NCBI RefSeq assembly: GCF_018128545.1
Contig: NZ_JAGSND010000003.1
Span: 124,001 to 188,000, forward strand
Origin: Sinanaerobacter chloroacetimidivorans
Lineage (GTDB): Bacteria; Bacillota; Clostridia; Peptostreptococcales; Anaerovoracaceae
Direction: 5' to 3'
Length of the DNA stretch: 64,000 nt
Shown here: one piece after another, positions 1 through 64,000 of the stretch
Layout of the letters: each line of letters begins with the position of its first letter
Numbering within the stretch: position 1 is the stretch's first letter
The notes under the pieces: model-generated
The model's input: the letters and a program-made list of their open reading frames with translations, nothing else
Databases searched by the model: none
What the model was told of the DNA's origin: nothing
Made by a program: the position numbers and the translations under genes

Positions 1-1043
1 CATATTACATAATCAAAAGCTTCCACATAGTCTCTTCCCTTCATTTTATTATATCGCAGCTGTACCTTCTGGGCGTGGGAGGCTTTTGAGATCCCGTCCA
101 CAATGCAGCCTGATTTCCAATCGACTTTTCCCAAAATATATGAAGGAAGCCGGAATTCGGGAGGATCACTATCCATAAGGGATTGGTGAAATGCCAGAGG
201 CAGATTGACGGTCCCTCCGGTTATCCGATAGGTATTCAGAAAATCCTGGGTATAAATGCCGTTCATGACCTCATCATGGCTAAAGTCCAGAAGGGCCCCG
301 GTAAAAGGATCCACTCCGGAAATGAGACTGATGGCACCCTGGCTTAAGCCCAGCATTTCGAAAACCCTACGGGTGCTCAGCTTGGTAATATCCGAATACT
401 CCACAGAATATTCGGGAAGTATTTTTAATATTTCCGTGCGTTGCTTCGGGGTGAGACTATACAGCATGGTCCCCATCGCATAGTCGTTTAATTTATTCCA
501 TGGGGTACTCTTTTCAAAGTCTGTCAGATCATAAAGGGGGTAGAGCTTTTCCGTGACGGCTTCTCCTTCACGGCTTCTGCGGATCCTCGTATCGTGGGCA
601 TAGATAAAGTTGTTGGCAGCAGGAGCGAACAGGGATTCCGTATCCAGATGGAACAGGTTGATATAATGCCATGTGGTTTCATGGGATACGGGAATACGGA
701 AGGCGCCGAGCTCCCCGTAGAGCTGCTTTTTTCCTCTCTCGAAATAGTATGTATAAACTCTACCGCCGATCCGTTCCTTTTCAGCCTCAAAAATGGTAAT
801 GTCAGCTCCCAGCTTTCGAAGCTCATAAGCGGCTGACATGCCGGCCAGACCTCCTCCAATAATTCCGATATGTTTGTTTTTTAATGCACCCGGTGGTGCA
901 TATTGAAAAATATCCGGCGGAGGACTCAGCAATTCCAATATATTCTGATAATCTTCCACCCTTCCTTCTTCGTATAAAGAATCTAAAAACAGCTGATGTC
1001 TTTGTTCGTCGGTAGGATTCTTGTAATAATCCTGCTGTGCCAT
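1..1043 (-). CDS. Flavin-containing amine oxidase (L-amino-acid oxidase-like), C-terminus beyond window
   Basis: Reading leftward from ATG at 1043 (AGGGGG ribosome binding site just upstream) gives an open frame of 347 codons that runs off the window edge. About 55 residues of leader precede a dinucleotide-binding motif IGIIGGGLAGMSAAYELRK, then FEAEKERIGGRV and YGELGAFRIP. This order is typical of the FAD amine-oxidase family, especially L-amino-acid oxidase/tryptophan 2-monooxygenase-like members, which oxidise amines or amino acids using FAD. No signal peptide is visible, so it is probably cytoplasmic. The substrate cannot be told from this part. It is followed by a 278-bp spacer and stands alone on its strand here. 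Confidence 0.8.
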   Translation of the reverse strand, partial: MAQQDYYKNPTDEQRHQLFLDSLYEEGRVEDYQNILELLSPPPDIFQYAPPGALKNKHIGIIGGGLAGMSAAYELRKLGADITIFEAEKERIGGRVYTYYFERGKKQLYGELGAFRIPVSHETTWHYINLFHLDTESLFAPAANNFIYAHDTRIRRSREGEAVTEKLYPLYDLTDFEKSTPWNKLNDYAMGTMLYSLTPKQRTEILKILPEYSVEYSDITKLSTRRVFEMLGLSQGAISLISGVDPFTGALLDFSHDEVMNGIYTQDFLNTYRITGGTVNLPLAFHQSLMDSDPPEFRLPSYILGKVDWKSGCIVDGISKASHAQKVQLRYNKMKGRDYVEAFDYVI

Positions 1044-1212
1044 ATCAATTTCCCCCTTTTATATCTGTATTTTCTTACTCAAAATCAGGTTGTCTTTGTA
1101 AATTTATAGAACGAAGCCGTTGTAAATATGCATGTTTTTTGAAATCTGTAGAATATGGAACAAAGTAATGCCGGCCTTCGTCTAACTTCTTAGGTTAGAA
1201 AAGAACAAAAGG

Positions 1213-1299
1213 GGTATTGATACGAAATGAGAGTATGGATATGAAATGAGGGTATTGATACGAAAAAAATTTTTAAATTAAAAGGGATATGAAATGAGG
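1213..1299. repeat. Imperfect ~19-bp tandem repeat in intergenic spacer
   Basis: Three adjacent copies of a 19-bp unit resembling GTATTGATACGAAATGAGA lie at 1213-1231, 1232-1250 and 1251-1269. A partial fourth copy (GGATATGAAATGAGGAA) lies near 1284-1299, just upstream of the lipoprotein start. Units differ at a few positions (TGATACG versus GGATATG). No function is evident; it could be a binding-site cluster or slippage product. Confidence 0.6.
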
Positions 1300-1321
1300 A
1301 AGGAAGCAAGGGGGAACGTTT

Positions 1322-1831
1322 ATGAACCGATGTAGAATGGGTAAGCGGAAAGGGGTCTGCTTATTTTTGATCTTCATCCTGATCTTGCCGATACTGACAG
1401 CCTGCAGTGAGGATTATGGAAGTCCGGATCTCTCGGCAGCGGATGCCTATTGGATGGTAATTGATCAGCTGTATCAGGAAGACAGCGGATTAAACGGTGA
1501 CATCAAGTATTTGGCCATTGATACCACCGAGATGGTGAATTTGACGGAAGAGGGGAAGGAAGCGCTGCTGAAGCAATTGGAAAGCTATGGGTACGAGGTA
1601 TTGGATACCACATTTCAGGAGCTGCAGGAGCAAGGGCTTATTCATGACTTGTATTTCCCCGAGGGAATCCTCTTTCAGATTCAGGATGAACCCATGGAGG
1701 GGAATACCATTACCATGGACGCATCCAAATGGAGATCGGGAACAGGGGCCATCGGGTATGATAATTTAGTAGTGGAATATAAAAATGACATCTGGGAAAT
1801 TAAGGAATTTGGCGGCGCTTGGATCAGCTGA
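1322..1831 (+). CDS. Small secreted lipoprotein of unknown function
   Basis: 169 residues starting at ATG 1322 behind a GGGGG ribosome binding site. The N-terminus is basic (RMGKRK), followed by a hydrophobic stretch (residues 12-26) and a lipobox LTAC with Cys28. It is therefore expected to be lipid-anchored on the outer face of the membrane. The mature part is acidic, ends in W-E-I-K-E-F-G-G-A-W and contains no motif I recognise. Its 3' end overlaps the convergent polyprenyl synthase gene by 8 bp. No functional assignment is possible. Confidence 0.75.
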   Translation: MNRCRMGKRKGVCLFLIFILILPILTACSEDYGSPDLSAADAYWMVIDQLYQEDSGLNGDIKYLAIDTTEMVNLTEEGKEALLKQLESYGYEVLDTTFQELQEQGLIHDLYFPEGILFQIQDEPMEGNTITMDASKWRSGTGAIGYDNLVVEYKNDIWEIKEFGGAWIS

Positions 1832-2780
1832 ACTCCTGCAACGCATTCTTCATGTCCTGCAAGGCATGGAGAATGATTTTTTTTGCCTCTATATCAGGAA
1901 GTTCAGCTAGTTCACTGTTGGCTTTTTCCAAATACTGTTCTCCCAGTTCTGCGGCTTTCCGGAAACCCCCTGCCGCTCTGATGCACTGCTGCAGCTCATC
2001 AAACCGGGAGTCTTGGATCAGGCCCCATATTTCAGGATTTTGTTTCGCTGCAAAGATCATGGGCAGGGTATAAAACCCCATATGGATATCCTTTTGAATG
2101 TTTTTCCCTAAATCGCTCTCTCTGGAGCTGAAATCTAACAGATCATCCAATATTTGAAAGGAGATCCCGAAATAATATCCGGTTCTTTTTAGGGCTTTAC
2201 AGATGGATTCCTCACATTCAGAAATTTTCGCACCCAGAAAAAAACTCAGAGCAAATAAGGAAGCCGTTTTGTTTGCCGCAATTCTGATATATTGACTGAC
2301 CGTTTTCTTTCGATCGAAACGACCGTTGTATTGCAGCATTTCTCCATAGAATAAGCATTCCATAATATGCTGTATTTGTCGAACTTCCGGTGCCAAAACC
2401 TTACCGTTCAGCATCAGATAGCTTCTGTTCATCAGAAAATCTCCCATGAAAACAGCATAGTCTTTTCCAAACCGGGACTGGGCAGTCACCGTGCCTCTCC
2501 GCAGGGAGGCCTCATCTATGATATCGTCATGGATCAGCGTGGCCATATGGATCATTTCCATGCCTGCGGCGGCTTCGTAAAGGGATTCTGTTTTATTTTG
2601 CCCGAATTCTGCGCTCAGCAGTAAGAATAGAGGGCGCAGCCGCTTCCCTCCCGAATGTATCATTTCGGTTAGCATATCCTGCACATTTTTGTGTCGGCTT
2701 TTTACATTCTTAATCATAATCTTTTCTACAAATTGTATTTTTCTGTTGATTGTATCATTGTTCTTCAGATTTTCCAGCAT
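1824..2780 (-). CDS. Polyprenyl diphosphate synthase (heptaprenyl-type, component II-like)
   Basis: 318 residues; start ATG 2780 with AGGAG upstream. Elongates farnesyl/geranyl diphosphate with isopentenyl diphosphate to a long prenyl chain. Visible hallmarks: GKRLRP (45-50), first Asp-rich motif D85-D86-x-x-D89 in LIHDDIIDE, and second Asp-rich motif D212-D213-x-x-D216 in QILDDLLDF. Small residues (M-A) before the first motif favour a long product. The upstream neighbour (66 bp away, same strand) is a UbiA prenyltransferase, so the pair probably makes and attaches an isoprenoid tail. No other menaquinone gene is in the window. Exact chain length is inference. Confidence 0.9.
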   Translation of the reverse strand: MLENLKNNDTINRKIQFVEKIMIKNVKSRHKNVQDMLTEMIHSGGKRLRPLFLLLSAEFGQNKTESLYEAAAGMEMIHMATLIHDDIIDEASLRRGTVTAQSRFGKDYAVFMGDFLMNRSYLMLNGKVLAPEVRQIQHIMECLFYGEMLQYNGRFDRKKTVSQYIRIAANKTASLFALSFFLGAKISECEESICKALKRTGYYFGISFQILDDLLDFSSRESDLGKNIQKDIHMGFYTLPMIFAAKQNPEIWGLIQDSRFDELQQCIRAAGGFRKAAELGEQYLEKANSELAELPDIEAKKIILHALQDMKNALQEFS

Positions 2781-2845
2781 TGTCAGCTCCTGTAATTCTT
2801 TTTCCGTTGGGCCAAGGCCGTCTTTACACGTTCTTTTGTGAAAAC

Positions 2846-3763
2846 CTATTTGGACAGGACGATGGTTGTCATGACAGCCAGGCCGGTAATCATATAGACT
2901 TGAATGGTCATTTGGTTCGCTTTCATCATCCTTGGAATGTCACGGTAGTACCTGGATGCTGTCCGATAAGCAGAGCAGGCCAGGGGGATTCCCGCAAAGG
3001 CTATCAGCCAAAGAGGGTTCTTTGTAAGGACTGCAAGCAGGGCAAACCAGCAATATGCAAAAATAAAGCAGATTGCATAAATCAGCAGACTCTTTTGTTT
3101 TCCCAGTCTTACTACCCAGTTTTTCTTATGATGCTTTAAATCAGCTTCATAATCAGGATATTGATTGATCCACAAAACATTCATGATAAGAATTCCAAAG
3201 GGGATCGATACCAGTACGGCAGATTTGTCGATGGCACCTGTGATAACCGTATACATCCCCAGAAACAGCAGCGGCCCATAGGTAATTCCCACCGCGATTT
3301 CTCCTAGACCTCTGTAACAAAGTGAAAAGGGCGGCAGGCTGTATGCACAGGCGAAGAATACCCCCAATATCCCAAAGAGCCAGATCAAAGGTCCTCTATG
3401 TAGGGCAATGGCAACACCGATGACAGCAGCCAGCGTTAAGAAGACAGCCCCGATGACAGCCGCTTCTTTCACCGTCAGCAGATGTTCGGTTAGTACTTTT
3501 TTGCCTCCGCTGTAAGGGGTAGCCTTATCCGGCTCGATGGATAAATCCACACCGGACCGGTAATCCACAATATCGTTCAGGCAATGCTTTCCTGTCTCAA
3601 TGAGCAGAATACCTGCGAAGGACAACAGAACCCACTTGACGGGAAAGCGCAGGGTTTGGTTATAAGCCATAATAGCCGCGGTTACCATAGGTACCAGGGA
3701 TGCAATACAAATTCTTAACCCGGTGATTCTTAAAATTCCGGTTCCGATTCTCTTCCAATTCAT
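2846..3763 (-). CDS. UbiA-family prenyltransferase (MenA-like)
   Basis: 305 residues from ATG 3763, chosen because AGGAGG sits 7 bases upstream; an in-frame ATG at 3793 lacks such a site. Integral membrane enzyme with about 8-9 hydrophobic segments. The first Asp motif is NDIVDYRSGVD (N63-D64...D67) and the second is DYEAD (204-208), the two Mg-diphosphate binding signatures of UbiA proteins. It transfers a polyprenyl chain to an aromatic acceptor. Coupling with the polyprenyl synthase downstream suggests a quinone or similar lipid. Absence of other men genes leaves the acceptor open. Confidence 0.85.
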   Translation of the reverse strand: MNWKRIGTGILRITGLRICIASLVPMVTAAIMAYNQTLRFPVKWVLLSFAGILLIETGKHCLNDIVDYRSGVDLSIEPDKATPYSGGKKVLTEHLLTVKEAAVIGAVFLTLAAVIGVAIALHRGPLIWLFGILGVFFACAYSLPPFSLCYRGLGEIAVGITYGPLLFLGMYTVITGAIDKSAVLVSIPFGILIMNVLWINQYPDYEADLKHHKKNWVVRLGKQKSLLIYAICFIFAYCWFALLAVLTKNPLWLIAFAGIPLACSAYRTASRYYRDIPRMMKANQMTIQVYMITGLAVMTTIVLSK

Positions 3764-3881
3764 AGTACGCCTCCTGTTATAAAGATATCGCATGCCATAG
3801 AATTTATCAATGAAATGTCCCTGTCCGGACTATACATGATCATTATGGATATAAGAAATTACAATAATGGACTTTGTGTTG

Positions 3882-3890
3882 TGGTATAAT
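3882..3890 (+). promoter_or_regulatory. Extended -10 promoter for the nicotinamidase-like gene
   Basis: TGGTATAAT (TGn plus consensus TATAAT at 3885-3890) lies 26 bp before the start codon, with AAGGAAGGTG ribosome binding site between them. No good -35 is seen at normal spacing, which is usual for extended -10 promoters. Confidence 0.6.
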
Positions 3891-3916
3891 AAAGAGCATA
3901 AGGAAGGTGAATAAAG

Positions 3917-4468
3917 ATGAAGAAACTGTTGGTTGTGATCGATATGCAAAACGACTTTATCAGCGGGGCGCTCGGCTCCGATCAGGCGAAAACCATCGTC
4001 CCCGGAGTGGTAACTAAAATAAAAACATTTCCGGGGGAAGTGGTATATACTCGCGATACCCATCAGCAGAATTATTTGAAAACCCAGGAAGGCATGAATT
4101 TGCCGGTGGAGCATTGTATCCAGGGGACCTGGGGCTGGGAACTCCGGGATGAGATTAAAAGCTTGATGGAACAGTCCGGCAGTAAAGTCCATAACAAGAC
4201 CACCTTTGGTTCCAAAGAATTAATTCGGTATCTGGAAGAAATGTCTTCCCGTGAGACCATAGATGAAATTGAGCTTGTCGGTCTTTGCACGGATATTTGC
4301 GTGATATCCAATGCACTTGGAATCAAAGCCTTTCTGCCGGAGGTAAAAATAACCGTTGACGGCTCCTGCTGTGCCGGAGTGACACCCGAGAGCCATAATC
4401 ATGCACTACAGGCCATGAAAATGTGTCACATAAATGTAATTAATGATAAAGACAATCAGATTGAATAA
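3917..4468 (+). CDS. Isochorismatase-family cysteine hydrolase, probable nicotinamidase
   Basis: 183 residues, ATG 3917 behind AAGGAAGG. The catalytic triad of the family is present: D9 in VIDMQNDF, K94 in HNKTTFGS and C128 in GLCTDICVIS. D47, H49 and H66 (TRDTH, VEHC) match the zinc-site positions of nicotinamidases, which deamidate nicotinamide to nicotinate in NAD salvage. The zinc-ligand set makes nicotinamidase more likely than a general isochorismatase, but the substrate is inferred. It is monocistronic, with its own promoter and a strong terminator. Confidence 0.85.
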   Translation: MKKLLVVIDMQNDFISGALGSDQAKTIVPGVVTKIKTFPGEVVYTRDTHQQNYLKTQEGMNLPVEHCIQGTWGWELRDEIKSLMEQSGSKVHNKTTFGSKELIRYLEEMSSRETIDEIELVGLCTDICVISNALGIKAFLPEVKITVDGSCCAGVTPESHNHALQAMKMCHINVINDKDNQIE

Positions 4469-4525
4469 ATCTTTCCGCGGGGATATGGGATTGGAGAGAA
4501 CACTTTGGATATAAATAGCTTTCGT

Positions 4526-4553
4526 AAAAACTCGCTTTGTGCGAGTTTTTTTG
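4526..4553 (+). terminator. Rho-independent terminator after nicotinamidase-like gene
   Basis: Perfect 10-bp stem AAAAACTCGC / GCGAGTTTTT with a 5-nt loop, running into a T tract. Confidence 0.9.
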
Positions 4554-4628
4554 TTGTTCTCTATAAAAATTGAGTTTAGGCGGGGTAATATTTCTAACAA
4601 ACGATTAAAAGATTACCCTCTTTTCATA

Positions 4629-4655
4629 TTAAGATTTAAAATAAACCGACGATAA
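4629..4655 (+). promoter_or_regulatory. Candidate sigma-28 (FliA/SigD) promoter for chemoreceptor 1
   Basis: TTAA (4629-4632), 15-bp spacer, GACGATAA (4648-4655). This matches the flagellar/chemotaxis consensus TAAA-N15-GCCGATAA closely, and the same arrangement recurs upstream of the second chemoreceptor. The rest of the 349-bp spacer (4469-4817) holds the terminator above and no gene I can support. Confidence 0.55.
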
Positions 4656-4817
4656 TTAATAACAAGCTATCTACAAAATAAGACAAAAAAACAAATAAAG
4701 GGAGGTTTTTTGACAACTATAAATGAAATACGAAACTGTGATGATTACGTGACCGCTGCCAATAGTCGTAATACTGCGTCATCGTTATAGGCAACATTAT
4801 GATTGGAGGGAAACAAC

Positions 4818-7800
4818 ATGAAATGGACATTATCCAGAAAAATCGCATTGTTTATCGGTGTTGTCATTGTAATAATATCGGTAATACTAGGTTTCGTTTC
4901 TGTTAAACTCAGCTCAGACGCAATATTAGAAGAAACAGAAGCCTCCATGCTGCAGTATGCCGCTGAAAGTGCTAATTATATTGATCTGGAGATGACGAAA
5001 AACTTAGCGGTATTAAATGAAGTGGCAAACCAGGCAGGAACAGTAACCATGGACTTCAATATTCAAAGGCAGACGCTGCTGGAAGATATTGAGAGACTGG
5101 GATATGAAAGTATGGCGGTAGTTCTGCCTGATGGAACGGCGAAAGACATCGCCAGCGGCGAAGTTCTTGACTTGGGCGACAGAGATTATATAAAGAAAGC
5201 CTTAAATGGAGAGGCAAGTACATCCGATGTGCTCATCAATAAATTGACCGGGGAGCCTGCTGTTATGGAAGCCGTACCAATTAAAGCCGGAGGAAAAGTA
5301 GTAGGTGCTTTGATCGGAAGGCGGGATGGCAATTTTCTAAGTGAAATTACCGATGAACTGGGCTTGGGTGAACGAGGGTATGCATTTATTCTGGGTCCGG
5401 ACAGTACCATGTTCGCCCATCCGAAGAAAGAATATGTATTGGAACAGAAAAATGTCTTTACAGATATGGAATCCAACGGCAGCCTGGCAAGTTATGGACA
5501 GGCTTTGAAGGAGCTCGGCATAGGGAAACTTGGCATGGCAAACTATAAACTGGACGGCGAGGCCCGTCTGACCGCCATGGCACCGATTCCTGATACCGGT
5601 TGGTCATTGGGAATCGGGAATTATGAGCGTGACGTACTGAAAGGGATAACGGCATTGCAATACGCCATTCTGATCATTGCTGTTATTGTCGTTATTATTG
5701 GGATTATTGTGGCGATTATTTTGGGAAACGTCATCAGCAAGCCAATTAAAAATTTAAGAAATATGGCGGATAAACTGGCTTTGGGTGAAGTTGATCTGGC
5801 TATCAATATAACCAGCAGGGATGAAGTCGGGGATTTGCTTCATTCTTTTGATAAGATGATTGAAAATATTAAAAATCAATCGTTCATTGCTGAAAAGATT
5901 TCCAGAGGGGATCTCTCCGTAGAGGTCAATCCAAGATCCGCGAAGGATGTGCTATCGATCAGCATGAAGGGCGTGGTGGAAAATTTAAGAGCCCTGGTTT
6001 CCGAAACAAGCTTGCTGACGGCTGCCGCAATTGACGGAAATCTGGATACTCGTGGAAATGCGGGTGCTTTTCAAGGCGGGTTTAAGGAGATCGTGGAAGG
6101 GGTCAACGCGACTCTGGACGGCATTGTAACCCCTTTAAACACGGCACTCGATTACATCGAGAAGATGGCCAACGGTGAAAAACTTGACCGGTTGGAAAAC
6201 AATTATAAAGGACAATACGGCGTATTGATCCACAATCTTACCCTGGTTAGAGAATCCCTATATACCTTATTGGATGAATCCGGAAAACTGACTCATGCGG
6301 CTGCCGAAGGGCAACTTTCTTACCGGGCGGATGTGAGCAAACTGAAGGGTGAATATTCCCGAATTGTAGCCGGAATCAATGAAGCGCTGGATTCCGTAGT
6401 AAAACCGCTGCAAATGGCGGCCCGATATATGGAACAGATTGGGAAAGGACAGATCCCGGAGAAAATTAATGAAACCTATTATGGAGATTTCGATGATATA
6501 AAAAGCAGTATCAATGCATGTATAGAAGGACTTGGCGGTTTGGTGGAAGGGAAAGAGGTTCTCGGAGCCATGAGTGTCAACGACTATACGGGAAGAGTTG
6601 AAAACAACTATTCCGGAATTTTTGCCGATATTGCCGCATCGATCAATGCCGTATCCGATAGAGTCAATCATACCATCGAAATTGTTCAGAATATCTCCAG
6701 GGGTGACCTGAGTGACCTGGATGGGCTGAAAGCTATCGGCAGGAGGAGTGCAAAGGATACGCTTGTGCCTTCGGTGATTATGATGATTGAGAGCATAAAA
6801 TATCTGGTGGAAGAGACGACTATCCTGTCGGATGCCGCCGTAAAAGGAAGGCTGGGGACAAGAGGAGATACCGCTAAATTTAACGGGGAATACAGAAAGG
6901 TCATTGAAGGTATTAATGAAACATTGGATGCAGTGGTTGCTCCTATCGAAGAAGCTTCCTCGGTATTGAAGGAGATGGCAGCAGGCAATCTTCACGTCAG
7001 CGTAAAGGGAGATTATCAGGGAGACCATGCTGAGATTAAAAACGCCTTAAATCAGACGGTGGAAAACCTTTTGATCTATATTGGCGAAATTACCGGTGTA
7101 CTATCCGAAATCAGCAGCGGCAATTTAAATCTCGCTATCACCGCTGACTACAAAGGAGACTTTGTTGAAATTAAGAATTCTCTGAATCACATCATCGTTA
7201 CACTGAGTGAGGTCATGGGGGATATTCATGAAGCTGCGGAGCAAGTCGCTTCCGGATCCAGACAGGTATCAGACGGCAGTCAGGCACTATCACAGGGCTC
7301 TACGGAGCAGGCCAGTGCAATCCAACAACTGACAGGCTCCATTGCTGAAATTGCTTCTCAGACGAAACAGAATGCCGTCAATGCCAATCAAGCGAACCAG
7401 CTGGCATCGGATGCACGGGAACAGGCCGTTAAGGGTAACAGCCAGATGCAGGAAATGGTGAATTCCATGGTGGAAATCAACGAGTCTTCGGCAAATATTT
7501 CCAAGATTATAAAAGTAATTGATGATATCGCTTTCCAAACCAATATCCTTGCATTAAACGCAGCGGTAGAAGCAGCGAGAGCAGGCCAGCATGGCAAAGG
7601 GTTCGCGGTAGTAGCGGAGGAAGTCAGAAATCTGGCCGCCAGAAGTGCGGGAGCAGCCAGAGAAACAACAGAGCTTATAGAGGGATCTATTCATAAAGTG
7701 CAAATCGGTACCCAAATAGCCGATGAGACAGCGCTGGCACTGAACAAAATTGTTGAAGGAGTGGAAGAAGCAGCAAATTTGGTAAGCAATATTGCCAACG

Positions 7801-8108
7801 CATCAAATGAGCAGGCTACGGGAATCTCACAAATTAATAAAGGAATCGAGCAGGTAGCTCAGGTTGTTCAAAATAACTCGGCAACCGCGGAGGAAAGCGC
7901 TGCAGCAAGTGAAGAGCTTTCCGGCCAGGCGGAACTGCTGAAAGAGATGGTGGGTAGATTTAAAATCAATAAAAATGGCAAAGCATTGAAGAACCCTGAG
8001 CTGCTGATTCCCGAATATACCGTAACGAATCATTCTCCTGGAATAGGTAACGCCGGCAAATCCAGTGTTCCTAAAATCCTGCTCGGCAATGAGTCGGATA
8101 AATATTAA
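4818..8108 (+). CDS. Methyl-accepting chemotaxis protein with double-Cache-type sensor and HAMP array (1)
   Basis: 1096 residues. Start ATG 4818 is chosen over an in-frame TTG at 4803 because GGAGGG lies between them. Order: TM1 (about 9-29), extracellular sensor with dCache-like features (GDRDYIKKALNGE, AVPIKAGGKVVGALIG), TM2 (about 280-305), a canonical HAMP (KPIKNLRNMADKLALGE), then about 450 residues of repeated HAMP-like units with recurring GDL/GNL and G-x-Y-x-x-I-x-x-x-I-N motifs. A cytoplasmic signalling domain ends the protein. The receptor tip [20 protein letters not shown] is intact, so it should couple to CheA/CheW. It is a paralogue of the next gene. Confidence 0.92.
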   Translation: MKWTLSRKIALFIGVVIVIISVILGFVSVKLSSDAILEETEASMLQYAAESANYIDLEMTKNLAVLNEVANQAGTVTMDFNIQRQTLLEDIERLGYESMAVVLPDGTAKDIASGEVLDLGDRDYIKKALNGEASTSDVLINKLTGEPAVMEAVPIKAGGKVVGALIGRRDGNFLSEITDELGLGERGYAFILGPDSTMFAHPKKEYVLEQKNVFTDMESNGSLASYGQALKELGIGKLGMANYKLDGEARLTAMAPIPDTGWSLGIGNYERDVLKGITALQYAILIIAVIVVIIGIIVAIILGNVISKPIKNLRNMADKLALGEVDLAINITSRDEVGDLLHSFDKMIENIKNQSFIAEKISRGDLSVEVNPRSAKDVLSISMKGVVENLRALVSETSLLTAAAIDGNLDTRGNAGAFQGGFKEIVEGVNATLDGIVTPLNTALDYIEKMANGEKLDRLENNYKGQYGVLIHNLTLVRESLYTLLDESGKLTHAAAEGQLSYRADVSKLKGEYSRIVAGINEALDSVVKPLQMAARYMEQIGKGQIPEKINETYYGDFDDIKSSINACIEGLGGLVEGKEVLGAMSVNDYTGRVENNYSGIFADIAASINAVSDRVNHTIEIVQNISRGDLSDLDGLKAIGRRSAKDTLVPSVIMMIESIKYLVEETTILSDAAVKGRLGTRGDTAKFNGEYRKVIEGINETLDAVVAPIEEASSVLKEMAAGNLHVSVKGDYQGDHAEIKNALNQTVENLLIYIGEITGVLSEISSGNLNLAITADYKGDFVEIKNSLNHIIVTLSEVMGDIHEAAEQVASGSRQVSDGSQALSQGSTEQASAIQQLTGSIAEIASQTKQNAVNANQANQLASDAREQAVKGNSQMQEMVNSMVEINESSANISKIIKVIDDIAFQTNILALNAAVEAARAGQHGKGFAVVAEEVRNLAARSAGAARETTELIEGSIHKVQIGTQIADETALALNKIVEGVEEAANLVSNIANASNEQATGISQINKGIEQVAQVVQNNSATAEESAAASEELSGQAELLKEMVGRFKINKNGKALKNPELLIPEYTVTNHSPGIGNAGKSSVPKILLGNESDKY

Positions 8109-8120
8109 GATCCCTGATTT

Positions 8121-8175
8121 GACCGCAGTCAGTATGATATCTTAAATTATCATACTGACTGCGGTCATTATTTTC
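8121..8175 (+). terminator. Strong hairpin terminator after chemoreceptor 1
   Basis: Perfect 19-bp inverted repeat (8121-8139 with 8148-8166, 8-nt loop) begins 12 bp after the stop codon and is followed by ATTATTTTCTT. It is very long for a terminator, so RNA protection is another possible role. Confidence 0.8.
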
Positions 8176-8277
8176 TTCATCTGGCTGCAGGCTCCCGGAT
8201 GCAGGCAAACCCCTGGGCGGCTGAATAAAAAATCCATTTTAATGGAGAAAGTACCATAAATTGGCCCGAATTTTACC

Positions 8278-8304
8278 TTAAGTTTTCATCACGTCAGACG
8301 ATAT
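8278..8304 (+). promoter_or_regulatory. Candidate sigma-28 promoter for chemoreceptor 2
   Basis: TTAAGTTT (8278-8285), 11 bp, GACGATAT (8297-8304). It is close to the sigma-28 consensus TAAAGTTT-N11-GCCGATAA and laid out exactly like the candidate before chemoreceptor 1. A perfect 7-bp inverted repeat TTGTTCA-AAA-TGAACAA (8339-8355) lies downstream in the leader. No gene is seen elsewhere in this 332-bp spacer. Confidence 0.6.
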
Positions 8305-8440
8305 CATAGGCAAGTTGTGTATAAATACAATATTGTAATTGTTCAAAATGAACAAATTGTTTCAGTTGAATAATGGCTCAAATTTGAAGAATTTTTAAGT
8401 TTGATGCATTTTTCAAGTTGAATGATTAGAAGGAGTAATT

Positions 8441-11400
8441 ATGAAAAAACGAATGAAAAAGGAAGGTACAATTGGTTCTAAGTTAACGACAATTCTAGTG
8501 GCCTCCATATTGGTCAGCACCATGGTAATAGGAATATTCTGCTATTATTCCTATCGTGACAACGCTATCAAGCTAACCGGCGAAAAAGCACTGGCAATAG
8601 CGGAAACCATTGCGTCAGGCATTGATGGAGACAAGTTTATTACATATGATAAAACCGGCGTGGAAGATGAATATTTCAAACAGATCAAGGCCACGATGAG
8701 CGAGATCAAAAAGAGAAACGGAGCCAGCTATGTCTATTCTATGGTGGATGCCGGCGAAAATTATAAATTGCTTATTTCCGGCTATTTAGAAGGGCAGGAT
8801 CAATCCGAATGGGGATATTTGGGTTATACGGACCCGAAAAACATCTATACGGAGGATCCTCAGCTCGTTTTGAAGGATGGTGTCGGGCGTTTTACAAAAC
8901 CCCAGGACTATGGTCCTCCCTTTGGCGTATCTATTACCGGGTTTGCACCCATTGTAAACTCGAAGGGTGATGTGGTAGGTCTTGTAGGCACCGATCTCCC
9001 TATGAATGAACAAAACGCAAAGATCAATCAGCTGATTCCCATTATGGCAGTGATGATCCTGGTAACGAGTGCAATCCTTTTTGCAGTATCCTATGCTTTC
9101 ATCAGCAGAAACATATCCAAACCGCTGAGAAGCATCGCCCAAAAGTCCAAGGTTCTGGTAATGGGCGATACGGATGTGGAAATTGATCAGCGTCATCTTC
9201 AAAGAAAGGATGAAATTGGACTTATTGGCAGAGGCTTCCTGGAAATTGCACATAACACAAAAGAGAAGGCTGAGCTGATGAACCAGATATCTCAGGGTGA
9301 TCTGACGGCAGATATCAAACCCAGATCTGAAAAAGATACGCTGTCCTACAGCATGATCACTGTGATTCAAACACTGAGAAATCTGATTCAAGAAGCAGAA
9401 ATTTTAACGGAAGCGGCATCCACCGGACAATTGCAGACTCGCGGAGATGTGAAAAAGTTCAATGGCGGGTACAGACAAATTATAGAAGGCTTCAACGGAA
9501 CGCTGGATGCTATCGTCGAACCGTTGAACACTGCCCTTACTTTCATAGAAAAAATGGCAAAGGGAGAGGATCTTGATCTTCTGGACAACCACTACCAGGG
9601 TGAGTATGCAAAGCTTATCGACAATCTTGATAAGGTGAGAGAATCTTTACAGACTCTGGTTGGTGAATCAGGAAAGCTTATCGAAGCTGCCGCCAACGGA
9701 CAGTTGTCCTACCGGGCGGATGTGAGCAGGCTGAACGGCGGTTATGCACGTATCGTAGGCGGAATCAATGATGCCCTGGATTCTGTCATCAATCCCTTGC
9801 AGATGGCGGCGGAATATATGGAGAAAATCGGACAGGGTGAAATTCCACAGGAAATTACCGATACCTATTATGGTGATTTTAATGATATCAAAAACAGTAT
9901 CAATGCATGCATTCAAGGGCTTGGAGGACTGGTAGAGGGGAAAGAGGTTCTGGAGTCTATGAGTAACAACGACTTTACAAGAAGGGTAGAGGGTGCGCAT
10001 CTGGGAATCTATTCCGATATTGCAGGATCCATAAACCTGGTTTCCGAACGGATCAACGAAACGATCCATATCGTAAATAACATTGCAATGGGTGACTTCA
10101 GTGATCTGGATTCATTGAAGTCAACCGGCAAACGCAGTGATAAGGATTCCCTGACCCCTTCCATGACCATCATGATCGAAAGCATACAGTCTCTGGTGGA
10201 TGAAACCACTATGCTGTCTGATGCTGCGATTGCGGGAAATCTGCAAACCAGAGGAGATGCCGGAAAATTCAATGGTGAATACGGAAAGGTCATTGAAGGG
10301 ATCAACCATACCCTCAATGCTGTGATTGAACCTATAGAAGAGGCTTTGTCCGTATTAAAAGAAATGGCTCTGGGTAACCTGCAGGTATCTATGGAGGGGA
10401 ATTATAAGGGAGATCATGCAGAATTAAAGAAAAATCTGAATGCCACCATCGAAAATATATCCATCTATATCCGTGAAATATCCGGAGTTCTTACGGAGAT
10501 CGGAAACGGCAATCTTGACATTTCCATTACGGCAGATTACAAAGGTGATTTTGTAGAGATGAAGGATTCCCTCAACAGCATCCTTCAAAACCTGAGCGAT
10601 GTTATGGGAGACATCAGTACTGCTGCCGAGCAGGTTGCTTCCGGTTCCAGACAAGTCTCGGACGGCAGTCAGGCCCTTTCTCAAGGATCCACGGAACAGG
10701 CGAGCTCCATCGAGGAGCTTACGGCCTCCATCGCAGAAATCGCATCTCAGACCAAGAAGAATGCTGTAAATGCCAATGAAGCAAATCTTCTGGCTTCCGA
10801 TGCAAAAGAGCACGCCATCAGAGGCAATGACCAGATGAAGGAAATGCTTACTTCCATGGTGGAAATAAACGAATCCTCAGCGAATATTTCCAAAATCATT
10901 AAAGTGATCGACGATATCGCTTTCCAAACCAATATTCTGGCGTTAAATGCGGCAGTAGAGGCCGCCAGAGCAGGTCAGCACGGAAAAGGATTTGCGGTGG
11001 TGGCGGAAGAAGTCCGAAACCTGGCTGCAAGAAGTGCTGATGCAGCGAGAGAGACCACGGAACTCATAGAAGGTTCCATCCAGAAGGTGCAGGAGGGAAC
11101 GAAGATAGCCGATGGAACAGCCTCAGCACTGAGACAAATTGTGGACGGCGTCGAAAAAGCTGCGGATCTAGTAGGTAATATTGCCAATGCTTCCAACGAG
11201 CAGGCAACCGGTATTGCCCAGATCAATAAAGGGATCGAGCAAGTTTCACAGGTGGTGCAGAATAACTCGGCCACTGCCGAAGAGAGCGCCGCCGCAAGTG
11301 AAGAATTGTCAAGCCAGGCAGAGCTGCTGAAAGAAATGGTAGGTAGGTTCCGTATCAGCAAAACCAAAGGAATTCCTGCATTAACCGGGATGGAAAAGAA

Positions 11401-11503
11401 CCTCGGCATCACCGGCAGCAATCCTGCAGGCAGATCCGTATCTTCCGGAGATGCAGTAACTCCAAGGATTCTAATTTCTAATCACGAATTCGACAAATAT
11501 TAA
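8441..11503 (+). CDS. Methyl-accepting chemotaxis protein with Cache-type sensor and HAMP array (2)
   Basis: 1020 residues; ATG 8441 with GAAGGAG upstream. TM1 (about 15-38), a roughly 165-residue extracellular sensor containing [25 protein letters not shown] (a PAS/Cache-like core), TM2 (about 203-225) and HAMP. The following HAMP-like array is collinear with that of the first receptor, often residue for residue (for example [20 protein letters not shown]), and is followed by the conserved signalling hairpin. The sensor differs strongly from that of the neighbour while the cytoplasmic part is conserved. This indicates duplication followed by sensor replacement or divergence. The ligand is unknown. 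Confidence 0.92.
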
Positions 11504-11585
11504 ATCGCAACGTTACAGGCAGCCTCAATCATACTCGACTTTCACTTTGCTTATTTAAAGAATTTATAGAAAAAAAACAATATGT

Positions 11586-11615
11586 TTGCATTGAATTGAG
11601 CAAATATGGTAAAAT
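11586..11615 (+). promoter_or_regulatory. Sigma-A type promoter for coiled-coil protein
   Basis: TTGCAT (11586-11591), 18-bp spacer, TAAAAT (11610-11615). The start codon follows 36 bp later behind GGGGAGGT. Confidence 0.55.
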
Positions 11616-11650
11616 AAGATAAATACTTATGAGCAGGGGAGGTTAAGGAA

Positions 11651-11950
11651 ATGGGTATTTTTAAGAATCTCTTTGGATCGGCAAAAGGGGCGGCTGGTGA
11701 AGTAAGAGAAAGAGCAGACATGTTGAAAGAGATGGCTGAAGAAAGGGCAGGGGTTATTAAAGACAGAGCTGAAGAACTGCGTGAGAAAGCTGAAGAAACT
11801 TCCGAAATGATTATAAACAGGGCTGAAACCTTAAGAAATACAATGGAAGGCAAAGCCGAAAACGTCGTCGAGCAAATGGAGGATAAGGCTGAAGATTTGA
11901 AAGACGTTATGGAAGAAAAAGCAGAGGACTGGAAGAAAACCATAGATTAA
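11651..11950 (+). CDS. Small hendecad-repeat coiled-coil protein
   Basis: 99 residues, ATG 11651 with a strong GGGGAGG site. After a short amphipathic N-terminus (GIFKNLFGSAKGAAG) the chain is almost purely helical and highly charged. An (R/K)-A-(E/D/G) triplet recurs at residues 21, 32, 39, 46, 57, 68, 79 and 90: mostly every 11 residues, with two 7-residue steps. That is the hendecad pattern of LEA/apolipoprotein-like or right-handed coiled coils. The N-terminal segment could touch the membrane. It resembles stress-associated YtxH/LEA-type proteins only in general character; no function is assigned. It has its own promoter and terminator. Confidence 0.75.
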   Translation: MGIFKNLFGSAKGAAGEVRERADMLKEMAEERAGVIKDRAEELREKAEETSEMIINRAETLRNTMEGKAENVVEQMEDKAEDLKDVMEEKAEDWKKTID

Positions 11951-11984
11951 ATATAGCATCGAGTGCAGCATTTATATTGAAAGC

Positions 11985-12036
11985 AAACCTCCGGATTGAT
12001 GCAGTAGGAATGCATGTGTTGATTTGGAGGTTTTGT
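11985..12036 (+). terminator. Terminator after coiled-coil gene
   Basis: AAACCTCC (11985-11992) pairs with GGAGGTTT (12026-12033), with an inner ATGCA/TGCAT pair, followed by TGTTT. Confidence 0.6.
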
Positions 12037-12084
12037 TTGGGTAACAGGACGACGTAAAGCTTATAACAAAGGGAGGACAACAAG

Positions 12085-14583
12085 TTGTTGCAAGAGTATT
12101 TGGAAAAAAATTACAAGAACCTGGTTCAGGCACATGACTTTGCACGAATTGGCAGCTGGGAAATGGATCTTGTCAACCATAAAAACAAATGGTCAGAAGA
12201 AGCTTGCAGTATCTATGGCATAACTCCCCAGGATTATCACGGTACTTATAATGAATTTCTAAAATTTGTTCATCCGGACGATATAGAAAGTGTACATAAA
12301 ACCTTGCAAAACCCATTTAAACTCCCATCTTATGATATGGAATATCGTATAATAAGAACCGATGGTGCGGTCCGGACACTGCATCAGCTTATAGAATCTA
12401 CCTTTGATCAAGAAGGAAATCTTACCCATCTTTCAGGAACCATTCAAGATATCACAGAAAAAAAAGAATTACAGAAAAAACTGGGACAATCACAGGATGC
12501 CATCAGTGGGATTCAGCGTTTGTTTCAGGTTTTGGTGCAGCAATCCAGTGACGTTTTTGAGATCATTTCTCCGGACGGGACGATTCAATTTATAAGTCCT
12601 GCAGTAGAAAAGATAACTGGCTATAAACCGGAAGAAAGGATCGGAAAGAATACGTTAGAGTTTCTGGAAGAAGGCCAGAGGGCCAATTTCTCCAAAATGA
12701 TGGAATACGTGCTGCAAAATCCCGATGAAAAAATAGACGGCGATTTTACCGTCAGAAATTTTGAAGGCAGAGAAGTATACCTGGCCCTGAGTATGAGTAA
12801 TCAGTTGTCGGAGCCATCGATTCAGGGTATTGTAATCAACTGGCGAGACATTACGGAGAGAGTGGAAAACCAACGTGAGATCGAATACATAGCAACCCAT
12901 GACGAACTGACGAAGCTGCCAAACAGAGTCTATCTGAAAAAGAAAATCAGTCAGCTTTGTAATCTGCGCGGAAAATCGAGGGACAAGAATACGTCCTTTG
13001 CTTTAATCATGCTTGATATTGACGGCTTCAAGTTTATTAATGACGCTTTAGGATATCAGTTAGGGGACCAGCTGATCATTCAGGTTGCAGAAAGACTGAG
13101 ATATTTTCTTGACGACCAGTTTCTGTGCAGATATTCCGGTGATCAGTTTGCCATGATACTGGAAGAATTTCAAGGAATGGAAGAATATGAACGGGTGGCA
13201 AAGGATCTGATCGAATTGTTTCAGTATCCCTTTAAGGTGGATATGTACGAACTGGACGTAACCACCAGCATGGGAATCAGTATTTTTCCCGATGACGAGC
13301 AGTTACCGGATTCCTTAATCAATTATGCAAACATTGCACTCCTTCGGTCGAAACGAGAAGGAAAAAACAGATATGAATTTTATTCTTCCGATATCGGAAT
13401 TCAGATTTATAAACAGCTTGTTCTGAGGAATGATTTGATTAAAGCTATAGAGAAGAATCAGTTCCGTGTATACTACCAACCTCAAATCAAGCTGAAATCC
13501 AATGATATATTAGCGGCGGAGGCGTTGATCCGGTGGGAACATCCCGACTGGGGACTGGTCTCTCCCAATGAATTTATCCCTTTGGCTGAAGAGACCGGCT
13601 TTATCATCAATCTGGGCAATTGGATGCTCAGGCAGGTGTGCAAAAACTATAAAGACTGGATGGATCAGGGGCTGCCGCCGATAAAGGTATCTGTCAATTA
13701 TTCCAGTATACAGTTTTTTGAGAAAAACTTTGTAGAAAACATTAAAAATATTATCGATGAATATGAGTTGGATCCTCATTTTCTTATCATGGAAATTACG
13801 GAAAGCGTATTGATGAAGAATGCGGAAAAGGCTATTTCTGACATCAACCGGCTGCAGGCTCTGGGGATTCAAGTGGCGCTGGATGACTTCGGTACGGGTT
13901 TCTCGTGTCTTGCCTATTTGAATTCCTTCAATATCGACATTTTGAAAATCGATCGTTCGTTTATTAAAAACGTTTTTAAAGATGATAATAGTTCGATTAT
14001 AACGCGATCTGTCATCGATCTTGCTCAGGAGCTTAAGATCAAACTGGTGGCTGAAGGAATCGAAAACTTTGATCAGTTGTCCTATTTAAGAGAACTTAAC
14101 TGCTTTATGGGACAGGGATTTTTATACAGCAAGCCCGTTCCTCAGAAAGAGTTTGAGGATATTTTGAAAAAGGAGAAATGTATTCCTATCACCATTAAAG
14201 CCAAAGAGAAGCCCTCTGAAGAAAAGAGAAAGTTTTTAAGGATCAAGCTGCCGGAACTGCTGGTGGCGGAAATGACCATATTGGATATTCCAGGTGAAGA
14301 ATTCAAGGTAGGAACCGCACAAATCGGAATTAAGAATATTGGGTCGGAAGGTATGTGCTTTGCATCGGACATTAAACTTCCGGTGAATCATGATCTTGTC
14401 CTGGAGTTTTCCATTCCCTGCATGAGCAGGGAGACCAAAGTAAGAGGAACCCCTGTCTGGATCAAGGAGGTAGACGACTGTATTTATGAATATGGGGTAA
14501 CCTTCATCTTTGACAAGGATGAGAAAACGAACCTGGCATCCGTATTTTATTCCCTGTGCAAGGATTTATATATACAGAAATAG
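12085..14583 (+). CDS. PAS-PAS-GGDEF(degenerate)-EAL-PilZ cyclic-di-GMP protein
   Basis: 832 residues from TTG 12085, 8 bp after GGGAGG; no ATG start fits. Two PAS domains (about 15-130 and 150-255) are followed by a GGDEF-like domain (about 265-425) whose active-site loop reads SGDQF rather than GGDEF, so cyclase activity is doubtful. The EAL domain (about 445-690) keeps EALIRWEH, MEITES, DDFGTGFS, KLVAEGIEN and QGFLYSKP, consistent with an active c-di-GMP phosphodiesterase. The C-terminal segment has the PilZ signature: RKFLR, then NIGSEG. So one chain may sense via PAS, hydrolyse c-di-GMP and bind it through PilZ. It is soluble. Position beside the chemoreceptors suggests motility control. 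Confidence 0.9.
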   Translation: MLQEYLEKNYKNLVQAHDFARIGSWEMDLVNHKNKWSEEACSIYGITPQDYHGTYNEFLKFVHPDDIESVHKTLQNPFKLPSYDMEYRIIRTDGAVRTLHQLIESTFDQEGNLTHLSGTIQDITEKKELQKKLGQSQDAISGIQRLFQVLVQQSSDVFEIISPDGTIQFISPAVEKITGYKPEERIGKNTLEFLEEGQRANFSKMMEYVLQNPDEKIDGDFTVRNFEGREVYLALSMSNQLSEPSIQGIVINWRDITERVENQREIEYIATHDELTKLPNRVYLKKKISQLCNLRGKSRDKNTSFALIMLDIDGFKFINDALGYQLGDQLIIQVAERLRYFLDDQFLCRYSGDQFAMILEEFQGMEEYERVAKDLIELFQYPFKVDMYELDVTTSMGISIFPDDEQLPDSLINYANIALLRSKREGKNRYEFYSSDIGIQIYKQLVLRNDLIKAIEKNQFRVYYQPQIKLKSNDILAAEALIRWEHPDWGLVSPNEFIPLAEETGFIINLGNWMLRQVCKNYKDWMDQGLPPIKVSVNYSSIQFFEKNFVENIKNIIDEYELDPHFLIMEITESVLMKNAEKAISDINRLQALGIQVALDDFGTGFSCLAYLNSFNIDILKIDRSFIKNVFKDDNSSIITRSVIDLAQELKIKLVAEGIENFDQLSYLRELNCFMGQGFLYSKPVPQKEFEDILKKEKCIPITIKAKEKPSEEKRKFLRIKLPELLVAEMTILDIPGEEFKVGTAQIGIKNIGSEGMCFASDIKLPVNHDLVLEFSIPCMSRETKVRGTPVWIKEVDDCIYEYGVTFIFDKDEKTNLASVFYSLCKDLYIQK

Positions 14584-14644
14584 AAGCCGGCGGATTATAT
14601 TGTTCGAACAAACAAAAAAAATCCAAAATGTTCGTGAAAAAATA

Positions 14645-14668
14645 CAAGATGCAATCTTGACAAGATTG
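14645..14668. promoter_or_regulatory. Triple half-site operator overlapping the -35 of the oxidoreductase operon
   Basis: CAAGAT-GCA-ATCTTG (14645-14659) overlaps CAATCTTG-A-CAAGATTG (14652-14668, a perfect 17-bp palindrome). That gives three alternating CAAGAT half-sites across the -35 hexamer, typical of a repressor operator. The regulator is unknown. Confidence 0.55.
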
Positions 14669-14685
14669 TAAATTTATCTTATACT
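14657..14685 (+). promoter_or_regulatory. Sigma-A promoter of T-box/oxidoreductase operon
   Basis: TTGACA (14657-14662), 17-bp spacer, TATACT (14680-14685). Transcription would start about 20 bp before the T-box stem I. Confidence 0.8.
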
Positions 14686-14710
14686 GAATGCAATTCTATT
14701 AGAGAAAGAC

Positions 14711-14936
14711 AGTGATGGAGAGAGTAAGTATTTTTCAAACGTCACAGCGATTCGAGGATGGTGGGAGCTCGATACAATTAGAAAAATTACCGAAAATCAC
14801 TCCTGAGTCGCAGGCCGAAATAGCAGTAGGTTTTGACGGTTTTCCCCCGTTACAGGGAGCGCGTATGTTGGTATGCAGTAATAGGTGGTATAACGATAGC
14901 TATAGCTTTCGTCCTTTGCAGGGCGAAAGTTTTTTT
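14711..14936 (+). promoter_or_regulatory. T-box riboswitch, specifier AUC (isoleucine)
   Basis: A full T-box leader. The stem I base GGAG (14717-14720) pairs with CTCC (14800-14803), followed by AGAGAGTA and the distal-loop signature GATGGTGGGAGC. The specifier region GAAA-ATC-A has the codon at 14796-14798. The T-box sequence ATAGGTGGTATAACG is near 14881. The terminator stem is CTTTCGTCC/GGGCGAAAG (14906-14929) plus T7. Uncharged tRNA-Ile should favour antitermination and switch on the oxidoreductase operon. The alternative register TCA (Ser) is less likely because the conserved A then would not follow the codon. Confidence 0.88.
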
Positions 14937-14991
14937 ATTGTAAAACTTCCGGCATATTCCTAAATACGCAAAAAGAAGGAGGTTTTACAAG

Positions 14992-15570
14992 ATGAAAGAT
15001 ATCGTAGAAATTCGCTGGCACGGCCGGGGCGGCCAAGGTGCCAAGACAGCCTGTCTGCTTCTGGCAGACGTGGCTTTCAGTTCGGGAAAGCACGTACAGG
15101 GTTTTCCAGAATACGGTCCTGAGCGTATGGGCGCTCCCATAACCGCATACAACCGGATCAGCCATGACCGATGTACGGTTCATTCCAACATTTACAACCC
15201 GGATTACGTAGTGGTGGTGGATGAAACCTTGCTGACATCGGTAGATGTAACAAAAGGATTGAAAGAAGACGGCGCGATTATTATTAACAGCGATAAGAAA
15301 CCGCATGAACTGAGACCCCTGTTAAGAGGGTATCAAGGAAAGGTTTATACCATTGACGCAAGAAAAATTTCCGAAGAAACTTTAGGCAGAAATTTCCCCA
15401 ATACGCCCATGCTGGCTGCTGCCGTCAAGGTGAGCAATGTCGTGGATGCCGAGCATTTTATTCAGAACATGGAAGCTTCTTTCAAGCATAAGTTTGCTTC
15501 CAAACCCCATGTAGTAGCGGGAAATATGAATGCACTGAGAAAGTCTTTGGAGGAGGTAGACGCCGGATGA
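14992..15570 (+). CDS. 2-oxoacid:ferredoxin oxidoreductase, gamma subunit
   Basis: 192 residues; AAGGAGG upstream of ATG 14992. RWHGRGGQGAKTA near the N-terminus is the signature of the gamma subunit of the pyruvate/2-oxoisovalerate:ferredoxin oxidoreductase family. This subunit helps bind CoA in the complex that converts 2-oxoacid + CoA + oxidised ferredoxin to acyl-CoA + CO2 + reduced ferredoxin. First gene of a tightly overlapping gamma-delta-alpha-beta operon behind an isoleucine T-box. That points to branched-chain oxoacids, working either oxidatively or as a reductive carboxylase; a pyruvate enzyme cannot be excluded. Confidence 0.9.
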   Translation: MKDIVEIRWHGRGGQGAKTACLLLADVAFSSGKHVQGFPEYGPERMGAPITAYNRISHDRCTVHSNIYNPDYVVVVDETLLTSVDVTKGLKEDGAIIINSDKKPHELRPLLRGYQGKVYTIDARKISEETLGRNFPNTPMLAAAVKVSNVVDAEHFIQNMEASFKHKFASKPHVVAGNMNALRKSLEEVDAG

Positions 15571-15872
15571 TTAAGAAAGCTAGTGAAATTAATGAAACAA
15601 CTCCCTGGCAGGAAATGACCGTAGGGGGAGAAATCTATGAAGGCGGTACTGCCGCATTGGTAAATACAGGGGATTGGAGAACCTATACCCCTGGATTTTT
15701 GGCAGAGAAATGTACCCACTGCATGTTATGTATCCCTTATTGCCCGGACAGTTCCATTCCCGTAAAGGATGGAAAACGTCAGAATTTTGATCTGATGCAT
15801 TGTAAGGGCTGCGGTATCTGCTATAAAGTATGCCCTATGAAAGCTATCACGTTTGACAAGGAGGGTGCATGA
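15567..15872 (+). CDS. 2-oxoacid:ferredoxin oxidoreductase, delta (ferredoxin) subunit
   Basis: 101 residues; ATGA overlap with the gamma gene. Two [4Fe-4S] motifs, CTHCMLCIPYCP (about residues 51-62) and CKGCGICYKVCP (about 81-92), make this the electron-exit subunit that passes electrons from the TPP centre to soluble ferredoxin. Size and spacing match the family. The next gene overlaps it by 4 bp. Confidence 0.92.
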   Translation: MIKKASEINETTPWQEMTVGGEIYEGGTAALVNTGDWRTYTPGFLAEKCTHCMLCIPYCPDSSIPVKDGKRQNFDLMHCKGCGICYKVCPMKAITFDKEGA

Positions 15873-17068
15873 TGACCATACGAGATCGACTGTCTGGCAA
15901 TGAGGCCGTTGCTTATGCAATGAAACAAATCAATCCGGACGTCATGGGAGCATTTCCCATTACACCGTCCACCGAAATTCCCCAATATTTTGCTACATAT
16001 GTGTCCAATGGAGAAGTGGACACAGAATTCGTTGCCGTAGAATCGGAACATAGTGCCATGTCTACCTGTATTGCGGCTCAGGCTGCCGGAGGCAGAGCCA
16101 TCACCGCCACATCTTCCTGCGGTATGGCACTGATGTGGGAACTGCTCTATGTCGCATCCTCCGCCAGGCTGCCTGTTACCATGGCACTGGTAAACCGCGC
16201 TTTAACCGGCCCGATCAATATCAACAACGACCATTCTGATTCCATGGGTGCAAGGGACAGCGGATGGATTCAGATCTATTCGGAAACCAATCAGGAAGCT
16301 TATGATAATTTTATCCAAGCGATGCCTATCGGTGAAAATAAAGAGGTAAGATTGCCGGTGATGGTCTGTCAGGACGGATTTATCACCAGCCATGCCGTTG
16401 AAAATATAGAGCTGCTGGAGGATGAAAAGGTAAAGGAATTTGTGGGAGAATACTGCCCGGAAAACTACCTGCTGAAAAAAGAAAATCCTCTTGCTGTTGG
16501 CCCTTATGATATCTCAAATTATTATATGGAGCATAAAAAACAGCAGGCGGAAGCCATGAAAAACGCAAAGCCTGTTATCCTTTCCGTAGCGAAAAAATTT
16601 GAAGAGCTTTCCGGAAGAAGCTACGGCTTATTCGAAGAGGTGGAAATGGATGATGCGGAGTATGCTCTGGTTATCATCGGCTCCAGTGCCGGAACAGCAA
16701 AAGAAGCCATCAGAAGGCTGAGAAAAGAAGGAAAAAAAGTCGGTTTAATTAAAATCAGAGTGTTCCGTCCATTCCCCATGGAAGAGCTGGCGAAAGCCTT
16801 AGGTCATGTCAAAGCCGTTGCGGTAATGGACAAGGCCGAAAGTTTTTCGGCCTGCGGCGGACCTTTGTTTGCTGAAGTGCGCTCTGCACTTTATGATCTG
16901 GATCATCGTCCTAAAGCCATCAACTATGTCTACGGTCTTGGCGGAAGAGATATCTGCGTAGAGGACTTTGCTTATATCTATGATCAGCTCGATGAGATTG
17001 TAAAGACCGGAAAGACAGGGGAAACCTATCGTCACATCGGACAGAGAGAATTGGGAGGTGGCAGATAA
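15869..17068 (+). CDS. 2-oxoacid:ferredoxin oxidoreductase, alpha subunit
   Basis: 399 residues starting at ATG 15869 (a second ATG follows at once). Contains the family motifs GNEAVAYAM, GAFPITPSTEI, VESEHSAM and NRALTGPININNDHSDSMG. The last loop is found in pyruvate/oxoisovalerate synthases and contacts substrate. This subunit binds substrate together with the TPP-binding beta subunit. The sequence is closest in feel to archaeal-type four-subunit enzymes. Which oxoacid is used rests on the Ile T-box, not on a residue I can read. Confidence 0.9.
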   Translation: MMTIRDRLSGNEAVAYAMKQINPDVMGAFPITPSTEIPQYFATYVSNGEVDTEFVAVESEHSAMSTCIAAQAAGGRAITATSSCGMALMWELLYVASSARLPVTMALVNRALTGPININNDHSDSMGARDSGWIQIYSETNQEAYDNFIQAMPIGENKEVRLPVMVCQDGFITSHAVENIELLEDEKVKEFVGEYCPENYLLKKENPLAVGPYDISNYYMEHKKQQAEAMKNAKPVILSVAKKFEELSGRSYGLFEEVEMDDAEYALVIIGSSAGTAKEAIRRLRKEGKKVGLIKIRVFRPFPMEELAKALGHVKAVAVMDKAESFSACGGPLFAEVRSALYDLDHRPKAINYVYGLGGRDICVEDFAYIYDQLDEIVKTGKTGETYRHIGQRELGGGR

Positions 17069-17997
17069 TGGCTTATAGTTTAAAAAAAGAAGTAGAAAAA
17101 CCGGAACGTCTGGTGGGAGGTCATCGCCTTTGCGCCGGCTGCGGTGCTTCCATTGCCGTTCGAGGTGTTTTGAGAGCTTTAAAACCCGAAGATAAAGCGG
17201 TGATTACCAATGCAACCAGTTGTCTGGAGGTATCCTCCTTTCTTTATCCCTTTACCGCCTGGCAGGATAGTTATATCCATAGTGCCTTTGAAAATGCGGG
17301 AGCAACGGCAGGCGGAGCAGAAGCTGCTTACCGTGTGCTGAAGAAGAAAGGCAAAATAGATGAAACCTTTAAATTTATTGCTTTCGGCGGTGATGGCGGT
17401 ACTTATGACATCGGGCTTCAATCCCTGTCCGGAGCCATGGAACGTGGTCACGACATGGTTTACGTTTGTTATGATAACGAAGCCTATATGAATACGGGAA
17501 TTCAGAGATCTTCTTCAACTCCGAGGTTTGCTGATGCCACCACGACACCGGTAGGAACTGTAATTCCGGGAAAACCTCAGAATAAAAAGGATCTGACCGC
17601 AATCATTGCAGCTCACAATATCCCTTATGCGGCACAGACCACCTTTATCAGCAACTTCAAGGATCTTCACGAAAAAGCTGAGAAAGCCATTTATACGGAG
17701 GGTCCTGCATTTTTGAACATCATGTCTCCCTGCCCCCGGGGCTGGAGATATGACCCTGAAAATCTTGCTGAAATCTGCAAAGCGGCTGTGGATACTTGCG
17801 TCTGGCCTTTATATGAAATTGAATATGGCGTTTGGAAGCTAAACTATGAGCCAAAGAAAAAGCTCCCAGTGGAAGAATTTCTGAAGCTCCAGGGCAGATT
17901 CAAGCATATGTTTAAAAAAGGAAACGAGTGGATGCTGGAAGAAGCACAGAACTATGTCGACCAAAAATGGGAAACTCTCCTGGCGCGCTGTAAATAA
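17068..17997 (+). CDS. 2-oxoacid:ferredoxin oxidoreductase, beta (TPP) subunit
   Basis: 309 residues; TAATG overlap with the alpha gene and GGGAGGTGG before the start. Thiamine-diphosphate motif GGDGGTYDIG...DNEAYMNTG (about residues 107-149) and cluster cysteines in LCAGCGAS and MSPCPRGW. It carries the TPP cofactor and the proximal [4Fe-4S] cluster. Last gene of the operon; no obvious terminator follows before the next promoter at 18057. Confidence 0.92.
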   Translation: MAYSLKKEVEKPERLVGGHRLCAGCGASIAVRGVLRALKPEDKAVITNATSCLEVSSFLYPFTAWQDSYIHSAFENAGATAGGAEAAYRVLKKKGKIDETFKFIAFGGDGGTYDIGLQSLSGAMERGHDMVYVCYDNEAYMNTGIQRSSSTPRFADATTTPVGTVIPGKPQNKKDLTAIIAAHNIPYAAQTTFISNFKDLHEKAEKAIYTEGPAFLNIMSPCPRGWRYDPENLAEICKAAVDTCVWPLYEIEYGVWKLNYEPKKKLPVEEFLKLQGRFKHMFKKGNEWMLEEAQNYVDQKWETLLARCK

Positions 17998-18056
17998 ACA
18001 ATTTGATAGAAAGCCGTATCATGCAGGAGCTGGATTTAAAGATTTGATTTTTTCTA

Positions 18057-18085
18057 TTTACAAACTTAGACGCTTGTGTTATGAT
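18057..18085 (+). promoter_or_regulatory. Sigma-A promoter of aromatic amino acid operon
   Basis: TTTACA (18057-18062), 17-bp spacer, TATGAT (18080-18085). The transcript would begin near 18092, upstream of the leader peptide. Confidence 0.7.
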
Positions 18086-18163
18086 GGGAAAAATTAATGT
18101 ATATTCATAAAATTGATAAATTAAGGAAAAGATAAATTTATAAATTTATCTGAGGAGAGTAAC

Positions 18164-18274
18164 ATGTTGCACGCATTTTCTGCAGTGGGATATTATTACG
18201 GAAGCTTTACTTCTTATTACGGAGGTAAGGCTATTTTGAATTTCACCGCAAGTGTGCACCATAACAATTCGTGA
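18164..18274 (+). CDS. Tyr/Phe-rich leader peptide of transcription attenuator
   Basis: A 36-codon frame with a good GAGGAG site 7 bp before ATG. The peptide contains GYYYGSFTSYYGG: five Tyr (positions 10-12, 18, 19) and Phe at 5, 15 and 27. It precedes a terminator hairpin and the DAHP synthase/prephenate dehydrogenase genes, the classical layout of ribosome-mediated attenuation. Scarcity of Tyr-tRNA (perhaps also Phe-tRNA) would stall the ribosome on the Tyr run. Confidence 0.85.
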   Translation: MLHAFSAVGYYYGSFTSYYGGKAILNFTASVHHNNS

Positions 18275-18336
18275 CAGGAAAATACCTGAAAAGAATCAAT
18301 GGGCTCCGTAGTGAAATTCACTGCGGGGCTTTTTTT
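18237..18336 (+). promoter_or_regulatory. Attenuator: antiterminator and terminator of the aro/tyr operon
   Basis: TGAATTTCAC (18237-18246, inside the leader-peptide frame, after the Tyr codons) is perfectly complementary to GTGAAATTCA (18311-18320). The latter includes the loop and left arm of a terminator whose 11-bp stem joins 18303-18313 and 18319-18329, followed by seven T (18330-18336). Stalling on Tyr codons frees the first segment and blocks the terminator. Translation to the stop at 18274 covers it and allows termination. Confidence 0.85.
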
Positions 18337-18404
18337 ATCGAATAGGAAATATCGAACTTTTTTTATTTTACCAAATAAGCGGAAAAATTAATGGAGGTAT
18401 CAAA

Positions 18405-19421
18405 ATGGTAGTCATATTAAAAAATAATCCCAATCAAAAGCAGTTGGATAATCTGATCCAGTGGCTGAAAAGTCTGGACATTGATATTCATATCTCTCAG
18501 GGCCGAAATACAACGATATTGGGCCTTATCGGCGACACATCCGTGGTGGATATCGACCTCATCAGTGCCTTGGATATCGTGGAAGCGGTGAGAAGAATCC
18601 AGGAACCATATAAAAATGCGAACAGAAAGTTCCATCCGGAAGACACGGTGATCGATGTCAACGGAGCAAAGATCGGAGACGGCAGCTTTCAAATTATGGC
18701 AGGGCCCTGCTCGGTGGAATCAAAGGAACAAATTTGCTCCGTCGCTGAGAGCGTAAAGAGATCCGGGGCCGGTTTGCTGAGGGGAGGCGCCTTTAAACCG
18801 CGTACTTCTCCTTATGCATTTCAGGGAATGCGGGCTGAAGGCATTGAACTGCTCCTGGAAGCAAAAGCGCTGACAGGATTGCCTATCGTGACGGAAATTA
18901 TGGACTTGTCCCAGCTTCCCTTGTTTGAAGAGGTGGATGTGATACAGGTAGGAGCGAGAAATATGCAAAACTTTGAATTGCTGAAGGAGCTTGGCAGAAC
19001 CAGCAAGCCGATTCTTTTAAAAAGAGGACTGGCAAACACTCTGCAGGAACTCCTGATGAGCGCCGAATATATTATGGCCGGAGGCAATGGTCAGGTAATT
19101 TTATGTGAAAGGGGTATTCGTACCTTTGAAACAGCGACGAGAAATACCCTGGATATTTCCGCCGTACCCTTGCTGAAAACGATGACACATCTTCCGATTA
19201 TTGTAGATCCCAGTCATGCCACGGGACTGTCCAAACTGGTAAAACCTATGGCTATGGCGGCAGCTGCCGTAGGGGCAGACGGCATTCTCATAGAAGTGCA
19301 CAACGATCCCATGCATGCTCTCTGTGACGGCCAGCAGTCATTGACCCCGGAAGCCTTCGATGATTTGGTGCAAAGTATAAGCCATATCCTGCCTTACGCA
19401 TATAAAGAACAGACGAAATAA
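18405..19421 (+). CDS. aroF: 3-deoxy-7-phosphoheptulonate (DAHP) synthase, type I-beta with ferredoxin-like domain
   Basis: 338 residues; TGGAGG before ATG 18405. The N-terminal ~67 residues form the ferredoxin-like regulatory domain of the Thermotoga-type enzyme, followed by the TIM barrel with [21 protein letters not shown] and VDPSHATG. It condenses phosphoenolpyruvate and erythrose-4-phosphate in the first step of the shikimate pathway. The ferredoxin-like domain in this class mediates Tyr/Phe feedback inhibition, which fits the Tyr-rich attenuator upstream. So the pathway is likely controlled at both enzyme and transcript level. Co-transcribed with prephenate dehydrogenase. Confidence 0.95.
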
Positions 19422-19486
19422 ACCGCCAGGAGGAGCAGGCAGCATTGCCGAAGGATGGTAATGAATTGCCAGGAAGGAGAACGCAT

Positions 19487-20332
19487 ATGAATATCGGAAT
19501 TGTCGGCTTGGGGTTGATCGGAGGGTCCGTTGCCAAAGCCATCAAACAAAATACGGAACATTCGGTATATGGAACAGATCTTAAAGAATCTGTCATCTAC
19601 AAGGCCAAATTAATTGAAGCCATCGACGACAGGCTGACGGAGGAAATCCTGGGGATTTGCGATATGGTGATCATTGCCGTCTACCCCGGAGAAACCATAA
19701 AATATATAGAAGAGCATCAGAAGCTGTTCCAAAAGGGCTGCCTTGTATTGGATTGCTGCGGTGTAAAAGAAGCCGTATGCGGCAGGGTCCGATCCATTGC
19801 CGCGGAAAACGGCTTTACGTTCGTAGGGGCACATCCCATGGCAGGTGTTGAGTTTTCAGGATTTGAGCATTCCCAGAAGACTCTTTTCAGAAATGCTTCC
19901 ATGATTCTGACCCCGGAAGTGGATATGACAATACAGGATATGGAAAAGCTGAAAAAATTATGGGTTTCCATTGGATTTACCAATGTGCAGATCTCCAATC
20001 CGAAGGAACATGACAGGCGTATTGCCTATACCTCTCAACTTGCCCATGTCGTTTCCAGTGCCTATATTAAAAGTCCTACAGCAGAAGATCACAAGGGTTT
20101 TTCGGCCGGAAGCTTTAAAGATTTGTCCAGGGTGGCCAAATTGAATCCCACCATGTGGACCGAGCTTTTTCTCCTGAACCGGGAGAATCTCACGGAAGAA
20201 ATCAGTACCATGATACGGCATTTGGAGGAATACCGCGACGCCATTTCTCAGGGCAATGAAAAAGACCTTTGGAATCTGCTCAATGAGGGAACAGAACGAA
20301 AGATCTTAATCGATAAAAATACGAAGAAATAA
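19487..20332 (+). CDS. tyrA: Prephenate dehydrogenase
   Basis: 281 residues from ATG 19487, preceded by AGGAAGGAG; an upstream in-frame TTG at 19445 has no such site. Rossmann motif GIVGLGLIGGS at the N-terminus, AHPMAGVEFSG in the middle and YTSQLAHVVSSA in the helical domain, as in TyrA enzymes that oxidatively decarboxylate prephenate to 4-hydroxyphenylpyruvate with NAD(P)+. There is no chorismate mutase or ACT extension. Second gene of the tyrosine-attenuated operon, 65 bp after DAHP synthase. Confidence 0.93.
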   Translation: MNIGIVGLGLIGGSVAKAIKQNTEHSVYGTDLKESVIYKAKLIEAIDDRLTEEILGICDMVIIAVYPGETIKYIEEHQKLFQKGCLVLDCCGVKEAVCGRVRSIAAENGFTFVGAHPMAGVEFSGFEHSQKTLFRNASMILTPEVDMTIQDMEKLKKLWVSIGFTNVQISNPKEHDRRIAYTSQLAHVVSSAYIKSPTAEDHKGFSAGSFKDLSRVAKLNPTMWTELFLLNRENLTEEISTMIRHLEEYRDAISQGNEKDLWNLLNEGTERKILIDKNTKK

Positions 20333-20392
20333 AAAGGTTTAAAACCAATTTGTATTTTAAATTATTTACATTTTAACTTATTGTATTTTTAT

Positions 20393-20842
20393 TTATTTAC
20401 ACTTTAAACCTTCTCTTCTTCGCTTTACTTCTTCATAAAGGAGCCGCTCTTCCTCTGAGTCCAGTGAGAACTGAGGAACGGGATGGGGTCTGCCCCCTTT
20501 ATCCAGTGCAACCATGGTAAAGTATGCAGATAAAGCTCGTTTTGGCTCCGTATCCATTTCAAGATCCTCAACGTCTACATAGACGATTACCTCCATTGAG
20601 GTCCTGCCCACATATGCAATGGTTGCGGTCAAGGTAACAAGAGCTCCTACAAAAATAGGGAGATGAAATTGGAGCTCATCTACTCTGGCAGTAACCACAT
20701 TGCAGCGCGCGTATTTTTTCGCTACGGCACCGGCAGCCGTGTCCATTAATTTCATTATCTCACCGCCATGTACGTTACCGGCTACGTTCGCCTGACTTGG
20801 CAGCATTACCTGACTCATGATCAATTTTGTTCTTTTTTCCAT
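20393..20842 (-). CDS. Acyl-CoA thioesterase, hotdog fold (YciA/BFIT type)
   Basis: 149 residues from ATG 20842, with AGGAGG upstream; the longer frame to 20896 has no ribosome site. Motifs LPSQANVAGNVHGGEIMKLMDTAAG and AYFTMVALD are typical of single-hotdog acyl-CoA thioesterases, in which the Asp of the MD pair and the NxHGG loop act in hydrolysis of acyl-CoA to free acid and CoA. Cytoplasmic. Physiological acyl chain unknown. It probably has its own promoter; the arginase upstream (same strand) ends 103 bp away. Confidence 0.88.
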   Translation of the reverse strand: MEKRTKLIMSQVMLPSQANVAGNVHGGEIMKLMDTAAGAVAKKYARCNVVTARVDELQFHLPIFVGALVTLTATIAYVGRTSMEVIVYVDVEDLEMDTEPKRALSAYFTMVALDKGGRPHPVPQFSLDSEEERLLYEEVKRRREGLKCK

Positions 20843-20945
20843 TTCGCACCTCCTATGATTCTCTTCATCCCTCTCGAAGTGCATTCCGGATTTCACTTGT
20901 AAGGGTATTTAAACTTGTAAATTTCATTATACCCTATTGTTTTGG

Positions 20946-21845
20946 TTAGTAAACGGATTTCCCCAGAAATGCAAGGATCAGCTCACAGGCCAGGATTCCG
21001 GTCTTGTTTCTTTCATCCAGAATCGGATTTACTTCCACCATGTCAAGGGCAAGGAGCTTGCCGGATTCCGCTACCAGCTCCGCCGCCAGGAAAGATTCCC
21101 GTACCGTCAGACCGCTGTGAACCGGCGTTCCGACTCCCGGTGCTTCCTGTGGCGTGATGGCGTCCACATCAAAGCTTACATGAATTCCTGCTGTTCCCTC
21201 CGAAGCGACAGCAATGGCTCTTTTCATGACTTCTGCCATGCCTAAGCGATCTACATCGTGGATGGAAAAGACGTGAACGCCTGCCTCTGCCAGTCTCTTT
21301 CGTTCATCCTCGTCAATATCTCTTCCGCCGACTAAAGCAACATTGTTGGTATCTATATGTGTTCTTTCCTGGGTAAAGGCAATCATTTCATCAGGCCCAT
21401 ATCCGCACAGGGCGGAAAGGGGCATTCCGTGCATATTTCCGCTGGGAGAACTGATATCGCTGTTGAAGTCGCCATGTGCATCCATCCAGATGACGCCTAC
21501 CTTGCCATAATGCTGGGCTGTGGCGGAGATGCTTCCTGCTGCCACGCAATGGTCGCCGCCCAGAATCACCGGCAATGCATTTTCTTTTAATGACGCGACC
21601 ACCTGATGATAGAGACTGGTATTTGCATCAAAGATTGGTTTGAAATTTTTCATCTTTGGATTTTCCGTATGGGCAACATCGGAAAGAATGTCGCCCTTGT
21701 CCAGCGCCTCGAAACCGAGCTCTTTCAGCTTGTCCATCAGACCTGCATAACGGATGGCCAGCGGCCCCATGTTAACGCCTCGCTTGGATGCACCCAAATC
21801 CATTTGAATTCCAATAACATGAATGTTTTCGCGTATTTTGTCCAT
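20946..21845 (-). CDS. rocF: Arginase
   Basis: 299 residues; AAGGAG before ATG 21845. The dinuclear manganese ligands are all present in order: GGDHC (about 95-99), DAHGDFN (about 122-128) and SFDVDAITP (about 224-232). Length is standard. It hydrolyses arginine to ornithine and urea. The loop spacing favours arginase over agmatinase or formimidoylglutamase. No other arginine gene is adjacent, so the context adds little. Confidence 0.9.
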   Translation of the reverse strand: MDKIRENIHVIGIQMDLGASKRGVNMGPLAIRYAGLMDKLKELGFEALDKGDILSDVAHTENPKMKNFKPIFDANTSLYHQVVASLKENALPVILGGDHCVAAGSISATAQHYGKVGVIWMDAHGDFNSDISSPSGNMHGMPLSALCGYGPDEMIAFTQERTHIDTNNVALVGGRDIDEDERKRLAEAGVHVFSIHDVDRLGMAEVMKRAIAVASEGTAGIHVSFDVDAITPQEAPGVGTPVHSGLTVRESFLAAELVAESGKLLALDMVEVNPILDERNKTGILACELILAFLGKSVY

Positions 21846-22100
21846 TGTGTTCTCCTTTTCGATTAAATATATTTCCTATTTTAAACAATTCGCAAGAAAA
21901 AGTCAATTCGATGTAATTCCAAATATTTTTTGTATTATAGGAGTTAATTTTATGAAATACTATGATTTATTGTTGAAATTCGTTATAATTGACCGGGATT
22001 TAATTTTCTTTCAATAGGATATAGTATTTAAGTTTTCTTGGGGATTATGTAATGAACCCTAGTTATGTATGAACCCCATAGAATAAAGGAGAGCTTGGAA

Positions 22101-23060
22101 ATGAATCATTTTGATGTGGTATGTATCGGTATCGTGCTTTTGGATCTTCCTTTAGGGCCGATCAAGGGTGATATTTTCAGCAGGGAGACTACCATGGTGG
22201 ACCAGATACAGCTGACTACCGGCGGTGATGCAATGAATGAAGCAGTGATTTTATCCCGACTGGGCAGCCGTGTTGCACTGATAGGGCAAATCGGCCGGGA
22301 CATGCAGGGAGACATCATCGTGAAACGATGTGAGGAAGAAAAGATTTATCATACAGGACTGTACCGGGATCCCGATTTTGGTACCCGCATCAATGTCGTC
22401 TTGTTTCAGGAGGATGGACAAAGATCTTTTATTAAAAATAGAAGTGCTATTTCCGGAAGCTTTCGGGAAACAGAAATCAATTTTGAATTGATGAAGGGTG
22501 CTCGGGTCGTATCTCTTGCAAGCATTTTTGCCAGCAAACTCAGGGATAAGGATATCATTTTGAAAATATTAAAGAAAGCGAAGGAGTTTCAGGCAACTAC
22601 TTTTGCGGATATGGTGCCGATAACCGGCGGAGAAACCATAGAAACGATTCAGGAAGCGCTTCCTCTTTTGGATTACTTTCTTCCGAATCTGGAGGAAGCC
22701 AGAATGCTTACCGGGTTTCAGGAGCCGGATGACATTGCCGATTGCCTGTTGAATTACGGAGTAAAAACCGTCATTATAAAGTTGGGTAAAGAGGGCTGTT
22801 TTATAAAGAACAGGCAAAGCAGGTACCTTGTTCCGGGATTTCCAGCAAAAACCATAGATACCACCGGCGCGGGAGATAATTTTGCGGCAGGATTCATTTC
22901 TGCTTTCCTCGAAGGAAAGAGCCTCCGAGATGCGGGACTCTATGCCAACGGTGTGGCAGCGGTGTCAACGGAGAGCATCGGCGCCGTTTCCGGTGTTAAA
23001 AATAAAGAACAAATCGAAGTATACCTGAGAGACAACACGGAAAAACTAATCCTGAGGTGA
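22101..23060 (+). CDS. PfkB-family carbohydrate kinase
   Basis: 319 residues from ATG 22101 with AAAGGAGAG upstream. The N-terminal GGDAMNEAVILSRLG and C-terminal DTTGAGDNFAAGF (catalytic Asp in GAGD) are the two ribokinase-family signatures, so it phosphorylates a sugar or nucleoside with ATP. The substrate is not determined; the family includes ribokinase, fructokinase and KDG kinase. The stop codon region doubles as ribosome site (GAGGTG) for a 45-codon gene directly behind, so the two are translationally linked. Confidence 0.88.
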   Translation: MNHFDVVCIGIVLLDLPLGPIKGDIFSRETTMVDQIQLTTGGDAMNEAVILSRLGSRVALIGQIGRDMQGDIIVKRCEEEKIYHTGLYRDPDFGTRINVVLFQEDGQRSFIKNRSAISGSFRETEINFELMKGARVVSLASIFASKLRDKDIILKILKKAKEFQATTFADMVPITGGETIETIQEALPLLDYFLPNLEEARMLTGFQEPDDIADCLLNYGVKTVIIKLGKEGCFIKNRQSRYLVPGFPAKTIDTTGAGDNFAAGFISAFLEGKSLRDAGLYANGVAAVSTESIGAVSGVKNKEQIEVYLRDNTEKLILR

Positions 23061-23064
23061 TACA

Positions 23065-23202
23065 ATGGCTAAGCATAATAAAATAGAAGACAAAAAGACG
23101 AGCAAGAATAAAGTTGAAGGAGACGTGCCAAGAACCACGGTAAATCAAAATCTTGGACATAACGCCAAGAAGGTGGGACTTGGCCCAAATACGAACAGGT
23201 AG
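23065..23202 (+). CDS. Small basic protein, possibly spore-associated
   Basis: 45 codons: ATG 23065, four bases after the kinase stop, with GAGGTG as ribosome site. The peptide begins MAKHNKIEDKKTSKNK and ends NAKKVGLGPNTNR; it is Lys/Asn-rich with no Cys or Trp. The composition recalls minor small acid-soluble spore proteins, but I cannot match it to a family, so this is only a guess. A terminator-like hairpin follows at 23225. Confidence 0.6.
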   Translation: MAKHNKIEDKKTSKNKVEGDVPRTTVNQNLGHNAKKVGLGPNTNR

Positions 23203-23224
23203 AAAACGGCAATCCTGTATCAGA

Positions 23225-23248
23225 AAAGCCTCGCGGCAGCGAGGCTTT
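23225..23248. terminator. Hairpin between convergent genes
   Basis: Perfect 10-bp stem AAAGCCTCGC / GCGAGGCTTT with a GGCA loop. The U run is better on the minus strand; it likely serves both directions. Confidence 0.7.
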
Positions 23249-23257
23249 GACGTTATA

Positions 23258-23878
23258 TTAGTAACCTGTAGGATCTTCAATGAGTGTTGCCACCCTGAAT
23301 TTATGCCTATGACCGGCATCGAAAGTTGTCAGCGATTTCAAGAAATGAACGTGTCTGTCACCAACATAAATGGCCCCTGAGGTTTCACCGCAAAATTCAT
23401 GATAATGGTTGTTAAAGAAATCTGTACGGAATTTAACTTCGTGAACATGATCATAAGGACCATAGGGGATTTCCTCTCCGGACACGGTGGCAAAACGGTG
23501 CTCGTGCAGGGAATTTTGGGGCCCGGCGAGTAAAACACTGCCCTGTACCTCATGAACATGGGTTTGATATTTTGGATAAGGAGGGCAGGGGCAAGGTTTT
23601 TTACATTTTTTATAGGGATAGCCTTTAGGATCATAGCTGGCATTGGTGCTGTTATTATAATCATAGGCTTTGTTATTGTAGTCATAGACTTTGTTATTAT
23701 TGTCATAGCCTTTGTTATTGTAGTCATAGACTTTGTTATTATAGTCATAGACTTTGTAGTCGTTTTTATATTCATAGCTATTGTAATCATAGCTGTTATT
23801 GTCATAATTATTATTGTCATAGTAGTAACTGTTGTTGTCATAGTTGTAGCTGTTATTGTTATACTCATTCGTCAGCAT
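23258..23878 (-). CDS. YmaF-like histidine-pair protein with Tyr/Asn-rich prion-like N-terminus
   Basis: 206 residues; AAGGAG before ATG 23878. Residues 4-79 are almost only Asn, Tyr, Asp, Ser and Lys and contain five heptapeptides of the type VYDYNNK (43-77). A Cys/Pro linker KCKKPCPCPP follows. Residues about 106-200 carry six His-x-His units (HVH, HEH, HVH, HYH, HVH, HRH) spaced as in the YmaF family. No signal peptide is seen. The repeats suggest an assembling or cross-linkable (Tyr) surface or spore-coat protein, and the His pairs suggest metal binding. Both are inference. Confidence 0.8.
   Translation of the reverse strand: MLTNEYNNNSYNYDNNSYYYDNNNYDNNSYDYNSYEYKNDYKVYDYNNKVYDYNNKGYDNNNKVYDYNNKAYDYNNSTNASYDPKGYPYKKCKKPCPCPPYPKYQTHVHEVQGSVLLAGPQNSLHEHRFATVSGEEIPYGPYDHVHEVKFRTDFFNNHYHEFCGETSGAIYVGDRHVHFLKSLTTFDAGHRHKFRVATLIEDPTGY
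23648..23752 (-). repeat. 21-bp coding repeats for VYDYNNK-type heptapeptides
   Basis: Five consecutive 21-bp units encode VYDYNNK, VYDYNNK, GYDNNNK, VYDYNNK and AYDYNNS. The forward strand shows the recurring TTTGTTATTGTAGTCATAGAC pattern. Unit number may vary between strains. Confidence 0.85.
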
Positions 23879-23999
23879 GGTGAAATACTCCTTTTATCAT
23901 AAAATCATGAATGATTCTGTGATATACTATGAGGTGTATGAACAGATGGTGATAAGTTTCTGAATCTGCATGACAAAGTCGTGTTCTTTTGACATTATA

Positions 24000-24030
24000 T
24001 GTTGTAAAACAACAATAAAAATGATATGAT
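24000..24030 (+). promoter_or_regulatory. Promoter and overlapping palindrome for phosphate permease
   Basis: TTGTAA (24002-24007), 17 bp, TATGAT (24025-24030). A perfect palindrome TGTTGT-AAA-ACAACA (24000-24014) covers the -35 and could be an operator. Confidence 0.5.
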
Positions 24031-24056
24031 TGTATGGTTTGAAAAGGAGGCTAAGA

Positions 24057-25112
24057 ATGACAGTATCACTTGTTGAATTTTTTAACCAGCTATCATCAAA
24101 TCCGGCTCTGGTCATTACCACGATTTTGACTTTAGGAGTTGTATTAGTCAATGGCTGGACCGATGCACCCAATGCAATTGCCACCTGTGTTTCCACACGT
24201 TCTATGGGGCCACGAGCGGCTATTATCATGGCAGCGGTATTCAATTTCTTCGGTGTTCTCATTATGACGATGATTAACGCAACTGTAGCACAGACGATTT
24301 ATAAAATGGTTGATTTTGGCGGAAATTCTGAGAATGCATTGGTGGCACTTTGCGCGGCTTTGTTTGCCATCGTAATATGGGCTACCGCAGCCTGGTGGTT
24401 TGGAATTCCCACCAGTGAAAGCCATGCTCTCATTGCGGGCATATCCGGTGCGGCCATTGCCCTGCAAGGCGGCCTTTCCGGGGTCAATCCGGCAGAATGG
24501 GTTAAAGTTCTTTATGGATTGGTGCTTTCTACCGGTCTTGGATTCGGAGTGGGATGGGTGGTAGTAAAAGCCATCGAATCTATGTGCCGAAAGATGGATA
24601 GAAGACATACTTTTGTAGTATTTAAAAATGCTCAGATTTTTGGCGGCGCCGGTATGGCATTCATGCACGGAGCACAGGATGGTCAGAAATTTATGGGAGT
24701 ATTCATGTTAGGTATGTTTCTGGCGCAGGGTCAGGGAGACGTAACGGAATTTCAAATTCCCATTTGGCTTATGGTTCTCTGTTCTGTGGTTATGGCGCTG
24801 GGTACATCCATCGGCGGATATCGAATCATCAAATCCGTAGGGATGGACATGGTAAAGCTGGATAAGCATCAGGGATTTTCTGCTGATTTTGCAGCAGTTA
24901 TCTGTCTCTTTACCGCGTCTGTATGGGGTCTTCCCGTCAGTACCACTCACACAAAAACCACGGCAATCATGGGTGTCGGTGCAGCAAAGAGACTTTCATC
25001 TGTAAACTGGGGAGTCGTGCGTGAAATGGTTTCCGCATGGATTTTGACTTTCCCCGGATGCGGTATTATCGGATTTTTTATGGCATTGATCTTTATGAAA
25101 ATTTTCTCCTAG
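24057..25112 (+). CDS. pit: PiT-family inorganic phosphate transporter
   Basis: 351 residues from ATG 24057 (AAGGAGG upstream; an earlier in-frame start at 24030 has none). About ten membrane segments. The duplicated PiT/PHO4 signature is visible: GWTDAPNAIATCVSTRSM near the N-terminus and MAFMHGAQDGQKFMG about two-thirds through, plus GIPTSESHALIAG and LPVSTTHTKT. Moves phosphate (or metal-phosphate) with H+ or Na+. The DUF47 gene usually paired with such permeases lies downstream, separated here by a 258-bp spacer holding a minisatellite. Confidence 0.93.
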   Translation: MTVSLVEFFNQLSSNPALVITTILTLGVVLVNGWTDAPNAIATCVSTRSMGPRAAIIMAAVFNFFGVLIMTMINATVAQTIYKMVDFGGNSENALVALCAALFAIVIWATAAWWFGIPTSESHALIAGISGAAIALQGGLSGVNPAEWVKVLYGLVLSTGLGFGVGWVVVKAIESMCRKMDRRHTFVVFKNAQIFGGAGMAFMHGAQDGQKFMGVFMLGMFLAQGQGDVTEFQIPIWLMVLCSVVMALGTSIGGYRIIKSVGMDMVKLDKHQGFSADFAAVICLFTASVWGLPVSTTHTKTTAIMGVGAAKRLSSVNWGVVREMVSAWILTFPGCGIIGFFMALIFMKIFS

Positions 25113-25157
25113 GGAAATAGAAAGAGCAGTGTTCGGCAATGGGTAATTGCAGGAAAT

Positions 25158-25255
25158 TTAGATCAGAATTGTTAGATCAGAATTGTTAGATTAGAATTGT
25201 TAGATTAGAATTGTTAGATTAGAATTGTTAGATTAGAATTGTTAGATTAGAATTG
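25158..25255. repeat. Minisatellite: seven tandem copies of a 14-bp unit
   Basis: Seven head-to-tail copies of TTAGATTAGAATTG; the first two read TTAGATCAGAATTG. Decayed copies (TTTAGATTTGGATTG) continue after it. It lies between the phosphate permease stop and its DUF47 partner. The unit is not a multiple of three and the region is non-coding. Confidence 0.97.
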
Positions 25256-25370
25256 TATGGAATTTAGATTTGGATTGTAGAAATTTTGTAAGAAAATGAA
25301 TTGTATGAAACTTGTATGAGAAATGTATGAAATGTCAATGTCCTGACAATTAGTAGAAAGGAAATCATTT

Positions 25371-25994
25371 ATGGCAATTAAAAAAGATGATAATTACTTT
25401 GGCACATTTGTAGATTTGGTAAAGTATTCCTGTGATGCTGCAGCTTTGCTGAGTGAGATCATGAATAATTTCAATGCGGATGAGCTGGAAGATAAAATGA
25501 AGCAAATGCACAATATCGAGCATGCAGGAGATGTGGAAAGACATATCATGATGAAAAAGCTCGCTCGTGAATTCATCACCCCTATTGAACGGGAAGATAT
25601 TGTTGCTATGGCAGATGCCATCGACAATGTTACCGATACCATCGAAGATGTTCTGATGCGTATGTACATGTTCAATATCACCTCCATGAGAGAAGATGCT
25701 TTAAAAATGGCGGATATTATCGTAAAGTGCTGCCATGCATTAGAGCAGGCTTTGAAGGAGTTTTACAACTTCAGAAAATCCCAGACTCTGCATAGTCTGA
25801 TTATAGAGATCAATCGCATGGAGGAAGAAGGAGACGAATTATTCATGAAGGCTACCAGAAACCTTTATGTTCATAGTAAAGATCCTGTTGAGACATTTGC
25901 CTGGGGGCAGACGCTGCATTACATGGAAAAATGCTGTGATGCCTGTGAGGATGTCTCCGATGTAATCGAAAGTGTCATGATGAAGAACTCCTAA
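25371..25994 (+). CDS. DUF47 / PhoU-like phosphate transport accessory protein
   Basis: 207 residues, all helical, ATG 25371 behind AGAAAGGAAA. Acidic metal-binding helices of the PhoU-like DUF47 family are visible: MHNIEHAGDVERH, DAIDNVTDTIED, IEINRMEEEGDELF and CDACEDVSDVIESV with the paired E/D-x-x-x-D spacing. Members regulate or couple to PiT permeases in the cytoplasm. Usually DUF47 immediately adjoins pit; here the repeat-filled spacer separates them, so they may be transcribed together or independently. Confidence 0.9.
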   Translation: MAIKKDDNYFGTFVDLVKYSCDAAALLSEIMNNFNADELEDKMKQMHNIEHAGDVERHIMMKKLAREFITPIEREDIVAMADAIDNVTDTIEDVLMRMYMFNITSMREDALKMADIIVKCCHALEQALKEFYNFRKSQTLHSLIIEINRMEEEGDELFMKATRNLYVHSKDPVETFAWGQTLHYMEKCCDACEDVSDVIESVMMKNS

Positions 25995-26057
25995 GGGGTT
26001 CTTTCTTCTTTTAGAAACGTTTTATCAATTTGACCGGATGAGAAAAGGAGTTTCAAT

Positions 26058-26783
26058 ATGCAAAGAGCTGATAACAGAAAATTTGATGAAATGAGAAAAG
26101 TAAAAATTACCAATCAGTATTTGATGCATGCCGAGGGTTCGGTGCTGATCGAGATGGGAAACACGAAAGTAATCTGTACCGCCTCGGTGGAAGACAAAAC
26201 CGCCCAACATCTGAAAGGGACCGGCAGAGGATGGGTCACTGCTGAGTATGGGATGCTTCCTAGATCCACAGGAACCAGAAAGCAGAGAGATGCCAGCCGG
26301 GGAAAAATAGACGGAAGGACCATGGAGATCCAGAGGCTCATCGGCAGATCTCTCCGTTCCGTGACCGATCTGGATAAGTTGGGGGAAAGAACCATCTGGA
26401 TCGACTGTGATGTGATCCAGGCGGATGGCGGAACCAGAACGGCATCCATAACCGGTGCTTTTATTGCTATGGCGGAGGCTATGAAATGGATGAAGGACAA
26501 GGGGATGATTTCCTCCATTCCGGTGAAAAGCTTTGTATCGGCCGTCAGCGTAGGAATTGTGGGGAATGAAATTTTGCTGGATCTCCCCTATGAGGAGGAC
26601 TCTTCAGCTAAGGTGGATATGAATGTCGTGATGACGGATAAAGGCGAGTATATAGAGGTTCAGGGTACCGGAGAGGATTCTCCCTTTCAGTCTGAAGAAT
26701 TATTCAAGATGCTTGCACTGGCAGAAAAAGGCTGTAAAGAACTCAACCTTCTGCAGAAAGAAATAATCGGTGATTTGGAATAG
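26058..26783 (+). CDS. rph: Ribonuclease PH
   Basis: 241 residues; AAAAGGAG before ATG 26058. Phosphorolytic 3' exoribonuclease that trims tRNA 3' ends. Visible family blocks: [63 protein letters not shown] and the phosphate-binding [11 protein letters not shown]. Length is standard and no insertion is seen. It is followed 18 bp later by rdgB, a common clustering in Firmicutes (rph-rdgB). Confidence 0.97.
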
Positions 26784-26801
26784 TCAACCGGGGAGGATAA
26801 A

Positions 26802-27398
26802 ATGATCGTAGTAGCTGCAACGCAAAATAAGCATAAGATTGAAGAAATTCAAGCCATAACCAGGGAATTCGGCATGGATATTATATCCAGAGGAGACGCA
26901 GGAATTCCAGAGGTGGAAATTGTCGAAGATGGCAGTACTTTTGAAGAAAATTCTGAGAAAAAAGCAAGAGAAATAATGGAACTTTGTGGTAAAATTACCA
27001 TAGCAGACGATTCGGGTCTGATGGTAAATGCTTTAGGGGGAGCGCCTGGAGTCTACTCTGCAAGATTTGCAGGAGAAGAGGCGGACGATAAGAAGAATAA
27101 TGAAAAGCTGTTGTACCTTCTGGAGGATGTCCCGCCGGAAGCCCGAAGCGCACAGTTTGTTTCCGTCATTACCATGGTTTATCCTGACGGCCGCAAGATT
27201 GTTGCAAGAGGAGAGTGCCCAGGGCATATAATCTATGAACCAAAAGGAGAGAATGGTTTTGGTTATGACCCCTTATTTGTTCCGGAAGGTCATGAACGGA
27301 CCTTTGCTGAGCTTACTTCTGAAGAAAAGAATCAAATAAGCCATAGAGCCCAGGCACTTCTAAATCTTAGAAAGCAATTGATAGAAAGGGAAAAATGA
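26802..27398 (+). CDS. rdgB: XTP/dITP diphosphatase (RdgB/HAM1)
   Basis: 198 residues; GGGGAGG before ATG 26802. House-cleaning enzyme that hydrolyses non-canonical purine triphosphates (XTP, dITP) to monophosphates and pyrophosphate. Motifs: ATQNKHKIEEI at the N-terminus, ITIADDSGLMVNALGGAPGVYSARFAG with the catalytic Asp, and GFGYDPLFVPEG near the C-terminus. Its stop overlaps the next start (ATGA). Confidence 0.96.
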   Translation: MIVVAATQNKHKIEEIQAITREFGMDIISRGDAGIPEVEIVEDGSTFEENSEKKAREIMELCGKITIADDSGLMVNALGGAPGVYSARFAGEEADDKKNNEKLLYLLEDVPPEARSAQFVSVITMVYPDGRKIVARGECPGHIIYEPKGENGFGYDPLFVPEGHERTFAELTSEEKNQISHRAQALLNLRKQLIEREK

Positions 27399-28219
27399 GC
27401 AGAAAAAGATTTCGAAGAATGATATTTATGATTATAAAACGAATGTCAGAGCCGTACTACCAGGGAGTAGCGGCAGAACTGGCATTCTTCTTTCTGATGT
27501 CATTGGTGCCTATTGCAATTATTTTAGGTGAATTGCTGGGGGTATTCTCCATCTCCATGAGCGTGATCCATGAACTGCTGTCCGAGTATGTATCTCCGGA
27601 AATTGCAAAAAGTCTATCCACTTATTTATCTTATACCCCGTCAGGAACCATCAGTGTTTTGTTTATTCTGTTCTCCCTATGGGCTGCTTCCAAAGCACAA
27701 TTTTCCATGATGAGAATTTCCAATTATTCCTTTACCGGCCATCCGTCGGGAAGAGGGTATTTCAGAGAAAGGTTTCGGGCCATCAAAACCATTGTATTTA
27801 CATTGTTTACTCTCGTATTCAGCTTGCTGATTCTCGTCTACGGGGAATTGATCATAAAAGTGTTCAGCGCGTATGTGACGGATTTCCTCGGACTGACGTT
27901 CTCCTTTGATGAAGCCTGGTATCTTTTAAGATGGCCTTTTGCTATGGCCCTGTACTTCTTTATGGTCAGCTATAACTATTATGTATTGCCGACAGAGCGG
28001 ATTCCCTTTAAAAAAATATTGCCGGGAAGCATTCTCGCCTCCGGCGGAATGCTCCTGGCAACTTGGATCTACTCCTATTACGCTTCTGTTTTTGCCAACT
28101 ATGATCTTCTCTACGGAAGTTTGGCTGCCATTGTCGCCCTGCTGTTTTGGTTCTATATTCTGGGCTATATTTTGGTCATCGGGATCCAGGTCAATGTTGT
28201 CTGGGATCAGGCAAAATAA
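27395..28219 (+). CDS. YihY/BrkB-family membrane protein
   Basis: 274 residues starting in the ATGA overlap with rdgB. A basic N-terminus is followed by about six transmembrane segments; SEPYYQGVAAELAFFFLMSLVPIAI is the family signature near residue 20. Often annotated as ribonuclease BN, a name not supported by biochemistry for this family. Its role is unknown, possibly transport or envelope. It ends 2 bp before the convergent serA stop with no terminator between. Confidence 0.88.
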   Translation: MSRKRFRRMIFMIIKRMSEPYYQGVAAELAFFFLMSLVPIAIILGELLGVFSISMSVIHELLSEYVSPEIAKSLSTYLSYTPSGTISVLFILFSLWAASKAQFSMMRISNYSFTGHPSGRGYFRERFRAIKTIVFTLFTLVFSLLILVYGELIIKVFSAYVTDFLGLTFSFDEAWYLLRWPFAMALYFFMVSYNYYVLPTERIPFKKILPGSILASGGMLLATWIYSYYASVFANYDLLYGSLAAIVALLFWFYILGYILVIGIQVNVVWDQAK

Positions 28220-28221
28220 TC

Positions 28222-29379
28222 TTATTGAATCACACGAACCGCTATGATGCCCTTTACGTTAAGGGCTTTTTTCAGTTCTTCTTCATCCACTTCGGAGTCA
28301 ATATCAATAAGGGTATAGGCCAGATCCCCCTTACTTCTGTTCAGAAGGTCGCTGATATTGATGTTCCTTTCTGCCAGAATTCCTGTAATTTTTCCAAGCA
28401 TGGACGGAATGTTCTGGTTCAGAACGGCAATTCTTCCCATGGAAGTGCAGACTCCGAGGTTGCAGGTAGGGAAGTTGACTGAATTGGTAATATTCCCGTT
28501 TTCCAGATAATCCATGATTTGGTCTACCGCCATTCTTGCACAGTTTTCTTCGGATTCTTCTGTGGAGGCACCAAGATGCGGAATACAGATGGCATCCTCA
28601 ACGCATACGATTTTATCGGTAGGGAAATCCGTTACATATTTTCGAAGTTTACCGCTATCCAGGGCTTTTAGGACATCTTCCTCATTGACGATCTGGTCTC
28701 TGGAGAAATTTAGAAGACATACGCCTTCTTTCATCATATTTAAACGCTTTTCATTAATTAATTCTTTGGTGTTTTCCATAAAAGGAACGTGGATCGTAAT
28801 ATAATCACATTTCGGCAGAATGAGATCCAACGCTTCGTAAAGATCAACGGAGCTGGAAAGCTCATGGGCTGACTGTACCGACATGTAGGGGTCAAAACCG
28901 ATAACATCCATACCGAGGTCTTTGGCGGCATTGGCCACCATGACGCCGATGGCACCAAGTCCGATGACACCCAGAGTTTTTCCTTTGATTTCATGTCCGG
29001 CAAATTGAGATTTGTTTTTTTCTACGGTTTTGGGTACATTTTCCGTCAGTGTTTTGGTCCAGGCAATGGCACTGTTCAGGTTTCTGGCGGACATGAGGAT
29101 GCTGGTGAGGACAAGTTCTTTTACCGCATTGGCGTTGGCTCCAGGCGTATTGAAAACCACGATGCCCTTTTCAGAACATTTCTCGATGGGTATATTGTTT
29201 ACTCCTGCACCTGCTCTTGCAATGGCCAGCAGATTTTCCGGCAGTTCCATATTGTGCATATCCTGGCTTCGTAACAATATGCCGTCTGCTGCAGCTGAAT
29301 CTTCCACGATAGTATATTTATCACTAAAGCGTTCAAGTCCTTTTGACGAGATCTTATTTAAAGTAGCTATTTTATACAT
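28222..29379 (-). CDS. serA: D-3-phosphoglycerate dehydrogenase with ACT domain
   Basis: 385 residues; AGGAGG before ATG 29379. Oxidises 3-phosphoglycerate to 3-phosphohydroxypyruvate with NAD+, the first step of serine synthesis. NAD-binding GVIGLGAIGVMVANAA in the middle; catalytic His in IPHLGASTEESEENC; short C-terminal ACT-like regulatory domain (about 315-385, GRIAVLNQNIPSMLGKITGILAERNINI). This is the compact form without the long intervening domain. Divergently transcribed from serC with a 183-bp shared control region. Confidence 0.93.
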   Translation of the reverse strand: MYKIATLNKISSKGLERFSDKYTIVEDSAAADGILLRSQDMHNMELPENLLAIARAGAGVNNIPIEKCSEKGIVVFNTPGANANAVKELVLTSILMSARNLNSAIAWTKTLTENVPKTVEKNKSQFAGHEIKGKTLGVIGLGAIGVMVANAAKDLGMDVIGFDPYMSVQSAHELSSSVDLYEALDLILPKCDYITIHVPFMENTKELINEKRLNMMKEGVCLLNFSRDQIVNEEDVLKALDSGKLRKYVTDFPTDKIVCVEDAICIPHLGASTEESEENCARMAVDQIMDYLENGNITNSVNFPTCNLGVCTSMGRIAVLNQNIPSMLGKITGILAERNINISDLLNRSKGDLAYTLIDIDSEVDEEELKKALNVKGIIAVRVIQ

Positions 29380-29461
29380 CTTTCCTCCTATTTCTTCTGA
29401 TAAATTGAACTGATAAATTTTTTTTATAAGTCCTAATTTTTTTTATATACAGTGATTATAG

Positions 29462-29493
29462 CACTTTACCAGTATGTCGTAAAGTGTTATAAT
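29462..29493 (+). promoter_or_regulatory. serC promoter with embedded operator
   Basis: TTTACC (29465-29470), 17 bp, TATAAT (29488-29493). A perfect inverted repeat CACTTTAC-N9-GTAAAGTG (29462-29469 and 29479-29486) spans the -35 and spacer, so a bound repressor would block RNA polymerase. It could also serve the divergent serA. Confidence 0.7.
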
Positions 29494-29562
29494 TAAGGGA
29501 TATTAAACAAAATAACAATTTTGATAATTATATATTAAAATTATTTGGAGGTGAAAAAAATA

Positions 29563-30654
29563 ATGAAAAAAGCAGAAAGAGTATACAACTTTTCAGCAGG
29601 TCCCTCCATGCTTCCTTTAGAGGTAATGGAACAAGCTGCAGAACAATTGACAAATTATGGTGGCTGCGGCATGTCCGTTATGGAAATGAGTCATCGATCC
29701 AGTGAGTTTGAAGAAATTCTACATTCGGCTGAAAAAAATCTGAGAGATATTATGAATATACCTGATCATTATAAGGTTTTATTTATTCAGGGCGGAGCCA
29801 CTCTTCAATTCTCGATGATCCCTATGAATTTATTAAGGAATTCAAAAAAAGCGGATTATATTGTAACGGGTGCATGGGCAAAAAAGGCTGCTGAAGAAGC
29901 AAAAAAATTTGGAGATATAAAAATCGTTGCCTCTTCTGAGGAAAGCGTTTTTAGCTATATCCCGGAAGTGAAAAAAGAAGAATTCAGAGAAGATGCGGAT
30001 TATGTTCACATCACCATGAACAATACGATTTATGGAACAAAATTCCCTTACATTCCGGATACGGGAGAGATACCCCTTGTGGCTGATTTCTCTTCCTGTA
30101 TTTTATCGGAAACAGTTGACGTTTCAAAATTTGCTCTGATTTATGCGGGGGCACAGAAAAATATCGGTCCTGCAGGCGTCGTCATCGTGATCATTCGTGA
30201 AGATCTCATCGGTCATGCTTCGGCTGATATTCCGGTGTACCTTGACTATAAAATTCATGCGGATAATGAATCCATGTACAATACGCCTCCGACTTTCGGT
30301 ATCTATATGGCCGGAGAAGTATTTAAGAACATCGTTCGTCTGGGCGGAGTGCCGGCACTGGAAAAAATCAACAGGGAGAAAGCAAAGAAGCTTTACGATT
30401 ATATTGATCAGAGTGCGCTTTACAGCTGCCCTGTGGTTCCAAAAGATCGATCTTTAATGAATGTTGTCTTTGTAACGGGGAATACTGATCTTGATAAGAA
30501 GTTTACCAAGGAAGCAAAGGCAGCAGGGCTTCACAATCTGGGAGGGCACCGATCCATCGGTGGTATGAGAGCCAGCATCTACAACGCCATGCCTATGGAG
30601 GGTGTAGATACACTAATCGAATTTATGAAGAAGTTCGAAGCGGAAAATAAGTAA
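29563..30654 (+). CDS. serC: Phosphoserine aminotransferase
   Basis: 363 residues from ATG 29563, 8 bp after GGAGGTG; a TTG at 29545 overlaps the ribosome site and is rejected. PLP enzyme converting 3-phosphohydroxypyruvate plus glutamate to phosphoserine. Motifs: YNFSAGPSMLP, GGCGMSVMEMSHRS, FIQGGATLQFSMIPMNL, the PLP lysine in YAGAQKNIGPAG, and NVVFVTG near the C-terminus. Together with the divergent serA and the downstream phosphoglycerate mutase it forms a serine-from-glycolysis cluster. Confidence 0.96.
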   Translation: MKKAERVYNFSAGPSMLPLEVMEQAAEQLTNYGGCGMSVMEMSHRSSEFEEILHSAEKNLRDIMNIPDHYKVLFIQGGATLQFSMIPMNLLRNSKKADYIVTGAWAKKAAEEAKKFGDIKIVASSEESVFSYIPEVKKEEFREDADYVHITMNNTIYGTKFPYIPDTGEIPLVADFSSCILSETVDVSKFALIYAGAQKNIGPAGVVIVIIREDLIGHASADIPVYLDYKIHADNESMYNTPPTFGIYMAGEVFKNIVRLGGVPALEKINREKAKKLYDYIDQSALYSCPVVPKDRSLMNVVFVTGNTDLDKKFTKEAKAAGLHNLGGHRSIGGMRASIYNAMPMEGVDTLIEFMKKFEAENK

Positions 30655-30665
30655 ATTACACAAAA

Positions 30666-30694
30666 TTATCACAAAAGAAGTGCTTTCTTATGAT
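30666..30694 (+). promoter_or_regulatory. Possible internal promoter before apgM
   Basis: TTATCA (30666-30671), 17 bp, TATGAT (30689-30694), directly after the serC stop. Confidence 0.4.
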
Positions 30695-30733
30695 ATCATT
30701 AGAGAGCATTTCTGTTTAGAAAGGTGTGTGGAG

Positions 30734-31942
30734 ATGAAATATTTGGTATTAGTCCCCGATGGGGCAGGTGATGAGGAAATCCACATGCTGGGAGATAAAA
30801 CTCCCTTGCAGGTGGCTGAAATAGATACGATCAATCAGTTGGCACAGAAAGGCCTGGTAGGTATGGTGAGAACCATTCCGCCGGGAATTGCACCGGGCAG
30901 CGATGCAGCTAATCTTTCCGTAATGGGTTATGACCCTACGGTTTACCATACCGGGCGGTCTCCGCTGGAGGCGGTGAGCATGGGAATTTCCATGTCGGAT
31001 ACCGATGTGGCGTTCCGAACCAACCTGGTAACGCTGAAGGGTGAAGGCTCTTATGAGGATTTGGTGATTGCAGATCATAGCTCCGGCGATATTACCAGCG
31101 AGGAAGCGAAGGTCTTAATAGAAGCTGTCAATGCCAGGTTTGGAACAGATACGATACAGTTTTATCCGGGTGTCAGCTATCGTCATGCAATGATTGTAAA
31201 AAACGGAAATACAAACTATGAATTAACACCGCCTCATGATGTTCTGACACAAAGGGCGGGAGATCATCTCCCAAAGGGAGAAGGTTCCGACTTCATAACG
31301 AAAATGATGAGAGACAGCTATGCGCTCCTGTCTGAGCATCCGGTCAATAAGGAACGCGAAAAAAAGGGCTTGAACCCCGCCAACTCCATATGGATTTGGG
31401 GACAGGGGAAAAAGCCGAAGCTATCCTCTTTCTATGATAAATATAACATAAAGGGCACTGCCATTTCCGCAGTAGATCTTATTAAAGGAATCGCACTTTG
31501 TGCCGGCCTGCAATCCGTGGATGTGGAGGGTGCAACAGGTACGATTCATACAAATTTTGAAGGAAAAGCACAGGCTGCCATAGAAGAATATAAAAAGGGT
31601 CAGGATTTTGTGTATCTACATATCGAGGCACCGGACGAATGCTCCCATCAAGGTGATTTGGAGGGAAAAATAAAATCCATGGAGCTCATCGATAAAAAGG
31701 TTTTAAAACCTATTTTGGATTACCTGTACGGTACGGGAGAAGCCTTTCGTATCCTGATCGTTCCGGACCACAGAACTCCTATTAAAATCAGAACCCATTC
31801 TGCGGATCCGGTACCCTATGTGATTTACGACAGCGCTAAGGAAACCCCATCAGACAGCAATAAGACTTTTAGTGAATCAGCCGGCGAAAAAGGCAGGTTT
31901 TTTAACAGCGGTTACGAATTAGCGGATTTCTTTTTTGCATAA
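30734..31942 (+). CDS. apgM: 2,3-bisphosphoglycerate-independent phosphoglycerate mutase, ApgM type
   Basis: 402 residues from ATG 30734 (AAAGGTG at usable spacing; upstream GTG 30680 gives a non-conserved extension). Alkaline-phosphatase-superfamily enzyme interconverting 2- and 3-phosphoglycerate. VPDGAGDEE with a metal-binding Asp, APGSDAANLSVMGYDP with the nucleophilic Ser, GRSPLEAVSMG, and HIEAPDECSHQGD and VPDHRTP with metal ligands. This is the archaeal-type form, distinct from GpmI. Next to serC and serA, it supplies the 3-phosphoglycerate entry to serine synthesis. Confidence 0.93.
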   Translation: MKYLVLVPDGAGDEEIHMLGDKTPLQVAEIDTINQLAQKGLVGMVRTIPPGIAPGSDAANLSVMGYDPTVYHTGRSPLEAVSMGISMSDTDVAFRTNLVTLKGEGSYEDLVIADHSSGDITSEEAKVLIEAVNARFGTDTIQFYPGVSYRHAMIVKNGNTNYELTPPHDVLTQRAGDHLPKGEGSDFITKMMRDSYALLSEHPVNKEREKKGLNPANSIWIWGQGKKPKLSSFYDKYNIKGTAISAVDLIKGIALCAGLQSVDVEGATGTIHTNFEGKAQAAIEEYKKGQDFVYLHIEAPDECSHQGDLEGKIKSMELIDKKVLKPILDYLYGTGEAFRILIVPDHRTPIKIRTHSADPVPYVIYDSAKETPSDSNKTFSESAGEKGRFFNSGYELADFFFA

Positions 31943-31957
31943 TGATATGAGGATAAA

Positions 31958-33334
31958 ATGAAAAAATTATTGATAACAATACTGTCAGTTTTGATTTTAG
32001 TAAATGCTGCGGCTGTTGTTTCTTTCGGAGCGGGCACACCTCCGGATCTTGTGGCGGAAACCGCAGTTTTAATCGATGCATCAACAGGCCAGATCTTATA
32101 CGATAAAAATATGAACGATCAGCGGTATCCTGCCAGCACCACAAAAGTGATGACAGCTTTGTTGGCTTTGGAAAACCTGGATCTTTCTAAAACCGTAACC
32201 ATTGATGCAGAAACTCCCTATACGGAAGGCAGCAGAATCTACCTTCTGGAAGGAGAACAGGTAACGGTAGAACAGCTCTTAAATGCCATGATGACCGAAT
32301 CGGCAAATGACGCTGCCGTGGCTCTGGGGAAAGAAATTGCAGGCACCATCCCCGACTTTGCCAAAATGATGAATGAGAAAGCGAAGAAGCTGGGAGCGAA
32401 AAATACAAATTTTGTAAATCCCAACGGACTTCATGACGATGCCCATGTAACCACAGCCTATGATCTTGCCATGATAGCACAGGAAGCCATGAAGAATGAA
32501 AAATTCAGGGAACTGGTTCTGACCTACCGGTATATCATTCCCGCTACCAATAAGCAGGACATTCGATATTTATATAATACCAATCGTCTCATTTATGATG
32601 AAAGGACCAAGGTAAGCGCCAACGGTGTTTTACGGCCTGCCAAGTATGAAGGCGCTACCGGGATTAAAACCGGATATACCAGCCATGCGGGCGGATGCTT
32701 GATTGCCGGAGCGAAGCGGGGAGAAACGGAACTGATCTCTGTTGTAATGAAGTCAACAGACTCCGGAAGGTTTGGAGATTCCATTGCTTTACTGGATTAC
32801 GGATTTGAAAACTATAAAAGTGCAAAGGCTATTGACGCAGGGACAGATCTCGGACAAATCAATGTGAGCAGAGGATCGGTAAGACAGGTGGGCGTAGTTG
32901 CTGCCCAAGATGGTTATGTCACTTTACCCATTGAAGCTTCCGCAGAGTTAATAAAGACGAAAGTACTTTTAGATGAAAAAGTCAAGGCTCCTGTGACCAA
33001 GGGTCAAAAGGTAGGAGTCGTTGAAATTTATGAAGGAGATTCATTGATTTCCAAGGTGGATGCCATCGCAGCAGGAGAAATTCCCGAAGGCGGAATCTTA
33101 TCCATCGTCGGAATCCCGGATGATACCGCTCAGAAAATTGAGATCGGCTTTGCCATCGCTCTGATTGTATTTCTGTTATTGTCCTCTTCCTATATTCTGC
33201 TTCGCCGAAGACAAATGAAGCGAAGACGCAAGAGAAGGCTGGAAAGGGAATTGAAATATCAGCGGGAGCAGGATTTCAGAATGGATTTTAGAAATCACCA
33301 CAATGATTACAGAAATGACTTTAAACGTTATTAA
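31958..33334 (+). CDS. dacF: D-alanyl-D-alanine carboxypeptidase (PBP5/DacF class)
   Basis: 458 residues; ATG 31958, 15 bp after apgM. Signal peptide (1-25), then the penicillin-binding triad S60-x-x-K63 (PASTTK), S115-A-N117 and K237-T-G239. A beta-rich domain follows (about 285-375), then a transmembrane anchor (about 388-408, IALIVFLLLSSSYILL) and a strongly basic tail RRRQMKRRRKRR. It removes the terminal D-Ala from peptidoglycan pentapeptides at the outer membrane face. The C-terminal true TM helix with a charged cytoplasmic tail differs from the amphipathic helix of classic PBP5 but occurs in clostridial homologues. DacF/DacA assignment is approximate. Confidence 0.92.
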   Translation: MKKLLITILSVLILVNAAAVVSFGAGTPPDLVAETAVLIDASTGQILYDKNMNDQRYPASTTKVMTALLALENLDLSKTVTIDAETPYTEGSRIYLLEGEQVTVEQLLNAMMTESANDAAVALGKEIAGTIPDFAKMMNEKAKKLGAKNTNFVNPNGLHDDAHVTTAYDLAMIAQEAMKNEKFRELVLTYRYIIPATNKQDIRYLYNTNRLIYDERTKVSANGVLRPAKYEGATGIKTGYTSHAGGCLIAGAKRGETELISVVMKSTDSGRFGDSIALLDYGFENYKSAKAIDAGTDLGQINVSRGSVRQVGVVAAQDGYVTLPIEASAELIKTKVLLDEKVKAPVTKGQKVGVVEIYEGDSLISKVDAIAAGEIPEGGILSIVGIPDDTAQKIEIGFAIALIVFLLLSSSYILLRRRQMKRRRKRRLERELKYQREQDFRMDFRNHHNDYRNDFKRY

Positions 33335-33342
33335 AAATAAAA

Positions 33343-33440
33343 GCCCGGTTTACTGCTCGCAATTCCCTCAGCTGCAAATTTCGAATTCTATTAAGAGGTA
33401 CATTTACAGCTTCGAAGTCATTGCAATCAGCAAACCGGGC
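33343..33440. terminator. Long interrupted hairpin between convergent dacF and malQ
   Basis: GCCCGGTTT (33343-33351) pairs with AAACCGGGC (33432-33440). Inside are GCAAT/ATTGC (33359/33420) and TTCGAA/TTCGAA (33380/33411). The 98-bp structure probably terminates both converging transcripts; its size is more than needed. Confidence 0.65.
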
Positions 33441-33489
33441 ACTTTTATAATTTTATAACATAGGAATTATCCTCTTTTCATTTATCTTC

Positions 33490-34974
33490 TTATCTTCCGT
33501 AAAGCCTGGTCAATTTTTCCAGCCTGCCTGTAAGCTCTTGCGGCACCGCTTCCCAGGTCATTCTCCACCTCCAGTTGTTCCCTCCCAGGGTTGACGGGAT
33601 ATTCATTCTTGCTTCCGAGCCCAGTTCCAGCAAATCCTGCATGGGAATCACAGCAAGATTGGCGACGGAGGAGAGTGCACCGCGTATCATTCCCCAATGA
33701 TACCCTTCTTCCTGATCCAACTTCAGGTATTCCTTTGCAAAGGCGGCAGCATCATCTCCGGCCTTGTCGAACCATCCCATCACCGTGTCATTATCATGGG
33801 TTCCCGTATAGACAACACAGTTTTTATCGTAATGATGGGGGAGGTGGTCATTGTCCCCGCAGGAATCAAAGGCGAAGCCTAAGACTTTCATGTTGGGGAA
33901 CCCGCTTTTCTTTACAAACTCCCGAACGCTATCCGTCATCATTCCCAGATCTTCGGCAATAATTTTCACGTCTCCCAGAGCATTTTTTATGGTATCGATA
34001 AATTCCGAACCGGGTCCCGGTTTCCAGCTGCCGCAGGCAGCAGAGGGAGAACCGTAGGGCACTTCCCAATAGCTTTCCAAACCTCTGAAATGATCAATGC
34101 GTACCCAGTCATAAATGGTAAGCGCACTTTCCAAGCGCCGTATCCACCATTGGAAACCAGTGGCTTTGTTCTTTTCCCAGTCATAAACGGTGTTGCCCCA
34201 GTATTGTCCGTCCTCGGAAAAATAATCCGGAGGGCAGCCGGCTACGCATAACGGCGTCAGGTCCTGATCGTATTTAAAAATACCCGCTGAGGCATTTGCC
34301 CAGGTATCGGCACTGTCACCTGAGGTATAGATGGGGATATCGCCGATGATTTGGATTCCCTGTCGATGAATGTAGTCTTTTAGCGAATTCCATTGTTTAT
34401 AGGCGATATACTGTAAAAATTGATGATACTTGATTTCTTCCCCATAGTTTTCACTGTAATAGGACATCGCCTCCGGAACCCTCTTCTTAATATCTTCTTC
34501 CCAGAACCGCCATTCCCGGAATTGAAAATGAGATTTCACAGCCATGAAAAGTGCATAGTCCGGCAGCCATTGCTGATGTAATTCCGTAAATATCCGGATG
34601 TCGGCAGACATACCGGCGGCGCCTGCGGCATAAGCTTTTCTAAGTACCGCGTCCTTGTTTACAGAAATTAAATTATAGTCAACCTTTGATAAGTCATCTC
34701 CAAAGTTGATGAACTGATAATCTTCAGGTTGTAATAGTCCTTCTTCACAGAGCAGGTCGAGATCAATGAAATGAGGGTTGATTGCAAAAGCGGAAGGGGA
34801 CTGATAGGGGGAATCCCCGTAACTTGTGGGCCCAAGGGGAAGTATTTGCCAGTATTGCTGTCTGGCTTCCCTTAAAAAATCGGCAAAGGCACGGGCTTCT
34901 CGCCCAAAGGTTCCGATTCCGTATTTTCCCGGCAGGGAACTAATATGCATTAAAACACCGGAGCTTCGATTCAT
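33490..34974 (-). CDS. malQ: 4-alpha-glucanotransferase (amylomaltase, GH77)
   Basis: 494 residues from ATG 34974 with GGAGG upstream; the frame extends to 35091 but without a ribosome site or family similarity. Transfers maltodextrin segments between alpha-1,4-glucans. Starts with the family signature RSSGVLMHISSLPGKYGIGTFG. Nucleophile Asp lies in WVRIDHFRGLESYW, the general acid Glu in IIAEDLGMM and the transition-state Asp in GTHDNDTVMGW. Stands alone here; no other glycogen or maltose gene is near. Confidence 0.95.
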   Translation of the reverse strand: MNRSSGVLMHISSLPGKYGIGTFGREARAFADFLREARQQYWQILPLGPTSYGDSPYQSPSAFAINPHFIDLDLLCEEGLLQPEDYQFINFGDDLSKVDYNLISVNKDAVLRKAYAAGAAGMSADIRIFTELHQQWLPDYALFMAVKSHFQFREWRFWEEDIKKRVPEAMSYYSENYGEEIKYHQFLQYIAYKQWNSLKDYIHRQGIQIIGDIPIYTSGDSADTWANASAGIFKYDQDLTPLCVAGCPPDYFSEDGQYWGNTVYDWEKNKATGFQWWIRRLESALTIYDWVRIDHFRGLESYWEVPYGSPSAACGSWKPGPGSEFIDTIKNALGDVKIIAEDLGMMTDSVREFVKKSGFPNMKVLGFAFDSCGDNDHLPHHYDKNCVVYTGTHDNDTVMGWFDKAGDDAAAFAKEYLKLDQEEGYHWGMIRGALSSVANLAVIPMQDLLELGSEARMNIPSTLGGNNWRWRMTWEAVPQELTGRLEKLTRLYGR

Positions 34975-35226
34975 GGTTTCCTCCAAATTGACTTTATCTA
35001 TATTATTATTAAGCATTATAACCGATTTGTTCCGGATTTTCAAAGCGATCTGACAATATTCAAGATGTTGTTGCAAAAGCAACGATGTCAAACGATCACA
35101 CCCGATATAATAAAATCAGATTAGGTCATCCGTTTTGTTATTGCAGCGGATTAACCGATAAAGGAACGAGATTCATTTAAAACAAAATTCCTATAAAGTA
35201 GATGATGATAAAAGGAGGGGTTTGCT

Positions 35227-36876
35227 ATGGGCATGTTTTGCTATCAGTGTCAGGAGACTGCGAGAGGCACAGGCTGTGAATTCGGCGGTGTCTGCGGAAA
35301 AAGTGAGGAGCTTGCGGATCTGCAGGACCTGTTGATCTATACGGTGAAAGGCATTTCGGATATCGTTGTAAAGGGCAAAATGGATGTAGGACTACTGAGG
35401 GATGTCAATCACGAGGTCCTGAAATGCCTCTTTATGACCATAACCAATGCCAACTTTGACGATGATATCATCATTCAAAAGATCAAAGAGATGATTTCCA
35501 TAAGGGATCACTTAAGAGAGGAAATAAGAGAAAAAGCTTTGGAGGAAGACCTTCATGATGCGGCTACCTTTGAGGTGAAGTCCATGAACGATTTGGTTTT
35601 CAAGGCATCCTATGCAGGGGTGATGGCGAAAGAAAATGAAGATATCAGATCGCTGAGGCAATTGATTACCTTTGGAATCAAGGGACTGGCAGCTTATACA
35701 CATCATGCGCGAAATCTGGGAAAAGAAAAGGATGCGCTTTACGCCTTCATCTATGAAGCGCTGGCGGGAACACTAAACGATATGCTTTCAGCGGAAGAGC
35801 TTATCGCGCTTACCATGAAGACCGGGCAGTTCGGCGTTACGGCCATGGCGCTCCTTGACGAAGGAAACACTTCAAAATACGGCAATCCGGAGATCACTGA
35901 GGTATCCATCGGTGTGCGAGAAAACCCCGGAATCCTGGTCTCAGGCCATGACCTCACCGACCTTGAGCAGCTGCTGGAACAGACTCAAGGTACCGGAATC
36001 GATGTCTACACACACAGTGAAATGCTGCCGGCACATTATTACCCTGCATTTAAAAAGTACGGCAATTTTGCAGGAAACTACGGAAATGCATGGTGGAAGC
36101 AGACAGAGGAGTTTGTCACCTTCAAGGGTCCCATTCTGTTTACCACCAACTGTATTGTCCCGCCCGATGACGAAGAAGTAAGATCCAGAATCTTTACGAC
36201 GGGAGCGTCGGGATACCCGGGCTGCATCCATATCGAAGCCGACGATTCGGGCAGAAAGGATTTTTCAAAGATCATCGAGATGGCCAAAACACTGGAAGCT
36301 CCTACAGAAATTGAAACAGGAAAGATCGTCGGTGGATTTGCACACGAGCAAGTCTTCACGCTGGCTGATAAGGTTGTGGAAGCTGTAAAATCCGGAGCTA
36401 TCAGGAAGTTCTTTGTCATGGCAGGATGTGACGGAAGAATGAAGTCCAGGGAGTATTATACACAATTTGCCCAAAGGCTCCCAAGAGACACCGTGATCCT
36501 TACTGCAGGCTGTGCAAAATTTCGATACAACAAGCTGGATCTGGGAGATATCGGCGGTATTCCAAGAGTTCTTGATGCAGGACAGTGCAATGACTCCTAT
36601 TCATTGGCACTGATTGCATTAAAACTGAAGGAAATCTTTGAACTGAACGATATCAACGACCTTCCCATCGCATATAACATAGCCTGGTATGAGCAGAAGG
36701 CCGTCATCGTATTGCTGGCCCTTCTCTATCTGGGCGTGAAAAATATTCACCTTGGGCCGACACTTCCGGCCTTCCTGTCACCCAACGTGGCAAAGATCCT
36801 CGTTGATACCTTCGGAATCGCGGGAATCGGAACTGTTGATGAAGACATCGAAATGTTCCTGGGAGTATCAATTTGA
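35227..36876 (+). CDS. hcp: Hydroxylamine reductase / hybrid-cluster protein
   Basis: 549 residues; AGGAGGGG before ATG 35227. N-terminal cluster cysteines C5, C8, C17 and C23 (Cx2Cx8Cx5C, the anaerobe type). Hybrid-cluster ligands are visible in [39 protein letters not shown] and [10 protein letters not shown]. The protein reduces NO or hydroxylamine in nitrosative-stress defence. No separate Hcr reductase is adjacent; clostridial enzymes usually take electrons from ferredoxin or rubredoxin. Own terminator. Confidence 0.96.
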
Positions 36877-36910
36877 GGGTATCAATAAATATAAGAGCAT
36901 CAATATAAAG

Positions 36911-36938
36911 AGGCAAGCCTTGTTAGGGCTTGCCTTTT
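36911..36938 (+). terminator. Terminator after hcp
   Basis: 9-bp stem AGGCAAGCC / GGCTTGCCT followed by TTTT. Confidence 0.85.
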
Positions 36939-36992
36939 CGATTTTGTACCAGAATCAGTTTTATTAGTTTTTATTTGTTAAATCAAGTTTTA

Positions 36993-38747
36993 TTAGTTTT
37001 TAGAAGATAACTCGTTAAAATTATACTTCATTCCTCTTGAATGATAATGGGTATGCAGCAGCTCATGAGATTTGTGACCCAGAGGTTCTCCTAAATAATC
37101 CTCATATAATTTCAGAACATCAGGATTTTTATGAGATTTTCTCAGCGGAAGATCCTGATCTATCTTATAGATGGATTCTATTCTCTTGGCTTTTACATCC
37201 AATGTGGATTTAATCGGCTGGCCGCCGCCGCCGATACAGCCTCCCGGACATGCCATGACTTCAATAAAGGTATAAGGGGATTCTCCCTTTTCAATCTGCT
37301 TCAGAAGTACTTTCGCATTGCCGAGGCCATGGGCAACCGCAATCTTCAAATCCAGGCCGTTAATATGTACTGTGCTTTCCTTGATTCCTTCAAGGCCGCG
37401 AACATCGGTAAAGTTCAAAGACGGAAGCCCCTTGCCGGTTAGAATTTCATAAGCGGTACGAAGAGCAGCTTCCATAACACCGCCGGTGGCACCAAATATT
37501 GCGCCGGCACCGGTACCGATGCCAAATGGATTGTCAAACTGATCTTCCTCCAGACCGGCGAATTCAATACCCGCTGACTGAATCATCCGGGCGAGTTCTC
37601 TTGTGGTTAGAACAGCGTCCACTTCCTGAACACCGTTTGTTACCATTTCAGGGCGCTGAGCCTCAAACTTTTTCGCCGTACATGGCATAATGGATACGGT
37701 ATAGATATTCTTCGGATCGATTCCCATCATTTCCGCATAGTAGGATTTGGAAAGGGCTCCAAACATCTGCTGCGGAGATTTGCAGGAGGAAAGATGATCC
37801 AGAAGATGATCATAACGGCCTTCTATAAAATTGATCCAGCCTGGCGAGCAGGAAGTAATCATAGGAAGCGTACCACCCTCAGTGATTCTCTTGATTAATT
37901 CAGTCCCCTCTTCCATAATGGTTAAGTCTGCCGTAAAATTGGTATCAAAAATTTTATCAAAACCCAATCTTCTCAAAGCAGCTACCATTTTACCGGTAAC
38001 GATGGTTCCTTTTGGAAGATCAAAAGCATCACCCAGAGCTACCCTTACTGCAGGAGCAACCTGTACGATGACATGCTTGCTTGGGTCATAAATGGCATCC
38101 CAGATCTTCGCCGTATCATCCTTTTCAACGATGGCTCCAACGGGACAGACTGCCGCACATTGTCCGCAGAATACACAGAAGGTTTCTTCCAGCGGCATTT
38201 CATAAGCAGGCGTGATATTGTAGTGAACCGACCGATGGGAATGGGTCAGTACATGAACTTCCTGGCCTTTCTGGCAGGCTTCTACACAACGGTTGCATTT
38301 TACACATTTTGCAGAATCTCTGACAAGAGAAGGATTGGTATTATCAAGAGGAAGCGCATCTACGTTTTCCTCCAAGTTTGTTTTGGAAATATTGAAACGC
38401 TGGCAGAGAGCTTGCAGCTCACAGTTTCCGTTTCTTAAACATTTCAGGCAGTTTTGGTCATGATTGGCTAAAATCAATTCCAAGACTCCCTTTTGCATAT
38501 CCCTTACTTTTTTTGTATTTGTCTGTACATCCATTCCTTCGAAAACAAAGGAGGAGCAGGCAGGGGTAAGCTTCTTGCTCCCTGAAACCTCCACTACGCA
38601 GAGTCTGCAGTTTGCTTTGATGGCCTGATCAGGATGATAGCAGAGATGGGGGATGTTGATGTTTACTTTTTTTGCTGCTTCCAGAATGGTGGTACCTTCT
38701 GGAACAATCAAATCAATATTATCTATTTTTATCTTAACATTTTTCAT
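36993..38747 (-). CDS. hydA: [FeFe] hydrogenase catalytic subunit (HydA)
   Basis: 584 residues; TGGAGG before ATG 38747, overlapping hydB by 14 bp. [2Fe-2S] cysteines C36, C47, C50, C64; His-Cys3 cluster H96, C100, C103, C109; two [4Fe-4S] motifs at C148-C158 and C191-C201. H-cluster ligands C300 (TSCSPGW), C356 (MPCTAKKFE), C500 and C504 (MACPGGCIGGGGQP). Residue 301 is Ser where monomeric hydrogenases such as CpI have the proton-relay Cys. With the NuoF- and NuoE-like partners it forms an NAD-linked trimeric hydrogenase, cytoplasmic, producing or consuming H2. The C-terminal ~60 residues form the small-subunit-like region. Confidence 0.96.
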   Translation of the reverse strand: MKNVKIKIDNIDLIVPEGTTILEAAKKVNINIPHLCYHPDQAIKANCRLCVVEVSGSKKLTPACSSFVFEGMDVQTNTKKVRDMQKGVLELILANHDQNCLKCLRNGNCELQALCQRFNISKTNLEENVDALPLDNTNPSLVRDSAKCVKCNRCVEACQKGQEVHVLTHSHRSVHYNITPAYEMPLEETFCVFCGQCAAVCPVGAIVEKDDTAKIWDAIYDPSKHVIVQVAPAVRVALGDAFDLPKGTIVTGKMVAALRRLGFDKIFDTNFTADLTIMEEGTELIKRITEGGTLPMITSCSPGWINFIEGRYDHLLDHLSSCKSPQQMFGALSKSYYAEMMGIDPKNIYTVSIMPCTAKKFEAQRPEMVTNGVQEVDAVLTTRELARMIQSAGIEFAGLEEDQFDNPFGIGTGAGAIFGATGGVMEAALRTAYEILTGKGLPSLNFTDVRGLEGIKESTVHINGLDLKIAVAHGLGNAKVLLKQIEKGESPYTFIEVMACPGGCIGGGGQPIKSTLDVKAKRIESIYKIDQDLPLRKSHKNPDVLKLYEDYLGEPLGHKSHELLHTHYHSRGMKYNFNELSSKN

Positions 38748-39999
38748 TTGCAGCCACCTCCATTAATCCAAATTCCTCAGGGAAATACTTAATCGCAGAA
38801 AGTAAAGCACTTTGCGCAGTTTCTCCTAAACCACAAAAAGCACAATTACTCATGATGTTTGCAAAACGTTCTGCAGTGTGAAGGTCATCCGGTTTCGGAC
38901 ATCCTTTTACAAAACGGTCCATAATTTTTGCGATCTGCCTGTTTCCCTCACGACATGGAGTACATTTACCGCAGCTTTCGTGAATGAAAAAGTCCTGTAT
39001 GGATTTTAGAAAATCGATAACTCTGGTGCGATCATCCACAACAAGAATTCCGCCGGAACCTACAACAAGGCCTACTTTTGCCAGGTCGTCGTAGGTAAAA
39101 GGGGTATCAATAATGGAAGCGGGACCGATTTTGCCGGAAGCACCGCCAAGCTGGAATAATTTCAGCTCGTGGTCATCGGAAATTCCGCCGCCGATATCGT
39201 AAATGATTTCCCTCAATGTAATGCCAAAGGGGATTTCATATGCTCCGGGCTTTTTCACATTGCCCGCGAGACTGATGATCTTTGTACCAGGAGAGCTTGG
39301 AGTGCCATAACGCATATAATCTTCTACTCCGTGTTGAATAAAAGCGGCTGCGATGGCCAAGGTTTCTACGTTGTTTACCAGTGTTGGAAGCTGAAATAGT
39401 CCACACTCTTTGATAAAAGGCGGTTTGATTCTCGGTCTGCCGCTTTTGCCTTCGATGGATTCGATCAAAGTGGAGCCTTCTCCGCAAACGTAGGCACCAG
39501 CCCCGGAATAAAGGTGAATATGGAAGCTGAACCCGGTTCCCAGTATGTTATCCCCAAGATAACCTCTTTCCATGCTTTCCGTGATTGCATTTTTGATAAG
39601 CGGCCTTAAATGACGATACTCTTCTCTGAGATAGATGTATCCGTTTTGAGCCCCTACCGTATAACCAGCTATGATCATACCCTCAATCAGACGGAAAGGA
39701 TCCTTTGACAGGATGCTTCTGTCTTTGAAAGTGCATGGCTCGCCTTCATCGGCATTACAGATGACGACTTTCTGGTCACCTGGAACCGAAGCTGCCTGAG
39801 CCCACTTTCTTCCCATATCGTATGCTGCTCCTCCTCTGCCTCTTACGGATGCAGTTTTGGCTAAATCAATGATTTCACTGGAGGACATTGCCAGTGCCTT
39901 TTTTACTGCGGAAAAGCCGTCGATGGAGAGATAAGAGTCGATAGAATTCGGATCATATTTTCCAAAATTCTCTGTAATAAAACGAACTGTTTTTGTCAT
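38734..39999 (-). CDS. hydB: NuoF-like NADH/FMN subunit of trimeric hydrogenase (HydB), short form
   Basis: 421 residues; AGGAGG before ATG 39999. FMN/NADH site: RGRGGAAYDMGRKW and NADEGEPCTFKDR. A [4Fe-4S] cluster site lies near the C-terminus: ESCGKCTPCREGN plus NCAFCGLG. The usual ~600-residue HydB of electron-bifurcating enzymes also has an N-terminal [2Fe-2S] thioredoxin-like domain and a C-terminal two-cluster ferredoxin domain. Both are absent here. The protein therefore equals the bare NuoF core, which bears on whether the enzyme can bifurcate. Sits between hydC and hydA. Confidence 0.94.
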   Translation of the reverse strand: MTKTVRFITENFGKYDPNSIDSYLSIDGFSAVKKALAMSSSEIIDLAKTASVRGRGGAAYDMGRKWAQAASVPGDQKVVICNADEGEPCTFKDRSILSKDPFRLIEGMIIAGYTVGAQNGYIYLREEYRHLRPLIKNAITESMERGYLGDNILGTGFSFHIHLYSGAGAYVCGEGSTLIESIEGKSGRPRIKPPFIKECGLFQLPTLVNNVETLAIAAAFIQHGVEDYMRYGTPSSPGTKIISLAGNVKKPGAYEIPFGITLREIIYDIGGGISDDHELKLFQLGGASGKIGPASIIDTPFTYDDLAKVGLVVGSGGILVVDDRTRVIDFLKSIQDFFIHESCGKCTPCREGNRQIAKIMDRFVKGCPKPDDLHTAERFANIMSNCAFCGLGETAQSALLSAIKYFPEEFGLMEVAANEKC

Positions 40000-40013
40000 C
40001 GTAAATCATCCTC

Positions 40014-40517
40014 CTATTGAAACTGGTCAAGAACAGTCTTGACACTCTCTTGCGTGGTGAGATGACCAAATACTTTTCCGTTGATTCTCATGGCAGGAGA
40101 AATATCGCATGCACCGAAGCATGGTGTATATTCCAGCCAATATTTGCCATCAGCAGTAGCTTCCAGCTCGTTGATTCCCAACAGGTCTTTAATGGTATCT
40201 CGGAGAATGGTGTTTCCGGTGACTTTGCAGACCACGCTGTCACATAATTGAATGACATAGTCTGCTCTTGGAACATCAGATAGGGCGGCATAGAAAGAAA
40301 TGACATCGTAGATCTTACTCAGCGGCATATTCATCTTTTCACTGACATAAGAGGCTACTTCTCTTGGTATGTACTGCTTTGGTACAATGTCCTGGATATC
40401 CAGGAGGATACCAACCAGTTTCGTTGAGTTGCTTTGGTAATTTGTAATGATAGTGTCAATCTTCAAAGCTAAATCTTCTGTCAGGACGCCAAAGCTTTTG
40501 GTGTTTTTACTATTCAT
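40014..40517 (-). CDS. hydC: NuoE-like [2Fe-2S] subunit of trimeric hydrogenase (HydC)
   Basis: 167 residues; AAAGGAG before ATG 40517. Four-cysteine thioredoxin-fold [2Fe-2S] site: CDSVVC and PCFGAC, as in NuoE. First gene of hydCBA; it passes electrons between the flavin subunit and HydA. Helical N-terminal part and length are normal for the family. Confidence 0.94.
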   Translation of the reverse strand: MNSKNTKSFGVLTEDLALKIDTIITNYQSNSTKLVGILLDIQDIVPKQYIPREVASYVSEKMNMPLSKIYDVISFYAALSDVPRADYVIQLCDSVVCKVTGNTILRDTIKDLLGINELEATADGKYWLEYTPCFGACDISPAMRINGKVFGHLTTQESVKTVLDQFQ

Positions 40518-40586
40518 TATAAGTTACTCCTTTCAGTCCTTGCATTTCTACTTTAATGCAAACTAAGACTTCATTCACACCTTCAT

Positions 40587-40613
40587 ATTATACTAAGCGC
40601 CCTATTTTGTCTA
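40587..40613 (-). promoter_or_regulatory. Possible hydCBA promoter
   Basis: On the minus strand TATAAT (40592-40587) is preceded by TAGACA at a 15-bp or AATAGA at a 17-bp spacing. Upstream is very AT-rich sequence with a 21-bp near-perfect palindrome (40670-40690, arms CTAAATATT) that could bind a regulator. Confidence 0.4.
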
Positions 40614-40696
40614 TTAAATTGTCTCTAAATTAACAAAAAATTGCTATTAATTTAACGTTAATTTTTTAACTAAATATTCGAAATATTTAGAATATT

Positions 40697-41438
40697 TTAA
40701 GTAATCCCATTCCGGTAAGTTTCCAATATCGAGTCGGCAAAATCAAAGTCAAAAGTTTGATTTTGTATCCTGGATTTTTCGCAGTATTGGAAAGAAAACT
40801 GCCTGCGATAATCCGAAGGGGGGCTTTGGAACCATCGCTTGAATTGTGTGCAGAAGTGTTTGCAATTTGCGAATCTTTTTATCTGATTTCCTGCCGGTGG
40901 AAGATATCATAGCTGTCCGTTTTATTTCTACTGTAGGTATAATATTGAAACTGGTCTGTTAAAAAAGACAGCAAACTTTTTACCAACTCCTCGATAGACA
41001 CCTCATTCGTATTTTTTTCGTTATGCAGATCATAAATTCTTGTCATTAAAAATCTCAAATATCGCAATTCCTCAGTAAGGCGGTCCCGGTTGATAAAGGA
41101 GTCGCAAATAAAATAAGTCACATCCAATTTTCTGAAAAACTTCTTGTAATAATCCAGATCAATTTGAATGGTAAGTATTATGTTTTTTTCGCTGATAGCG
41201 GATATTTTATGGGGATCCTTTGCATTGAAAATATAAACGTCACCAAAGGAGAGTTTATGACTCATGCCGAATCGGAAATACTGATCGAACCGTCAACAAC
41301 ACAAATGATTTCAATGACGTTGGTATGCATATGAAAGGGGTATTGAACGATGCTTTCCAGACTTACCCTGACCCTGGACTGCAATTTATAACCTACAGCT
41401 TCCTGAAACAAAATATCACCTCCCAGTCTTCGGCCCAT
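40697..41438 (-). pseudogene. AraC-family regulator remnant (frameshift plus internal deletion)
   Basis: From ATG 41438 the frame MGRRLGGDILFQEAVGYKL...HMHTNVIEIICVVDG reads as an AraC cupin sensor domain, then stops at 41262. One base out of frame it resumes as MSHKLSFGDVYIFNAKDPHKI...IDLDYYKKFF and ends at 40879. In another frame 40697-40877 encodes FANCKHFCTQFKRWF followed by SPPSDYRRQF, unmistakably the second helix-turn-helix of an AraC protein. So the gene has a one-base shift near 41265 and has lost about 75 codons including the first HTH. It cannot make a working DNA-binding protein. It lies head to head with the damaged oxidase gene. Confidence 0.85.
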
Positions 41439-41458
41439 TATGGTCCCTACGACCATTG

Positions 41459-42755
41459 AACTCCCTGTCCCCAGGCGGTGATTCTGCCCGGAAGCACAGA
41501 GGAGGTACAGCAGATTATTCGGATCTGCAACAAATATGATATTCACTTCAAGGCGGCATCAACCTTCTGGGCCGCAATGGGCTTTATCAGCTCCGACTAT
41601 TCGATTCAGATGGACATGAAGCGGATGGCAAAGATTGAAATCGACCCAAAGAATATGATCGCTGTGGTGGAGCCCTATGCCATCGGTGCCGTCGTACAGG
41701 CGGAGGCGATGAAGTATGGGTTAAATTGCAATATGGCCGGCGTAGGCTGCAGCAGCTCGACTCTGGCCGGAACGGCCGGATGGGTCGGCTTCGGCCCCGG
41801 CTGTCTTCCCACGAGAGGGGACGCTCCGGCATATAAAATTGACGGGCTGGACAATGTAAAATGCTATACTCTCTGTTTCCCGGACTGGGACGCATATGCC
41901 AAGAGCTTCCAACTGTTTCACGAGACCGATGTAATCTATCTGGGGCACAGGCAGTTCAATATGTTCGGCCGGGATATCAAGACGGCCATGATCAAGATTC
42001 TCACTGACCCGGAAAAACAGTTCTGTGACATACCGTCGCTTATGGCGGATCTCTATCTGAAAGAGCAGAACGATAAGATGCGCATCGACTATCAGATCAT
42101 TCTTGACGGGTTCACACCGGGGGATCTTGAATACAAGGAAGCGGTGGTGGATGAGGTCCTCAGAATCACCGGCGGCTGGAAATCAGAATTGATGAACGAA
42201 CCTGACATCAATGACTGGGTGAAGCTGTATCTGTTGCGTCTCGGCCACAAGAATCTGAACTACACCCTTTGTGTTTCCTACGAAGGTAACTTCGGGATGT
42301 CTTCCAACGTGTTTGTAACAACCAAATTGATGGAAGAAGCTGCGGCGCTAAAAGACAAGCTGACGAAAGCCGGCACAGGCGTTGCCGACACTGGTGGCGA
42401 TTCGAATATGGGAAGCATGTCTATCCTCGGCGGCGGAGGCATGACCGGATGGGAGTTCTTTGTCTTCTTTGATAACCATGAAAGAGATACCATCAGGCAG
42501 GCCAGAGAGCTCATCGACGAAACCCAGAAATGGATGTTTGAAAAAGGGCTTGGAGTGGATATGGGACGTTGGAATGCTGACGCCAGGAGACCGGATGCTT
42601 ATGACTACACCCAGGAAGAGCACGACGCCATGTATCAGAACCTTCCTCAGCCATTGGTTCCCGAATACCAGTGGAAGGTGAGAGAAGCCTTTAATCCGAA
42701 GCATCTCACCGGAATCTATTACCGGACAAAAACACCGTACATAAACAGGGCTTGA
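41459..42755 (+). pseudogene. FAD-linked oxidase (vanillyl-alcohol-oxidase/PCMH type), N-terminally and internally deleted
   Basis: Open frame from a stop at 41456-41458; a GTG at 41478 is the first possible start. CPQAVILPGSTEEVQQIIRI is the interior of the PP-loop FAD domain, so about 50 N-terminal residues are missing. After AGTAGWVGFGPG the sequence jumps to PTRGDAPAYKIDG, skipping about 70 residues (the FAD-contact glycine-rich segment) found in intact relatives. The remaining C-terminal substrate domain (HRQFNMFGRD...GGGGMTGWEFF) is undamaged. Probably inactive; the in-frame deletion means a shortened product could still be made. Estimates of missing length are from memory of the family. 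Confidence 0.7.
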
Positions 42756-42785
42756 GGGTTGAACACACCTGAAGGCTGGACGGGC

Positions 42786-42813
42786 TTGACAACAGTACGG
42801 AAAGCGGTATAAT
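42786..42813 (+). promoter_or_regulatory. Near-consensus promoter placing transcription start at the LuxR ATG
   Basis: TTGACA (42786-42791), 16-bp spacer, TATAAT (42808-42813). The ATG of the LuxR gene begins 7 bp after the -10, exactly where transcription should start, and no ribosome binding site exists. A leaderless mRNA is predicted. Confidence 0.75.
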
Positions 42814-42819
42814 TCAGAT

Positions 42820-43575
42820 ATGGAAATAAAAGCAAGAGAAGCTGTGCTGATCAGCAGAATATTGTATAATGTTTACAGCATTGACGATCATCGAGAAATG
42901 CGAAAGACATTCCTCGATTTGATTCCCAATCTCGTACAATGCAGTAAAGCCTCGTTCTATCTTGGAGCCGCTGATGACGATCATTTTATGGATCGGCCCG
43001 TTGGGTATTGCATGAGCGATGAGCTCCTTGATAGTTACCTTGCTTATGATAAATATGATTATATGAATACCGTGTTTCTGAATTCCGTAACGGAGGTATA
43101 CAGAGAGAGTGACTATTTTGTCGACGAGGTGAGAAATCAAAGCCCCTATTTCAAGGATTTGATTGAACCAAACGATATGTATTATTCCGTGCAGATGACT
43201 CTCTATGCCTCGAAAATTCTGCTAGGTGTTGTCACCTTGTTTAGAGGAAAGAATGATCCTGATTTTAGCGATCATGATCTCTTTTTGTTAAGGCTCATGA
43301 AAGATCATCTGGCCCTGCGGCTTTCCCGAAATGAAAACGCAAGCAACCAAACAACGCAAGGCCCTGATCAGAGGCTTCTCCGGCTCTATGAGTCATACAA
43401 CCTGACTGCGAGGGAGATAGAAGTCCTGCAGCTCATGCTGGAACGCTATTCAAATGATGAAATGGCCGACCATTTACACGTCAGCCATTTCACCATTCAA
43501 AAACATGTGTCCAACATTTATAAAAAGCTGAATATAAACTGTAAAAGTCAGCTTTTTAAACTATGTTCCGACTAG
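42820..43575 (+). CDS. LuxR-type transcriptional regulator
   Basis: 251 residues from ATG 42820. The C-terminal LuxR helix-turn-helix (about 192-248) has the typical LTAREIEVLQLMLERYSNDEMADHLHVSHFTIQKHVSNIYKKL. The N-terminal ~170 residues form a GAF-like or autoinducer-binding-like sensor I cannot classify further. No receiver domain, so not a classical response regulator. It lies between a decayed oxidase and the amidohydrolase/symporter pair and may control the latter. Apparent leaderless start. Confidence 0.85.
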   Translation: MEIKAREAVLISRILYNVYSIDDHREMRKTFLDLIPNLVQCSKASFYLGAADDDHFMDRPVGYCMSDELLDSYLAYDKYDYMNTVFLNSVTEVYRESDYFVDEVRNQSPYFKDLIEPNDMYYSVQMTLYASKILLGVVTLFRGKNDPDFSDHDLFLLRLMKDHLALRLSRNENASNQTTQGPDQRLLRLYESYNLTAREIEVLQLMLERYSNDEMADHLHVSHFTIQKHVSNIYKKLNINCKSQLFKLCSD

Positions 43576-43578
43576 TAA

Positions 43579-43613
43579 AATGACGGCGTCAGTCCTTGGT
43601 TGACGCCGTCATT
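43579..43613. terminator. Hairpin between LuxR gene and convergent amidohydrolase
   Basis: Perfect 13-bp stem AATGACGGCGTCA / TGACGCCGTCATT with a 9-nt loop starting 3 bp after the stop. It is GC-rich and lacks a long T run; bidirectional use is likely. Confidence 0.75.
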
Positions 43614-43629
43614 CAATTTCATTTGTCGA

Positions 43630-45264
43630 TTAAAGATCGGAATATACGACCTTTCCGTTTACAATTGTGAGGCTCGCCTTACAATCCTTGATCTCCTCTT
43701 CAGGGATGTCAAACAAGTTTCTGTCGATCACCGTCACGTCTGCAAGCTTACCTACCTCAAGGGTCCCCAGCTCATCCTCCCTGTTATGGGAATAGGCGCT
43801 TCCGTAGGTATATGCCCTCAGGGCTTCGGCTACCGTTATTTTTTCCTGAGGATTGACTCCGGTGTCTGCTCCATCTAAGTCCTTTCGCGTGACTGCGGTA
43901 TAGATATTCTCGTAAGGATTCAATCCGCTTACGGGAGAATCTGAACCAAAGGCAAGATTTAACCCCATGTCGATCATAGAGCGGAAGGGCCATTCATATT
44001 CGCACCGTTCCATGCCGATCCGGTCAATTTTCTCATTGGCATCCAAAGGCAGGTGGACCGGCTGAACGGAAGCAGTGACGTTCAGCTGACGGAATCTCGG
44101 AATATCGTTGTAATGGATGCTTTCAATATGCTCTATGGAATTTCGGCACTGCATATAATTCGGATTTACGTTTTTGGAATGTTCAAAGATATCCAATCCT
44201 TTTCTAACTGCATAATCCCCGATGCAATGAATTTTAATCCCGAAGCCTGCCTGGTTTGCTTCCACAATGCAGTGATCGAAGATTGTCTCGTCATAGTTCA
44301 TGCGTCCTTCCGTCTCAGGCTTATCACGATAAGGCTCGATGAGACATGCAGAGTATGTAGAGGTAACTCCATCAAAGAACTGTTTCAATCCCGGGATTTT
44401 TACCATATCACTGCTGTAGTTTCTGCGCATGGCCTTCTGGAGAGACAGATCGCCGGTGATGCCCAGGCTTGGATAGACATTGGCTCGAATTGTCAGTTTG
44501 CCCTTTCTTTCCATCAATTTGATTTTCTTCAGATCCTGAGAATCCCCACTAAGGACGGTGCATTCTGCCACGTCCGTAAAGGAAGTCAGTCCCTGCTTCG
44601 CAAGCTCGTTTAGGAGATTCATCTGCATGTCTTCAGAAATATCATCGGGGAAATCGTAAAACTGGTTAAAACAAGGGGCCATGAGCTCCAGCTCGGAAAG
44701 AATACCGTTTGGCTCTTCATCCTCTCCCAGCCCCAGATATCCAAAGGAATACTCCATATCCTTGGTAATATTACAAATCTTCAGAGCCTTCGTATTGCAC
44801 CAGAATGTGTGGCAATCTGCCATCAGGAGATATACGGAAATGTCCGGAAACACAGCATCAAGACTTTCCTTGGAGGGCAGGGCATGAGGAACCTTGCTTT
44901 CTGTCCAGTTGATAGGGAACCACCCAAAACCGATGAGCTTATCAAGGTTTGGATTTTTCTCCCGGAAGTCCTTCATCAGCTCCACGCATTCTTCTTCCGA
45001 CTTGGTATCTACCAGGTTGCAGCAGTATTTGCTCAATATGGTTGCGGAAAGAAGGTAATGCATATGGGTTTCGGAAAGACCCGGAACGATGAGCCTGCTT
45101 CCAAGCTCAAAGACTTTTGTTTCATCCTGAATCCAGCTGGCAGGGACCTCCTCCCTACCGACGTAAACGATGTTTTTGCCGGCAATGGCCATGGAGCCTT
45201 TGAACGGCTGCCCTTCAAGGCCGGTAAAGATCGCGTCGCTCTTTAAGATGATATCTGCTTTCAT
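43630..45264 (-). CDS. YtcJ-type amidohydrolase
   Basis: 544 residues; AAAGGGAG before ATG 45264. Amidohydrolase_3 (YtcJ-like) features: LIVPGLSETHMHY with the first His pair of the metal site, IGDYAVRKGLD, RNSIEHIE, FGSDSPVSGLNPYENIYTAVTR with the metal Asp, and a C-terminal beta domain LADVTVIDRNLFDIP. Hydrolyses an amide or similar bond of unknown substrate, cytoplasmic. Transcribed divergently from a GPH-type symporter across a spacer with palindromic operators, so the two probably import and cleave the same compound. Confidence 0.88.
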   Translation of the reverse strand: MKADIILKSDAIFTGLEGQPFKGSMAIAGKNIVYVGREEVPASWIQDETKVFELGSRLIVPGLSETHMHYLLSATILSKYCCNLVDTKSEEECVELMKDFREKNPNLDKLIGFGWFPINWTESKVPHALPSKESLDAVFPDISVYLLMADCHTFWCNTKALKICNITKDMEYSFGYLGLGEDEEPNGILSELELMAPCFNQFYDFPDDISEDMQMNLLNELAKQGLTSFTDVAECTVLSGDSQDLKKIKLMERKGKLTIRANVYPSLGITGDLSLQKAMRRNYSSDMVKIPGLKQFFDGVTSTYSACLIEPYRDKPETEGRMNYDETIFDHCIVEANQAGFGIKIHCIGDYAVRKGLDIFEHSKNVNPNYMQCRNSIEHIESIHYNDIPRFRQLNVTASVQPVHLPLDANEKIDRIGMERCEYEWPFRSMIDMGLNLAFGSDSPVSGLNPYENIYTAVTRKDLDGADTGVNPQEKITVAEALRAYTYGSAYSHNREDELGTLEVGKLADVTVIDRNLFDIPEEEIKDCKASLTIVNGKVVYSDL

Positions 45265-45419
45265 ACTTCATTCTCCCTTTGCTTGATAATTTTCCGGCGT
45301 AAACTACGCTTAGTGGATGTGCAATCCCCGATAGCTAATTCAAATATACAATTCTATTTCCTTCAATTCAATTATTATATTGCGGTTATTTTTAAAGGAA
45401 AACGAAAGCTCCATTACAA

Positions 45420-45453
45420 AAAAACTGTTATGCACTACTCAAAAACTGTTATG
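45420..45453. repeat. Direct repeat AAAAACTGTTATG, 21-bp period
   Basis: Two exact 13-bp copies at 45420-45432 and 45441-45453, two helical turns apart, in the amidohydrolase/symporter spacer. Candidate tandem binding sites. The rest of this 422-bp spacer holds the palindrome below and no gene. Confidence 0.6.
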
Positions 45454-45545
45454 TCATACCTTAAATTTACTCAAATTATTACTTTTTCGAGTAATTTAAA
45501 TATTTTGCCTATTCTGTTATCATAAAAATGTGCAATCCTCATGAC

Positions 45546-45588
45546 GTAAGGAGTACTCCTTATGGGTTATTATGACTCGTAAGGAGTA
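45546..45588. promoter_or_regulatory. Palindromic operator with a third half-site
   Basis: TAAGGAGT-ACTCCTTA (45547-45562) is a perfect 16-bp palindrome. CGTAAGGAGTA recurs at 45578-45588, 32 bp (three turns) from its first copy at 45546. It lies between the divergent amidohydrolase and symporter genes. A related half-site is at 47651. Confidence 0.65.
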
Positions 45589-45686
45589 TAAAAAAGGTCA
45601 GTATAGGGAATTTTTGTAGAAAGAATTTTCAGACAATATGGTAGCAGAGGCAAATTATTTCTAAATGGTTAAAAAGGAGAAAAGAA

Positions 45687-47108
45687 ATGAGTAAACAGCA
45701 AACCCTTGAGCGAAAGCCCGTAACCTTGGGTGTAAAATTCGGTTACGGTATTGCGTCAGCCGGAGATGCCATTGTATTCGCCATCATGACAGTCTTTTTA
45801 ATGCTCTTCCTTACAACCGTTGCCGGACTGGAACCGGGAACGGCAGGTACCGTGTCATCCGTTGCGCTTTTTTCCAGCGCTGTCGCTACACTTTTTATCG
45901 GTTATTTTTCCGATAACAGCAAATCAAAAACAGGAAGAAGGCGCCCCTTTGTCAAGGTAGCCATTCCCTTCATGTTTATTGCCTTCGTAATGCTTTATTC
46001 CTCCTTTGGTCTTACCGGGACTACGGCGGTCCTATACTACGGCTTTTTTGCAATCTTGTTCTGGATATCCTACTGCGCTTTCTTCGTACCATACACAGCA
46101 TTGGGTGCCGAAATTACCGGCGATTATGGTGAGCGTACCAGCCTCCGGTCCTATGCGGCAGTATTTACCCAGGCAGGAAACCTTACCGGTGGAGCTCTGC
46201 CGCTGCTCCTCGTAGGGGCACTCATTGCATCGGGCCAGACCGAATCCATGTCATGGACGATGACCGCAGCAGTTTTTGCGGGAGCTTCCGCCATCTTCAT
46301 CGGAAGTATGGTTGCGGTAACAAAAGGAAGAGAATTGATCATCGACCGTTCTAAGGAAACTGAAAAGCCGAATCTCTTTAAAGATTATTTTATGGTTTTG
46401 AAGTCAAAGCCGATGATCTGGCTGATCCTTTCTATCATAGGCTTTAATATTGTCAATGCCATCTTTGCAGCCAATCTGCCGTTTTTCGTCATTTTCAAGC
46501 TGGGGATGTCCGACGCTTATGTTCCCGTCATCATATCCATTATGTTCATCGCAGCCATCCCCATGGCACCGGTGATCAATTACATCGCACAGAAGCTGGA
46601 TAAACGGAAAGCATACATATTCCTCTTCTGTCTATCAGCGGCATTGATGCTGATCCTACGGCTGATGGGGGTGAACAGCTATCCTATGATGATTGCCCTT
46701 ACTATCGCCCTTGTTGTTTCAAATGCAGCCTACTGGCAGCTTATTGCAGCAATCATTTATGACGTTGCAGAGGTTATTGAGCTCAAAACCGGAAAGAGAG
46801 CGGAAGGAACCCTTGCTTCCCTGCAGTCCATAACCCAGCAGATTGGCTCGGCGATCGCGGTGTTCCTGATGGGATGGTTCCTCCAGTTCAACGGCTTCAA
46901 TGCCATGGCAGAAACCCAGACCGATCAGGCGATTGGTGCCCTGATCACCGTGCAGACTGTGATTCCCAGCATTTTACTGTTTATCAGTGCAGCTATGATG
47001 TTGATTTTCCCAATCACGAAGAATAAATTCGAGCTTGTTCAGAAGGCTTTGACCCAAAAGGATGAAACTGGGAACTATGATAAAACGGGATTGGAAAGAA
47101 TCCTATAG
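45687..47108 (+). CDS. GPH-family (MFS) sugar:cation symporter
   Basis: 473 residues with about 12 membrane helices; AAAGGAG before ATG 45687. Typical GPH signatures: KFGYGIASAGDAI at the N-terminus, GYFSDNSKSKTGRRRPFVK after TM2, YTALGAEITGDYGERTSLRSY and DVAEVIELKTGKRAEGTLASLQSITQQIG. Members import glycosides, pentosides or hexuronides with H+ or Na+. The amidohydrolase partner suggests an amide-bearing substrate rather than a plain sugar; this is inference. Terminator follows. Confidence 0.9.
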   Translation: MSKQQTLERKPVTLGVKFGYGIASAGDAIVFAIMTVFLMLFLTTVAGLEPGTAGTVSSVALFSSAVATLFIGYFSDNSKSKTGRRRPFVKVAIPFMFIAFVMLYSSFGLTGTTAVLYYGFFAILFWISYCAFFVPYTALGAEITGDYGERTSLRSYAAVFTQAGNLTGGALPLLLVGALIASGQTESMSWTMTAAVFAGASAIFIGSMVAVTKGRELIIDRSKETEKPNLFKDYFMVLKSKPMIWLILSIIGFNIVNAIFAANLPFFVIFKLGMSDAYVPVIISIMFIAAIPMAPVINYIAQKLDKRKAYIFLFCLSAALMLILRLMGVNSYPMMIALTIALVVSNAAYWQLIAAIIYDVAEVIELKTGKRAEGTLASLQSITQQIGSAIAVFLMGWFLQFNGFNAMAETQTDQAIGALITVQTVIPSILLFISAAMMLIFPITKNKFELVQKALTQKDETGNYDKTGLERIL

Positions 47109-47133
47109 TTCAACGCGTCAGATCATAAAATTG

Positions 47134-47166
47134 AAAAGTGGCTGCAGAGATGTCAGCCACTTTTTT
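47134..47166. terminator. Terminator after symporter gene
   Basis: 11-bp stem AAAAGTGGCTG / CAGCCACTTTT and following T run; also serves the minus-strand remnant behind it. Confidence 0.85.
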
Positions 47167-47552
47167 ATGTACGTTGCACTTTTTTCTTTGAGACTGCAAT
47201 CAATATCCCTAAAAGAATTGAGAGAAAGGCTGACGCGAGGACTCTGTATACGGAAGGCAGTAAAAACACGATTGTATGCAGAGGAATCCATATTAAGATG
47301 CAGTTTGTTATCCATGAAAAGCTTACCATCCGATCCCAGTCCACCTTTTCGAATATGCCATCCTCCTCTTATGATCCTTTCGCCGAGCAAATTCCCCATG
47401 GTAGCTAAAATTGAGAATTTTACGAAGCCTGCAAGATAGGAGTGCTATCCCGTTATCTTTCCATAAATTGCTCTAGCCTCTGGAATCAGCAGCATTATGA
47501 TCCAAATGGAAAGTAGCGCTGCCCATAATAAATCGCCTGTTCTTTTCTTCAA
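47165..47552 (-). pseudogene. Broken small membrane-protein gene
   Basis: GGAGG and a TTG start at 47552 open a frame KKRTGDLLWAALLSIWIIML...IYGKITG that hits TAG at 47445-47447, then continues HSYLAGFVKFSILATMGNLLGERIIRGGW. After this the membrane-like reading continues only one base out of frame (DWDRMVSFSWITNCILIWI...LLGILIAVSKKKVQ) to TAA at 47165. So a nonsense codon (likely a former TGG) and a frameshift disrupt a four-helix membrane protein. The ATMG-x-LL motif recalls an uncharacterised clostridial membrane family I cannot name. The remaining spacer to uvrC carries only regulatory sequence. Confidence 0.75.
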
Positions 47553-47650
47553 AATTTGTTCCTCCAGTAAATCTTTTTCGTCAATAACCGATTACATATA
47601 TATTACCGAAAAAGGCTGTTTGCTGAAATACCCCTCACTTATCCTTTTTC

Positions 47651-47670
47651 TACTCCTTATAGGTCATAAT
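47651..47670. promoter_or_regulatory. Second copy of symporter operator half-site
   Basis: TACTCCTTATAGGTCATAAT matches 17 of 20 bases of 45554-45573 (TACTCCTTATGGGTTATTAT). It lies 12 bp upstream of the uvrC promoter. Confidence 0.5.
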
Positions 47671-47681
47671 TAGATAGCCGG

Positions 47682-47710
47682 TTGCAGATTTTTAACGGGG
47701 GTGCTACAAT
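47682..47710 (+). promoter_or_regulatory. uvrC promoter
   Basis: TTGCAG (47682-47687), 17-bp spacer, TACAAT (47705-47710). Confidence 0.65.
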
Positions 47711-47766
47711 AAAATCATAAAACAAAGAAAACGACTGGAGAAACAGGAAAGAGAAGAAACGAAAGC

Positions 47767-49623
47767 ATGTTTGATATTCAGGAAAATTTAAAAAAACTCC
47801 CGGATAAACCGGGAGTTTATATGCATAAGGATAAACTGGGGCAGGTGATTTATGTAGGGAAAGCAATTTCCTTGAAAAACCGGGTGCGCCAGTATTTTCA
47901 GTCTTCAAAAAATATGGATCCGAAAGTAAGAGCCATGGTATCCCATATTGAAGAATTCGAATATATTACCACCAATACGGAGATGGAAGCCCTGATCCTA
48001 GAAAACAATCTGATCAAAAAATATATGCCCAAATATAATGTCTTGCTCAGAGACGACAAGACGTTTCCCTATATTAAGGTCACCACGAATGAAGCCTATC
48101 CCCGTATTCTGAAGACACGGAAGATCTATCATGACGGCTGCAAATATTTCGGGCCTTACACCGACGCCGGAGCAGTGAACCAGATCATTGATCTTTTAAA
48201 CGAGATTTATTCTCTGAAACGCTGCTCTTCTCAAAAATTCCCCGCCGGCTTTAAGCCCTGCTTAAACTATCATATTCACCAGTGCAAAGGAATCTGTACA
48301 AATCAGATCTCTCCGGAAGATTACAGAAAATCCATTGACCATGTCGTTGATTTTTTAAATGGTAAGAATAAGCAGGTCCTCGATTATCTGAATCAGAGGA
48401 TGGCCGAGGAGTCTGCGGAGCTGAATTTTGAAAAGGCTGCCGAATACCGGGATTATATCGCAGCGGTAAATGCCATCGCGGAAAAACAGCGGGTAATGCT
48501 TCTTACCGCAGGAGATATGGATGTTATTTTGGCGGCAAAGGGGAAAGATGATGCCCATATTATCATATTTTTTATCAGACAGGGCCGTCTCAGCGGCAGA
48601 GAAAGCTATCATCTTCAGGCTATGGCGGAGGATAACGAAAAAGAAGTGGTATCAGCTTTTATACAGCAATATTATACGGAAAATTCCATGATTCCGAAAG
48701 AAATCCTGGTGGAAGCGGAGCTGCCGGAAAGCAGCCTTACGGAGGAGTGGCTTTCGAAGATGAAAGGAAGCCTGGTGAAAATCATCGTCCCCCAGAAGGG
48801 AGATAAAAAGGCACTGCTGGATTTGGCCAAACGGGATGTCATCGAGATGTCCAAAACCCTGGATGAGAGAGCCAAAAACCAAAGGGAAAAAAATCAGGCC
48901 GTTCAGGAAGCGCTGGAGAAGGTTATCGGGGAGAAGCCCTCGGAAGGCATCGAAGAGGCAAAACCGGATTCCGGCGGTTGGAGAGTGGAAGCTTATGATA
49001 TCTCCAATACCAATGGAGTGGATTCTGTGGGCGCCATGATCGTATTTCAGGCAGGCATTCCTCAGCGAAAGGATTACCGAAGGTTTAAAATAAGAACGAT
49101 AGAAGGCCCCAATGATTACGGCAGTCTGCAGGAAGTTCTTTATAGAAGGTTGAAAAGAGGGGTTCAGGAGGATCCCAGTTTTGCCAGAATGCCGGATTTG
49201 CTCCTCATGGACGGGGGTAAGGGTCATGTTACCGCGGCAGAGCAGGTCGTAAAAGCGATGAAGCTTTCGATCCCTGTGGCAGGTATGGTGAAAGACGACA
49301 AGCATCGAACCAGAGGTCTGGTTTATAAGGATCAGGAATTGGATTTAAAAAACAATCCGGTGCTCTTGAAATACATTGCTGCCGTTCAGGAAGAGGTTCA
49401 CCGTTTTGCAATTGAATATCACCGGGGAATTCGAAACAAATCGTTACAGCGGTCTGCCCTTGATGAAATTCAGGGTATCGGTGAAAAACGAAGAAATTCT
49501 CTGCTGTCATACTTTGGAAGCATTGAAAAAATTAAGGAAGCTACTTTGGAAGAGCTTTGTAAAGTTCCCGGAATAAACCGCCCGGCTGCGGAAAAGGTAA
49601 TAGAGTGGGCTTCAAAAAAATGA
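47767..49623 (+). CDS. uvrC: UvrABC excinuclease subunit C
   Basis: 618 residues from ATG 47767 (weak GGAAAGAG site). N-terminal GIY-YIG nuclease (PGVYMHKDKLGQVIYVGKA), central Cys-containing region, UVR motif (about 210-235, LNFEKAAEYRD), RNase-H-like nuclease half (EAYDISNTNG...LLLMDGGKGH) and C-terminal helix-hairpin-helix pair (IQGIGEKRRNSLL, VPGINRPAAEKV). Makes both incisions in nucleotide excision repair. Complete and normal length. Confidence 0.97.
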   Translation: MFDIQENLKKLPDKPGVYMHKDKLGQVIYVGKAISLKNRVRQYFQSSKNMDPKVRAMVSHIEEFEYITTNTEMEALILENNLIKKYMPKYNVLLRDDKTFPYIKVTTNEAYPRILKTRKIYHDGCKYFGPYTDAGAVNQIIDLLNEIYSLKRCSSQKFPAGFKPCLNYHIHQCKGICTNQISPEDYRKSIDHVVDFLNGKNKQVLDYLNQRMAEESAELNFEKAAEYRDYIAAVNAIAEKQRVMLLTAGDMDVILAAKGKDDAHIIIFFIRQGRLSGRESYHLQAMAEDNEKEVVSAFIQQYYTENSMIPKEILVEAELPESSLTEEWLSKMKGSLVKIIVPQKGDKKALLDLAKRDVIEMSKTLDERAKNQREKNQAVQEALEKVIGEKPSEGIEEAKPDSGGWRVEAYDISNTNGVDSVGAMIVFQAGIPQRKDYRRFKIRTIEGPNDYGSLQEVLYRRLKRGVQEDPSFARMPDLLLMDGGKGHVTAAEQVVKAMKLSIPVAGMVKDDKHRTRGLVYKDQELDLKNNPVLLKYIAAVQEEVHRFAIEYHRGIRNKSLQRSALDEIQGIGEKRRNSLLSYFGSIEKIKEATLEELCKVPGINRPAAEKVIEWASKK

Positions 49624-49701
49624 ATAATTCAATTGATTCTAGTTCAATATAATGGTATAGTAAGCATATGTTATCAAATTAGAAAATAATGGAGGACGAT
49701 T

Positions 49702-50010
49702 ATGGAAGATAAAGAAAAATGCATGCCTGGCGGATGCAGTGACGAATGTAACTGCGGTGACGGAGATGATGCGGACTTCCTGACACTTGAATTTGACGAT
49801 GGACAAGAAGTTGAATGTGAAATTATGGGTGTATTCGACTTTGAGGGTAAGGAATATATAGCTCTGATCCCTGAGGATGGCACTGATGATGTATACATCT
49901 ATGGATACAAAGAAACGAGTGAAGAAGAATTTGAACTCATCGATATCGAAGACGATGAGGAGTTCAAGAGAGTAGTGGAAGAGTTTGAAAAGCTTACTGT
50001 AGAAGAATAA
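49702..50010 (+). CDS. DUF1292-family acidic protein
   Basis: 102 residues; TGGAGG before ATG 49702. The core FDDGQEVECEIMGVFDFEGKEYIALIPED is the DUF1292 (YrzB-like) signature. The N-terminus is Cys-rich (KCMPGGCSDECNCGDGDD), an extension that could bind a metal. Strongly acidic overall. Function unknown; homologues usually sit with yrrK and ruvX-type genes, not here. Confidence 0.88.
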   Translation: MEDKEKCMPGGCSDECNCGDGDDADFLTLEFDDGQEVECEIMGVFDFEGKEYIALIPEDGTDDVYIYGYKETSEEEFELIDIEDDEEFKRVVEEFEKLTVEE

Positions 50011-50018
50011 TGAGGAAA

Positions 50019-50063
50019 TAGCCTGCCAACCTTAGAACAATGGGTTTGCAGGCTCATTTTTTT
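50019..50063 (+). terminator. Terminator after DUF1292 gene
   Basis: AGCCTGC (50020-50026) pairs with GCAGGCT (50048-50054), with inner AACC/GGTT, followed by CATTTTTTT. Confidence 0.85.
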
Positions 50064-50107
50064 ATTGGGATACGTAATTTGAAGTACTGTAGTATCCATA
50101 TATGAAG

Positions 50108-50129
50108 AGCCGGGGAGCCGGCTTGTTTT
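50108..50129 (+). terminator. Second small terminator-like hairpin
   Basis: AGCCGG-GGAG-CCGGCT followed by TGTTTT, 45 bp after the DUF1292 terminator. Confidence 0.5.
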
Positions 50130-50188
50130 AATTATATTTTATAAGCCAGTTGAACGTACGAAGTGTCCGAAACAATAAAGTATCCGTT

Positions 50189-50302
50189 ATGCAGGTACTC
50201 GTCGATTGTTATACAAAAAATCACCTAACATTTTGGTCTTCTTATGTCGATAAGTTACATAAAAGATTGGAATCTTCTGCAGCGGAATTAGATGAAGAAT
50301 AA
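50189..50302 (+). CDS. Possible 37-codon ORF or remnant before a strong terminator
   Basis: ATG 50189 to TAA 50302, peptide MQVLVDCYTKNHLTFW...ESSAAELDEE. There is no ribosome binding site, and the frame stays open upstream of the ATG. It ends 12 bp before an excellent terminator, so something here is transcribed; it may equally be the tail of a lost gene or a small RNA. I see nothing else in 50064-50390. Confidence 0.3.
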   Translation: MQVLVDCYTKNHLTFWSSYVDKLHKRLESSAAELDEE

Positions 50303-50314
50303 TGACTGGGGAAG

Positions 50315-50341
50315 GGCCTCTGCCGAGCAGAGGCCTTTTTT
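50315..50341 (+). terminator. Rho-independent terminator
   Basis: Perfect 9-bp stem GGCCTCTGC-CGA-GCAGAGGCC followed by six T. Confidence 0.88.
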
Positions 50342-50390
50342 AGTCTGAGAGGAAATAACGGAGGTGGCGTCAGCCGCTTTTTTTAGTGCC

Positions 50391-51212
50391 TTATTCACAG
50401 ATTCGATGTAAATAGTCTAAATCCATTTTTGCTAAATCCCACCCTTTCCCCAGTTCATTCATTGGTGGAAGATAAAAGTAATTCTCAATAAAATACCAGC
50501 CTTGATAGCCTTTTTCCTTTAGAACGCCGATGGTCTCCTCGACTTTTCCGGCACCTTTTCCCAAAGGCCAGCAGCCTGTAAGATTCTCGGGAGCATCCTT
50601 TACATGGATGTGGTCAATCAAATCAATGCCGATTCTGCGGATTTCATCAGGAGGATTGCCGTTCCCGAACCGGATGGGATTTAAAGTATCGTAGCAAAGC
50701 TTTAATCCCTCTCTCACGTAATCCAGGATGGCAAAAAGTTTTTCTACGGGGGCAAAACACTCGTAGGCAATCTGGATTCCCTTTTCGGATGCTAATTCCA
50801 CAAACAACTTTAACATGGCGGCAGTATTTTTCTGTTCATAATCGTTGGTAAAATTACTGGCCACGAAAGAACAAATCAGGTAAGTAGGGATTTTTAGGGC
50901 AGCACAGACTTCCAAACCTTTTTTAAAATTAAAAATCGCCTCTTGCCCTTTGACGCTATCCATGGGGTACTTGATCCCGCCATGCTGTGTCATGGAAACG
51001 ACCCCCTGGAGACCTTGGATCTGAACTCCATAAGTCTCCGCAGCTTCCAGATAATGAGCCTGTATTCGTTCATCGTTCAGCGGAAAATTTTGGTTGACTC
51101 CGCCCAGATCCGAGATTTGAATACCTTCAAATCCAAGCTGTGAAGCAGTCCTGATGGCTGAGGGGCCTGTCGTTGCAAGATACCATTCGCATACTCCATA
51201 TTTGTTTTTCAT
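50391..51212 (-). CDS. Xylose-isomerase-like TIM-barrel sugar epimerase/isomerase
   Basis: 273 residues from ATG 51212 (weak GAAGAA site; the open frame runs to 51245). AP-endonuclease-2/sugar epimerase superfamily features: SQLGFEGIQI near the N-terminus, AYECFAPVE with the catalytic Glu, LCYDTLNPIRFG with a metal Asp, DLIDHIHVKDAPEN with the His-x-Lys-Asp, and GWYFIENYFYL with the second Glu. A metal-dependent ketose epimerase or sugar isomerase is likely; substrate unknown. Divergent from the SDR/transketolase operon, with which it probably works. Confidence 0.83.
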   Translation of the reverse strand: MKNKYGVCEWYLATTGPSAIRTASQLGFEGIQISDLGGVNQNFPLNDERIQAHYLEAAETYGVQIQGLQGVVSMTQHGGIKYPMDSVKGQEAIFNFKKGLEVCAALKIPTYLICSFVASNFTNDYEQKNTAAMLKLFVELASEKGIQIAYECFAPVEKLFAILDYVREGLKLCYDTLNPIRFGNGNPPDEIRRIGIDLIDHIHVKDAPENLTGCWPLGKGAGKVEETIGVLKEKGYQGWYFIENYFYLPPMNELGKGWDLAKMDLDYLHRICE

Positions 51213-51571
51213 ACGCATTCTTCGATATGCAGATGTGCCCGGCACATGAAAACATATCTACCCTTTCTTTCATTTACTATTTCTTAAAGCAAAAAACCTG
51301 CCAACTGTTAACAATCAACAAAAAAATTGATATTCCAAGCTTTCGCAGACATGTATGGGGAGGATCTCGGGCAAAGTGTATACTTTTTGTTTACGTTTCT
51401 CCGGTATTGTTACGTGTTGGAAACATATCGGCAGCAGCATGCTCCTGGTGAGAACAGCATGAACAGATTTGCGTTAACGGCAGGCATTAAATTTTAATCA
51501 GACAACCAACGATGATTCTGAGCAGTTTCGGCAGGGCGGCATCCTTGCACAAGGGGTATGGGTTCTGAGCT

Positions 51572-51587
51572 TGGCATGATAGTTGCA
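51572..51587 (+). promoter_or_regulatory. Sigma-54 promoter of the SDR/transketolase operon
   Basis: TGGCAT-GATAG-TTGCA, agreeing with the -24/-12 consensus TGGCAC-N5-TTGCW in all but one position; preceded by T. It lies 87 bp before the first SDR gene. The spacer 51213-51673 otherwise holds GTTTAC/GTTAC motifs near 51389-51413 and no gene. Confidence 0.85.
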
Positions 51588-51673
51588 GCCAGGAGATGTT
51601 ATTCCATCGCCGATAGTTGGATGGATACGTATTTTAACAAAAATAAGAACAGGAAAGGAAAGGAAGATACGGT

Positions 51674-52459
51674 ATGGAAACATATGGAATGTGCAGCGAG
51701 ATATTTTGTATTGCAGGCAAAAAGGCGTTGGTAACAGGCGGAACAAAAGGCTTGGGAAAAGCCATTGTTACAGGACTTTTGGAAAACGGGTGCGACGTTT
51801 TTGTAACCAGCCGGAATGTAGCCGGGGCAGATGAACTTCAGGACTTTGCCGAGAAAATGGGCAGAAAGCTTGTCCTCTATTCTTGCGATGTAACAAAGTC
51901 TGAATCTGTAAAGGAAATGGTCAATGCAGCGAAAGAGCAGTTAGGACGCATAGATATTCTTATCAACAGCGCAGGGAACATAAAGATAAAACCTCTGAAA
52001 GAGATGGATGATGATTCGTGGAACAATGTCATTGACACGAATCTGACGGCCACCTTTACCGTCATCAGAGAAGTCTCCAAGGTCATGGAGGAGCAGCGGT
52101 ACGGAAAAATTATCAACATGTCTTCGATGAAAAGCGTTCTCGGAACCGTAAAAGGGTTTTCTGCTTATTGCGCCTCGAAAGGTGCGATCAACATGCTTAC
52201 GAAGCAGGTGGCTTGTGAACTGGCAAAATTCAATATAAACTGCAATGCCATTGCACCCACCTATATTAAAACCGACCTGAATGCCGAACAGCTGGAGGAT
52301 GAAGAATTCAGAAAGAGCCTGGAAGTCCGCATCCCTCTGGGACGAATCGGAACCATGAATGATTTGGTGAATCTGGCATTGTTTCTTGTGTCCGATGCAT
52401 CTTGCTTCATTACCGGGCAGGTAATTCTTCTGGATGGCGGAATTTACGCCATGCAGTAA
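51674..52459 (+). CDS. Short-chain dehydrogenase/reductase (1)
   Basis: 261 residues; GGAAAGGAAG before ATG 51674. Classical SDR: cofactor loop VTGGTKGLGKAI (about 18-29), NSAGNI, catalytic Ser in NMSSMKS and Y-x-x-x-K in YCASK, and C-terminal ITGQVILLDGG. Oxidises or reduces a hydroxyl/keto group of a polyol or sugar acid with NAD(P). First gene of a sigma-54-driven operon with a second SDR and a split transketolase. The pair could interconvert two positions of the same substrate. Confidence 0.92.
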   Translation: METYGMCSEIFCIAGKKALVTGGTKGLGKAIVTGLLENGCDVFVTSRNVAGADELQDFAEKMGRKLVLYSCDVTKSESVKEMVNAAKEQLGRIDILINSAGNIKIKPLKEMDDDSWNNVIDTNLTATFTVIREVSKVMEEQRYGKIINMSSMKSVLGTVKGFSAYCASKGAINMLTKQVACELAKFNINCNAIAPTYIKTDLNAEQLEDEEFRKSLEVRIPLGRIGTMNDLVNLALFLVSDASCFITGQVILLDGGIYAMQ

Positions 52460-52482
52460 GGCCGTAAGAAAGGAGGATTTTG

Positions 52483-53259
52483 ATGAATATACAAAGCTTA
52501 ACCCAGTTTTCACTGGAAGGTAAAAATGCAATCGTAACAGGTGCCGGAAGGGCAACCGGTTTGTGCTATGCAATGGCGAAGGCTCTTCATGACGCAGGTG
52601 CAAGAATTATATTGATGGATGTTTCCGATAATGTATTTGAATTGGCAAAGGAATTGGGAGGAGACGCTGCGGGATATTATGCAGTGAAGGCAAATCTATG
52701 TGACATGGATTCCTTGCAAGCTGGTTTTGACAAAGCGATGGAAATCTTTGAGAATCAATTGGATATCCTTCTTAATGGCGCCGGCATGCAATATCGCTGT
52801 GATGCGATTGAATATCCGGATGACAAATGGCGCCAGATCATAGATATCAACTTGAACGCTGTGTTTTTCCTGAGCCAGATGGCAGCCAGGGTGATGATCC
52901 CACGGGGTAAAGGGAAAATTATCAACGTGGCTTCCCTGACCAGCTTCAATGCCAGCAAGCGAATTCCGGCCTATTCGGCAAGCAAGGGTGCGATCGTGCA
53001 GCTGACCAAGGCTTTATCCAATGAATGGGCGGAAAAAGGTTTGAATATCAATGCCATTGCTCCGGGATACATGATTACTGAACAGACGACAAATTTGGTA
53101 AACACAGAACAGGGACAAAGCTATACGGTAAGAATCCCTGCGGGGCGTTGGGGATATCCGGAAGATCTGGACGGAACCATCGTATTTCTGGCTTCGGCAG
53201 CATCCGACTATGTCACCGGAGCAACGATTCCGGTCGACGGCGGATTTTTGGGTGCTTAA
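52483..53259 (+). CDS. Short-chain dehydrogenase/reductase (2)
   Basis: 258 residues from ATG 52483, with AAGGAGG upstream. Cofactor loop VTGAGRATGLCYAMA shows an unusual ATG in place of the common GIG. LNGAGMQ stands for NNAG, catalytic Ser in NVASLTSF, Y-x-x-x-K in YSASK, and VTGATIPVDGGF at the end. Close in pattern to gluconate-5-dehydrogenase-type (IdnO/KduD-like) SDRs. 23 bp after the first SDR. Confidence 0.9.
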   Translation: MNIQSLTQFSLEGKNAIVTGAGRATGLCYAMAKALHDAGARIILMDVSDNVFELAKELGGDAAGYYAVKANLCDMDSLQAGFDKAMEIFENQLDILLNGAGMQYRCDAIEYPDDKWRQIIDINLNAVFFLSQMAARVMIPRGKGKIINVASLTSFNASKRIPAYSASKGAIVQLTKALSNEWAEKGLNINAIAPGYMITEQTTNLVNTEQGQSYTVRIPAGRWGYPEDLDGTIVFLASAASDYVTGATIPVDGGFLGA

Positions 53260-53292
53260 TGAAGACGGTAGAAAAGGAAGGAGAACTGACTC

Positions 53293-54159
53293 ATGTATGA
53301 GAAACCTGATTTTGAAAAAATGAAGCGTTTAAGCGCGGACATCCGGATTGAACTGATTAAGGAATTGGCAGAGGCGGGATTCGGACATATCGGCGGATCC
53401 GCTTCTATAGCCGATGTGCTGGCCGTACTCTATGGCGGAGCCATGCAGATAGACCCTGAAAATCCAGGATGGGAAGACCGTGACTGGCTGGTACTTTCCA
53501 AAGGCCACAGCGGGCCGGCTCTTTATGCTGCGTTGGCTCTTAAGGGATATTTCCCCATGGAAGTGCTGACCACATTGAACAAGGGCGGAACCCGCCTGCC
53601 AAGCCACTGTGACAGGCTTAAAACACCGGGTATTGACATGACTACCGGTTCCTTAGGCCAGGGCATGTCTTCCGCCGTAGGAATCGCTCTTGCCAATTCC
53701 ATTCAGGGACGTGACAGCTACACCTATTGTATTCTGGGAGACGGTGAGACTCAGGAAGGACAGGTGTGGGAGGGAGCACAAACTGCGGCCCATTTTAAAC
53801 TGGACCACTTTATTGCCTTTGTTGATGACAACAAGAAGCAGATTGATGGTCCGATTAAACAAGTATGCGAACCTTTCGATATTGCCGAGAAATTCCGCTC
53901 TTTCGGATTCGACAGCCGGAAAGTGAAAGGTTACGATGTGGAAGAGATTTATCATGCGATCGAAGAGGCAAAAGCCGTAAAAGGAAAGCCTTCGGTCATC
54001 GTTTTAGATACCATAAAAGGCCTTGGCATTAGTTTTGCCGAACCGGAAGCCTTTAACCATTATCTGAATATCGACTGGACCATGGCGGAAAAAGGCATTG
54101 CTGAAATTGAAAAGCGATATGCGGAAGGAACTTATCCCGGAGGTGATTTCAAATGGTAA
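53293..54159 (+). CDS. Transketolase, N-terminal (TPP-binding) subunit
   Basis: 288 residues; AAGGAAGGAG before ATG 53293. Split-type transketolase: GHIGGSASIADVLAVLYGG, LSKGHSGPALYAAL, TGSLGQGMSSAVGIAL, the TPP/Mg motif GDGETQEGQVWEGAQ...DDNKKQIDG. Binds thiamine diphosphate and pairs with the next gene product to transfer two-carbon ketol units. Such split enzymes often belong to catabolic operons rather than the housekeeping pentose pathway. Confidence 0.94.
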   Translation: MYEKPDFEKMKRLSADIRIELIKELAEAGFGHIGGSASIADVLAVLYGGAMQIDPENPGWEDRDWLVLSKGHSGPALYAALALKGYFPMEVLTTLNKGGTRLPSHCDRLKTPGIDMTTGSLGQGMSSAVGIALANSIQGRDSYTYCILGDGETQEGQVWEGAQTAAHFKLDHFIAFVDDNKKQIDGPIKQVCEPFDIAEKFRSFGFDSRKVKGYDVEEIYHAIEEAKAVKGKPSVIVLDTIKGLGISFAEPEAFNHYLNIDWTMAEKGIAEIEKRYAEGTYPGGDFKW

Positions 54160-55124
54160 AAGTATTAAAAGAGCAGGGTGTTTATCCCGTTGAATTACGA
54201 AAAGCCTATTGCCAGTCGCTTATGAAGGCGGCTGCCGGCAATGAAAAAATTGCTGCCATTAACTGCGACCTGTGCAGTTCCATGGGTATCACAGATTTTG
54301 CAAAGGCTTACCCTGAACGCTCCTTGAACGTAGGCATTATGGAGTCCAATGGCGTAGGTGTTGCAGCAGGGCTTTCCGCAGCAGGAATGATCCCCTTTTT
54401 TCACTCGTTTGCCATTTTCTCCACACGCAGAGTCTATGATCAAATCTTTATGTCCTGCTCCTATGCTGGACTGAATGTCAAGATTCTGGGAGGGGATCCC
54501 GGGGTAACGGCCACCTATAACGGGGGAACCCACATGGCCTTTGAAGATGTGGGCGTTATGCGCTGCATTCCGGGTGTCAATATCCTGGAAGCATCCGATG
54601 CTGTGATGTTGAAGAACTTAATTCCCCAGATGATTGCACATTACGGTGTGGATTATCTCAGAATCAACAGAAAAGGCAACGTTCAAATCTATGAAGAAGG
54701 CTCCGAATTTACAATAGGAAAAGCTGTGATCCTACGCGAGGGTACGGACGTTTCCCTGATTGCCAGCGGCATTATGGTTCCGGAAGCTTTGAAGGCAGCA
54801 GACCAGCTGGAAAAAGAGGGCATCAGGGCCAAAGTAATAGACATGTTTACCATCAAACCCATAGACAGAGATTGCATTTTGGAATGTGCCGAAAAGACCG
54901 GAGCCATTGTGACGGCGGAAAACCATAATATCTTTAACGGACTTGGCTCTGCGGTGGCGGAAGTCCTGGCTGAGAACCGGCCTTGCCCTATGGAGCGGGT
55001 TGGGGTTCAGGATCAGTTCGGGGAAGTCGGTCAGCAAGATTATCTGATGGAACGTTTCGGACTTACTGCTGAAGTGATCTGTGAAAAAGCAAAAAAAGTA
55101 CTGAACCGGAAAAAAGGACTCTAG
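54153..55124 (+). CDS. Transketolase, C-terminal subunit
   Basis: 323 residues; GGAGGTG before ATG 54153, overlapping the first half by 7 bp (translational coupling). Pyrimidine-binding domain with NVGIMESNGVGVAAGLSAAG (catalytic Glu), FSTRRVYDQIF, and C-terminal domain VIDMFTIKPIDRDCI. Completes the split transketolase. A strong terminator at 55182 ends the operon. Confidence 0.94.
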   Translation: MVKVLKEQGVYPVELRKAYCQSLMKAAAGNEKIAAINCDLCSSMGITDFAKAYPERSLNVGIMESNGVGVAAGLSAAGMIPFFHSFAIFSTRRVYDQIFMSCSYAGLNVKILGGDPGVTATYNGGTHMAFEDVGVMRCIPGVNILEASDAVMLKNLIPQMIAHYGVDYLRINRKGNVQIYEEGSEFTIGKAVILREGTDVSLIASGIMVPEALKAADQLEKEGIRAKVIDMFTIKPIDRDCILECAEKTGAIVTAENHNIFNGLGSAVAEVLAENRPCPMERVGVQDQFGEVGQQDYLMERFGLTAEVICEKAKKVLNRKKGL

Positions 55125-55181
55125 CATTTATTCCTCCTCATGACCGGTTCCGATGTTTACATAAATCAATACTTTTTTCAG

Positions 55182-55216
55182 AAATAGCGTTCTGAGGATT
55201 CTCAAACGCTATTTTT
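55182..55216 (+). terminator. Terminator of SDR/transketolase operon
   Basis: AAATAGCGTT-C-TGAG-GATT-CTCA-AACGCTATTT: a 14-bp near-continuous stem ending in TTTTT. Confidence 0.9.
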
Positions 55217-55258
55217 GATTTCGGTAAGATCCCTATATGATTTCTCGGACATTGATTA

Positions 55259-55274
55259 TGGTACGGTTATTGCA
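55259..55274 (+). promoter_or_regulatory. Possible sigma-54 promoter of the activator gene
   Basis: TGGTAC-GGTTA-TTGCA; deviates from consensus by T for C at one position and lies 167 bp before the start. Suggests autoregulation but is weaker than the others. Confidence 0.5.
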
Positions 55275-55440
55275 TATAACAGCAGGAAGAGAAGTATAGA
55301 AAAATTCCAGAAAGTATATGCTATTTTTCTGCTTTTAAAATGTGTTATAATATCATTCAATCACCAGGCTGACTCTTTAAGTTTCTGCAGTCAGATTTTG
55401 TTAATCATCTCTTTTTCAATGGCGAAAGTGAGGTAATGTC

Positions 55441-57285
55441 ATGAGCGGTAATGGTATGTGTAAAGATAGTAAAATCAAAGTTGATAGTATGAAAGTCTTA
55501 CATCAGGATTCAAAACATAACTTTGGGCCCAACGTACCCCAGGATGCCCTCGAAAGGCTGTTATATCAGAATGCATTTCTTACTGCAATCCTGGATTCCC
55601 TGGATGTTGGCGTATGTTTTGTAAATAAGGAAAAGGAAATCATATATGTCAATAAAGAACAGCTGAATATACATAATTTAACCATGGAATCGGTTCTCGG
55701 AAAACAGGTAGGCGAAATTTTCCCTGGCACAGGTCATATTGACGTATTGGAAACCGGGATTTCAAGTACAAAGGATGAAATTCAGTTCAATACTACAGGT
55801 GCCACGGTCAGGCCTAAATATACTCCTATCGTAGACGGAGATAATAATCTTATCGGCTCGTTGGCCTTTGTAAAGGCCATTGAAGATTACCGGGAATTTT
55901 CCATTGAAGTAAAAAGTATTAAAAGTATTTATGAACGGTTTTCGCTGATTTTTAATAATCTCCAGGAAGCCATTGTCGCCGTGGATACCATGGGAAAGGT
56001 AGTTTACGCTAATTCCGCCTATCTTCAGATCTGCGGTGAGGATATGGAAAATGTCTTGAAAAATAAGCTGAAATTTGAGGGCTTGGGAACCATCGCGATG
56101 AATACGCTGCGTAATGCGAAGTCCATTAACGACAATCTGCTGTCTTCCAAAGATATGCAGCTTGAAGTGATTTCCTTTCCTATTATCGTAGATGAAGAAG
56201 TGGTAGGCTGCATTTGTATCATCAGAGATATTACCGTTGTTCAGACCTTAACGGAGCGGTTGGAGCGTACCACACATATGGCTGAATATTTCAAGAAACA
56301 AATATACCGCCAGAAGGCATTGCCTACTGCTTTTGAAACCATTATCGGCAATAGCGCCTGTTTAAAGGAACAATTGACCATAGCCGCCAAAGCGGCCGTT
56401 ACCAGCTGCAGGGTCATGATACGGGGAAGCAACGGGGCAGGAAAAGAACTGATTGCCAGAGCAATCCATGCTTCCAGTACCAGATCCACAGGTCCCTTTA
56501 TTGCAGTCAATTGTGCAGCACTCCCGGATGCGTTATTGGAAAGCGAACTTTTCGGATATGACGAGGGAGCCTTTACGGGAGCCAAAAAAGGGGGCAAGCC
56601 TGGGAAATTTGAACTGGCAAACGGCGGCACCCTATTTCTGGACGAAATTGGGGATATGTCCGTCTATATGCAGGCCAAGCTTTTGCGAATTCTGCAGAAT
56701 ATGGAGAATGAGCGAATCGGCGGGACCAAAGTGCAAAAACTTGACGTACGGGTTATCTCGGCCACCAATCGTGATCTGGAGCAAATGATCGTGGATGGAC
56801 AATTCCGGGAAGATTTATATTACAGAATGAATGTGGTAATGGTTACCGTGCCGGATTTAAAGGAAAGAAAAGGCGATATTCCAATGTTGTCGGATTATTT
56901 TCTGAAAAAATATTCCAAATCTGAAGAGGATCCCATCACAATCTCAAAAGAAGCGCTTGAGCTTCTGGAGCTCTATGATTGGCCTGGAAATGTAAGGGAG
57001 CTGGAAAATGTGATAGAGCGTTCCGTTGTCTTTGCTGAGAACGGTGTGATTCAGCCTTTCCATCTGCCTTCCAATTTATGGCTGAACGATTTTGAGGAGG
57101 AAAAACAGTCGGTGGTCATCATAGGAAATACAAAGCCGCTGGAGGAGCTTGTTATGGAATGCGAAAAGCAGGCAATCAAAAGGGCGATTCTGGAAGCCGG
57201 CAACAATAAGTCCAAAGCAATGGAAGCATTGCAATTGAGCCGGAGAGCTTTTTATTATAAATTAAATAAATACAATATCTCATAA
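55441..57285 (+). CDS. Sigma-54-dependent transcriptional activator (PAS-PAS-AAA+-Fis)
   Basis: 614 residues; GTGAGGT before ATG 55441. Two PAS sensor domains (about 38-140 and 160-275). AAA+ domain (about 300-530) has GSNGAGKE as an unusual Walker A (commonly GESGTGKE), ESELFGYDEGAFTGA with the intact GAFTGA sigma-54 contact loop, and GGTLFLDEIGD as Walker B. The C-terminal Fis-type helix-turn-helix is KSKAMEALQLSRRAFYYKL. It activates sigma-54 RNA polymerase in response to a small molecule or redox signal. It lies among three strong sigma-54 promoters, so it is their likely activator. Confidence 0.95.
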   Translation: MSGNGMCKDSKIKVDSMKVLHQDSKHNFGPNVPQDALERLLYQNAFLTAILDSLDVGVCFVNKEKEIIYVNKEQLNIHNLTMESVLGKQVGEIFPGTGHIDVLETGISSTKDEIQFNTTGATVRPKYTPIVDGDNNLIGSLAFVKAIEDYREFSIEVKSIKSIYERFSLIFNNLQEAIVAVDTMGKVVYANSAYLQICGEDMENVLKNKLKFEGLGTIAMNTLRNAKSINDNLLSSKDMQLEVISFPIIVDEEVVGCICIIRDITVVQTLTERLERTTHMAEYFKKQIYRQKALPTAFETIIGNSACLKEQLTIAAKAAVTSCRVMIRGSNGAGKELIARAIHASSTRSTGPFIAVNCAALPDALLESELFGYDEGAFTGAKKGGKPGKFELANGGTLFLDEIGDMSVYMQAKLLRILQNMENERIGGTKVQKLDVRVISATNRDLEQMIVDGQFREDLYYRMNVVMVTVPDLKERKGDIPMLSDYFLKKYSKSEEDPITISKEALELLELYDWPGNVRELENVIERSVVFAENGVIQPFHLPSNLWLNDFEEEKQSVVIIGNTKPLEELVMECEKQAIKRAILEAGNNKSKAMEALQLSRRAFYYKLNKYNIS

Positions 57286-57304
57286 TGAAACTCATAAAAA
57301 TATG

Positions 57305-57336
57305 AAACATTCCAAATTTTTTTGGAATGTTTTTTA
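57305..57336 (+). terminator. Terminator of activator gene (or activator site)
   Basis: Perfect 12-bp inverted repeat AAACATTCCAAA-TTTT-TTTGGAATGTTT plus T run, 20 bp after the stop. It ends just before the next -24 element, so a role as a binding site is also possible. Confidence 0.7.
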
Positions 57337-57338
57337 TA

Positions 57339-57354
57339 TGGCACTATCCTTGCT
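57339..57354 (+). promoter_or_regulatory. Sigma-54 promoter of cyclase-family gene 1
   Basis: TGGCAC-TATCC-TTGCT, a perfect -24/-12 match, 50 bp before the start codon. Confidence 0.92.
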
Positions 57355-57404
57355 TAATGATTGTTATATAGGATATCTTACAGTCAAGTAAAGGAGTGAA
57401 ACAA

Positions 57405-58376
57405 ATGAGTAAAGTAGATAAGCAGAAAATGGAACTTTACGCGGAAAAAGTGAAGAATTGGAATAAGTGGGGGGAAAACGACGAGCTTGGTACGTTAAAT
57501 TATATTGATGCCCAGGATATCGTTTATGCAGCCCAACTGGTAAAAACGGGGAAGGTTTTCCCTATGGCTATCCCTCTGGATGTAAACGGTCCTCAATGGG
57601 GAGAACGAGGACGAACCAACCCGCATAGAACCATGGTTTATACCGGAACCGATGCCCTTCTTGGAAGGCAGGATTTCATTAATATGCGTTATGCGGATGA
57701 TGTGGTAACGATGCCGCTGCAATGCGCGACTCACTGGGATGCTTTAGGGCATGTGTTTTATGAGTATTATGAGGGCGATGAGAGAAAGGTCATCATGTGG
57801 AACGGCTATTCTGCAGCAAATGTTGACAGTTATGGCTGTCATAAGTGCGGGATTCAGAATACCAGGGATAAGCTGATCGGAAGAGGGATTCTTCTGGACA
57901 TGGCCAGATTCCATGGAGTCGAATCCATGGATCCGGGCCAGGGAATCACTTCGGAAGATCTGACTGCCTGCGCCGAAAAATTTGGGATACAGGTTAAACA
58001 AGGAGACTTTGTGCTGGTAAGAACCGGCTTCTTAGGAAAGCATATGAAAGAGGGAGTATGGGGCAAATATGCCGGCGGAGATGCTCCGGGCCTTGAGTTT
58101 GAAACCTTGGAATGGCTCCATAAGAACGAAGTTGCAGCAGTGGCCACAGATACCTGGGGCGTTGAGGTCAGACCTAACAGAAGCGATGAATTCCTGCAGC
58201 CATGGCACTGGCTGGCAATCCCTATGCTTGGAATTACAATGGGAGAAAACTTCTTCCTGGATGGAATCGCGGAAGAATGTGCAAAAGACGGTTCCTACGA
58301 GTTTCTATTTGTGGCTCCTTCTCTTCCGTTTACCAACGGAGCAGGTTCTCCGACAAACCCTCTTGCCGTTAAATAG
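57405..58376 (+). CDS. Cyclase-family (kynurenine formamidase-like) metal hydrolase, long form
   Basis: 323 residues from ATG 57405, with AAAGGAG upstream; GTG at 57396 overlaps the ribosome site and is rejected. The family metal motif appears as CATHWDALGH (consensus H-x-G-T-H-x-D), followed by GRGILLDMARFHG and GDFVLVRTGFLG. Members of this family hydrolyse amides, formamides or lactams (kynurenine formamidase, isatin hydrolase) with Mn or Zn. The N-terminus NKWGENDELGTLNYI is typical of long forms. Under its own sigma-54 promoter; paired with a shorter paralogue. Substrate unknown. Confidence 0.88.
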   Translation: MSKVDKQKMELYAEKVKNWNKWGENDELGTLNYIDAQDIVYAAQLVKTGKVFPMAIPLDVNGPQWGERGRTNPHRTMVYTGTDALLGRQDFINMRYADDVVTMPLQCATHWDALGHVFYEYYEGDERKVIMWNGYSAANVDSYGCHKCGIQNTRDKLIGRGILLDMARFHGVESMDPGQGITSEDLTACAEKFGIQVKQGDFVLVRTGFLGKHMKEGVWGKYAGGDAPGLEFETLEWLHKNEVAAVATDTWGVEVRPNRSDEFLQPWHWLAIPMLGITMGENFFLDGIAEECAKDGSYEFLFVAPSLPFTNGAGSPTNPLAVK

Positions 58377-58575
58377 AAAAAGAATTTACATAAAGTAAAC
58401 ATGATTTTATTCAAAATACCATGCCGATGTTTTAAATACGTGAAATTACCTGCAACGTCAGAGATGTTACATAATAAACGAGGCGTATAACAAAAAGTAA
58501 ACAACAATACTGCCGTGGAATCCTCTTGGACGCCTTGGGCTCCCCGGAAGCAGGTGAACATGGAAACTTAAATTA

Positions 58576-58591
58576 TGGCACGATAATTGCG
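58576..58591 (+). promoter_or_regulatory. Sigma-54 promoter of cyclase 2/TRAP operon
   Basis: TGGCAC-GATAA-TTGCG, a perfect -24/-12 core, 50 bp before the start codon. Upstream (58385-58502) are three related motifs: TTTAC-ATAAA-GTAAA, GTTACATAATAAAC and AAAGTAAAC, candidate activator sites. Confidence 0.9.
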
Positions 58592-58641
58592 ATAATCAAC
58601 AGTATCAGTAATACCAACTTAAGAAGAAAAGGAGATAAGAG

Positions 58642-59334
58642 ATGACTAAAATTTATGATTTAACACAGCAGATTTATAATGGTATGCCGGTATGGCCAGG
58701 CCATGTAAGAACCGTGATCTGGGATCATGATACTCATGAAGGTACGGTAAAAGTCCCCGGTGGGTATTCCTGGGCATCAAAGGGAATTATGCTCTGCGAC
58801 CACGGCCCTACGCATGTCGATGCCATCAGCCACATGGATGCGGATCCTACGGCACCAACAATTGATCTGATTCCGCTGGAGAAATTCTATACAAGCGGTG
58901 TCTGCATCGATGCATCTGAAGCAGATCCCGACGGTTATATCACAAAGGAAATCCTGGAAAAATCCTGTGAAAAGGCTGGAATTGAGATCAAAGAGGGCGA
59001 CACGGTATTGCTTTATACAGGCCATTACGTGAATCAATACGGAACTCCTGAATATTTGAGCAGATATGCCGGACTCGACGGCGAAGCAACCCAATGGCTG
59101 GTTGATAAAGGAATTGTGAATATGGGTATTGATGCGCCGAGTACGGACAATCCAAAGGATAAGACGTTCCCATCCCATCTCGTTTCCAGAGCTCATTGGC
59201 TGATCCATATGGAAAATCTTGCAGATTTAAGGCCGGTTGTCGGGAAACGATTCCAGTTCATTGGGTTCCCTCTCAATATCAGGGGCGCCCATGGGTCGCC
59301 GATCAGAGCGGTTGCAGTGGTCGATGAAGACTAA
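58642..59334 (+). CDS. Cyclase-family (kynurenine formamidase-like) metal hydrolase, short form
   Basis: 230 residues; AAAGGAG before ATG 58642. Begins IYDLTQQIYNGMPVWPGH, the usual family opening. The metal motif reads HGPTHVDAISHMD, and GDTVLLYTGHYVNQYG and GIDAPSTDNP follow. It resembles KynB and isatin hydrolase: hydrolysis of an N-formyl or cyclic amide bond. First gene of a probable operon with TRAP transporter genes, implying that the transported compound or its product is the substrate. Confidence 0.9.
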   Translation: MTKIYDLTQQIYNGMPVWPGHVRTVIWDHDTHEGTVKVPGGYSWASKGIMLCDHGPTHVDAISHMDADPTAPTIDLIPLEKFYTSGVCIDASEADPDGYITKEILEKSCEKAGIEIKEGDTVLLYTGHYVNQYGTPEYLSRYAGLDGEATQWLVDKGIVNMGIDAPSTDNPKDKTFPSHLVSRAHWLIHMENLADLRPVVGKRFQFIGFPLNIRGAHGSPIRAVAVVDED

Positions 59335-59392
59335 ATGATGAATCGTAATAAAAAAGGCCAACTGTCTTTATGTGAAAAGAGGAGGGGAAATC

Positions 59393-59926
59393 TTGATAAG
59401 AAAGTTTGATCGCTTTATGAATATCTTAGCCTCAGTCTCAAGCTATATCGGAGCTGTGGGAATTCTTATCATCATGATCGTTATTTGCTTCGATGTCACA
59501 GGCAGAATCTTCTTCAATCATCCGAATATCGGAACTCCTGAAATCGTACAGAATTCCCTGGCTGCCATTGCATTTCTGATGCTGCCTTGGGCCACCTATC
59601 TTGGCCAGCATGTCAGATCGACGATGATTAAAAACCGATTGCCTGTTAAACTGGCCTACAGTGCCGAAATAGCGGCTTATTTTGTAGGTGCCTGCCTGTT
59701 TCTGGGGGTAATCCTTTCAGCATGGGAGCCAATGACTTTTGCAACCAAAATAAAAGATTTTCAGGGTGAAGGACTGAGAGTTCCCATTTACCCAGTCTGG
59801 TGGGTAATTATCTATGGATCGGTTTTAAGCTGCTATCAGTGTATCAGTAAAATCGTTAAAGCAGCAGCAGCTATAAAAAATCCAACCTTTACAACAGAGG
59901 ATGACGGAGGAGGTATTCAGGTATGA
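59393..59926 (+). CDS. dctQ: TRAP transporter small permease (DctQ)
   Basis: 177 residues from TTG 59393, with GAGGAGGGG at ideal spacing; a GTG at 59372 lies before that site. Four membrane helices; FNHPNIGTPEIVQNSLAAIAFLMLPWATYLGQHVR is typical of DctQ. Forms the membrane unit with DctM; overlaps it by 4 bp. Confidence 0.9.
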   Translation: MIRKFDRFMNILASVSSYIGAVGILIIMIVICFDVTGRIFFNHPNIGTPEIVQNSLAAIAFLMLPWATYLGQHVRSTMIKNRLPVKLAYSAEIAAYFVGACLFLGVILSAWEPMTFATKIKDFQGEGLRVPIYPVWWVIIYGSVLSCYQCISKIVKAAAAIKNPTFTTEDDGGGIQV

Positions 59927-61260
59927 GCATGATCACTGTAGCGGTTATATCCGTGATTTGTCTGTTTACCCTCATTCTTTTCGGTGTACATATCGGCTTT
60001 TCTTTGTCATTGATGAGCTTCATAGGAATATGGCTCATGACGGAAAAAATACAAATTGCTCTATCGATTTTGGCCACCACATCCTTTGAAGCCATCCGGG
60101 ATTATACCTTCGCCGTCATACCGCTATTCGTATTGATGGGGTGCTTTATGAGCCAATCCGGTGTTGCCAAGGATCTGTTTGATGCAATGAATTATTTTAT
60201 AAAAAAATTACCCGGAGGACTGGGAATTGCTACCGTCGTTTCCAATGCGGTATTTGCAGCGGTAACGGGAGTCAGCGTCGCTTCGGCTGCGGTTTTCGCC
60301 AGAATATGTCTTCCTGAAATGTCAAGGCATCGATACAAACCAGGTTTTGCACTGGGTGCTGTGGGAGGAAGTTCTGTTTTGGGAATGCTGATCCCTCCCA
60401 GCCTGCTTATGATCGTTTACGGAATGCTGAGCGAGACTTCCATCGGAAAGCTTTTTCTGGCTGGCATCGTTCCGGGACTGATTCTGGCAGGAATCTACTG
60501 TGTCGGCATTATCGGTATGAGTATCGCAAAGCCCGAACTAACTGGGCGGGCAAAAAATGCCGGAGGAAAGGTTATTTCCGCATCCGTAGAGGAAGAGGCA
60601 ACTCAAAACTTCCTGATGGTATCGTTAAGAGCGCTTCCGATCTTTATCATTGTGATATTGGTACTGGGAGGAATCTGGGGTGGCTTTTTCACTCCGACAG
60701 AGGCAAGTGCGGTGGGTGCCTTTGCCACTTTGATTTTGAGCGTGGCACGGGGAATGCGGCCGAAAGGCTTGAAAAAAGTATTGCTGGAGACTGCAGGGAC
60801 TACATCTTCCATATTATTTTTGCTGATTTCCGCACAGATGTATTCACGCATGCTGACCATGAGCGGTGCCACAGTGGCACTGGCCAATATGGTTCAAAAC
60901 TCCAGTCTGGGAGCTGGGATCGTTTTGTTTATGATTTGCTTTGTATTGATTTTACTTGGCTGTGTATTGGATTCCACTTCCATTCTACTGATTACCGTTC
61001 CGCTGATTCTTCCCATTGCGGCTGCCTTTGGATGGAATCTGATCTGGCTTGGTATCGTTATGATTATCGTTATTGAAATGGGACTTTTGACACCTCCCTT
61101 CGGAATGGTGGTATTTGCAATGAAGGCAACCATAGGGGAAGGCGTTGAGGTCGAAGATATCTTTAAGGGAGTCATTCCTTTCCTATTGATGATGGCGATG
61201 GCAGTAGTGATTATTATTGCATTTCCATCATTGACTACCTGGCTTCCGAGTCTGCAATAG
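59923..61260 (+). CDS. dctM: TRAP transporter large permease (DctM)
   Basis: 445 residues, about 12 helices, ATGA overlap with dctQ and GGAGGT before it. Characteristic blocks: YTFAVIPLFVLMGCFMSQSG, ATGVSVASAAVFARI-type re-entrant loops, GSSVLGMLIPPSLLMIVYG, FTPTEASAVGAF and LGCVLDSTSILLITVPLILPI. Sodium-coupled import channel for an organic acid captured by DctP. Confidence 0.95.
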   Translation: MSMITVAVISVICLFTLILFGVHIGFSLSLMSFIGIWLMTEKIQIALSILATTSFEAIRDYTFAVIPLFVLMGCFMSQSGVAKDLFDAMNYFIKKLPGGLGIATVVSNAVFAAVTGVSVASAAVFARICLPEMSRHRYKPGFALGAVGGSSVLGMLIPPSLLMIVYGMLSETSIGKLFLAGIVPGLILAGIYCVGIIGMSIAKPELTGRAKNAGGKVISASVEEEATQNFLMVSLRALPIFIIVILVLGGIWGGFFTPTEASAVGAFATLILSVARGMRPKGLKKVLLETAGTTSSILFLLISAQMYSRMLTMSGATVALANMVQNSSLGAGIVLFMICFVLILLGCVLDSTSILLITVPLILPIAAAFGWNLIWLGIVMIIVIEMGLLTPPFGMVVFAMKATIGEGVEVEDIFKGVIPFLLMMAMAVVIIIAFPSLTTWLPSLQ

Positions 61261-61367
61261 AAAGGATACACTGGCTGTGTAAATATACGGATCTTCGATA
61301 TTTATGCATTTGATCGAGGGAAAGAAAATAATAATAAAATTCTAAATGATTATGAAGGAGAAGAATT

Positions 61368-62477
61368 ATGAAAAAAAAGGTATTTCAGTATATCAATTTA
61401 CTCTTAATCATTTGTCTGATCATCATGACAGCCGTTGGCTGCGGCGGAAAAGACGCGCAATCTTCTGGCGGTGAACGAGAAACCATCACCCTTAAAATCG
61501 GCGGCGGACATATGGTAAACGGTATGGCCTATACGCAGGTTGCCCAGGAATTCTTCCAGGCTGAAATCAGCAAAAGATGTGCCGAAGAAACCAATTATGA
61601 TGTTGAATGGATCGAAGCATATGGCGGAACCATTGCCAAGCTCCCGGAAGGTTTGACAGCTTGCCAGAATGGATTGCTGGATGTGCTTGTAAATTCCTAC
61701 GCCTTTGAAAATGCCAAGCTTTTCTTGATGAATATGAACTATTATGTACCATTTTCATCAACAGATCCGACCATTGTAACAAAGGCTTCCAGAATGGTAA
61801 TGGACGAATATGCCGATGTTTATGAAGACCTGTGGGCCACCTATAATCAAAAGTTTTTGGCACTTGGCCCAACCGGAGCTTATGAATTGATCACAAATTT
61901 CCCTGTCAATAGTCTGGCTGACTTAAAAGGACATAAAATTGCAGCAGCAGGCGCTAATCTTCCTTGGCTTGAAGGAACAGGAGCAATTCCCGTTCAATCT
62001 AATCTTAACGAAGCCTATACTTCCATCCAAACAGGCGTGTACGATGGATGGATTATGTGGCCGGATGCATCCTACCGATATAAGCTGCATGAGGTAGCCC
62101 CGTATTTTACGGCGATAGGATTTGGTGCCGATGCGATCCAGGGAATATCCATCAACTTGGATGTCTGGAATTCTCTGCCGGAAGAGGTACAGGCAATTAT
62201 GGAAGAGGTAGCTGCCGAGTATGAAGTAAAGTCGGCGGAAGCTGCCAAGGAACTGGATGTTACATCTCTGGAAGCCATGCAGAAAGAAGGCCTCACGATT
62301 TGTGAGATGCCAAAAGAAGACATTGAAAAATGGGCCGCCGGTCTGCCGAATATTCCTCAGGTGAGAGCTTCCGAAGCAGAAGGAATGGGCTTCCCCGGAA
62401 TCGAAATCTGGAATGCTTATATCGATGCGCAAAAGCAACTGGGCCACACTTTTGCACGTGACTGGATCGTACAGTAA
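61368..62477 (+). CDS. dctP: TRAP transporter solute-binding lipoprotein (DctP/TAXI-like)
   Basis: 369 residues; AAGGAG before ATG 61368. Lipoprotein signal with lipobox TAVGC, Cys25. Mature part follows the DctP plan: IGGGHMVNGMAYTQVAQEFF, a cleft region GLTACQNGLLDVLVNSYAFENAKLF, LGPTGAYELITNFPVNSLADLKGHKI and GVYDGWIMWPDASYRYKLHEVAPYF. Binds the substrate outside the membrane. The residue pairing a carboxylate (usually Arg) is not evident at the position I would expect, so the ligand class is open. Confidence 0.9.
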   Translation: MKKKVFQYINLLLIICLIIMTAVGCGGKDAQSSGGERETITLKIGGGHMVNGMAYTQVAQEFFQAEISKRCAEETNYDVEWIEAYGGTIAKLPEGLTACQNGLLDVLVNSYAFENAKLFLMNMNYYVPFSSTDPTIVTKASRMVMDEYADVYEDLWATYNQKFLALGPTGAYELITNFPVNSLADLKGHKIAAAGANLPWLEGTGAIPVQSNLNEAYTSIQTGVYDGWIMWPDASYRYKLHEVAPYFTAIGFGADAIQGISINLDVWNSLPEEVQAIMEEVAAEYEVKSAEAAKELDVTSLEAMQKEGLTICEMPKEDIEKWAAGLPNIPQVRASEAEGMGFPGIEIWNAYIDAQKQLGHTFARDWIVQ

Positions 62478-62581
62478 TATGCGGAGTTCCCTTTTGTAAA
62501 TAAAACAATTAAAATAAAGAGACAGTATAGATAACCCCTTTGATTAAATGCGGCTAAATTTATGCGGCATATGGAAAGAGC

Positions 62582-62617
62582 CTCCGCCCTGTGAGTCATG
62601 AACCAAACAGGGCGGAG
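62582..62617 (+). other. Stable hairpin without T run
   Basis: Perfect 11-bp GC-rich stem CTCCGCCCTGT / ACAGGGCGGAG, 14-nt loop, between dctP and the beta-grasp gene. It may attenuate or protect the upstream message; without a U run it is a weak terminator. Confidence 0.6.
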
Positions 62618-62684
62618 ATAAGCCGAAATTTTAATGACTGGTGTTGATGGAAAAACAAACTCTCGTAAAAAGGAGGTGAATGGA

Positions 62685-62957
62685 TTGGCAATATTATTGT
62701 ATCAGCTTGGAATTTTTAATGAAATGCCCAGCAAAGTTTTTATGGATGCGGATTATATCTCTTTACGAAATGGTCTGGAATTGCTCCAGCAGCAGTATCA
62801 TTTTCCTTTGGAAGAGATCATTACGGAAGAGGGAAAGCTGCACCACCAACTGGTGATATTGATTAATGGGGTTAGCATTGACAAGGCACAGGGGCTGGAA
62901 ACCTTCATCCGCGACGGTGATAAAGTCCTTCTTACCGGACTTGTTTCAGGCGGTTAA
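62685..62957 (+). CDS. MoaD/ThiS-like beta-grasp protein ending in Gly-Gly
   Basis: 90 residues from TTG 62685, 8 bp after AAGGAGG; the longer frame from 62634 starts inside the spacer. The C-terminus GDKVLLTGLVSGG has the Gly-Gly tail of ubiquitin-like sulfur carriers and the preceding LETFIRDGDKV strand-turn of MoaD/ThiS. It could be a sulfur carrier for molybdopterin/tungstopterin or another thio-cofactor, or a protein partner of an oxidoreductase lying beyond the window. No E1-like activating enzyme is present here. Confidence 0.75.
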   Translation: MAILLYQLGIFNEMPSKVFMDADYISLRNGLELLQQQYHFPLEEIITEEGKLHHQLVILINGVSIDKAQGLETFIRDGDKVLLTGLVSGG

Positions 62958-63009
62958 GCGATGGCAAAAGTCGAACTGGTTTTAAATTGATTCGGAAAGG
63001 AAACTTGAA

Positions 63010-64000
63010 ATGGAAATTATTGATATTCATGCACATTTTTTACCATTAAAATTTATTGAAAAAGCGAAAAAGGGAGAAACCTTTGGGGCCCATCTGAAGA
63101 CAAAACCAGATAACGGGGAAAAGTATATGATCTTTGACAATGGTGATTATCATCCTTGTGATGCTGTTTTCTTTGATATGGAAGCCAGAAAAAAAGAGAT
63201 GGATGAACAACATATTGATTTGCAGGGCATATCCATCGGACCCAGATTGCTGTATTACGATGCCCCATTGTCTTTGGCAAAAGACGTTGCAGAAGTAAGC
63301 AATGATGCAATTTATGAAATCGTAAAAAATGACAGCCAACGTTTCTTTGGAGTAGGAACGGTACCTTTGCAAAATACGGCAGCAGCTATAGAAGAACTAA
63401 GAAAAATCCGGTATGAGTATGGCTTTCGGTCAATACAAATCGGAACGGAAATAAACGGAAGCAGTATTGCGGATCCTGCCTTGTTCCCTTTTTATGAGGA
63501 GGTTCAAAAACTGGGAATGACAATTATCATACATCCGTTTTTCTATGGACCCCAGAAATTTTTAGAAGACTATTATCTTGTAAACTTTATCGGAAACCCT
63601 ATGTATACGACGATAGCAGCAGCACACTTGATTTTCAGCGGAATCCTTGAAAAGCTGCCCGAGTTGAAATTTGTCCTTTGCCATGGCGGCGGATTTCTTC
63701 CTTATCAAATTGCAAGATTTGATCACGGATATATTGAGAGAAGCGAATCTAAGAAGAATATTGACAAGCTGCCATCCTATTATTTTAAAAAGAATTTTTA
63801 CTTTGATACTATTTTGCACGATCCGGTGAGAACGCGGGCTTTGGTTGATCTTGTAGGTGCGGATAAGGTTTTGCTTGGAACTGACTATCCCTATGATATG
63901 GCCGACCACGATCCCTATGGAACGGTACGGAATTTGAATTTACCCGAAGAGGATTATATAAAAATTGTCAATGGAAATGCAAGAAAATTGTTTTTAGGAG
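63010..64000 (+). CDS. ACMSD-type amidohydrolase (Amidohydro_2), cut by window end
   Basis: Open from ATG 63010 (GGAAAGGAA upstream) through the window edge, 330 codons seen. Metal ligands of the aminocarboxymuconate-semialdehyde decarboxylase family: IIDIHAHFLP (His-x-His), IIIHPFF, LCHGGGFLPYQIARFDHG and LLGTDYPYD with the metal Asp. Members are non-oxidative decarboxylases or hydrolases acting on small cyclic or unsaturated acids. Only a few C-terminal residues should be missing. Its place after the cyclase/TRAP genes suggests it acts in the same pathway. Confidence 0.9.
   Translation, partial: MEIIDIHAHFLPLKFIEKAKKGETFGAHLKTKPDNGEKYMIFDNGDYHPCDAVFFDMEARKKEMDEQHIDLQGISIGPRLLYYDAPLSLAKDVAEVSNDAIYEIVKNDSQRFFGVGTVPLQNTAAAIEELRKIRYEYGFRSIQIGTEINGSSIADPALFPFYEEVQKLGMTIIIHPFFYGPQKFLEDYYLVNFIGNPMYTTIAAAHLIFSGILEKLPELKFVLCHGGGFLPYQIARFDHGYIERSESKKNIDKLPSYYFKKNFYFDTILHDPVRTRALVDLVGADKVLLGTDYPYDMADHDPYGTVRNLNLPEEDYIKIVNGNARKLFLG

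Follow-up and report, generated by a model that had tools for sequence, protein, structure and literature searches.

By what means is transcription of the aroF-tyrA operon of the clostridial species Sinanaerobacter chloroacetimidivorans controlled? In Escherichia coli, aroF-tyrA is under the control of the TyrR repressor, and T-boxes are generally viewed as the amino-acid sensors of the Firmicutes. We analysed a 64,000-nucleotide stretch of DNA, hereafter the window, which sits in a 420-kb contig of a genome with an estimated contamination of 8.1%. All window features described below lie on the + strand unless stated otherwise. The first gene of the operon, aroF (18405-19421), encodes a DAHP synthase (NF006421, 490.7 bits against a cut-off of 335; TIGR01361) with PF18152 and PF00793 domains, while tyrA (19445-20332; TTG start as listed, with an ATG at 19487 as a possible alternative) encodes a prephenate dehydrogenase (PF02153, PF20463), so that both genes are those named in the first-pass annotation of this DNA. 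The operon ends with tyrA, and the next genes downstream are encoded on the minus strand.

A porCDAB-like 2-oxoacid:ferredoxin oxidoreductase operon (14992-17997) precedes the locus. Directly 5′ of it is a T-box-like leader (14703-14919; 82.7 bits, below the Rfam cut-off of 93) with its own terminator and an apparent AUC (Ile) specifier, while five relatives (G219, G261, G237, G103 and G157) carry T-boxes several kb 5′ of an aroF gene that bears a leader of the type described here. The Ile T-box-like leader, together with the T-boxes in these five relatives, suggests a role for the oxidoreductase in branched-chain amino acid metabolism.

Upstream of aroF, a 36-codon open reading frame (18164-18274) runs from an ATG to a TGA stop codon at 18272-18274 and encodes the 36 amino acid peptide MLHAFSAVGYYYGSFTSYYGGKAILNFTASVHHNNS. 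It is preceded by a Shine-Dalgarno sequence, GAGGAGAG, which can be read at about 18153-18160, and GGAG is found in the same position upstream of the leader in close orthologues. The YYY and YY runs reported in the first-pass annotation are readily located in this frame, the first as TAT TAT TAC (18191-18199; codons at 18191, 18194 and 18197), which would serve as the sensor codons, and the second as TAT TAC (18215-18220; codons at 18215 and 18218). Three single Phe codons are also present, at 18176, 18206 and 18242, of which that at 18206 lies between the Tyr clusters. As is characteristic of leader-peptide attenuators, a short, Shine-Dalgarno-preceded frame thus carries a codon run that matches the amino acid of the operon downstream. 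A sigma-A type promoter, TTTACA-N17-TATGAT with a TG before the -10 element, is located at 18057-18085, with an expected transcript start at about 18091-18093. Although it has 10/12 matches and a 17-nt spacer, the promoter scan alone is at chance level (two found against 1.9 expected), and the promoter is supported because TTTACA followed by TATGAT or TAAGAT precedes the leader in seven close orthologues. Between the promoter and the leader, just 5′ of the Shine-Dalgarno sequence, an A+T-rich 9-bp hairpin, GATAAATTTATAAATTTATC (18132-18151), is stable in the leader RNA fold and might tune translation of the leader.

The RNA spanning 18092-18345 folds at -72 kcal/mol, compared with -47.6 kcal/mol (sd 4.1) for shuffled sequences (z -5.9), a result in line with the folding check proposed in the first-pass annotation. 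The leader is separated from the first structural gene by an intrinsic terminator (3:4; 18302-18336) with a stem formed by 18302-18314 and 18318-18330, an AAT loop (18315-18317) and a T7 tract (18330-18336). The T7 tract is as originally described, while the stem, previously given as 11 bp, is slightly longer at 13 bp when G-U pairs are counted. A terminator scan returned this site at 18301-18331, as one of two such sites in the region against a mean of 0.1 in shuffles.

Two further pairings compete around this terminator. Segment 1 (18181-18198), the 5′ strand of the anti-antiterminator (1:2), overlaps the first Tyr codons and pairs with 18237-18250, and in the computed fold of the RNA to 18300 with the ribosome absent, the probability of 1:2 is 0.88. 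The anti-antiterminator therefore overlaps the YYY sensor codons, while an inner 12-bp hairpin nested within it (18203-18232; computed fold) carries the second Tyr cluster. Segment 2, TGAATTTCAC (18237-18246), is contained in the coding sequence of the leader and can alternatively pair with segment 3, GTGAAATTCA (18311-18320), of which it is the exact reverse complement over 10 bp. Segment 3 comprises the top four left-arm positions of the terminator, its AAT loop and the three positions at the start of the right arm; the complementarity to the left arm and loop noted earlier is hence exact and extends into the right arm. The resulting antiterminator (2:3) and the terminator are mutually exclusive, and the antiterminators of relatives likewise target the terminator left arm and loop. 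The second Tyr cluster, TTATTACGGAG (18213-18223), is also complementary to CTCCGTAGTGA (18304-18314) in the lower part of the terminator's left arm; as an alternative or extended antiterminator this pairing was dropped, as by eye it seems weaker in relatives.

It is highly probable that aroF-tyrA is controlled by ribosome-mediated attenuation of transcription, tuned to tyrosine and of the type known from the trp and phe operons of E. coli, as predicted from the sequence. With ample charged Tyr-tRNA, the ribosome translating the leader would pass the Tyr codons, and 1:2 would pair behind it or segment 2 would be occupied; segment 3 would consequently be free to enter the 3:4 terminator, and transcription would end at 18330-18336. 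When charged Tyr-tRNA is scarce, the ribosome would stall on the YYY codons (18191-18199) and cover segment 1, so that segment 2 would engage segment 3 over the terminator loop, which would prevent the terminator from forming and allow transcription of aroF-tyrA. The leader stop codon is 25 nt past segment 2 and a terminating ribosome would therefore not directly cover this segment, unlike in trpL. At equilibrium, the complete terminator is favoured for every modelled ribosome position, with a 3:4 probability of about 0.95 at 18330. The switch must therefore be kinetic, taking place during transcription, like that of known attenuators.

The leader is retained in the nearest orthologues (L120-L126), whose AroF proteins are 80-85% identical to that of the window, with the peptide consensus FAAEYxYxSFTSYYYYGGKAxLxFTAK and MVKPVFAAEYAYVSFTSYYYYRGKAYLSFTAKRCNSCS as an example. 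Their Tyr clusters are preserved through synonymous TAT/TAC changes and in-frame indels of 3 or 6 nt. The second cluster takes the form YYYY or YYW, while the position of the first is likewise Tyr-rich. In an alignment of 12 leaders, 98.1% of cells in the terminator are paired, with four pairs changed on both sides (slid controls ≤52%), while 94% are paired in the nested hairpin, with three pairs changed on both sides, and 95.8% in the antiterminator, where only G-U changes are observed. Segment 1 is 80-94% paired in close orthologues, and slid controls across the helices of the 12-leader alignment reach 14-59%. The order of these elements is conserved, as are the Tyr codons and the complementary segments, whose loss from alignments had been named in the first-pass annotation as grounds for rejecting its reading.

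The occurrence of such leaders was surveyed at 193 clostridial aroF loci, in the 420 nt 5′ of each gene, with every locus oriented by tblastn and the named relatives being mostly Clostridia. A locus was scored where a Shine-Dalgarno-preceded frame, in which aromatic residues make up four or more of eight, was found with a terminator within 110 nt. This combination is present at 136/193 loci (about 70%), compared with 3/193 dinucleotide-shuffled and 0/193 reverse-complemented controls, and when the threshold is raised to six aromatic residues in eight, 107/193 loci and none of the controls pass. The expectation in the first-pass annotation that ribosome-mediated attenuators of aromatic synthesis are less common than T-boxes in Clostridia needs qualification for this aroF lineage, in which the leader peptide predominates, while T-boxes are found on the two other DAHP synthase loci of the genome.

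Whether the pairing segments evolved together was assessed at 111 loci (AroF <90% identical) by comparing the pairing of each segment with its own partner and with that of other loci over 10,000 permutations. For 2:3, own partners pair at -18.4 kcal/mol and swapped partners at -12.8 kcal/mol (0/10,000 permutations), while the values for 1:2 are -20.9 and -15.7 kcal/mol, respectively (0/10,000 permutations). The control pairing 1:3, for which the model expects no preference, also shows a gain, of 0.6 kcal/mol (-8.5 against -7.9 kcal/mol; 14/10,000 permutations), indicating that part of the signal stems from composition or relatedness, though this excess is about nine times smaller. The same result was obtained with a stricter AroF identity cut of 80% (75 loci), and coevolution of the pairing segments was also observed in a first set of 59 loci. 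Across the 111 loci, segment 2 starts a median of 16 nt past the last aromatic codon (10-90%: 9-36 nt), a constant spacing by which a ribosome stalled at this codon would leave segment 2 free. The survey against its controls and the co-variation of both 1:2 and 2:3 lend strong support to the reading of ribosome-mediated attenuation first proposed for this locus, under which the regulation itself is predicted.

The codon composition of the leaders differs with operon content. Most relatives have mixed Tyr/Phe leaders (e.g. YFYF and YYFYYFFF) before aroF-tyrA-aroB-aroA(-aroC) operons. Mixed leaders are also carried by two cultured relatives, Anaerotignum neopropionicum DSM 3847 (L054) and Oscillibacter valericigenes Sjm18-20 (L094). 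In the aroF-tyrA-aroB/A operons (n = 80) the Tyr fraction averages 0.47, with a median of 0.45. Leaders before aroF-tyrA alone average 0.72 (n = 9, including the window), while those of operons without tyrA average 0.34 (n = 10), the extreme being FFFFFGFFFF in L017. The plain p-value for this relationship is 9e-6, with kinship ignored, and is no evidence by itself given the few independent events on the AroF tree, which holds about two changes to tyrA-only and about seven to no-tyrA operons. The latter provide four usable pairs, with on average 2.3 concordant and about zero discordant. The association of Tyr-dominated leaders with operons of aroF and tyrA only may thus be regarded as a consistent trend across these sequences, rather than a proven rule.

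Other leader types were also encountered. In other families of the order (L022, L024, L025 and L027-L030), the leader peptides are longer and share a conserved core, for example SWGYYFSAGYLFYKK. Several contain Trp codons besides Tyr and Phe codons, and this type may respond to all three of the aromatic amino acids. Aromatic leaders furthermore precede aroF in two metagenome-assembled genomes (L096 and L097), one with the label Lentisphaerae, where pheA lies downstream, and one with the label Treponema. The operon may have been transferred horizontally along with its attenuator, or the bins may carry wrong labels.

Besides the aroF of the window, the genome encodes two further DAHP synthases, for a total of three. 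One belongs to an aroF-aroB-aroC-pheA-aroA operon (L206; G000:C1:526000-538500) preceded by a Phe T-box (specifier UUC), while the other closes a trpEGDCFBA-aroF operon (L205; G000:C11:23500-36500) preceded by a Trp T-box (specifier UGG). The specifier codons are predictions, read by position in covariance-model alignments, while the names trpD, trpF and trpA were assigned from the translated sequences. Six related genomes likewise have a T-box directly 5′ of a paralogous aroF, and two of the related genomes show the trp-type arrangement. From this gene content we infer that the window leader would supply the tyrosine branch of an all-RNA scheme with three parts, a Tyr leader, a Phe T-box and a Trp T-box.

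Inter-operon terminators are common, and the hairpin at 18302-18336, which lies 300 nt beyond the end of the porCDAB-like operon (17997), could be viewed as the ordinary terminator of that operon and the small reading frame as a chance occurrence. A conserved promoter is, however, located between the two operons, 5′ of the leader, and the near absence from controls of the leader-terminator combination found at 136/193 aroF loci, the co-variation of 1:2 and 2:3, and the synonymous changes and in-frame indels in the Tyr clusters render this explanation very improbable. Still less credible is that a tRNA-binding T-box or a metabolite riboswitch operates here and that the reading frame is incidental. 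T-boxes do govern the paralogous aroF operons in this genome, but the features conserved at the window locus are a coding sequence and alternating helices. A covariance-model search of the genome for T-boxes (RF00230) gave no match at 18092-18340, and in Rfam scans of the window and of the leader alone no family reached threshold, the best of the weak, chance-level hits at the leader being a trpB motif (21.7 bits against 59).

A broader signal than tyrosine merits more consideration, namely that the leader responds to the supply of aromatic amino acids as a whole (Tyr and Phe), or to the general speed of translation, with the Phe codons at 18176, 18206 and 18242 contributing. The mixed runs of most relatives, with the median Tyr fraction given above for the 80 aroF-tyrA-aroB/A operons, fit this proposal, as do the three Phe codons of the window leader, including the one between its Tyr clusters. 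The consecutive runs in the window clade are, however, of Tyr (YYY/YY and YYYY) while its Phe codons are single, and another DAHP synthase is already under Phe control by way of the UUC T-box. We thus consider this proposal unlikely, if distinctly less so than the two preceding ones, and retain the tyrosine-tuned attenuator as the preferred reading.

In the leader-peptide attenuators of E. coli and other enterobacteria, pheL-pheA and trpL-trpE, the leader frame is rich in the regulated amino acid. The window leader resembles these in its short, cognate-rich frame, its exclusive 1:2, 2:3 and 3:4 helices and a U-tract terminator before the first biosynthetic gene. It differs from them in being located on aroF-tyrA and in another phylum, in that its segment 2 is part of the leader frame and its segment 3 spans the terminator loop, and in carrying a second Tyr cluster in an extra hairpin nested in 1:2. 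The T-box leaders (RF00230) of the paralogous aroF operons likewise couple the sensing of charged tRNA to termination control of a DAHP synthase operon but, unlike the window leader, bind the tRNA directly without translation and have Phe (UUC) or Trp (UGG) specifiers.

The nearest description is that of the uORFC-13-1 motif, a predicted upstream frame that contains Phe codon(s) and is accompanied by a terminator, 5′ of aroF in Acholeplasma, for which attenuation was predicted (PMC8632094). It shares with the window leader an upstream frame with aromatic codons and a terminator before aroF. Its 24 examples derive only from Acholeplasma and environmental sequences and have a Phe run (PMC8632094), whereas, as compared by text description, the clostridial leaders have Tyr or mixed Tyr/Phe codons and coevolving 1:2 and 2:3 pairings. 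Attenuation by runs of cognate codons in place of T-boxes has likewise been predicted in Firmicutes for His leaders, in Peptostreptococcaceae, Erysipelotrichales and the Bacillus cereus group (PMC9413887), and by Naville and Gautheret, who presented leader peptides as novel in Firmicutes, for hisS/hisZ of bacilli (PMC2965389), though the amino acid and operons differ. No Rfam family matches the window leader, and no report of an aromatic leader-peptide attenuator in Clostridia was found in a search of the open literature, with subscription journals mostly outside its scope. While the predicted mechanism is a classical one, the lineage, the breadth and the pairing with T-boxes appear to be new.

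On balance, we favour the view that aromatic leader-peptide attenuators of DAHP synthase operons constitute a large class in the Clostridia that has gone undescribed, with a Tyr/Phe mix set by the products of the operon, and that in the lineage of the window three isozymes are matched by three RNA sensors of charged tRNA, the ribosome for Tyr and T-boxes for Phe and Trp, as an all-RNA counterpart of the AroF/AroG/AroH division of E. coli. A ribosome-based attenuator would then be the usual control of DAHP synthase operons in many gut and rumen Clostridia, alongside T-boxes on paralogous operons in one cell, and the many short, unannotated open reading frames 5′ of aroF would thereby be given a function. 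As the leader codons differ between operons, they provide a naturally occurring series in which the evolution of sensor specificity can be tested, while the set of leaders may serve as a test of when a lineage picks the ribosome or the T-box for the same task.
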